The notes beneath the pieces were generated by a model. The model was not told the DNA's origin. It worked only from the letters and a program-made list of their open reading frames with translations, and made no database searches. Below, in pieces: positions 1-33,565 of a stretch of 33,565 bases of DNA (position 1 is the stretch's first letter; each line of letters starts with the position of its first letter). Source of the DNA: an uncultured Planctomycetales bacterium (lineage in GTDB: Bacteria > Planctomycetota > Planctomycetia > Isosphaerales > Isosphaeraceae). The position numbers were made by a program, and so were the translations under genes. The DNA lies in assembly GCA_903926465.1 (NCBI GenBank), contig CAIYJE010000103.1, positions 1 to 33,565 on the forward strand. Direction: 5' to 3'.

Positions 1-428
1 CATGCGAGCAGACTTTGTTTTGGCCATGGCACGGATTCCTTGCGGTCGCGATAGTTTCTACCCTTGCTGTCCTCCAGCAAGCGGCAGAAATCACACCGGC
101 ACAATCATGCCAGATTACCTAAAATCGCGCAATCGCCCTGGACGATTATCAGGCGATTTTCAATTCGTTGGGGCTGGAAATGTTGCCAGTAATTGCAGAC
201 GTATGGGAATACGCAGCATGAATTCGAGCCTGGTACAAGGGTCAGGCCCTCAACCCAAATCATCTGGCATCCGTAGTCGAACGTGGTTGTGGTTTGTTCC
301 TGGCGAACGATATTCAGTTGAGGGTGTTCAGTAATATTCGGATGGAAGTCTTGAACTGATTGGCGTTTGGTCACGATCAAACGCAAAAATAGCTCAGTGA
401 CTTACATCCCGCTTACCTTCAAACCCGG
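1..428. other. gene-poor left edge
   Basis: I see no convincing gene here. The short open frames on both strands have no recognisable motif and no plausible start context. An inverted repeat with 8-bp arms (121-128 and 153-160) lies downstream of the minus-strand helicase gene and might act in its 3' region, but it has a long 24-nt loop and no clear T-tract. Confidence 0.5.
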
Positions 429-3400
429 TCACTTGCCGCCAAGTGAGAGACGGTCATCATCGGCATGAAGCTGGCCCCTGCGTAGCAACAGATTCACTTG
501 CTCATCAATGGCGGCCTTGATCTTGTTGCCTGTGCGTTGGAAGCCGAGTCGGCGAGACGTGGACTGAATCAGTTCATCGCGCGGAGTTGAGCCGCACTGC
601 TGGACGATTTCCACGAGCAACTCACAGATCTTGTGATCGGGAACATCCTCGATTTTTTGATACCAGGTTTGCTCAACATTCAATGACTTCGTAATCTTGA
701 CAGGATCGCTGGATGCCGGCTTGGAGACCTTGTGTGCAGCAATGGGCGGTTGCGACGATGCCGCAGCGTTCTGGACACGACTTTGCTGGTCCTGATAAGC
801 GGCGACAACGCGATCAAGCTGTCGGTTAGAGTCTCGCACCCAGTCGGTGGACCAGATCCGCACGATTCTCCAGCCCAGGTTCTCTAAAACCGCCTGACGT
901 AGCCGGTCTCGATCGCGTGCAGTCGCAGAGCTATGGTAGGTCGCTCCATCGCATTCGATTCCTAGTAAGAATCGACCCGGCTGTTTGGGGTCAACCAGGG
1001 CCAGGTCAATTCGGTAGCCACTGCAGCCCACCTGTCTACGAACTTCCAAACCCCTGGAAGCCAAGGCCGCGGCAACTTGCTGCTCGAATGGTGAGTCATA
1101 GTCATGCTCACCCACGCTGGTAATGTCGCCGATCAGGGCCGATACGCCACGCTCTGCATATTCCAGATAGGCTCGCATGAGCTTGACACCGAGCGCAGCG
1201 GTTTTGGACAGGTCGATATCCAGATATCTCATGGATGCAAGGACCAGCATTTCTTGTCGTGCTCTGGTAACCGCAACGTTCAACCTCCGTTCGCCTCCCG
1301 TCCGGTTCAGTGGTCCAAATCGCATTGGAATACGGCCCTCGGCCGTTGTACCGTACCCAATGCTCAAGAAGATCACGTCACGCTCATCGCCCTGCACGTT
1401 CTCCAGATTTTTCACAAAGAACGGCTCACGTGTTTCTGCGCTAAATGCCCCTTCAACAGACGGGTCGCTTCGTCGAAGTTTTTCGACCTCATCCTGGATC
1501 GCTTGCTGCTGACGCTGGCTGAAGGCAATCACGCCCAGGGAAAGATCGCCCCGATGACGAAAATGCTCCATGATCAATTCTGCCATGCGGCGAGCTTCCA
1601 CTTCGTTAAAGCCTCCACCACCTCCAGCTTTCCAGCGCCCTGCGGGCAGATGTTCGAATCGAACCGCCGGCACCGATCCCGTATCTTCGACACTGGGGAA
1701 TGTAACCAGCTCACTACTGTAGATGTTTCGATTCGAGAACGCGATCAGCCCTTCACGGCGACTGCGGTAATGCCAGCGCAATCGTTTTCTTGGCATTCCC
1801 AGGCTACTACACTTATCCAAAATGCTGTCATAGTCAGAAAGGGAGTCTTCTGGCTCCAGATCGTCATCCGAAGTTTCAGAATCCGAGGCTGCCCGCTCAA
1901 AGAAGCTGGTCGGCGGGAGCTGTTTCTGGTCTCCGGCAACAATCAATTGAGAACCACGATAGATGGCACAAATGGCATCAAAGGGGCGCACCTGAGAAGC
2001 CTCGTCAAAAATGACGAGGTCAAAACGGATCTTTGGGCTGTCGAGATAGGTGCTGACAGCAAGCGGGCTCATCATCAGGCAGGGCTTCAGCCTGAGAAGC
2101 TTCTCTGGGACTTTTGCAAAAAGCTGGCGAAGAGGCAAATGCCGGCGCTTCTTTTCAACCTCTCTCATCAAAATTCCAAGCTCGGAACTTGAAGGGACGT
2201 CGGTCCCAAACACACGCGGCCGGTCACTATCGTTCAGCCGTTTCTGGCGGATCCGGCCGGTGGCGTACTCAATCGACTTCTGATCGATCTGTCTGAACTC
2301 CTCGATCTTACGCTCATGGTCTTGAACGCTGAATCGGCCAAGACTGGTCGACTGGTCGCTTGCCCAGCCAAGCCAGGATCCATAAAACCGTTTAAGGTAG
2401 GCATCTCGGGCGCGCAAGGCTGAAAAAGAACCGTTGCCAATCTCTTCAAGCAGGACCCCAAGACCGTTTTCAGCCATGCGATCTTTGAGTGAGCGGAACT
2501 TGAGCCATCCCTCGATCTCACCTAGCCGGGAGGTGAGTCCAGTGAGCCAGTTTGTGAGGAGTTCTGGCGGTGCGCCCTGGATCGTATGTCCAAGTACAGA
2601 TCGGGCGTCTGGTTCAAACAAGGTCTCAAGAAATGTCATCGCTTGCTGGAATGCAAGGGTGACGCTGCTTACCCATTGCTGAATTGCCTGGTTGAGTTTG
2701 GGCCGCAGCTCAACATCCGTGGCGGCAACCACCAGGCAGCGGGGAAGGCGGTTGTTGTGGCGAACCAAGAGTTTTAGCAACCACTTCGCCTGGTTTCCTT
2801 CAATCGTCCAGTCTCGCTCTCGGACCACTTTTGGTGCATCGCTGATCTGCAAGGACTTGGATATTTGAGAGATTCTTGATCCTGTTTGTGTGAGTGTGGC
2901 CAAGCTTTGAATCCGCGGCCTGAGGTCGCTGAGGGGCAGGTCATGGCGTGGCATGAGCTGGTTGACTGTTGCTTCAAGCAGGCTGACTCGTTTTTGAATC
3001 CTTGCAGACTGTTCTTCGAGCCATGCCAGCAATTCCACCGTGGAGAGTTTGCGTTGGCCCTGGTTAATTATCTTTTCAGGGTCGAGAATCGCTTGAGCCG
3101 TCTGGAAGGCATTCTTGCTGGCTTGGGTTGCAGATGTCAGCCGACCCATGGCTTCACGAAACGAGGTGAGGTCAAGCAACGCAGGATTGATAAGGATTTG
3201 CTTCAATTCTGGAAAGAAGTTCACAAGGCGCATGAGTTTTTCGGTCGCTTCCAGGCGTGACTGGGTCTCTCTCCAGTCAATTTCTCCCGAGCTTGTGGAG
3301 ACGAGGCCATCTGGAAACTGTTCCGCGACGGTTTTGATGTAGCTCACGCGTCGGTGATACTCGGCTAGTTTGGCCATATCCAAGAACAGTTGTTCGGTGG

Positions 3401-5795
3401 CTGGCAGGCCCGACGCGTAATACGACTGAATTTGGTTCTTGAGTGCCCCCCAGCGAGGCAAGAACCTTTTCCAGAAGACCGTGTAGCCGTTGGTCTGGGC
3501 TGCCACTGTTGCCGCCGACGGTTCCAGTGCGCCCGGCAGCATGCGTTCAAGCAGGTTAAGACGGCACTCCCGGAGTTCCGGTTCTTCTTTCAGACATTTT
3601 TCAACATAGCGAGAGATTTCAGCCCGCTTCTCAGTATCAATCCAGGCAGGTCGAAGTGGTCCAACACCGTCGAGAATCCCGAGCAAGGCCGTGACCGTTC
3701 CAATTCCATTGGCTGCCAGTGGTTTCGGTTTTGCGCCCAGGCTTCTCAGGGCCATATCCAGGGCTTCAATATTGGCCCGGAAACAGTGGGTCAGGTTTTG
3801 AATGGTCTGGAGCCGAACCTGCTCGAAGTCACGCAACGCGATTAAAGAATTCTGGCCGTGGGGTAGAAAGCCGTTGGGTTCAGGCTGGTCAATGAGTTCC
3901 ATGCTGATTGGGCATTGATCTTCCCCCAAGGCGTCAGGGCGAAACTCGGGCAACGCTTCTTGAGCCCGGCGATACTCTTGGGTTACGGAATCGAGCTCTT
4001 GGTAAGCAGCCGCCAGAGTGCTGGGATTCCCGCTCAACCAGTCGGCCGGCAGGGTTGGAAACTCAGGAACGCCACGGGCGATATCAAGGGCTTTGAGCCA
4101 GTCTCTAACTCCGCTGTCCTGTTCCACGAACCCGGCTTGAATGAGGGGCCCTGAAGCCTCGGTCCACTGGCCGAGCACTTCAGAAAGCACGCTAAAATGC
4201 CGCTCAATATCCCCGCGCAGGTTCAGTGATGCCGAGCGAATGGTAAGAGCTTGCCAGGGATGGCTCGATTGGTTTTCTGCAACTTCAGCAACGTCGTTCA
4301 GTTCGGATAGCAGGGCGTCTTGGAGCCGCAAATGCTCGCGTGTGATCCGTTCTGGTTGATCAATCGTGCAAAGGGAGATTGGCCCTTCGGGAATTTTGGA
4401 GAGTTGGGCCTGTACTTCAAACGGGGAGAGCCCGAGTGGTTCAAGTTTCTGGTGCAATTGTTTGACGTAAGCATTCAATTCGCCGCGCCGTTCAAATAAT
4501 AAGGCGAGTTCGTTTTCTCGGTCTTGATATTGCTCTGGGGGCAGGCTCAGGCATCGCCCCAGTTCTGTGATCACCTGTCGCTTATTCGCGTTGTGGCTGT
4601 GGCAATCAAGGCAGAAATCGCCCAGGTTCCGGTCGTCGAGGCGCCGTTTGACGACTTCGAGCGCGGCCGCTTTTTCGCTGACAAAGAGCACGGTTTTTCC
4701 TGCGGCCACACTTTCTGCAATGATATTGGCAATGGTTTGAGATTTACCGGTACCGGGCGGGCCGTCAAGAATCAGGCTCACCCCGCGCTTGGCGGCCTCA
4801 ATGGCTTCGTGCTGGCTACTATCACAGTCCAGAATATGGAAGGTGTTTTGTGGATGCGTTTTTTCGTCGAGATCGCTGGCCCTGGGTATACCTTCAGGAA
4901 GCGAGACCTGGGCCAGGTCGTCACCAGCAATGGCGCGGCATAACGGGTGTGCGGCAATAAGCTCGCTGTTCTTGCCCAGGTCCTCCCACATGGCGATCTT
5001 CTGAAAGCTGAAAATGCTCAGCACAACGTCATCAATCACCTTCCAGCGTGGCTGGTTGCGTACCGCGTATTGTACCGCCGCGTAATAGGTTGTTCTCCAG
5101 TTGGGAGAGTCGATTGTCTCTTGTTCAGGCGGGAGCGGCAGCCTGATTTTAAACTCGTCTTGAAGCAACTGCGCAAGTGTATGGTTGGCAATAACCTCTT
5201 CGTCCTGGAGCTTCATTTCCCAGGGCGATCGGATATCTTCGCGACTCAGTTCGACGGGCAAGAGTAAGAGCGGTGAAAGAATCGGTACGTCACTCTCTGG
5301 AGACGCGAACCACTCAAGCAACCCGAACGCAAGAAACAGCGTGGGTACGCCCTGTTCACTCAAGGATTCGGCGGCCTGGTTGGCCAGTCGATCGAGACTG
5401 GTCTTCAAAGGCTTGTCCGCCAGCTCTGTCAGGAGATGGTTCTCCTTCAGGCGTTTCGAAGTCAGGCATTGTTCAAGCACCAGGCGGCTGCGATTGAGGG
5501 CAGGCTTCTCAGACCGCATGAGCGGTAAGAGGTCTGATTCCAGAGGGCCTGAGTGAAATTCTTCATCACCAGGCTTCGCTTCAGGGTCATGACCCAGCAG
5601 GTCTTCTCGCCGAATGAAGGTCAGGGTTGCGTTGGAGCTCAGAAGTGACTGCCAGACCTGCTCCGCGTCTGGATGGGCGATCTTGAACGATCCAGTTCGA
5701 TTGAGCTTCAGGCTGATCAGGCGATTTCGCTTGGAGGTATCTAGCAACTGGCTTCGCCACTGCTCAATCGTTTCAGACAGATCTCGGCCCATCAT
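429..5795 (-). CDS. giant DUF4011-type SF1 helicase with Vsr-like nuclease domain
   Basis: A 1788-residue cytosolic protein. The N-terminal region matches my memory of DUF4011 proteins. The Walker A motif GPPGTGKSQT lies near residue 344 and the Walker B-type motif DEAS near 1265, followed by GDQKQLPP and VQGDERD. The motif VI-like stretch LNVAVTRAR is near 1507, so the ATPase is of the UvrD/Upf1-like superfamily 1 (AAA_11/AAA_12). A PD-(D/E)XK domain of the MTES_1575/Vsr type follows at about 1590-1660, with IDLALVD, GIECDG, the YH of ATYH, and a GWRIVRIW strand. The last 80 residues resemble the DUF3320 C-terminal domain seen in the same family. All motor and nuclease motifs appear intact. 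Family members are often found near defence genes, so a role in nucleic-acid surveillance is plausible but inferred. The gene stands alone, divergent from the ParB-like gene. The start is the ATG at 5795; the adjacent upstream ATG-like codons are not clearly better. Confidence 0.88.
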   Translation of the reverse strand: MMGRDLSETIEQWRSQLLDTSKRNRLISLKLNRTGSFKIAHPDAEQVWQSLLSSNATLTFIRREDLLGHDPEAKPGDEEFHSGPLESDLLPLMRSEKPALNRSRLVLEQCLTSKRLKENHLLTELADKPLKTSLDRLANQAAESLSEQGVPTLFLAFGLLEWFASPESDVPILSPLLLLPVELSREDIRSPWEMKLQDEEVIANHTLAQLLQDEFKIRLPLPPEQETIDSPNWRTTYYAAVQYAVRNQPRWKVIDDVVLSIFSFQKIAMWEDLGKNSELIAAHPLCRAIAGDDLAQVSLPEGIPRASDLDEKTHPQNTFHILDCDSSQHEAIEAAKRGVSLILDGPPGTGKSQTIANIIAESVAAGKTVLFVSEKAAALEVVKRRLDDRNLGDFCLDCHSHNANKRQVITELGRCLSLPPEQYQDRENELALLFERRGELNAYVKQLHQKLEPLGLSPFEVQAQLSKIPEGPISLCTIDQPERITREHLRLQDALLSELNDVAEVAENQSSHPWQALTIRSASLNLRGDIERHFSVLSEVLGQWTEASGPLIQAGFVEQDSGVRDWLKALDIARGVPEFPTLPADWLSGNPSTLAAAYQELDSVTQEYRRAQEALPEFRPDALGEDQCPISMELIDQPEPNGFLPHGQNSLIALRDFEQVRLQTIQNLTHCFRANIEALDMALRSLGAKPKPLAANGIGTVTALLGILDGVGPLRPAWIDTEKRAEISRYVEKCLKEEPELRECRLNLLERMLPGALEPSAATVAAQTNGYTVFWKRFLPRWGALKNQIQSYYASGLPATEQLFLDMAKLAEYHRRVSYIKTVAEQFPDGLVSTSSGEIDWRETQSRLEATEKLMRLVNFFPELKQILINPALLDLTSFREAMGRLTSATQASKNAFQTAQAILDPEKIINQGQRKLSTVELLAWLEEQSARIQKRVSLLEATVNQLMPRHDLPLSDLRPRIQSLATLTQTGSRISQISKSLQISDAPKVVRERDWTIEGNQAKWLLKLLVRHNNRLPRCLVVAATDVELRPKLNQAIQQWVSSVTLAFQQAMTFLETLFEPDARSVLGHTIQGAPPELLTNWLTGLTSRLGEIEGWLKFRSLKDRMAENGLGVLLEEIGNGSFSALRARDAYLKRFYGSWLGWASDQSTSLGRFSVQDHERKIEEFRQIDQKSIEYATGRIRQKRLNDSDRPRVFGTDVPSSSELGILMREVEKKRRHLPLRQLFAKVPEKLLRLKPCLMMSPLAVSTYLDSPKIRFDLVIFDEASQVRPFDAICAIYRGSQLIVAGDQKQLPPTSFFERAASDSETSDDDLEPEDSLSDYDSILDKCSSLGMPRKRLRWHYRSRREGLIAFSNRNIYSSELVTFPSVEDTGSVPAVRFEHLPAGRWKAGGGGGFNEVEARRMAELIMEHFRHRGDLSLGVIAFSQRQQQAIQDEVEKLRRSDPSVEGAFSAETREPFFVKNLENVQGDERDVIFLSIGYGTTAEGRIPMRFGPLNRTGGERRLNVAVTRARQEMLVLASMRYLDIDLSKTAALGVKLMRAYLEYAERGVSALIGDITSVGEHDYDSPFEQQVAAALASRGLEVRRQVGCSGYRIDLALVDPKQPGRFLLGIECDGATYHSSATARDRDRLRQAVLENLGWRIVRIWSTDWVRDSNRQLDRVVAAYQDQQSRVQNAAASSQPPIAAHKVSKPASSDPVKITKSLNVEQTWYQKIEDVPDHKICELLVEIVQQCGSTPRDELIQSTSRRLGFQRTGNKIKAAIDEQVNLLLRRGQLHADDDRLSLGGK

Positions 5796-6610
5796 AGAGC
5801 CCTTTCCTGTTCATCGACCCCAGACAGATTCACAATTTGACCAAGTTTAGCCTGGAAGCCAGTGGAAGAAAACCAACCAGCTTCCAGAAACATGACCATT
5901 GACGCTGTCATCCGCCGTGGTACTGCTAAACGCCAGGGTTTATGCCCTCTTTTGACATCCCCAGCAGAAATACGATCCGCGCTCTCTGGACGAAAACCTC
6001 GAATCTTATTGATCGAGAAATCTGGATGCAATGCCTACTATCGGCGATGGATGCCCATGCTCCAGTCCCCCGAGCCGTAGCAATTCTTGAGGCGGTGGAT
6101 TGGGGCAAAGAGAACCTTGGGATGCCCATCTAGCGAGTGTTTAAAAACGGCCATGTGCATCAGGGGCTCAAACTCGCCATCGCACGCGGAATTCGAACCG
6201 ATGCCATACGCAATGTTGGCTCCGGGCAAATTGAGAAATGCTGACCTTGGCCGCCAGTGCTTCTCTGGAAGCTGGTCTCTTACAGCCGTCGGATAGGATT
6301 TTCAGTCAGCGATCGCCTGGGCGGAAACACCCCGTGAAGCTTCCAGCAACGCCCAAAGCCTTGGGGCCTGGTCGAAAAAAGTTTTCTGGACGCAATTGCC
6401 AACGCCATAAAGCGTTGCGTGAAGTAGAGGCTCGCCGGGACCGACTTTCTTTGAGATTCTTGTTCGTTTTTAGGCGCCAGGCGCATCTTAAGAGAAACGG
6501 GTTCGCTTGCAATCGTCCGATTCGGTGTTCGTTGGTTCGTGCTGAACAACACCGCAAGGGGCGGCGGGCGGGTCCAATCTTCGACCTGAATAGCCAAGGT
6601 GTGGTTCAAG
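5796..6610. other. 0.8 kb gap between divergent genes
   Basis: No open frame here shows recognisable domains or normal codon texture, and the frames overlap on both strands without a winner. The gap must carry the promoters for the helicase (leftward) and the ParB-like gene (rightward), but I cannot pick a convincing -35/-10 pair. A small imperfect inverted repeat (CCAG-t-GCTTC ... GAAGC-TGG) lies around 6254-6275. The stretch could be a decayed gene; I cannot identify one. Confidence 0.45.
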
Positions 6611-7918
6611 ATGCCCAACGCCACTGAGACATGTTTGGATCTAGCCGAGCGACTACACCCGTATCAGTTTTTTCAGGACCTCGCCCCCGATGATTTTGAG
6701 CTTCTGAAGGAAGACATCCGGCTGCGCGGAGTTCAGACCGCCATCGAGATGACGGCCGAGGGAGAGATTCTGGATGGGCATCAGCGGCATCGGGCCTGCC
6801 AGGAACTGGGCATCATCGCCTTTCCTCGTCGGATCATCTTGGGGCTTGATGAGGATGGCAAGATCCATCATGCAATCAAAGCCAATTGCCTTCGACGGCA
6901 GTTGAGTCGCCGGCAGCGCCGAGATCTGATTGTGGGTGAATTGAAACGGAACCCCAGTCAGTCTAACAGGTTACTGGCCGAGCTGATTGGCGTGGATAAG
7001 AACACAATCCAGAGTGTTCGCAAGGAACTTGAGTCAGGTGGTGAAATTCACCACGTGGGTGCACGCGATGGTCGCGACGGCAAAATCTATCGCCCCTCAA
7101 GCATTTATGCCCCCACCCCGCAAGAAGCACGCAAGGCCCAAAGATTACTCACCCGCCTGGGAGACGACATTCCGGAAGGAAGGCAAATGAGCCTTGGCGG
7201 CGCCTCGGCACTTTTGCATAAAAAGAAACGAGCTCGCATCAATTCCATCATGCCGCCAATCGCTCCACGGCCTGGTGAGTTCAAGATCTGCCATCAGGAA
7301 TTTCAGAGTCGTGGTCCTGATATCCTCGACCATTCGGCCGACCTGGTCTTCACGCGTCCGTGCCCAGACCAAGTTCAAGATTCACTCTGGGAAGAGCTTG
7401 CTCGCTTCGCATCGTGCGTGCTCAAGCCGGGCGCGTTGCTGGTTGCCTCTGTTGAGCAAGCTAATCTGGCCCAGGCGCTTTATTCATTATCTCAGCATTT
7501 GAAGTATGTCACTTGCCTTGTGGCCTTTGAAAACCCGCAACCAAGACGATTGCCGGGTCAGGGCATTGTCTACCGCTGGAAGCCACTTTTGATCTTCAGC
7601 CTGGGTTTGTCTGAAGTTGGGCCGGCGTTGTTGGAAGCGTTTGAAGCTCAGAAGCAGATGGGCTTGGGGCGTGAACCAGACCCCGAACTCGAAGCCGCCA
7701 TGCAGTGTGTTCGTGCATTGGTGAAGCCCGGGAGTTTGGTGATTGATCCCTGCATGAACGCAGGAACAATTGCAGAAGCCGCGATCCGAAATGGGATGTC
7801 GTTCCAAGGATATGAAAGCAATGTCAATCTTTACCAGCAGGCAAAGCGCAGGCTGGAAGCCACAATCCAGACGTCAGAAACCATGACTCAACCGAAACCG
7901 GGTCCAGTTCCAGTGTGA
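6611..7918 (+). CDS. ParB-like nuclease/HTH protein fused to a degenerate beta-class DNA methyltransferase domain
   Basis: About 435 residues from the ATG at 6611; a GTG at 6599 would add four. Residues 10-95 form a ParB/sulfiredoxin-like domain, with EILDGHQRHRACQELG at about 52-67. A helix-turn-helix follows at about 120-141 (LLAELIGVDKNTIQSVRKEL) and then a GEIHHVG...GRDGKIY tail, as in phage and plasmid ParB-methylase proteins. The C-terminal 200 residues have the layout of a beta-class adenine/cytosine methyltransferase. The place expected for motif IV (DPPY) reads TRPCP at 248-252, and motif I (DPFxGSGT) reads DPCMNAGT at 379-386. The catalytic Asp and Tyr of DPPY are therefore missing, and the domain may bind SAM or DNA without methylating. 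The gene ends 418 bp before the GTPase gene and reads the same way. A DNA-binding, perhaps regulatory, role is inferred. Confidence 0.75.
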   Translation: MPNATETCLDLAERLHPYQFFQDLAPDDFELLKEDIRLRGVQTAIEMTAEGEILDGHQRHRACQELGIIAFPRRIILGLDEDGKIHHAIKANCLRRQLSRRQRRDLIVGELKRNPSQSNRLLAELIGVDKNTIQSVRKELESGGEIHHVGARDGRDGKIYRPSSIYAPTPQEARKAQRLLTRLGDDIPEGRQMSLGGASALLHKKKRARINSIMPPIAPRPGEFKICHQEFQSRGPDILDHSADLVFTRPCPDQVQDSLWEELARFASCVLKPGALLVASVEQANLAQALYSLSQHLKYVTCLVAFENPQPRRLPGQGIVYRWKPLLIFSLGLSEVGPALLEAFEAQKQMGLGREPDPELEAAMQCVRALVKPGSLVIDPCMNAGTIAEAAIRNGMSFQGYESNVNLYQQAKRRLEATIQTSETMTQPKPGPVPV

Positions 7919-8336
7919 TGCCTGTATCAGGTTTTGATGTCGTTTTTCCGTCTCCCTCAGCATTCAGACTTTCCACAAACCTTGAACGCAATGAGCTGAA
8001 TTTCAATGATCTGCAAGCTGTTGCATCACGCAAGATTCACTGGCGGATCCAATGCAGTCATGCATGGTGGGCTTGGCCAGAAAACGTGTGTGGCACCTTA
8101 TTTTTCAAATATCATCCAACGGTGTCTTGAATGTGGATGCTTCTGTCTGGTACTGTTCTTGTGTCAATGTATTGTGTCATTGGTGATCATTTATTATTTG
8201 CAAACACGTCGGGGGTTGTGCGACCTGAGGGTTGTGCATTGTCATCGTGTTCTAACGTGATGACCTGGTCAGCGTGTTCGCACACATTTCTGAATATTGT
8301 TCCGTACTCCTCGCCTTCTGGTAAGTAAGCCGTTTT
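7919..8336. promoter_or_regulatory. leader region of the GTPase-GAP1 cluster
   Basis: No gene is visible in these 418 bp, which are more AT-rich than the flanking coding DNA. Because the following four genes are closely spaced, this is the likely site of their promoter. An 11-bp palindrome TGACCTGGTCA (8261-8271) sits 65 bp before the first start codon and could be a short operator. It is too short to be persuasive alone, and I find no clear sigma-70 promoter. Confidence 0.35.
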
Positions 8337-9671
8337 ATGAGCCCACCCACCGCCAAGAACAAGAATCAGTCACGCCTTCTGAGTCAGGTAAGTTGCCCTC
8401 ATTGCTGGGCAATATTTCCGCCAGAGCAGGTTTTGTGGATTGCCGAGCATGCCTCAATGCTTGGTGATAGCAAGCTTGGCCCAGAGCAGGCCAGGCGCTT
8501 TTTGCCTAGCCGGTTCAATGTTGCAGGAGAGGCGATCGACGCCTCTGGCCAGGCCTGTCGCTCGCTGGCGTGTCCCTTCTGCCACCTGGCAATCCCACGT
8601 TCTGTGCTTGAAATTGAGCCGCTGTTTCTTTCGGTTTTGGGAGCGCCGGCGAGCGGGAAATCGTTTTACCTGTCTTCGCTAACGTGGACGCTCAGGAATT
8701 TATTGCCGCACACGTTCCGGGTTTCATTCACAGACGCTGATCCCGGCTATAATCGCGCACTCAATGCCAGTGAAGAATCGCTCTTTTTGAATGCCCAGGG
8801 AGATCAGTTGACTCCCCTGGGCGGCCTCATTCGCAAGACCGAGCTTCAGGGCGAACTCTACAGCACGGTATTGAGTGGCGGGCATGTGGTGAACTACGTG
8901 CGGCCCTCGCTGTTTATCGTCCGTCCTCAGGCGGGGCACCGCATGGCCCATGAAACGGGTTCGCTGACCCGGTCCATTGCGCTATATGACAATGCCGGTG
9001 AGCACTTTGAGCCCGGGCAAGATACGTCAACGCAGCCGGTAACCCGGCACCTGGCGCATTCGCGGGCACTCTTTTTCCTGTATGACCCCACGCAAGACCC
9101 TCGGTTTCGAGTGGCTGAAAAGGGGGGCCGACCGGCGGCTGGCGGCCGTTTTGGCCGTCAGGAAACGATTCTGAACGAGGCCGCCGCCCGAATTCGCAAG
9201 CATACGCAGCTTCGGCCAACTGATCAGATCGACCGCCCGTTGCTGGTCTTGCTTTCCAAGTGTGATACCTGGCTTCACCGGGTACGGGCTGCCGGGTTCG
9301 ATGCGCCGTACTTGCACTCGCCTGGAGATCCGGTGCCGGGCCTGGATCAGGATGCAATTCTTCGGGTTTCCGAATCGCTCAGAACCATGTTGCTGGATGT
9401 TGGTCCGGAAGTGGTGGCCGCTGCCGAAGAGTTTTCCAGCGATGTGATTTACTTCCCGGTGAGTGCGCTCGGGAGCAAGCTGGAGACCGACCCGAAAACC
9501 GGACTCACGTCGATCCGGCCAACCTCCATTGAGCCGCAGGGGGTAGCTGTTCCCATGCTGTATGCCTTGGCCCGCACGGTGCCTGGACTGGTGTCTCGGC
9601 TTGGCCGCCGGCCACGACCGGCCGACCAGCCGTCTGCCGGTCAGCGTTCGGGTGCTACTGCCCGCGCATGA
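8337..9671 (+). CDS. zinc-ribbon TRAFAC-like GTPase of a GTPase-GAP1 system
   Basis: A 444-residue soluble protein. The first 85 residues carry a split zinc ribbon, CPHC at 20-23 and CPFC at 79-82. The P-loop GAPASGKS is at 102-109. A strand ending in DNAG at about 218-221 fits G3 (DxxG). SKCD at about 307-310 fits the G4 base-specificity motif, and SAL at about 376-378 fits G5. The last 30 residues are a Pro/Arg/Gly-rich tail. This zinc ribbon plus P-loop layout, followed directly by a GAP1-N2 gene, matches the GTPase partner in systems that Aravind and colleagues predicted as biological conflict or signalling modules. The protein is expected to be a nucleotide-dependent switch in the cytosol. 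The ATG at 8337 lacks a strong Shine-Dalgarno sequence, which is common in planctomycetes. It is the first gene of a four-gene plus-strand run, 96 bp before the next start. Confidence 0.78.
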   Translation: MSPPTAKNKNQSRLLSQVSCPHCWAIFPPEQVLWIAEHASMLGDSKLGPEQARRFLPSRFNVAGEAIDASGQACRSLACPFCHLAIPRSVLEIEPLFLSVLGAPASGKSFYLSSLTWTLRNLLPHTFRVSFTDADPGYNRALNASEESLFLNAQGDQLTPLGGLIRKTELQGELYSTVLSGGHVVNYVRPSLFIVRPQAGHRMAHETGSLTRSIALYDNAGEHFEPGQDTSTQPVTRHLAHSRALFFLYDPTQDPRFRVAEKGGRPAAGGRFGRQETILNEAAARIRKHTQLRPTDQIDRPLLVLLSKCDTWLHRVRAAGFDAPYLHSPGDPVPGLDQDAILRVSESLRTMLLDVGPEVVAAAEEFSSDVIYFPVSALGSKLETDPKTGLTSIRPTSIEPQGVAVPMLYALARTVPGLVSRLGRRPRPADQPSAGQRSGATARA

Positions 9672-9767
9672 CCACGGCTTGCCGCTGGTTGTTAGCTGGT
9701 GCTTGATGTTGTCCATCGGATCTCTGGATTTGAACATTCTCTGGACTGTGCTGGGACGGAAGTTGCT

Positions 9768-12389
9768 ATGAGCCAAGAACTGCATTACACATCTGCGCCA
9801 CGTGGCTTGACGCCGGGCATGCGCGGGTTTTGTACGGTGGCACGCACGGCCGACCTTTCCAACCTGCTGGCCGAGCGGCTGGAAAGTCTGAGCGGATACC
9901 GGCAGGTCTTTCCGCCGCATCATCCGTCTGAAGCGCTGAATCCGCTGGTGTATTCTCACTTGCGGATGGGGAACACGGATCAAAGCATCCTTTCACGTAT
10001 TGGGTTTGCCGGGCTAGATTATTCGGATCGGGCCAACAAGTACGCGCATCACCTGGTTCTTTCTGCGTCTGAGCGTGCGAAGGGTGGACCGGCGTGGTTA
10101 ATTTCTCAGCCAGGGGTGATGGACAGTCAATGGGTGGGTGAGCCGCGCATCTTGTCCGCGGGTCGAGTGGTTGCGAAGGGAGATCAACCGTCCGGAATTT
10201 GCTGGGCCTGGCAGCAGGTGGCCGGTGATAGTGGCTGGGCAGGGGCGCTGGCGCAAGGGTTTCTTGATCATCCGGATCGGCCATCGTATCTGGTTTATGA
10301 GCCTGGGGTAAACCTGTTGCCGTTGTTTGTGGAAGCCTTGGCCCTGGTGCCGCCCGAGCGGCGCTGGCAGGTGACGTTCTCAACCTATTACACGGGGGTT
10401 CAGCCGGGTATCTCTTGCCTTTGGCGTGGGGTGCTGGCGAACACGCCCGAGGCCGAGCAGGCGCTGAGGATGCCTGGGGCCCTGGTGATTGACTTGACAC
10501 ACGCGTGTGGTGTGGCCCCTGCTTCGCCTTTAGCTCACCTGGCGCGGACGGGAGAGGTTCAGACAGTAGTTGAGGAAGCCCCGATACCGCTGGCGGTTCC
10601 TGAGCTGCCCATAAGTGTGGCTGTTTACCCAGTCTCAAGTCCATATAAGCTGGATGCTCCCCCACTACTCACAGGAGGCAAGGGCGGGCACAAATTAGAG
10701 TCTCGTTCAATCCGGCCGCCAAGGCTGCCAGGGCAGAGAGTCACGTGGGAGGGGGATAGATCACCAAGGCGTACGCGGACGATAGTTGCTTTAGCGTTCT
10801 TGCTGCTGATCGGAATTGGAGTGGCAGGAACGACTCGCTATTTATTGAATGAAGTGCAGTCCGTAGCAAGTAATAAGACGCTTGACGAAATGCTCAATTT
10901 AGAGCAGTTAGGGCAATCGAGGCGTTCAAACAACGAAGCCGTAGCTTTGAAAACGACGATAAAAACCTCTGGCAAGGATAGTCAGCAAAGCAAGCCGAAA
11001 AATAGTACTTCAGGAGGAGATGGTAAACCACCTGGCGAAACGCGCAAACAAGTAAATGGTTGTCCATCACGCGAACTACTTGTAAAACGGATCTCAGATG
11101 TCAAGATTTGGGCTACTGGAATTGTCGAAACTACGGCCATTGCAGCAGAGAGGGAAATGGCTGAAATTAATAGTAAAGTAAAGGCATTATACAATAGTTA
11201 TATGAAGATAAACGTAGTTGTTGTCAGTTCGTTGCAGTTTTTAAGTAATGATATTGAACCACCTACGAAACCACCCTCGGCCGATTTGCCGAAAGCGCAG
11301 TTACTGTTAAAAGATGGTAAGTTGAAAGCTAACGCTAAAATAACACTTTTGGGTTGGAAGGCCAACCATAAAGATGCCATTGAATTGATTGAACCTACAG
11401 TTGAGGGTAATACAATCTCTGTATCTTTCCGAGTTGGAGTTAGTATTATCCCCTTGGGTTGTCTTATTGTGATGAAAGATATTCTGGAGTGGATTGGAGA
11501 TGAAAAGCTCGGTGCACCAGAACTCCAACCCGAAGATATTAGAGTTGCATTCTCTATTTTAGCTGGTTGTGTGCTTCGGTTGAGTGATATAGAAAAAAAA
11601 GAAGAGGATTATTACGTAGTGCTGCGAAAGCCTTGGGATGTTAAGGCATTATGGAAATCGGCTAAACATTGTATACCAAAAAAGGAAATAAGCGTGTCAA
11701 CAAATAAGAACATGCGCATCTGCGTGAATGGCTTGGTGGTGAGGAGTCTGCATGTAGTTGTTAATGGGGATAAGGAAAGGGGTGGGCAGGAGGTTTTCTT
11801 TGGTAAGTCAGAAAAGGATATTTTTCTAAAACCTGAAGAGAAACAGGTCGATGATCACCTTAAGATTATAAAATTGGATAGTACTGATCTACGAAGTGGT
11901 TTTGATATCGCGATTAATATTCAATCTCTATCAAATCGTCCTCGTGGTCTAGCGCCCTTGACTGTATTGACTAGCTTTGAATCGGACTCTTCTAGGAAAA
12001 TTGATAAAGATTATCCAAACCTACTTGAGATTCTATTAGGTCAGAAAAGTAAAGAACCAAAAATAAAACTAGACCTTTTGATTGGGTCTTTGCGTGATTA
12101 TCGTAGTAACAAGGATACTATTATTCAAAGAATGATGGACGCAAGGGAATCCAAACCTCGAAACGGAATAGATGATAGGCCTGGGCTGGGACTAAGCAAT
12201 GAAGTTAAGAAAGAATTCGAGACAATGTTTGATAACGTAGCTCCAGTCGTAGATATGCTCAAATCAGATGTTGAAATTGTAAGTAATATGAGATTGGCAT
12301 TCAAGGTAGTTAAAATCGTACCGGATGGTGTTAGTGTTCGAACAATGGAATTTGTAGTGTTCAGTTATGATGAAAAAATTGGTGATTGA
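9768..12389 (+). CDS. GAP1-N2 domain protein (GTPase-associated protein 1), single-pass membrane
   Basis: 873 residues from the ATG at 9768, chosen because the family's conserved start (ELHYTSAPRGL ... GFCTVA) begins there; a GTG at 9699 would add 23 unrelated residues. Residues 1-130 match the GAP1-N2 domain as I remember it. Residues 130-280 continue the conserved part (QQVAGDSGWAGALA, LLPLFVEALALVPPERRWQVTFSTYYTG). A basic linker rich in Arg and Pro leads to a membrane segment at about 339-360 (TIVALAFLLLIGIGVAG). The remaining 510 residues are Lys/Asn/Ile-rich, match no family I know, and are encoded by AT-rich DNA. The basic residues before the segment suggest the N-terminal half is cytosolic, where it could contact the GTPase, with the C-terminal half outside the inner membrane. 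The GAP activity implied by the family name is a prediction. Confidence 0.78.
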   Translation: MSQELHYTSAPRGLTPGMRGFCTVARTADLSNLLAERLESLSGYRQVFPPHHPSEALNPLVYSHLRMGNTDQSILSRIGFAGLDYSDRANKYAHHLVLSASERAKGGPAWLISQPGVMDSQWVGEPRILSAGRVVAKGDQPSGICWAWQQVAGDSGWAGALAQGFLDHPDRPSYLVYEPGVNLLPLFVEALALVPPERRWQVTFSTYYTGVQPGISCLWRGVLANTPEAEQALRMPGALVIDLTHACGVAPASPLAHLARTGEVQTVVEEAPIPLAVPELPISVAVYPVSSPYKLDAPPLLTGGKGGHKLESRSIRPPRLPGQRVTWEGDRSPRRTRTIVALAFLLLIGIGVAGTTRYLLNEVQSVASNKTLDEMLNLEQLGQSRRSNNEAVALKTTIKTSGKDSQQSKPKNSTSGGDGKPPGETRKQVNGCPSRELLVKRISDVKIWATGIVETTAIAAEREMAEINSKVKALYNSYMKINVVVVSSLQFLSNDIEPPTKPPSADLPKAQLLLKDGKLKANAKITLLGWKANHKDAIELIEPTVEGNTISVSFRVGVSIIPLGCLIVMKDILEWIGDEKLGAPELQPEDIRVAFSILAGCVLRLSDIEKKEEDYYVVLRKPWDVKALWKSAKHCIPKKEISVSTNKNMRICVNGLVVRSLHVVVNGDKERGGQEVFFGKSEKDIFLKPEEKQVDDHLKIIKLDSTDLRSGFDIAINIQSLSNRPRGLAPLTVLTSFESDSSRKIDKDYPNLLEILLGQKSKEPKIKLDLLIGSLRDYRSNKDTIIQRMMDARESKPRNGIDDRPGLGLSNEVKKEFETMFDNVAPVVDMLKSDVEIVSNMRLAFKVVKIVPDGVSVRTMEFVVFSYDEKIGD
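10860..12389. other. AT-rich segment within the GAP1 gene
   Basis: Base composition changes sharply just after the membrane-segment codons. As an example, the 60 bases at 10321-10380 contain 40 G/C, while the 60 bases at 11161-11220 contain 15. Codon choice follows (AAA, ATA, GTA, AGA and TTA become common), and the composition rises again in the next gene after 12423. The reading frame is open throughout, so the segment is expressed as the C-terminal half of the protein. Confidence 0.85.
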
Positions 12390-12422
12390 TATTACGTAGG
12401 AGGAACAGTCCAACCAGTCGTC

Positions 12423-15368
12423 ATGTCCTGGTTTTCAAGTATCAGACAACTCAAAGAGTCCAATCCAATGTCTGACATTTCTTTGCTTGTTTCCGAAATT
12501 CGTGCTTTTCTGCAACGTGACGACCAGACGTTGAATGATCGCTTGACGGACCTGGCCAGGCAGTACGCCGACGAATGCGCCACTGTGAATTCACGGCTGG
12601 CAATGTGCAGTCGGTTACTTTCTCAGGGGTTGCGTAGTGAGGCCATTCAGCAGTCTGAGGCCGATCCCAATCTGCTTGACCAGGTCACATCGCTTGATTT
12701 TCCTGATCGGTCTGAGTGGGAAGCGATTACGGAGATGTACGGGCTATCCCGCCCACCAGGGCTTTTGATGGCGATTGCCTCGGAGCTTAATCAAGCGTAT
12801 GCGGAAGAGAATCCGTTGCGTGACCTGCTGAAGCAGCACCGTCGCCTGGCTCTGATGCGGGCACCGCTCGCCAAGCGAACGGCTATACTGGCACAAATTG
12901 CCGCGCAAGACATAACCAATCCCGTTTGGAATATTGATCTTGCATCTTATCAAAAGGTACGTTTAGCAGAGATCAAGGAAGAGGCCACTGTTGCCGTGAA
13001 AGCTGGCGACCTGCTGGCTGTCAAGCAATTGCAGAATGAAGTCATTTATGGATATTGGATTGATCAGCCATCGCCTGCGCTGATCAAGGGACTGGAGCAA
13101 GCCAATTCGGTCCTCACGCGGAACGAGGCGCGGGCTATGTTACCAGAATTAGAAGCCGGTTTGCAAAATGCGGTAGTTCTCAGCCATATTGAAGAGGCCA
13201 AGCGGCTTGGCACACAGTGGCGCGAAACCATAAGTTTAGCCGCTCTTGCGGCCAATGATCCTATCTCCCAGCGCATGTTGCCTGCTCTGGAGTGGATAGC
13301 ATTGCAAAATAAGCGTGAGGAACAGAGTAAAGAGTTTGAAAGCGAGGTTGCGGTTCTTGATGAGGCCTTGACGGACGATGCGCCACTTGAATATCTCTTA
13401 GAACTTGTGTCAAAGCTTTCTAAATATGAACGCGAGGTACCATCTGCAATTGTAGTGAGGTATGAGGCCCGTTTGGAACGGCAAGCTACGCTTGATCGTT
13501 TGGTTCGGTATGGGACATGGTCTACCTGGGCGGCCCTGGTTTTGCTGATTGCTGGCTGGACAGGCTATTCGATCTGGCATGGCCGGCGCACTACGGCTGC
13601 GGACCGACAATCCAAGATCATTGATCAGGCTTTAGTGAACAATGATCTTGATTCAGCACGGACTCTAATTGAGAACCTTAAAAAAACCGATCCAGGTTTG
13701 CTCACGTATTCTGTTCTTGACAGATCGTGGACTCGGTTTGATGAGGCACGGGCAAAGGATGACAAGCGGATCACGGATCTCAAAGCCTTGATTGCCGGCA
13801 TAAGTCAGGAACTCACACTCCCCTGGGTCGTGGTTGAGCTAGCTAAGGCTCGTAGCCTGGTACGTACGGCTGAAGAAAGAGCTGAGCTCGCGGCACTGGA
13901 GCAAAAACGTGAACAACTGCTCGTTAAGGCGCAAACCGATATTGACCTAGCTATTTTACCCCAGCTTGAGGCATTGGCCAGGGGCCTGAATGTGGCTGAA
14001 GACCATCTCAAAGGGGAAAACGCTGCGAGTGCCAGCAGCGAGGTGGCTGCACTTGCCGAGCAGTTCCGGGTCCTTCGTACTCGTCTTTCAACGGCAGGTC
14101 CGCTTTCCAAGACTAAAGGGAACGATATTCTCAGGCGGCTCACAGTGGCACAGCAAGCCACTAATAAGGCTGTAGAGCGTCAACTTGCACAGGCCGAGTT
14201 AAGCAAATCGGTGGCTGAACTTCCCCGGCAGGTTGAAGGTTACGTTTCGGCCCTCAATCGGTATCGGTTGACATTACCTCCTGGTGCAATCATGAGCGAG
14301 GCTGACCATAGCTTAGCCGAACGTCCGGTGTGGTCTTCGGCGTTGACAGAGGTTCGTGTGATGGCAGACTGGTTGACGGCAGCGCGTATGAAGCTGAGTC
14401 CAGCCGAAGCACAAAAGCGAACAGCGGAATTGAAGGAGTATGAAAAGCAATTGGTATCCGCTCCTGATCATAAAGCGTTAACTAGATATCAAGAATATTT
14501 GGCAACAGTTGCTCGGCGTTTAGGTCCAGGCGGAATACCACAAATAGAACGGTTGGCGGCAGACCCGCTGATCAGCCGAGCTCGCTTAATTCATATTGAG
14601 AATACGCCGAACAAAGAGCGTTATTATACGATTGATCCAATCGATAGTAGAACCACTAAATTTCACTACTTTACGGACTACAACACCGATAAAACGCAGA
14701 TCAAAAGCGCAACACTTGGTGGCATGGACAAGCATGATCTCGCTCCGCAGGTTGTCATTGGCAAGGCGCTCCGTTCTGCGTTGCCAGTTCTCAAAGACGG
14801 TTCAGGTTCTTGGGAAGGCACTATCCTTGAGCTTCTGGACCAGGTCAGAAGTCAACCGGATCTAGACCCGATTTTGAGGATTGACCTTCTCGATGGTTTG
14901 ATGCAGATTGGTTCGAACGGAAGTGCAGTCCTCAGTGAGCTTTTTATGGCACATCGTGATTATAGAAAAAGTATCAAGATCCGCCGCGGGCTGCGCTGGA
15001 TGAATCCCGATGATTTGTCCGCCTCCGAAGATCGCCCGAAAGCTGAAGAGCTTGGGATCCATTTTCCTGCGTTTGCTCCGCTGGTTGAACCGGCACTTGA
15101 GAAGGTTGAACCCCTTGAGTTGCCAGGGCTCATGATTCCAAGGGTAATTGGTTGGTTACAGCATGGCGAGGGTGGAATACTTTGTCAAACCGTCAATACG
15201 ATTTCAGAGCCAGGCGGCCTTTATGTGGTGGCACCGGCTGAGGATGCTGGCAGTCAGTGGGTTCGTGTTGGCGAGTGGGTTGATGGTGCGTCCAAGCTCG
15301 ATTTACGTAATCCCGCCGCACTCCAGGAGGGTAGGCTTGTGTTTTTCCGACCTGACGGCCTGAAGTGA
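12423..15368 (+). CDS. large single-pass membrane protein of the GTPase-GAP1 cluster, family not recognised
   Basis: 981 residues from the ATG at 12423; the ATG at 12468 (MSDISLLV) would give 966. A perfect AGGAGG at 12398-12403 lies 19 bp upstream of 12423, too far for normal spacing, so the start is uncertain. Residues 1-360 look helical and charged. One hydrophobic segment lies at about 366-386 (TWAALVLLIAGWTGYSIW), with Arg on both sides, so its orientation cannot be called. Residues 390-680 are rich in Ala, Leu, Glu and Lys, with heptad-like runs suggesting coiled coil. The last 300 residues look more globular, with mixed strands. I recognise no domain or catalytic motif. Its position 33 bp after the GAP1 gene and 57 bp before the GYF gene argues for a structural or sensory part of the same system. 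Confidence 0.65.
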   Translation: MSWFSSIRQLKESNPMSDISLLVSEIRAFLQRDDQTLNDRLTDLARQYADECATVNSRLAMCSRLLSQGLRSEAIQQSEADPNLLDQVTSLDFPDRSEWEAITEMYGLSRPPGLLMAIASELNQAYAEENPLRDLLKQHRRLALMRAPLAKRTAILAQIAAQDITNPVWNIDLASYQKVRLAEIKEEATVAVKAGDLLAVKQLQNEVIYGYWIDQPSPALIKGLEQANSVLTRNEARAMLPELEAGLQNAVVLSHIEEAKRLGTQWRETISLAALAANDPISQRMLPALEWIALQNKREEQSKEFESEVAVLDEALTDDAPLEYLLELVSKLSKYEREVPSAIVVRYEARLERQATLDRLVRYGTWSTWAALVLLIAGWTGYSIWHGRRTTAADRQSKIIDQALVNNDLDSARTLIENLKKTDPGLLTYSVLDRSWTRFDEARAKDDKRITDLKALIAGISQELTLPWVVVELAKARSLVRTAEERAELAALEQKREQLLVKAQTDIDLAILPQLEALARGLNVAEDHLKGENAASASSEVAALAEQFRVLRTRLSTAGPLSKTKGNDILRRLTVAQQATNKAVERQLAQAELSKSVAELPRQVEGYVSALNRYRLTLPPGAIMSEADHSLAERPVWSSALTEVRVMADWLTAARMKLSPAEAQKRTAELKEYEKQLVSAPDHKALTRYQEYLATVARRLGPGGIPQIERLAADPLISRARLIHIENTPNKERYYTIDPIDSRTTKFHYFTDYNTDKTQIKSATLGGMDKHDLAPQVVIGKALRSALPVLKDGSGSWEGTILELLDQVRSQPDLDPILRIDLLDGLMQIGSNGSAVLSELFMAHRDYRKSIKIRRGLRWMNPDDLSASEDRPKAEELGIHFPAFAPLVEPALEKVEPLELPGLMIPRVIGWLQHGEGGILCQTVNTISEPGGLYVVAPAEDAGSQWVRVGEWVDGASKLDLRNPAALQEGRLVFFRPDGLK

Positions 15369-15425
15369 TAATTGTAAGTTGGATTGTTTATTCATAACCT
15401 ACTCAAGTCAATTTAGGATTAAACG

Positions 15426-16451
15426 ATGTCTGATCCGGTTTGGTATGTGCGTGATAAGGGGCGGGTGATGGGACCCTTTACACCGGCCCAGTTTGAGAAG
15501 TTAAAGTCAGCGGGGCGGGTAACACGTCTGAGTGAGATTTCGCCAGACCGTAATAACTGGCTGAGTGCTGCATCGCTATTCGAAGGCACGGCCAACAGTA
15601 TGGCTCAAGGAGGTGGATCGCAGTCGCCATCATCTGGCGTTTCATCGAACCATTTTACAGGAGTTTCAGGGGCACCGCAATTTGGTTGGTATTATGCTCA
15701 AGGTAAAGATCGAATTGGACCGATTGCCATTGATCAAATCAATCAGTTTATCGGGTCCGGAGCGATTGTTGCCACGACTCAGGTGTGGAACAATACAATG
15801 GCAGACTGGGTACCTGCTGCGCAGGCAGAGGGTCTGCGAGATAGGTTTCCTGAGCAGCATATTGTAATTACGGATTCGGATTCCGACCGTTCAGCGCAGG
15901 CGAAAATCACAAAGCCTAGACGTCTATGGCTTTACTTGAGCCTGGCAACTCTTCTACTTGTGCTTGTTGCTGCCGCAGGCGCTGGTGTGTATTACTGCAA
16001 GGCGAATGAACTTTTTTACTTTTCTGATGGTGCCACGATTGCCGAAGGGCACTATCATAACTCGGAAACCAATCCCTTATCGGTCCTGAACATGGGTACT
16101 GCAAGGCTCTCCCCCAGCCACCGTGGGGTTGTTTCTTATTTACGGAGTAATGAGAGTGAGCCAAACCGTGTAACAATCGTAGAGATGTTTTCGCCAATCT
16201 ATAAAATGGCAGTTCTGGATTCTTCTACGGGTCTTCCTTCTCTGAATCTGATTGATGCCAAGCAGGTACTCAGCCCTTCGTGGGCTGTGCTTGCGCGTAT
16301 TCGTTGTCCCCAATATAATGACAGAATTGACCTGAGATTCAAATTATTTATCCTTGATGAATATCATAAAGTAAGAACCTCACTCGAACGTTCAGACTTT
16401 ACAGTTTATAAGAATGCGTGCATTTACTATGGGCTCGATGACGCACGGTAA
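15426..16451 (+). CDS. double GYF_2 domain single-pass membrane protein
   Basis: 341 residues. GYF_2 domain 1 lies at about 4-52 (VWYVRDKGRVMGPF ... ISPDRNNW) and domain 2 at about 86-137 (GWYYAQGKDRIGPI ... VWNNTMADWVPA), joined by a Ser/Gly linker. GYF domains bind proline-rich peptides, and GYF_2 is common in planctomycete membrane proteins. A basic PRRLW precedes a membrane segment at about 165-188 (LSLATLLLVLVAAAGAGVYY), so the GYF pair should be cytosolic. The last 150 residues would be exported and match nothing I know. It is the last gene of the cluster. The GTPase tail and the GAP1 linker are both proline-rich and are candidate GYF ligands, though that pairing is inference. Confidence 0.8.
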   Translation: MSDPVWYVRDKGRVMGPFTPAQFEKLKSAGRVTRLSEISPDRNNWLSAASLFEGTANSMAQGGGSQSPSSGVSSNHFTGVSGAPQFGWYYAQGKDRIGPIAIDQINQFIGSGAIVATTQVWNNTMADWVPAAQAEGLRDRFPEQHIVITDSDSDRSAQAKITKPRRLWLYLSLATLLLVLVAAAGAGVYYCKANELFYFSDGATIAEGHYHNSETNPLSVLNMGTARLSPSHRGVVSYLRSNESEPNRVTIVEMFSPIYKMAVLDSSTGLPSLNLIDAKQVLSPSWAVLARIRCPQYNDRIDLRFKLFILDEYHKVRTSLERSDFTVYKNACIYYGLDDAR

Positions 16452-16648
16452 TAACGCCACAAGGTTGCTTATTCTTAGTAGGAATCCGTCTATGATAGCT
16501 TTTTATCAAATAGCGATCGTTTCAGGTCACAGAGTGGATCTTTTTAGATGACAATAAGGCGTTAGATAATAGTGGTGTAGTCGACGTATTGTGGGATGTC
16601 ATTGAGAAGTTTCATTCTTCGTCTCTGGCAACGACCAAAAGTTCTTTG

Positions 16649-17195
16649 ATGTTTCGAGTGATGCTGATTTTAAGTGTCTTTGTTTTAACGGATGGATACC
16701 CTGAAGCCTTATTGCGGTCGCAAGAGAATGAGACGCAAGACTTGGAGATTTCTCCTTTCCAGAAAAAACCGCGAATGGCCGAGAAGAATCCACAAAAAGG
16801 CTTCGGAGTTAAGAAAGCCTCCCGATCAAAAATGAAAGCCATGTCTGGGCGACAGCAGTCCGAACTTTCTGACCTTGGGGATAAATTCCCCAAGAAGATT
16901 TTTACTCAAAGAAAGTTATTCTCAGTATGCTTCTCTCGCTCGCGGGCACACGGGGAATGCTGGTTCCAATAGTTATCTTTCTTTGAATTTGATTTCTGGA
17001 CTTGGCGGAGATGCGAATACAACAACAAAGGCAAATATTTTCTTGGTAAGTCCAACCTTTATGACGCATTCTTATCTTGGGACGCATGGGACATTACACA
17101 TGCCTGAAATTACCTTTCCATTGGATCTAACATTAACCGTCACCCAATTGAGGTCTCTTCGAAGTACAGAGATTGAGCTTCACTTCGATAAATGA
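16649..17195 (+). pseudogene. small secreted protein gene, apparently frameshifted
   Basis: Two overlapping plus-strand frames read like one gene. The first (from the ATG at 16649, or a TTG at 16589) begins with a signal-peptide-like stretch (MFRVMLILSVFVLTDG), then a Lys/Gln/Glu-rich linker, and stops at 16972. The second frame, offset by +1, continues with natural-looking sequence (SYSQYASLARGHTGN, later TLHMPEITFPLDL) to the stop at 17195. The switch would fall at about 16875-16920, near short homopolymers (GGGG, CCCC, TTTTT). This could be a real mutation, a sequencing error or recoding; I favour decay or error. No family was recognised. Base composition is lower in GC than in the genes to the right. 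Confidence 0.4.
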
Positions 17196-17321
17196 GAATT
17201 GTGGTGGCACCCGGTTTTAAGCTTATCGTAGAAACTCTTCTTAGAAACTGTGGCGGAATGAAGGAGGGGCTCAGAGGATCGATCGTGTGGCTTCTAATCG
17301 TCAGTATTCTTCAGAGATAAC

Positions 17322-17390
17322 GCCCTCATCCGGCCTTCGGCCACCATCTCCCGCATGCGGGAGAAGGTGGCCGGAACGGCCGGATGAGGC
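17322..17390. repeat. REP-like cruciform palindrome
   Basis: A two-level inverted repeat. Outer arms are 17322-17335 and 17378-17390 (GGCCGGATGAGGC and its complement, with one extra C). Inner arms GGCCACCATCTCCCGC and its complement have one mismatch and meet at GCATGC. The sequence resembles the CCCTCATCCGGCC / GGGAGAAGGTGGCC palindromes scattered between genes in many GC-rich bacteria. It lies about 130 bp after the frameshifted gene and may protect or end transcripts. Confidence 0.75.
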
Positions 17391-17544
17391 AGACCAGGCC
17401 AATCTTTCACGCGTTGACAAATAGATCATATGAGCCAGCACTCGCAATAAATGGGCCAGGCTCCAGGAGGGTTCAATGAAAGTGACAGATGGTTGATAGT
17501 GAGGTTTCATTTCGCCACTGTTTCTTAGATTGATATTAGCCCTA

Positions 17545-18049
17545 CGCTTCGCGATGGTCCGGTGTATGCGGTCCCGGATGACCGGAGTCATCCATGCCTC
17601 CAGGGGATGAAGCCAAAAGCCAGAAGATGTAGTCGCTTCGCGATGGTCTGGTGTATGCGGTCCCGGATGACCGGAGTCATCCATGCCACCAGGGGATGAG
17701 GCCAAAAGCCAGAAGATGTAGACGCTTCGCGGTGGTCTGGTGTATGCGGTCACGGATGACCGGAGTCATCCATGCCACCAGGGGATGAAGCCAAAAGCCG
17801 GAAGAGGTAGACGCTTCGCGATGGTCTGGTGTATGCGGTCACGGATGGCCGGAGTCATCCATGCCACCTGGCGAAGAGAAGGCAGATACAAGAAGAGCGC
17901 TTTGCGGTGGTCTGGTGTAGGCGGTCAGGGATGACCGGAGTCATCCATGCCACCCGGCGAAGAGAAGGCAGATACAAGAAGAGCGCTTCGCGGAGGTCCG
18001 GTGTATGCGGTCACGGATGACCGGAGTCATCCATGCAGCCAGGCGAAGC
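17545..18049 (+). repeat. tandem repeat array A, six copies of 86-89 bp
   Basis: Six copies begin at about 17545, 17634, 17723, 17812, 17898 and 17984, giving periods of 89, 89, 89, 86 and 86 bp. Each opens with a conserved core of about 55 bp (CGCTTCGCG ... GGATGACCGGAGTCATCC ... ATGCCACC). The core contains the inverted repeat GGATGAC-CGGA-GTCATCC; copy 4 has GGATGGC instead. The rest of the unit comes in two forms: copies 1-3 carry GGGGATGAAGCCAAAAGCC, copies 4-5 carry GGCGAAGAGAAGGCAGATAC. The array fills the gap between convergent genes and ends 34 bp before the CBM9 gene's stop codon. The short open frames across it are by-products of the repeat. Confidence 0.9.
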
Positions 18050-18082
18050 AGTTCTTGTTCGGACGTTTGGCTCTCGCTTACC

Positions 18083-18811
18083 TTACTTCGGCTTGGCTGG
18101 GGCTGCTTCAAAGGTCAGCTTGCCGTAATCTTCGTACCGGTGAAAGCTGCCCACGGTCAGTGGGGCCGAGCTGGTCAGAACCGGCTGGGTTCCTTCCGGG
18201 CCGAAGTCATACCGGCAAAGCGCAAAGGTCCACACGTCGCCGGGCTTCGGCTTGCCGCCGGTGGGTGCAAAAAAGGTCCAAGGAATTTTTCCCTCAACCG
18301 TCCAGCTTCCGTCGATATCCCCCGGCGTATCCAAGGTGCCGTCAAGAGTGGCCACGGCCGTCATCCCAGAAGGCGGTTTTACGGCCTGCTCTTCAAATGA
18401 TGCTCCTCGTTTGGCGAACGGAATTTCCAGAATCACCGATCGTGGGTTGGCCTGAAGTTCATAGTATGCCGGGGCACCTACCGATGGCTTGAAGAACATC
18501 TCGAACACGTCGCCATTCCACAGGTGGTCGTTTCGCTTGGTGCCAAACGCCTTCAGTTCTGTGTCGGTCATGGTTGCCGAGAAGTAGAGGTTCTCGTCGT
18601 CCCAGATCAGCTTGGCCTTGGTCGAGCCGGTCGAGGGCTTGCCCTCCCAGTACGTGGGGAATTTGTCGATGAGCTGGCCCTCGCTCCAGCAGGGGTCGTT
18701 TAGCTTGCCGTCGATCTTCGGCCCCTCGGCCACCTTACGGCATGCCGATTTCAGAGTTGCTTCTGGCTTTTCTGCCAGAACTACCAGAATCGCCAGTTGC
18801 AAGAGCATCAT
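18083..18811 (-). CDS. secreted CBM9-like (DOMON-fold) protein
   Basis: 242 residues from the ATG at 18811; the GTG at 18886 would place 25 polar residues before the signal peptide. MMLLQLAILVVLA is a short export signal. The mature protein is a single carbohydrate-binding family 9-like domain: it begins with the family's PKIDGKLNDPCW strand, then AKLIWDDENLYFSATM, FEMFFKP and WTVEGKIPW, and ends with HRYEDYGKLTF. Such domains bind sugars or cofactors outside the cytoplasm; no catalytic domain is attached. It is a distant paralogue of the divergent gene at 19216 and converges on repeat array A. Confidence 0.82.
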   Translation of the reverse strand: MMLLQLAILVVLAEKPEATLKSACRKVAEGPKIDGKLNDPCWSEGQLIDKFPTYWEGKPSTGSTKAKLIWDDENLYFSATMTDTELKAFGTKRNDHLWNGDVFEMFFKPSVGAPAYYELQANPRSVILEIPFAKRGASFEEQAVKPPSGMTAVATLDGTLDTPGDIDGSWTVEGKIPWTFFAPTGGKPKPGDVWTFALCRYDFGPEGTQPVLTSSAPLTVGSFHRYEDYGKLTFEAAPAKPK

Positions 18812-19215
18812 CGCGTGGCTTCCCTTTGATCTGTGACTAATCTGTGCGCTGTCTGCTTGGGCGTCTCGGTCTTGAGAATAGACCACCCGGTAAGAAAGAA
18901 AAAGGGGTCAGGACTCTCAGGCAATGGCCTGACCCTGAGCCAATTCTGGGTTCTGTTCCAGGCAGCTCAAACTCTGGGCCGTGCCAGGTCTTGAAGGTAA
19001 GGAAATCCAGGTCAGGAACCTGAAGGCCCTCTTGCCCGGGTCGGTTGGCGAGCAGTTCCGTAGGGTGGAAGGAAACGCCCCGGTTGGTCTCTGAGCTCTG
19101 CCTTATCGGGTTTCTTTGGAAGCCAGGGAATACGGCTGTATGTTGTTGTTGGGCATCAAGATGAAGTTATGATGAGCTTGCAGCACCCGCCATCGAGTTC
19201 ATAAGGAAATGCGCA
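18812..19215. promoter_or_regulatory. divergent intergenic region of the CBM9 pair
   Basis: These 404 bp separate two divergent CBM9-like genes and hold both promoters. I see no clear -35/-10 pair. An inverted repeat GGGTCAGG ... CCTGACCC (18905-18912 and 18928-18935) lies about 95 bp upstream of the minus-strand start, in its leader or promoter. No open frame here looks real. Confidence 0.4.
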
Positions 19216-20334
19216 ATGAAGTCTCGACCAAGCCGGCTGAATTCTCGTAGGGTCTTTTTGTTTCTTGTTGGCTGGACCCTTGTTCCATCGTTCGCCTGGG
19301 CACAGATGGCCGGCGATTGGGATTTCATGCGATCATTGATGCCGCGTGATTATCACTGCGTGCAAGTGAAGGAATCGCCTGAAATTGATGGCAAGCTCAA
19401 TGATGCCGTGTGGGGCAGTGCGTCTTGGACCGAGCCGTTTGTGGATATTGAGGGGCCTGTTCGGCCTGATCCACGCCAGCCCACCCGAGCCAAGATGGTT
19501 TGGGATGCGAAGGGGCTTTACATTGGCGCGGAATTGACGGAGGCCCACCTGGTGGGGACGCTCACCGAGCATGATTGCGTCATTTTTCAGGACAATGACT
19601 TTGAAGTTTTTGTCGATCCAGATGGCGATCATCATCATTATTTAGAGCTGGAACTGAATGCGCTGAATACCACCTGGGACCTTTACTTGCCCAAGCCTTA
19701 TAAAGACGGTGGCACGGCTGAGAACAAGTGGGAGTTTGAGGGGATGAAGACAGCCGTTCATCTTAATGGGACGATCAACGATCCCTCAGATCAGGATCGC
19801 GGTTGGAGCGTGGAAATTTTCCTGCCCTGGTCTTCCTTGCAAAAGCATTCCACCAAGTCTTTGCCACCGAAGCTGGGCGACTTCATGCGTCTCGGGTTTT
19901 CGCGAGTCCAATGGCAGTGGAATATTGTGGATGGCAAGTACAAGAAGGTGGAAGGAACGAAGGAAGACAACTGGATCTGGTCGGCTCAGGGCATTATTGA
20001 CATGCACCGGCCCGAGCGGTGGGGCTATGTGGTTTTTGTGGGGGCAGAGAATCCCGCGGTTGAGATTAAAACCCGAGATTGGATTGCCGTGGAAAACCAG
20101 TTGATGGAGATCTATCACCGGCAACGTACGTTCCATTCCAAAAATGGACGTTATGCGGGCGACCTTCCTGAACTGAAGATCGAACCGGCCGTGCTCGAAT
20201 CTCTCTCTGGTGTACAAATGAGCCTGACGGCCGACGGCTTTGTGGCCCAGGTTGTGGTTGGGTCGAAGCCAGGCGGGGCTACCCGCTGGCTCGTTCGCCA
20301 AGACTCCAGGATGTGGTCTGAGCCGGTCCAGTAA
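19216..20334 (+). CDS. secreted CBM9-like protein with C-terminal extension
   Basis: 372 residues; AAGGAA 7 bp before the ATG supports this start. The signal peptide (RRVFLFLVGWTLVPSFAWA) is probably cut after AWA. The CBM9-like domain covers about 45-270: SPEIDGKLNDAVWGSASW, AKMVWDAKGLYIGAEL, DNDFEVFVDPDGDHHHYLELE, GWSVEIFLPWSSL, and the closing HRPERWGYVVF. Residues 285-372 form an extra domain of unknown role with an Arg/Tyr-rich helix (VENQLMEIYHRQRTFHSKNG) and strands, resembling tails seen on other planctomycete CBM9 proteins. It probably acts outside the cytoplasm in carbohydrate recognition. A hairpin follows the stop codon. Confidence 0.85.
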   Translation: MKSRPSRLNSRRVFLFLVGWTLVPSFAWAQMAGDWDFMRSLMPRDYHCVQVKESPEIDGKLNDAVWGSASWTEPFVDIEGPVRPDPRQPTRAKMVWDAKGLYIGAELTEAHLVGTLTEHDCVIFQDNDFEVFVDPDGDHHHYLELELNALNTTWDLYLPKPYKDGGTAENKWEFEGMKTAVHLNGTINDPSDQDRGWSVEIFLPWSSLQKHSTKSLPPKLGDFMRLGFSRVQWQWNIVDGKYKKVEGTKEDNWIWSAQGIIDMHRPERWGYVVFVGAENPAVEIKTRDWIAVENQLMEIYHRQRTFHSKNGRYAGDLPELKIEPAVLESLSGVQMSLTADGFVAQVVVGSKPGGATRWLVRQDSRMWSEPVQ

Positions 20335-21233
20335 GAGTTAGCGTAACCATTCCGCCCGAATGAGAAGCATTGAGATCCGGCAGAATCCGTTCTGTAAAAG
20401 ACGGTTCTGTCGGACCTGGGACCAAGAAATCCTGTAAATGTCTTACGGATCTTGCGAGCCGTGAACTGCGTTCACCAAGGCCAATCCTTTCAGGAGCAAG
20501 AACTTGACCTGGCAAGTCGAGCGACTTTGTCAGAACCGCCCTTCAAGGATGTAAGGCATGGGGTGCCCCCTCAAGCAAGCGGTTCGGGCTGGGCTGCTGG
20601 TACCGGGCCTTCCCCCCGCAGCAAAGCCATGAACTTTGTTTTACGCAGTTACACTGAATAATTCCGGAATCGCAAAAGTTTTTACGGGATGAGGTTGGGC
20701 CCCAAGCCGTGATAAGTGAGAGGGTCCCGTCAGCTCGGGGTCGGATGGAATCAGGCCTGAAACATGGCTCTTGAACGTATATTCGTTCGGCTGAAACATA
20801 GTTGGCGAACGAATCAGGCTAATGAATGCAGAAGTGTGGATTGTGTGGAAAGCAAAAATCGCGGCTGCTCTCGGCTGGATTGCGCTGTGTAATATTTGTT
20901 TGATATTTATGACTGCCTCCTAGAAACTTGAAGGTTTTTTTTTTGATATACGCTTGGGGTCTGGCAAACCTATGATCCTTATGTTAAGGAATATTCATAG
21001 AGGTTCCTGTGAGATTTCACAGACCTTTGGAAATGGCCAAGCGTTCCTTTGCAGCTCATGGGAATTTCGCATCGATTAGACGGTCAACACTACAAGATCC
21101 CTTCAGGATGGGAGAGAGGAGAGGAATGATTCAGTTGGCGGTCGGGTGATTTCGTTAATACGAAGTCAAAAGCATCCTGGCCCATTGGCTCTTCATTTTT
21201 TTCATCACAGATCCAGAACGGAGACGGTAGACA
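20335..21233. other. 0.9 kb intergenic region before the DUF1559 gene
   Basis: No credible gene is visible. The stretch holds the terminator-like hairpin of the CBM9 gene, a run of ten T at 20935-20944, and an inverted repeat CTGTGA-N4-TCACAG (21007-21022). The inverted repeat resembles a CRP half-site pair but with spacing 4 rather than 6. The last part should be the promoter and leader of the DUF1559 gene; TTGATA at 20943 and TATGAT at 20971 are 22 bp apart, too far for a standard sigma-70 pair. Confidence 0.4.
20377..20413 (+). terminator. terminator-like hairpin after CBM9 gene
   Basis: Arms CCGGCAGAA and TTCTGTCGG pair with one G-T wobble, with a second inner stem CCGT/ACGG. It starts 43 bp after the stop codon. 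No T-tract follows, so it may stabilise the transcript end rather than terminate by itself. Confidence 0.5.
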
Positions 21234-22298
21234 ATGGCTTCTACTCGCAAGGTTTCCAAGGGTTTTACCCTTATTGAGTTGTTGGTTGTTATCTCGATCA
21301 TCGGTGTTCTCGTCTCTTTGCTTCTTCCAGCCGTGCAGTCGGCCCGAGAAGCTGCCCGTCGTGCTCAGTGCGTGAACAACCTGAAGCAGTTGGGCCTCGC
21401 CTTTCATAACTATGAGAGTCGGAACGGCTCGTTCCCTCTTTCGGCCATGGCTTCTACCCCTAGCGCTGGCTGGGGTGCTTGGGGCAACAACGGTATGACC
21501 TGGCGGCAGTTGATCTTGCCTGAACTCGAACAGGGCACGATCTACAATTCGATCAACTTCAGCTTCCATATGGGTGGCGATGAAGGCAATGCCATGCGTA
21601 CCGCCTGGATGACCGTTCAGAAGGTGTTCCTTTGCCCTTCGGATTCGGATTACCCAGAAGGCTTCGCACCACTCAACGACATGAACCGTGGTTCGTTCCC
21701 CATGTTCTCGCCTCCGGGCGTGGACAAGGTTCACGTCACGAACTACAACATGAGCTTTGGTGACAACTACGCCATTGGCGGCCTGGCTAATGGTGGTGTT
21801 AACCCTTGGGAATCTCCTTGCACCGGCACCGTTCCTCAGATCGGCCAGCCCGGTTTCTGGGGCACGACCTACGATTGTGCCATCTCCAACGCCAATGGTG
21901 GCGGTCAGATGCGTGGTTTTGCTGACTACCGCACCGGCCAGCCTCCAGCCACGGTGGCAAGTGTACGTGACGGTCTTAGCAACACGGTACTCGTTGGTGA
22001 AGTTCTGCCTAGCCAGGATGCCAACAACGAACTGTTCACCGCCACGGGCGCTGCTTCGGGCATGACGCTGCCGTTCAACCTCAAGACCGACAAGCCTGGT
22101 GATGGTTTTGGTAACGCCAACTTCCAGAGCCGATCCAGCTATGCTGCTCGTGGCTTCAAGAGCCACCACCCAGGTGGTCTGAACATGCTCTTCGCAGACG
22201 GTTCTGTGAAGTACATGAAGAGCTCAACCTCCCCTGTGGTCCGGTGTGCACTGGGCAGCCGCAGCGGTGGTGAAGTTATCAGCGCCAGCGATTATTGA
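21234..22298 (+). CDS. DUF1559 prepilin-like protein with N-methylation motif
   Basis: 354 residues; GGAG 10 bp upstream supports the ATG. The type IV prepilin cleavage motif is complete: KG|FTLIELLVV at about 9-19, with Glu at +5, then a hydrophobic helix IIGVLVSLLLPAVQSAREAARR. Cleavage after Gly by a prepilin peptidase is expected. The DUF1559 body follows (CVNNLKQLGLAFHNYES), and near the C-terminus is the family's H-X9-DG motif, HHPGGLNMLFADGS. Planctomycetes carry many such paralogues, thought to be pseudopilin-like surface or secretion components; their exact role is unknown. The lipoprotein gene 160 bp downstream is the usual partner. Codon use is biased towards GC-ending codons, suggesting good expression. 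Confidence 0.95.
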   Translation: MASTRKVSKGFTLIELLVVISIIGVLVSLLLPAVQSAREAARRAQCVNNLKQLGLAFHNYESRNGSFPLSAMASTPSAGWGAWGNNGMTWRQLILPELEQGTIYNSINFSFHMGGDEGNAMRTAWMTVQKVFLCPSDSDYPEGFAPLNDMNRGSFPMFSPPGVDKVHVTNYNMSFGDNYAIGGLANGGVNPWESPCTGTVPQIGQPGFWGTTYDCAISNANGGGQMRGFADYRTGQPPATVASVRDGLSNTVLVGEVLPSQDANNELFTATGAASGMTLPFNLKTDKPGDGFGNANFQSRSSYAARGFKSHHPGGLNMLFADGSVKYMKSSTSPVVRCALGSRSGGEVISASDY

Positions 22299-22313
22299 TC
22301 CAAGTTTGGTTGG

Positions 22314-22343
22314 TTGACTGGTTGTCTTTTGACCCCCAGTCAA
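22314..22343 (+). terminator. hairpin after DUF1559 gene
   Basis: TTGACTGG and CCAGTCAA form a perfect 8-bp stem with a 14-nt loop, 16 bp after the stop. A TTTTTT run occurs only about 20 bp later, so this may attenuate rather than end transcription into the lipoprotein gene. Confidence 0.4.
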
Positions 22344-22459
22344 TTCGATCATTGGTGGATTGATTTTTTCGGATGATTCCAGGGTGTGGGGGCTGGCTTC
22401 CATCCCCTGGAATTATTTTTTACATTACCGTGCATTCAAACACAGTCAGGCCGAGGAAC

Positions 22460-22978
22460 ATGGATTTTTCACTCCTCAAGAAGCTTCGCAACGTGGTTTT
22501 CTCTGCCATGTGCGGAATGCTTTTCTTCTCGGGTTGTTCCGATGATGGCATCGGTAAACGATACTCTGTCACGGGAACGGTGAACTACGCTGGCAAGCCC
22601 GTACCCAACGCCCAGATCACATTCAAGCCCGTCGACGACAAGGCCAAGGGCTCTCGTGGCGCTTACGGCGAAGTCAAAGATGGCAAGTACACGCTGACCA
22701 CTTCCGATCCGGGAGACGGAGCTCTTGTTGGAAATTACCTGGTCTCAATTCAGGATATTCAGGTTGACCTGAAGGCGATTGAGGGAGAGACCTCTGAGAT
22801 GGCCAAGAAGAAGAAATTCGAGATGCCTGCGGGCTTTGTTGATCCCGTGATGGCAGCCAAGGCGGCCAAGAAGGCCAAGAACGGCGTTCCCGCCAAGTAT
22901 GGTAGCCCACAGACATCAACCCTGAAGGCCGAAGTCAAGGCTCAGTCCAACACGATCGACTTCGAACTCGTAGATTGA
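22460..22978 (+). CDS. small lipoprotein with carboxypeptidase-regulatory/transthyretin-like fold
   Basis: 172 residues from the ATG at 22460, chosen because it gives a lipoprotein signal: basic LLKKLRN, hydrophobic VVFSAMCGMLF, and lipobox FSGC with Cys at about 26. The mature part begins YSVTGTVNYAGKPVPNAQITFKP, the typical first strands of a carboxypeptidase-regulatory-like (transthyretin-type) beta sandwich, then GAYGEVKDGKYTLTT and GALVGNYLVSI. A Lys/Ala-rich insertion (AAKAAKKAKNG) precedes the last strand. Proteins of this type follow DUF1559 genes in many planctomycetes, so it probably works with that protein at the cell surface. Function is not known. Confidence 0.85.
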   Translation: MDFSLLKKLRNVVFSAMCGMLFFSGCSDDGIGKRYSVTGTVNYAGKPVPNAQITFKPVDDKAKGSRGAYGEVKDGKYTLTTSDPGDGALVGNYLVSIQDIQVDLKAIEGETSEMAKKKKFEMPAGFVDPVMAAKAAKKAKNGVPAKYGSPQTSTLKAEVKAQSNTIDFELVD

Positions 22979-22988
22979 TCAATTGCGG

Positions 22989-23017
22989 ACCGGAAAGGCC
23001 ACATCTGCTTTTCCGGT
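22989..23017 (+). terminator. terminator-like hairpin after lipoprotein gene
   Basis: ACCGGAAA and TTTCCGGT form a perfect 8-bp stem with a 13-nt loop, 10 bp after the stop codon. A second perfect inverted repeat, ATGACTCC (23028-23035) and GGAGTCAT (23056-23063), follows at once. Confidence 0.5.
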
Positions 23018-23147
23018 GTTCTGGCAGATGACTCCTCGTCCAACAAAATTGGCGTGGAGTCATTGACCGCAGGATTGGGAGCCGAAATCCCAAGACGTTC
23101 GGGTTGTGAGTTTTTCCAAGAATCTCTGCTTTTACAGGAAACGTGAA

Positions 23148-24374
23148 ATGGTAGATCGGTACCCCTGTGGAACTCCTTCCCGTCGTTCCTTTCTTTCCGC
23201 CATGGCTGCGGCCGTTCCCATCATCGAGGGATACCGGAACGTTTCCGCGAGCGAACCGATTCCGCTGATTCAAGTGCCGGGCACGGTTGTCGAGAATCTT
23301 GGCATTCCGGGTCCGTACCCGGGCCGGGTGATTGAGGTTCGGAATCCGGCCATGATGAATGCCGGGACCAAGAGTCGAGAAGCGATCAAGCAGACCGTTG
23401 CCCGGGGGATGAAAGACCTGACCGGAGCCGATGACGATGTCCAGGCTTGGCGTCGATTCTTTGAACCGGGCGATGTGGTTGGCATCAAAGTTGTGCCAAA
23501 CGGGCACCCACTCGCTCCCACGTCGCCAGAGCTGGTGCTGGAGGTCATTGAAGGGCTCAAGTCTGCCGGCGTGAAAACCAAAGATATGATTGTTTATGAC
23601 CGATACCGTGGCGAGTTCATGCCGCCCGAGTATCACAAAATTCTTCCGCCCGAGGTCCTTTGGGGCGGCCTGACCCCCGGTGGAGGTTCCCAGACCACTC
23701 TCGATTTCCCGGAAGCCAAGGACGATCCCACCGCGGGCTATGACCGCGATGAATTCGTGCATATGGACATCGTGAATTCTGGAGATGATCCCAAGGATGA
23801 CCGCAATTTCCGGTCGCACCTTGGTCTGCTGATCACCAAACGTGTGAATAAGCTGGTCATGCTACCCTGTTTGAAGGATCACGGTTCCGCAGGGGTCACG
23901 GGGGCCCTGAAGAACATCAGCCACGGATCGGTGAACAACGTGGCCCGTTCTCACAGCACGCCCGACACGAACGTTTGTAATCAGTTTATTCCCAACGTTG
24001 TGAATCACCCCATCCTTCGCAAGAAGGTGGTGTTGCACATCATGGACGGTATCACGGGGATCTTTAACAAGGGACCGTTCGGGAATATTCCCGAATTCGC
24101 CTGGCAATACAACGCTATGTTTTTTGCGACCGATCCCGTGGCGATGGACCGCGTGGAATGGAACATTATTGACGCTAAACGCAAGGAAAAGAACCTGCCG
24201 CCAGTGGCTGCCACGGGTCGAGACGCCCTGGATCCACTGAGCAATGAAGGGTTTGCCGTGCGTCAACCGCAGCACATTACACTGGCTGCCAACCTGGGGC
24301 TTGGATTCGCAGATTTCAAGTCGCCTCGGGGGCGTCGGTTCTCAATCAATCACCAGGTGGTCAATATCGCCTGA
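23148..24374 (+). CDS. Tat-exported DUF362 protein
   Basis: 408 residues from the ATG at 23148, supported by AGGAAA about 7 bp upstream; the in-frame GTG at 23106 would put 14 residues ahead of the leader. The N-terminus has a twin-arginine leader, SRRSFLSAMAAAVP. The rest is DUF362-like: GDVVGIKVVPNG, ELVLEVIEGLKSAGV, the hallmark MLPCLKDHGSAGVTGALKNISHG, and ATDPVAMDRVEWNII. DUF362 domains are sometimes joined to 4Fe-4S domains, but none is seen here. Two Cys residues in the mature protein are isolated. The biochemical function of the family is unknown, and Tat export suggests it folds before transport. It is a single gene followed by a hairpin. Confidence 0.88.
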   Translation: MVDRYPCGTPSRRSFLSAMAAAVPIIEGYRNVSASEPIPLIQVPGTVVENLGIPGPYPGRVIEVRNPAMMNAGTKSREAIKQTVARGMKDLTGADDDVQAWRRFFEPGDVVGIKVVPNGHPLAPTSPELVLEVIEGLKSAGVKTKDMIVYDRYRGEFMPPEYHKILPPEVLWGGLTPGGGSQTTLDFPEAKDDPTAGYDRDEFVHMDIVNSGDDPKDDRNFRSHLGLLITKRVNKLVMLPCLKDHGSAGVTGALKNISHGSVNNVARSHSTPDTNVCNQFIPNVVNHPILRKKVVLHIMDGITGIFNKGPFGNIPEFAWQYNAMFFATDPVAMDRVEWNIIDAKRKEKNLPPVAATGRDALDPLSNEGFAVRQPQHITLAANLGLGFADFKSPRGRRFSINHQVVNIA

Positions 24375-24842
24375 ACCTCGTCCTGTGCCACGGGCAGAAT
24401 GGGAACCGTTCTGCCCATGGCGCTTTCGTGACATTCAAGGGCTTAACTACCAGGATTTGGGTGCATGGAATCGCTCTTCTACCATGGTTTCAGTTGTGGC
24501 CATGTTTACCAACCCAATCCTGTGGCCGGGTTTAGGCGGATTTCAGTGCCTGGAAACTGGAAACCGTATAATGGGAACCGGCGCAACCTTTAGAAGCTGA
24601 ATTGGGCCATGCCGGTTCTTGGAGGGGCTCGCAACGGTTCCGGGATTTCATTTTGCTTCTGGGCTTGGCAACCGAGAAAGCTGAGAACGAGGGTCTTCTC
24701 TGCCGCAAGCCATGGTTTTGGTCAGCTTTGGTTGCTTGATTTGGTCCTGGAAAACATTGCAAATTAAGATTTCAAGAAGCCTGATCTCATTGGAAAACTC
24801 GCAAAACTAGGGCCTTGGGGAGATTGCAACGGGTTCACTCAC
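24375..24842. other. intergenic region before the cytochrome gene
   Basis: Apart from the hairpin at its left end these 468 bp show no gene. The short open frame across it has no family features. It must contain the promoter for the cytochrome/TPR pair; I see no clear motif and no strong Shine-Dalgarno sequence before 24843. Confidence 0.4.
24388..24420 (+). terminator. terminator-like hairpin after DUF362 gene
   Basis: GGGCAGAA and TTCTGCCC form a perfect 8-bp stem, extended past one mismatch by CCA/TGG, starting 14 bp after the stop. There is no T-tract. Confidence 0.55.
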
Positions 24843-26684
24843 ATGACGATGAAAGCTACCAGTTCTTCCCGACGCCTGATTGCCTTGGTTTCGGCAACCT
24901 TCCTGGCTTTCGTTGCAATTCTGGTGGTGGTGCGCTGGCAATTCTTTTCTACGTCGGTCCCTGAACACGCGCGGACGAGTTTTGAGCGGGGAGATTGGGA
25001 TCGCGTGATCTCGCTGACGGAAACGGTGAAACCGCAGGACGACGAGGATCTCGGTCGCCTTCGAATGCGTGCCCTTTTTCATCGTGAACGCGATGAAGAT
25101 GCCCTGGCAATCTTGCGGTGTATAGACAAAGACCACCTCGAATCCGAGGACCTGTTTCTGCTGGGCCAGGCGTTGATCCGTCGGCAAAACAAGCCGCTGG
25201 GGTGGCTCGCGATTGAGGCGGCCGGCAAGATTCAGCCCCGATCCAAAAATGCGAGTGAGTTTTTGCGTGAAGGGGGCGAGTTCCGGCAATCACTTGGGGC
25301 AACCTTGGCTCAGGTCGATAAAATTGCGAGCATTCCCGATGGCCGCGCGCTTGCCACCTTGGTTATCAGCCTGGGTTCGAAGCTCGTTACTACGGGGTCG
25401 GCGCAGTTTGAGTTCAACCAGCTTACGCGGCTGGAACGAGCGGACCTGGTCAAAATTACATCCCCCGCCGCAGCCCGGAAGGTGCTCGCCCGGATTTGCT
25501 TGGAACAGGGGGAAGCCGACGAAGCCATAATCTGCCTACGGAACCCACAAAACGAAGCGCAAGACCCGGAGACAAACTGGCTATTGAGCCGAGCGTTTTT
25601 GGTTTCTGGGCAGTTCGACAAGGCGGTTCAGGCACTCAAGGAATCGCACCCGTTTGGTGATAATAAGCCGCTCCAGAAAGAGCCTGGTCAATACGCGGGT
25701 GCTAAAAGCTGTGCGGATTGCCATGCTAATATCTTTGACTCGCAACAACAGTCTCGCCATGCCAGTACGCTTGCCCAAGATGCCGCCCTGATGTCGGCTC
25801 ACCTACCAGGGGCACCAATTCCTGATCCTGTGAATCCGCAAGTGACCCATCGCATTGAGCGCACGGGGGATCAGATCGAGGTGAGTGCCGCCTGGAATGA
25901 CAAGGTTGCCACCGGCCAGATTGAAGCGGTTTTGGGCTCAGGAAACCACGGCCAGACGATGATCGCCAAGGATCGTTCGGGCGTTCACCGGGTTCTTCGT
26001 ATCTCGTATTATGCGGGCAATGATTCCTGGGATCTCACCGAAAAGTTCCGGCCTGTTCCCAGCAATGTCGAAGGCTTTGTAGGCGATGTTCTGGGTGAGA
26101 ACGATTTTGTTTCTTGCCTGAACTGCCACTCGACCCGGTTCCCGGCCCCGCGCGTGCCAGACGGATCAGCTCTGGTAGACCGCGGCATTGGTTGTGAGCG
26201 TTGCCACGGGCCTGGCAATCATCATATCAAGGCGGTGGAGTTGGGGTTTCCAGACATGGCGATTGCGCGGCCAAGCCTTGCCAAGCCGTCTGAACGGCTG
26301 GCACTTTGTGCCCAGTGTCATATTGCCAATGGCGAGATTCCCGCGAGTGATCCCCGGTTTATTCGCTTCCAAGCCACCACGCTTCCCTACAGTCGGTGCT
26401 TCACACAGAGCGGTGGGCAACTGGATTGTGTGACCTGCCATAATCCCCATAAGAACGTCGAGACCAACCCCAAGGTATACGAAGCGAAGTGCCTGGCCTG
26501 TCATGCTTCGGAGCCTGGCGCGGCCGGTGGTCTGGCCAGCGGTATGAAAAAACTGCCTCCTTGCCCGGTGAACCGTGAAACGGGCTGCATTACCTGCCAC
26601 ATGCCGAAGGTTGAAGAGGTCATGCCCGGGACGTCCTTTTCTGATCATCATATTCGAATTCACAAGAAAACCCCGACGCCTTGA
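24843..26684 (+). CDS. membrane-anchored seven-haem cytochrome c with TPR-like N-terminal half
   Basis: 613 residues. A signal anchor lies at about 12-32 (LIALVSATFLAFVAILVVV). Residues 40-285 are helical repeats of TPR type (ALAILRCIDKDHLESEDLFLLGQALIR, WLLSRAFLVSGQFDKAVQALKE). The C-terminal part carries seven CxxCH haem c sites, with first Cys at 290, 425, 451, 489, 529, 550 and 582. Several resemble the cytochrome c554/NrfB-like pattern (CHGPGNHH, CVTCHNPH, CITCHMPKVEE). The protein should be periplasmic and move electrons, or reduce or oxidise a small substrate; there is no lysine-type CxxCK nitrite reductase site. The TPR half probably docks partners. Its stop codon overlaps a possible TTG start of the next gene, so the two are likely cotranscribed. 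Confidence 0.9.
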   Translation: MTMKATSSSRRLIALVSATFLAFVAILVVVRWQFFSTSVPEHARTSFERGDWDRVISLTETVKPQDDEDLGRLRMRALFHRERDEDALAILRCIDKDHLESEDLFLLGQALIRRQNKPLGWLAIEAAGKIQPRSKNASEFLREGGEFRQSLGATLAQVDKIASIPDGRALATLVISLGSKLVTTGSAQFEFNQLTRLERADLVKITSPAAARKVLARICLEQGEADEAIICLRNPQNEAQDPETNWLLSRAFLVSGQFDKAVQALKESHPFGDNKPLQKEPGQYAGAKSCADCHANIFDSQQQSRHASTLAQDAALMSAHLPGAPIPDPVNPQVTHRIERTGDQIEVSAAWNDKVATGQIEAVLGSGNHGQTMIAKDRSGVHRVLRISYYAGNDSWDLTEKFRPVPSNVEGFVGDVLGENDFVSCLNCHSTRFPAPRVPDGSALVDRGIGCERCHGPGNHHIKAVELGFPDMAIARPSLAKPSERLALCAQCHIANGEIPASDPRFIRFQATTLPYSRCFTQSGGQLDCVTCHNPHKNVETNPKVYEAKCLACHASEPGAAGGLASGMKKLPPCPVNRETGCITCHMPKVEEVMPGTSFSDHHIRIHKKTPTP

Positions 26685-26701
26685 ACCTCGACTTCTCTCC
26701 C

Positions 26702-27970
26702 ATGAAACCCTTGAAATCTCAACGCTGGTTGTATGTGGTTGGAGCCGTCGCAATTGCGGCCGGCCTGGTTGGCTTTTTCGCTTTCCAGAGGCACCGAGCG
26801 GCAACGTTTGCAGAGACCGTGAGCAAGGCGATTTCGGAACATCGGTTCGACGACGCGCGCAAGGCGATCCAGGAATTGTTCCAGCTCAAGCCCCGATCGG
26901 CCCAAGCCGAGTACTTGCTTGCCCTGCTGGAACTGAAGCTCGATCGCCCGATGGAGTGCTTGGAGGCGATCAAACTCGCGGGCGAGTGGGGATATAGCAA
27001 GGGCGAGCTGGCGATTTTGGCGGCAATTCTTGGGGTTCGCGGCGGGCAGTTGCAGAACGCGGAAAATGTGCTCCGGCCTGCGCTAGAATTGAACTCGGAG
27101 CCCAGGGCTGAAATTGCCGAGGCGATGACGCGGATCTTTCTCTCGTCATATCGTTTGAAGGAAGCGGATCTTGCCATCGAACGCTGGATCAACGCTGCTC
27201 CGGATGATGCACGTCCTTATGTTTATCGCGATCAAATCTTGCAGCGATTGGAATCTGACCCTGCCGAGATGATTCGCAATCTTCGCATCGCACTTGAACT
27301 GGATCCCACGCTCGATAAGCCTCGGCTTGCGCTTGCGGAACTCTTGCTCAGTACGCACGTGAATGACGAAAGCGAAATCGAGTTTGAATCCTATCTCTCA
27401 CGCAACCTCGATTCGGCCCCAGCGCACGCAGGGCTTGGCCAGATCGCTTCCCTCAAAGGGGACCTGGTCAAGGCTGTGAGCGAATTCGAAGCGGTGCTCA
27501 AGCTGGACCCCAATAACCTGATTGCGTTGCAGCAGCTTAGCCTTATTGATCTTCGTGCGAATAATGCCGAATCTGCTTGTACACGCCTGAAAAAGGCTCT
27601 GGAATCTTTCCCGTTTGATGTCAACCTGCATTACAACTACGCCACGGCGCTCAGGTTGGCGGGAAACAAAACCCAGGCCGATCAGGAAACCGCAATCACA
27701 AATAAGCTTCGCGAGGAACTTGATGCCGTTACGGAACTGCGCAAAGAGCTTCTCATGCACCCAGATGATTACGACCGCAAGGCGGACGTGATGAAATGGT
27801 TGATCGAACACGGTCAGGAGAAGGAAGGGCTCAAGTGGAGCGAGCTGATCCTGAAGAAAAAGCCCAATCATGGTAAGACCTGTGAGATTCTTGCGCAGTA
27901 TTATGAACGAATCGGCCAATCTGGCCTGGCCAACTATTACCGGACGCTGGCTCCGACCTCGGCGCATTGA
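26702..27970 (+). CDS. membrane-anchored TPR protein, partner of the cytochrome
   Basis: 422 residues from the ATG at 26702; a TTG at 26681 overlapping the previous stop would add seven. A membrane anchor lies at about 10-29 (YVVGAVAIAAGLVGFFAF). The rest is tetratricopeptide repeats from about 35 to the end, for example ARKAIQELFQLKPRSAQAEYLLALLEL, AGLGQIASLKGDLVKAVSEFEAVLKLDPNN, and LHYNYATALRLAGNKTQADQE. No enzyme domain is present. It begins 17 bp after the cytochrome gene, shares its anchor-plus-TPR plan, and probably scaffolds a periplasmic complex with it. Planctomycete loci of this kind often also have a CRTAC1/ASPIC-UnbV protein, which is absent here. A short hairpin (27984-28002) and then repeat array B follow. 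Confidence 0.85.
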   Translation: MKPLKSQRWLYVVGAVAIAAGLVGFFAFQRHRAATFAETVSKAISEHRFDDARKAIQELFQLKPRSAQAEYLLALLELKLDRPMECLEAIKLAGEWGYSKGELAILAAILGVRGGQLQNAENVLRPALELNSEPRAEIAEAMTRIFLSSYRLKEADLAIERWINAAPDDARPYVYRDQILQRLESDPAEMIRNLRIALELDPTLDKPRLALAELLLSTHVNDESEIEFESYLSRNLDSAPAHAGLGQIASLKGDLVKAVSEFEAVLKLDPNNLIALQQLSLIDLRANNAESACTRLKKALESFPFDVNLHYNYATALRLAGNKTQADQETAITNKLREELDAVTELRKELLMHPDDYDRKADVMKWLIEHGQEKEGLKWSELILKKKPNHGKTCEILAQYYERIGQSGLANYYRTLAPTSAH

Positions 27971-28025
27971 GCCCAAGACCATCAAAACCTGTTCCTGGTT
28001 TTTCAAGCCAAGCGAAGTACCAAGC

Positions 28026-28327
28026 CGCTTCGCGGTGGTCGGGTGTGTCCGGTCACGGATGACCTGAGTCATCCATGCCACAAGTCGATGAAGCCCGCAG
28101 ACTCAAGCCGCTTTGCGGTGGTCGGGTGTTCGGTCACGGATGACCTGAGTCATCCATGCCACAAGTCGATGAAGCCCGCAGACTGAAGCCGCTTTGCGGT
28201 GGTCGGGTGTTCGGTCACGGATGACCTGAGTCATCCATGCCACAAGTCGATGAAGCCCGCAGACTGAAGCCGCTTCGCGGTGGTCGGGTGTGTCCGGTCA
28301 CGGATGACCTGAGTCATCCATGCCACA
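28026..28327 (+). repeat. tandem repeat array B, four copies of 81-83 bp
   Basis: Copies begin at about 28026, 28109, 28190 and 28271 (periods 83, 81, 81). Each has CGCTTCGCGGTGGTC or CGCTTTGCGGTGGTC, then GGTCACGGATGACCTGAGTCATCC and ATGCCAC, then a tail CAAGTCGATGAAGCCCGCAGACT in the first three copies. The core is clearly related to array A and has the inverted repeat GGATGAC-CTGA-GTCATCC. The tail differs from both tail types of array A. The array lies between convergent genes and ends 41 bp before the oxidoreductase stop codon. Confidence 0.9.
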
Positions 28328-28367
28328 TATCGAAGGCTCAGAGAATATCAAAGTGTGACGCGATGTC

Positions 28368-30056
28368 CTATCTCGGGCTCAATTTCGGCCAGTCAATCTC
28401 GAAGCCCTGGCTTACAAGTCTGTCTTGAAAGCTCTTGAGTTTGGCTGGCGAGTTGCGCACTTCGCGCGGCGTTTGCTTGGTCTCTATGCAATGGGCGGCA
28501 AGCGCACCGGCGGCCTCGCCAATACCCCATTCCACCGGGTGCAGCCGGTAGCAGCCGTTGGTGATGTGGGTAACACCCAGGTTCTTGCATGCGGGCAAAA
28601 GATTCTCAACCCGCCTGGGGATCAAGGCGCCGAGGGGGATCTGGAACGGCAGCGACGAAACATCAATGTAATTGTCACCCCCCGATGAGGGGTGCAGGTC
28701 AATCCGGTAACTGCCGACCCCCACCGAGTCTGCAAACTTTTCGGCCTCCACGTCTTGCTTGCCAAGCTTCTCACGTCTGGCGTCTGTTCCAACCATAGAC
28801 TCCACCACTGTGAACTCAGCCTTGATCCGTCTGGATTCGCGAATGTACGGATGTTTGGCCAGTCCGTCGGCTGTGCCGACTACATCGGGGCGGAGCCTGA
28901 GCCCCTTGAAACCGGTGCCGCCATCGGGCCTGGGAAATTCGGTCTGGAGCCAGTAGAGCAGGCAAAGCGAGAGCTGCTTGGCGCGGGCGATATGCGTGTC
29001 GGCCTCTTCGGGGGTCACGCCAATCAGGTTCCCTAGCCAGTAGTCGTTCTGTGGCCAGTTGATCAGAGTCATGCTGCCTGAGAAGGCACCCTCGACGTGT
29101 TTCTTGTGGTCGAGGATCTTCCGGTAATTGAAGAACCCCGCGCCGTTGTCTCGTGGGTCGAATGTGAACTTGCGAGGCTGCAGGCTGACCGGATCGGTGG
29201 CATCGCCAAACATCAGGCCGGGCCAGGCCGGGTTCAAGGCGGGCTTGTACTGGCTCCAGAAGTTCCACTCGGCCGGCCGGTCGATGGTGTGGTCTTCCCC
29301 CTCAAGATAATCGGCGGCAAAGCAGCACGTGAACGACTGCTGATTCTCTGGTTGATAGTTTTCGGGTGCTTTTCTTTCACCGGTTTCGCTTCTGGGCTCA
29401 AAGCCGATGACGTGCTCAACCCCGGCCAGCGGTAGCAGTTCTCCCATCTCGGTGGCATCCAGAAAATAAGGCGCAAGTAAGGTCCGTTGATCGCCCGACC
29501 TCAAATCCTTGACCGTCACACACTGGACCTTATCAGCCTGCACCTCGGCCGCAACGGGTGCGTGTTCCAGAAGGATCAACAGTTTTCTGCTCGATGCGTA
29601 GGGAGCGAGCATGGAGGTCAAGACGGCAAGGGCAACCCTGGGCTCGTGGCAAAGCCTGGAAACGTTGCCGTTCCCGGGGTTGAGGTTTCGCTCCAACCGG
29701 GCAGACGCGGTCAGGGGGTAGTGGTCTCGATAGTACTGGCGGATCTCTTTCCTCATGCGTAGGTATGAGGCGTTGGCCCCAAACATTTCAATCCAGGGGT
29801 GCTCGTCGGGGGGGACCGCTTGCTGGGTCAACTGGCCGCCGATCCAGTCGGTGGGCTCGGTCATGACGACAGACTTGCCTGCCCGAAGCGCGGCCAAAGC
29901 AGCGGCAACCCCGCCGAGCCCGCCCCCAAAAATGACAACGTCGGCCTGGATTTCCTTTTTTGAGAAGGTGGCAAGAGCGGAGCTTACGCCGGTACTTGCG
30001 GTAAGCATTCCCGCCAGCCCGAATCCGCAACCTTCAAGAAATTGTCTGCGCTTCAT
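28368..30056 (-). CDS. Tat-type FAD-dependent oxidoreductase
   Basis: 562 residues. The N-terminus KRRQFLEGCGFGLAGML is a twin-arginine-like leader, followed by DVVIFGGGLGGVAAALAALRAGKSVVMTE, the Rossmann dinucleotide-binding fold (GxGxxG at about 44-49), and WIGGQLTQQ. Further family features are the FLDATEMGELLPLAGV strand, the C-terminal SSLPFQIPLGALIPRRVENLLPACKNLGVTHITNG segment, and VEWGIGEAAGALA, where FAD contacts are expected. It fits the FAD_oxidored (PF12831) family, common and expanded in planctomycetes, where such enzymes are linked to polysaccharide or amine oxidation; the substrate here is unknown. It should work in the periplasm. It is divergent from the DUF1080 gene and convergent on array B. 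Confidence 0.88.
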   Translation of the reverse strand: MKRRQFLEGCGFGLAGMLTASTGVSSALATFSKKEIQADVVIFGGGLGGVAAALAALRAGKSVVMTEPTDWIGGQLTQQAVPPDEHPWIEMFGANASYLRMRKEIRQYYRDHYPLTASARLERNLNPGNGNVSRLCHEPRVALAVLTSMLAPYASSRKLLILLEHAPVAAEVQADKVQCVTVKDLRSGDQRTLLAPYFLDATEMGELLPLAGVEHVIGFEPRSETGERKAPENYQPENQQSFTCCFAADYLEGEDHTIDRPAEWNFWSQYKPALNPAWPGLMFGDATDPVSLQPRKFTFDPRDNGAGFFNYRKILDHKKHVEGAFSGSMTLINWPQNDYWLGNLIGVTPEEADTHIARAKQLSLCLLYWLQTEFPRPDGGTGFKGLRLRPDVVGTADGLAKHPYIRESRRIKAEFTVVESMVGTDARREKLGKQDVEAEKFADSVGVGSYRIDLHPSSGGDNYIDVSSLPFQIPLGALIPRRVENLLPACKNLGVTHITNGCYRLHPVEWGIGEAAGALAAHCIETKQTPREVRNSPAKLKSFQDRLVSQGFEIDWPKLSPR

Positions 30057-30357
30057 GATGAGAACCTCGGACGTGTTGTGTGTGAGTTCGATTTTACGAG
30101 GGAATTCGTCTCACAACAGTCTCTCTCCCTGTTTTGAAAGCAGTTTCATCTAAGCTCAGGTGGAAATCCGGACTTTCAGCATCTCCTATCGTCCCGGGCA
30201 GAACCCCAGGTGTTGGCCTTTGCGCTCACCCTGCCGGGCAACCGCCACGGTCTGGCGTGGCGGTAGGGAACGGGTAGAATTGCTGGTCCGCCGGGTCACA
30301 CTCCCGCCGCATCAGATTGATCTCCGATTCGCCCCCTTCAAGCCCAGGAATCCGCCC
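30057..30357. promoter_or_regulatory. divergent intergenic region, oxidoreductase and DUF1080 gene
   Basis: About 300 bp between divergent genes must hold both promoters; no clear consensus elements are seen. An open frame runs through it into the DUF1080 gene, but its translation lacks a signal peptide and looks random, so I place the start at 30358. Confidence 0.4.
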
Positions 30358-31686
30358 ATGACGCGACTCCAGTTGGCTGGCCTGACGGCCGCCACGCTCG
30401 CGGCGGTAGTCACCGTCGCCCCCGCCTTCGTCCTCCAAGATAACAACCAGCCTCCTGCGGGCTTCACGCCCGTGTTCAACGGCAAAGACCTGGCCGGCTG
30501 GCACGGCATGCCCCACTTCGACCCCCGCGAACTCGCCAAAATGGAGCCCGCCAAGCGTGAGGCTCAGATTGCCGAGTGGACGGCCGACGCCAAAAAGCAC
30601 TGGTCGATCAAGGATGGCGCTCTCGTTAACGACGGTGACGGTGCCTACCTGACCACCGACAAAGAATACGGCGACATGGAGTTCTATATCGACTACAAAA
30701 CGGTTGCCAAAGCCGATAGCGGTATCTACCTCCGAGGCACTCCCCAGGTCCAGATCTGGGACTGGACCCCCGAGGGTGGCAAGCACAACCTGGGTGCCGA
30801 CAAAGGCTCTGGCGGCCTCTGGAACAATAGCCCAGGAACTGCGGGCAAGGACCCCAGCGTGCTGGCCGACCATCCGTTCGGTGAGTGGAACCGGTTCAAG
30901 ATCAGTCAGGTTGGCGCTCGGACCAGCGTGACCCTGAACGGCAAGCTGGTTGTTAACCATGCGATCATGGAAAACTTCTGGGACCGAACTGCGCCGCTGT
31001 TCCCCAGAGGGGTCATCCAGCTTCAGACTCACGGTGGCGAGATCCAGTGGAAGAACCTCTTCATCCGCGAGCTCTCGTCCAAAGAGGCCAACGCGGTTCT
31101 GGCCAGTCATGGCGATGAAGGGTTCACCTCGCTCTTCGACGGCAAGAGCCTGGACGGATGGGCCGGCGCGGTGAATAACTATGAGGTGGCAGACGGTGCC
31201 ATCCGCTGCAAGCCGGGCACTGGTGGCGTGCTGCACACCAAGAATGAGTACGGCAATTTTGTTGCCCGGGTTGAGTTCCGTCTGCCCCCCGGTGGGAACA
31301 ACGGCCTGGCGATTCGCTACGCAGGTGAAGGTGACCCGGCTTATAACGGGATGTGCGAGCTTCAGGTTCTGGACAACGATGCCGAGCAATATGCCAAGCT
31401 GGACGCGCGCCAGTACCATGGCTCAGCCTACGGCATGATTGCAGCCAAACGCGGCTATTTACGGCCAACTGGCGAGTGGAACTTTCAGGAAGTGACCGTC
31501 AAGGGCTCGAAGATCAAGGTCGAGCTGAACGGCAGCGTCATTCTGGACGGCGATCTGGCCGACGTCAAAGAGTTGATGGCGAACTCGCCCCACCCCGGCA
31601 AGGATCGCACCAAGGGGACGTTTGGCTTTGCTGGTCACGGAGACGCCGTGGAGTTCCGCAACGTGAAGATCAAGTCGCTCGACTGA
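30358..31686 (+). CDS. secreted protein with two DUF1080 (3-keto-disaccharide hydrolase) domains
   Basis: 442 residues from the ATG at 30358, with AGGAA 7 bp upstream and a signal peptide (LAGLTAATLAAVVTVAPAF) right after it. Domain 1 runs from about 36 (FTPVFNGKDLAGWHG) to 235, with DMEFYIDYKTVAKADSGIYLRG and WNRFKISQVG. Domain 2 runs from about 256 (FTSLFDGKSLDGWAG) to 442, with NFVARVEFRLPPGGNNGLAIRY and CELQVLDND. Both are concanavalin-like jelly-roll folds. DUF1080 proteins include hydrolases of 3-keto-disaccharides and are greatly expanded in planctomycetes; which domain is active cannot be told here. The divergent FAD oxidoreductase could supply an oxidised sugar, but this is speculation. 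A strong terminator follows. Confidence 0.9.
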   Translation: MTRLQLAGLTAATLAAVVTVAPAFVLQDNNQPPAGFTPVFNGKDLAGWHGMPHFDPRELAKMEPAKREAQIAEWTADAKKHWSIKDGALVNDGDGAYLTTDKEYGDMEFYIDYKTVAKADSGIYLRGTPQVQIWDWTPEGGKHNLGADKGSGGLWNNSPGTAGKDPSVLADHPFGEWNRFKISQVGARTSVTLNGKLVVNHAIMENFWDRTAPLFPRGVIQLQTHGGEIQWKNLFIRELSSKEANAVLASHGDEGFTSLFDGKSLDGWAGAVNNYEVADGAIRCKPGTGGVLHTKNEYGNFVARVEFRLPPGGNNGLAIRYAGEGDPAYNGMCELQVLDNDAEQYAKLDARQYHGSAYGMIAAKRGYLRPTGEWNFQEVTVKGSKIKVELNGSVILDGDLADVKELMANSPHPGKDRTKGTFGFAGHGDAVEFRNVKIKSLD

Positions 31687-31740
31687 TCTTGATCGTTCAT
31701 TCTGGGGTGGTGGCTATTCACGGTTGCCACCCTGAAACTG

Positions 31741-31797
31741 AAGGCTGCTGGCGATAACCCGAAACCGGGTTTGTTGCCAGCAGCCTTATTTATTTTA
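31741..31797 (+). terminator. Rho-independent-type terminator of the DUF1080 gene
   Basis: AAGGCTGCTGGC (31741-31752) pairs perfectly with GCCAGCAGCCTT (31776-31787); the loop has its own stem AACCCG/CGGGTT. It is followed by ATTTATTTTA. The convergent hydrolase gene may use the same structure from the other side. Confidence 0.8.
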
Positions 31798-31871
31798 TGC
31801 CCTGAAGGCAGTGTCTCGGCCCATCCTGGTTTTGCTGAGGGTTGCGATCTGGTATTCGCGGGTGATCGACC

Positions 31872-32798
31872 TCACCGAGCATCGGCCTCGGGAATGAATT
31901 TCAAGTCGGCCAGCCATTGAAGTGCCTGGGTTTGCCAGGTGTCCCACATCTCTCCCTTGTAGCCGTTCAGGCCATGACCCCCGGATGGCAATTCCACATA
32001 CTTGGCCTTCACGTTGTGCGTTTGCAAGGCTTCAAAGAAGGCTTTGCTGTTCTCTGGGACCACCGCCTGGTCATCGAGCGCATGGGCCAGGAACGCGGGT
32101 GGCGTTTCCGCGGTTACCTGTTTTTCATTGCTGAAAAGTTCGACCAATTTGGGGTCTGGGTTTGGTCCCAGCAGATTCTGCTTGGATCCGCCATGGGTGG
32201 TTGGTCCCATGGAGATGACGGGGTAGATCAGGATTTGAAAATCGGGTCGAGAGCTCAATCGCTCAACGTGGTCGCGGGCCTCGGGCTTACCGGCGTCGAA
32301 GTGCGTGCCAGCGGTGGAGGCCAGATGTCCGCCGGCAGAGAAGCCCATGATGCCGATCTTCTGGGGGTCCAGGCCCCAGTCAGAGGCGCGGGCTCGCGCA
32401 GTGCGCAGGGCGCGCTGGGCGTCTTCGAGGGGAACGAAGGTACGACCGGCGGGAAGGCGATACTCAAGTACGATGCCGGTGATACCGTGTTTGTTGAGCC
32501 AGTGGGCGATGCCTTGTCCTTCGGGTCCAACAACCAGGCCACCGTACCCACCACCAGGGCAGATCACCACGGCCGCGCCTTGGTTTTTGAGCTTCGATGG
32601 GTCGTTTGGTCCAGGGCTAGGACGGTAGACCGTGATCCACGCATCGGGGTCCTGGGGTTTGCCGTCGGGTCCCAGTGGGGTGTGCAGGCTGATTCGTTCT
32701 GGGGGTGGCGGTGTGTTGGTGGCTTGGGCGCTGGCCTGGTTCTTTGCTCCGCAGACGATGAGTAACAACAGCAACAGACGCAAGCGATTGATGGTCAT
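31872..32798 (-). CDS. secreted alpha/beta hydrolase, acetyl-esterase/lipase type
   Basis: 308 residues with a signal peptide (RLRLLLLLLIVCGAKNQASA). The alpha/beta hydrolase core is intact: oxyanion-hole motif CPGGGYGG, then VLEYRLPAG, nucleophile elbow GFSAGG with Ser154, the acid in HALDDQAV (Asp242 or Asp243), and His275 in SGGHGLN. It resembles BD-FAE/esterase_lipase proteins that remove acetyl or other ester groups from plant or algal polysaccharides. The exported location and polysaccharide-related neighbours fit that role, though the substrate is inferred. It is a single gene converging with the DUF1080 gene. Confidence 0.9.
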   Translation of the reverse strand: MTINRLRLLLLLLIVCGAKNQASAQATNTPPPPERISLHTPLGPDGKPQDPDAWITVYRPSPGPNDPSKLKNQGAAVVICPGGGYGGLVVGPEGQGIAHWLNKHGITGIVLEYRLPAGRTFVPLEDAQRALRTARARASDWGLDPQKIGIMGFSAGGHLASTAGTHFDAGKPEARDHVERLSSRPDFQILIYPVISMGPTTHGGSKQNLLGPNPDPKLVELFSNEKQVTAETPPAFLAHALDDQAVVPENSKAFFEALQTHNVKAKYVELPSGGHGLNGYKGEMWDTWQTQALQWLADLKFIPEADAR

Positions 32799-32928
32799 GG
32801 GATCAGGGGCTCAATGGTGGCAGGATCGACCTCGTTTTCCTGGAAGAATCGTATCGGTGATGCGTGGTGCCTGCCATGGATTTCTGACGGTGGCCAGGGT
32901 TTTGCGAATCTTGCTTCGTTAACAAAGC

Positions 32929-32965
32929 AAGGCGGCCGTAGCGTCTAACACGCTACGGCCGCCTT
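32929..32965 (-). terminator. strong terminator hairpin of the collagen-like gene
   Basis: A perfect 15-bp stem: 32929-32943 pairs with 32951-32965 (AAGGCGGCCGTAGCG and its complement) with a 7-nt loop. Read on the minus strand it follows the stop at 33024 by about 58 bp and leads into TGCTTTGTTAAC. A smaller stem TTGCTT/AAGCAA (32911-32930) overlaps its base. Confidence 0.75.
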
Positions 32966-33023
32966 GGAGGAAACAGTTTGGTGACGCCTGTTTTGTGGAA
33001 CGGGGCGTCAGGGCTTGTCAGTT

Positions 33024-33565
33024 TCAGGCACGCCAGTCACGGCCTGGAAGCTTGGCTGGCCATTCATCGTCTGTGAGCCAGACGATTGAGGTTGAGGTTT
33101 TATCAAGACCGGTTGCGTTTGATGGTTGGGCAGTCCGGATCTCGGCCGATCCGTTGCCTTCAACATTCACGCGAATCGGCTGGAAGTCACCGTCACTGGT
33201 GGAGAGGCTCTGGTCGTGGATCGGTCGGAAGCCAGCCGGCACCTTTCCGAGCAGGGCATTGAGGCGCTGCTTGCTTCTCAGGCCCGACAGAGAGAGTTCC
33301 ACCGTATGGCCAACGCGACGGAGGACGGCGTAATCCAGCTTTGCAGCATCGGGTAGCTTGAGCAGACCAGAGATCTCTCGGGCACCCGTTGCGCGAATTT
33401 CGGCAGAGACTCCCGCAGGGCCCACTGGTCCCATCGGTCCAGCCTTGCCGTCGAGGCCGTTCTTGCCAGGAGCGCCATCTTTGCCCGCCGGTCCAGCAAC
33501 TCCGGCCTTACCGTCGAGGCCGTTCTTGCCAGGAGCGCCATCTTTGCCCGCCGGTCCAGCAACTC
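33024..33565 (-). CDS. collagen-like Gly-X-Y repeat protein, 3' part only
   Basis: The gene enters from the right edge, so its start and N-terminal part are missing; about 180 residues are visible. The visible N-terminal stretch is collagen-like, with Gly at every third position (GLD GKA GVA GPA GKD GAP GKN) ending in GPM GPV GPA GVS. The DNA here has a 63-bp repeat (21 residues, seven triplets), with two nearly identical units in the window. The last 130 residues are a globular tail (EISGLLKLPDAAKLDYAVLRRVG, GDFQPIRVNVEG) that I do not recognise. Bacterial collagen-like proteins are usually surface-exposed trimers, and the tail may nucleate trimer assembly. Confidence is high for the repeat and low for function. 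Confidence 0.85.
   Translation of the reverse strand, partial: VAGPAGKDGAPGKNGLDGKAGVAGPAGKDGAPGKNGLDGKAGPMGPVGPAGVSAEIRATGAREISGLLKLPDAAKLDYAVLRRVGHTVELSLSGLRSKQRLNALLGKVPAGFRPIHDQSLSTSDGDFQPIRVNVEGNGSAEIRTAQPSNATGLDKTSTSIVWLTDDEWPAKLPGRDWRA

Follow-up and report, generated by a model that had tools for sequence, protein, structure and literature searches.

What kind of system is encoded where a zinc-ribbon GTPase gene is followed by a gene for GAP1 and by genes for two further membrane proteins, and do these genes form a unit? GAP1 stands for GTPase-associated protein 1 and is not a demonstrated GTPase-activating protein. The window, by which we mean the whole 33,565-nt stretch of DNA analysed, corresponds to contig C103 in full, from a planctomycete genome of 6.9 Mb. 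It is in our judgement rather probable that the operon encodes a GTPase switch complex spanning the inner membrane, in which three single-pass membrane proteins surround a cytoplasmic, GTP-driven component.

The four co-directional genes (Table 1) lie as a first-pass annotation had placed them, with gaps of 96, 33 and 57 bp. The family N-terminus of GAP1, MSQELxYTS, aligns to the ATG at 9768 and not to the opening of the ORF at 9699, which gives the 96 bp between GTPase and GAP1; the other two values are the ORF gaps on either side of P3, the product of the third gene. The 981-residue length given for P3, and with it the 33-bp gap, holds for the ORF, but translation probably starts 45 bp later. 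Most homologues begin at residue 16, so P3 probably has 966 aa and the gap before it probably measures 78 bp.

Table 1. The four genes of the unit, in window positions; the start of P3 is the probable one.
Feature	ORF	Coding region	Strand	Basis
Zinc-ribbon GTPase, DO-GTPase2 type, predicted cytoplasmic, 444 aa	8337-9671	8337-9671	+	Pfam, G motifs, CxxC pairs, conserved first-gene place
GAP1: GAP1-N2 + GAP1-M (predicted cytoplasmic), TM 338-356 (873-aa form), divergent predicted periplasmic part	9699-12389	9768-12389	+	Pfam, start alignment, charge bias, model
P3: putative single-pass helical scaffold; ~345 aa predicted cytoplasmic, TM 360-380, ~600 aa predicted periplasmic	12423-15368	12468-15368	+	Homologues, AF2, charge bias
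Double GYF_2 adaptor, TM 167-185, short unrecognised, predicted extracytoplasmic tail	15426-16451	15426-16451	+	Pfam GYF_2 x2

The pairing of a TRAFAC-type GTPase with a GAP1-N2 protein, also proposed in the first-pass annotation, is borne out by Pfam matches and conserved G motifs. GAP1 matches GAP1-N2 (3.3e-26) and GAP1-M (2e-12), and the product of gene 4 contains two GYF_2 stretches (2.6e-20), all above their cut-offs, but the DO-GTPase2 match of the GTPase is weak (2e-4; 21.5 bits, below the 27-bit cut-off). The same Pfam profile is matched by 20/23 GTPase homologues, at best with 9.7e-9. The motifs GAPASGKS (P-loop), DNAGE, SKCD and SALG are kept across the 23 homologues, and DNAGE, found in every one, puts a Glu in Walker B, a DO-GTPase trait within the TRAFAC clade. 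Two CxxC pairs, C20/C23 and C79/C82, are invariant in the same set and make up one zinc ribbon; in the passages of Kaur et al. cited here, DO-GTPases usually have two (PMC7159879). PDB sequence searches with the GTPase returned no useful relative. Two of the 23 scanned homologues match FHA, likely those of loci L138 and L142, whose GTPases have long N-terminal extensions in the alignment.

Both GAP1-N2 and GAP1-M were found in 25/25 GAP1 homologues. No further convincing Pfam domain was found in the GAP1 of the 25 loci, with a Pfam set that may hold no GAP1-C model; a TM helix and a divergent periplasmic part occupy the place of GAP1-C. Elsewhere in the genome, a second GAP1-N2 match (G000:C140:11812-12159; L003, L035) is weak, at 27.5 bits, and has neither P3 nor GYF nearby. 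The gene 4 product was the only GYF_2 protein found in a search of the whole genome. Its relatives keep the GYF part and differ in the remainder, which comprises one to several TM helices, a trypsin domain (L132) or a T2SSE ATPase (L140). The last of these is a fusion of GYF_2 to a secretion ATPase, encoded alongside truncated GAP1 and P3. At L131, a kinase-TPR protein takes the place of the GYF gene and the GTPase is not adjacent.

P3 has no convincing Pfam match, nor have 30 homologues. Its AF2 model (pLDDT 87.6) is mostly helical, with a low-confidence TM helix, and closes with two small beta domains, at 721-773 and 907-977. The best Foldseek match reached 2.4e-3, with nothing at E<=1e-3, and VIA-align returned a mixed set of helical repeats, of which several superpose with very large rmsd; we therefore claim no fold family for P3. 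A candidate GYF ligand in P3, a PPG-hydrophobic motif at residue 111, was set aside as not conserved. P3 homologues occur in 15/59 relatives, and a profile search found them in many families across the phylum.

The neighbourhood of these genes is conserved. The first-pass annotation had proposed a survey of all four genes for conserved order. GTPase-GAP1-P3 recurs in that order in 27 loci, one of them from a Lentisphaerota genome and the others spread over many families of Planctomycetota, and the GYF gene follows P3 in nearly all of them, a few with another gene in between. The flanks of these loci change while the gene order stays. A profile search of genome contigs with a narrow alignment yielded 15 loci. 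Where strong GAP1-N2 matches have room on their contig, P3 comes next in nearly every case; one locus with two GTPases, in genome G430, clearly departs from this, and some cases at contig edges are not judgeable. Weaker, mostly short GAP1-N2 genes form a different class in which P3 is rarely present. P3 thus appears to be a near-obligate, apparently new partner of the strong GAP1-N2 class. In two genomes (G016 and G439, the latter on contig C127) the GTPase gene is not beside GAP1, and each has a GTPase homologue elsewhere. Correlated pairwise distances among the three large proteins (Mantel r 0.72-0.84, p 1e-4), together with an order that recurs in 27 loci, make the unit more than chance.

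Topology signals divide GAP1 and P3 into an inner and an outer part. Lys and Arg lie mostly N-terminal to the TM helix in both proteins, and the place of the P3 helix and its charge bias are seen in 30 homologues; the conserved heads are therefore predicted to be cytoplasmic (N-in/C-out). The label 'single-pass', given to proteins 3 and 4 in the first-pass annotation, suits proteins 2, 3 and 4. Mean pairwise identity in GAP1 is 51% for N2, 48% for M and 14% after the TM helix; in P3 it is 32% for the cytoplasmic and 19-22% for the periplasmic part. At the sequence level this contrast fits a constant inner switch with a variable and possibly ligand-binding outer part. The GAP1 (370 aa) and P3 (377 aa) of locus L140 both end just past the TM helix, so the periplasmic parts would be dispensable in some loci.

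Longin/DENN is the fold class of eukaryotic Rab and Rag regulators, and the cytoplasmic head of GAP1 models as longin/DENN-like. With a model of residues 1-361 (pLDDT 84.9), Foldseek gave TagF as best match (E 4e-4, prob 0.99). The leading VIA-align rows were a Lokiarchaeal longin (Z 8.2), DENND10 (7.4), DENND1A-Rab35 (7.3), TagF (7.2) and DENND1B (7.1), followed by Lst4, FLCN-FNIP2 and GATOR1 subunits down to Z 6.0, and most of the leading rows are partners of GTPases. Scores of Z 7-8 on this head are moderate, common fold arrangements can reach them, and the longin/DENN alignments at Z 7.1-8.2 cover 121-237 residues with no sequence backing. Sequence searches with the head returned no longin/DENN similarity. 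A bacterial relative is plausible because longin domains were traced to prokaryotic MglB-like GAPs in the 2012 DENN paper (PMC3521125). Longin, DENN and TagF are all absent from the main text of Kaur et al. 2020 (PMC7159879). Between head and TM helix, a proline-rich stretch contains PPPL in 7/25 GAP1 homologues, versus 0.5 in shuffles; since 4/7 are near-identical paralogues, PPPL as a GYF ligand is a lead only. The window GAP1 has PPRLPG instead.

Many related loci encode more than the four genes. In 12/27 loci, the window locus not among them, we also find a MotA/TolQ/ExbB protein (PF01618, 5e-11 and 5.5e-12) and two proteins whose TM helix is N-terminal. These two B subunits are homologous to each other (hhalign 98.6%, E 1.4e-15), and in both the Asp with which the TM helix begins is invariant, within FQDII and LELLLDT respectively. 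When 392 phylum genomes were searched with the TMb protein of this motor module (E<=1e-20), 13/14 matches were on the P3 contig, near P3, and the remaining one was in a fragmented genome with GAP1-N2. On the Lentisphaerota contig the motor genes sit between GAP1 and P3. At L135 and L136, from f2 genomes, two GAP1 copies surround the GTPase gene in the order GAP1-GTPase-GAP1-P3-GYF-motor. Motor genes were not found in the window operon, most Isosphaeraceae loci are likewise without them, and the window's own genome gave no strong TMb match, only a 27-bit partial one. No useful relative of the motor subunits came from PDB sequence searches, and PADLOC gave weak ZorA matches through the MotA/ExbB domain only and no ZorB. 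ZorAB-type motors assemble 5:2 (PMC11890865), and a motor with two different B subunits would be unusual. The link between a motor and GTPase-GAP1-P3 operons appears to be new, and motor function is a prediction.

Gene set and order, co-inheritance, domains, motifs, topology signals and the contrast in conservation are observed. That the four products act as a physical complex, in keeping with the membrane complex suggested in the first-pass annotation, is our inference, as are GTP-dependent regulation by GAP1, the direction of signalling, the GYF ligand and the output. GAP1 would be held in the membrane by one TM helix; the zinc-ribbon GTPase is the most likely partner of its head (N2 + M), which would determine the nucleotide state of that GTPase. 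P3 would act as a helical scaffold, conserved in its cytoplasmic half and drifting in the periplasmic one, and the periplasmic halves of GAP1 and P3 would be available for sensing or binding some variable component of the envelope. The conserved GYF domains would dock, possibly with the proline-rich stretch beside the GAP1 TM helix as ligand, and the GYF protein would carry the variable output part. Because the operons of many relatives encode a MotA/ExbB channel and two B subunits, the GTP switch may there govern an ion motor or be powered by one. A bolder version, which we hold only tentatively and think unlikely as a whole, is a GTPase-gated envelope motor complex with a genuine longin-DENN regulator, the new P3 scaffold and, in the fuller operons, a dedicated two-B-subunit motor, making it a bacterial counterpart of the DENN/longin-GTPase pairing.

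What such a switch might serve can be read in more than one way. One possible reading, to which we give somewhat less than even weight, is biological conflict directed against phages or other invaders: the periplasmic parts would be the sensor of attack, the GTPase would determine a threshold, and the role of effector would fall to the variable GYF-linked part. The first-pass annotation had cited GTPase-GAP1 pairs as predicted conflict or signalling modules, and Kaur et al., in the passages cited here, propose all GAP1 systems as conflict systems (PMC7159879); for GAP1-N2 systems, too, a role in defence is predicted. The flanks, in which defence families show no clear excess, neither support conflict nor speak decisively against it. 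Horizontal spread would fit the patchy presence of the system and a P3 tree, many of its branches weak, in which the Isosphaeraceae (f1) and f2 rows form no clades. The variability of the GYF-linked part (trypsin, ATPase, TM-rich) and the loose likeness of the motor module to Zorya ZorA point the same way, as does the left neighbour in the window, P0006, a 1350-bit match to PDC-S37, a candidate defence protein. Against conflict, the operon has no nuclease or recognised toxin, and most flanks hold ordinary metabolism. PADLOC matches few of 111 flanking proteins, mostly generic kinases and proteases, and such matches are nearly as rare among 102 proteins from random regions; the idea of a defence island was dropped for want of clear enrichment over these regions.

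The surroundings of the operon in the window have features of their own. P0006 (429-5795, minus strand) has a DUF4011 - helicase - MTES_1575 nuclease architecture and is assigned to PDC-S37 by PADLOC, and an ORF at 6599-7918 (plus strand) weakly matches ParB-N, winged-helix and, in its C-terminal part, N6/N4 methylase profiles. A 36-bp near-perfect palindrome (CGGCCACCATCTCCCGCA / TGCGGGAGAAGGTGGCCG) lies at 17338-17373. Tandem arrays at 17545-18043 (89 bp x5.7) and 28021-28327 (81 bp x3.7) have units with a common core of about GGATGACC-GAGTCATCCATGCCAC, and a collagen-like Gly-repeat protein with a 63-bp tandem repeat (33024-33563, minus strand) runs off the contig. A link to type VI secretion, raised by the TagF fold match and by FHA on two GTPases, was set aside, as no T6SS genes were noticed among the flanking Pfam matches shown.

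Slightly less favoured, and in our view rather unlikely, is an envelope housekeeping or transport machine, powered by an ion motor of ExbBD/TolQR type, gated by the GTPase and acting on the wall, the outer membrane or uptake, with a motorless version in the window. A MotA/ExbB protein and two Asp-bearing B subunits dedicated to P3 loci argue for it, as do the periplasmic bulk of GAP1 and P3 and the metabolic flanks. The motor, however, is missing from most Isosphaeraceae loci, including ours, and the system is carried by ~6-10% of sampled phylum genomes and so is not core.

A third reading would leave the unit with nothing new: P3 would be the fast-evolving FNIII component of Kaur et al. with a helical N-terminal extension. 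This is improbable in our view. Variable parts may be fused N-terminal to FNIII repeats, according to passages of that study (PMC7159879), and the two small beta domains that end the P3 model would suit such a protein, but most of P3, including its conserved half, is predicted to be helical. FNIII was not matched in the four window proteins or in the 30 P3 homologues, in searches that covered the terminal beta domains within the whole protein. Finally, that four unrelated genes became neighbours by accident is practically refuted by the neighbourhood survey, with one order in 27 loci amid changing flanks and correlated distances.

Returning to the membrane-spanning switch, the analysis extends a class of GTPase systems that is itself predicted, giving it a near-constant partner and an ion-motor module. 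It also offers a concrete hypothesis for GAP1, namely that it regulates a GTPase through a longin/DENN-like head. If the fold holds, a bacterial DENN-like regulator with its own GTPase would bear on the origin of eukaryotic membrane-traffic regulators. The complex is small enough for reconstitution.

How new is the unit? The four genes belong to a kind already described: passages of Kaur et al. (2020, eLife; PMC7159879) report planctomycete GAP1-N2 systems with double-GYF proteins bearing TM-rich or trypsin parts. The likeness to those DO-GTPase/GAP1-N2 systems extends to a zinc-ribbon DO-GTPase2-type GTPase, GAP1-N2 with GAP1-M, a C-terminal TM on GAP1 and a double-GYF partner with a TM or trypsin part. 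The earlier remark that the genes had not been described as a unit thus fails for GAP1-N2 with double GYF; neither P3 nor the motor of related loci was found in the main-text passages of that study that were covered. No GAP1-C or FNIII protein was found here, within the limits on the Pfam set and the beta domains given above. What appears to be new is P3, the connection to a motor and the fold predicted for the head of GAP1.

TagF, a type VI secretion regulator, is the best Foldseek match of the GAP1 head and acts by way of Fha, a protein of the cytoplasm (PMC5995506). Two GTPase homologues match FHA here, but T6SS genes were not recognised. With Zorya ZorAB, MotAB and ExbBD/TolQR, related loci share a MotA/ExbB-family channel and TM subunits with an invariant Asp, but their two paralogous B subunits are dedicated to GTPase-GAP1-P3 operons, without a ZorB match, and the window has none. 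We know of no P3 or GYF partner for MglA-MglB. That pair, which involves another GTPase family, likewise joins a bacterial GTPase to a partner of the longin/roadblock class, a roadblock GAP (PMC3521125). The longin/DENN regulators DENND1A/B, DENND10, FLCN-FNIP, GATOR1 and Lst4 differ from GAP1, which is bacterial, has no sequence similarity to them and is partnered by a DO-GTPase rather than Rab or Rag, but they share the predicted fold of its head and, like it in our reading, work with a GTPase at a membrane.
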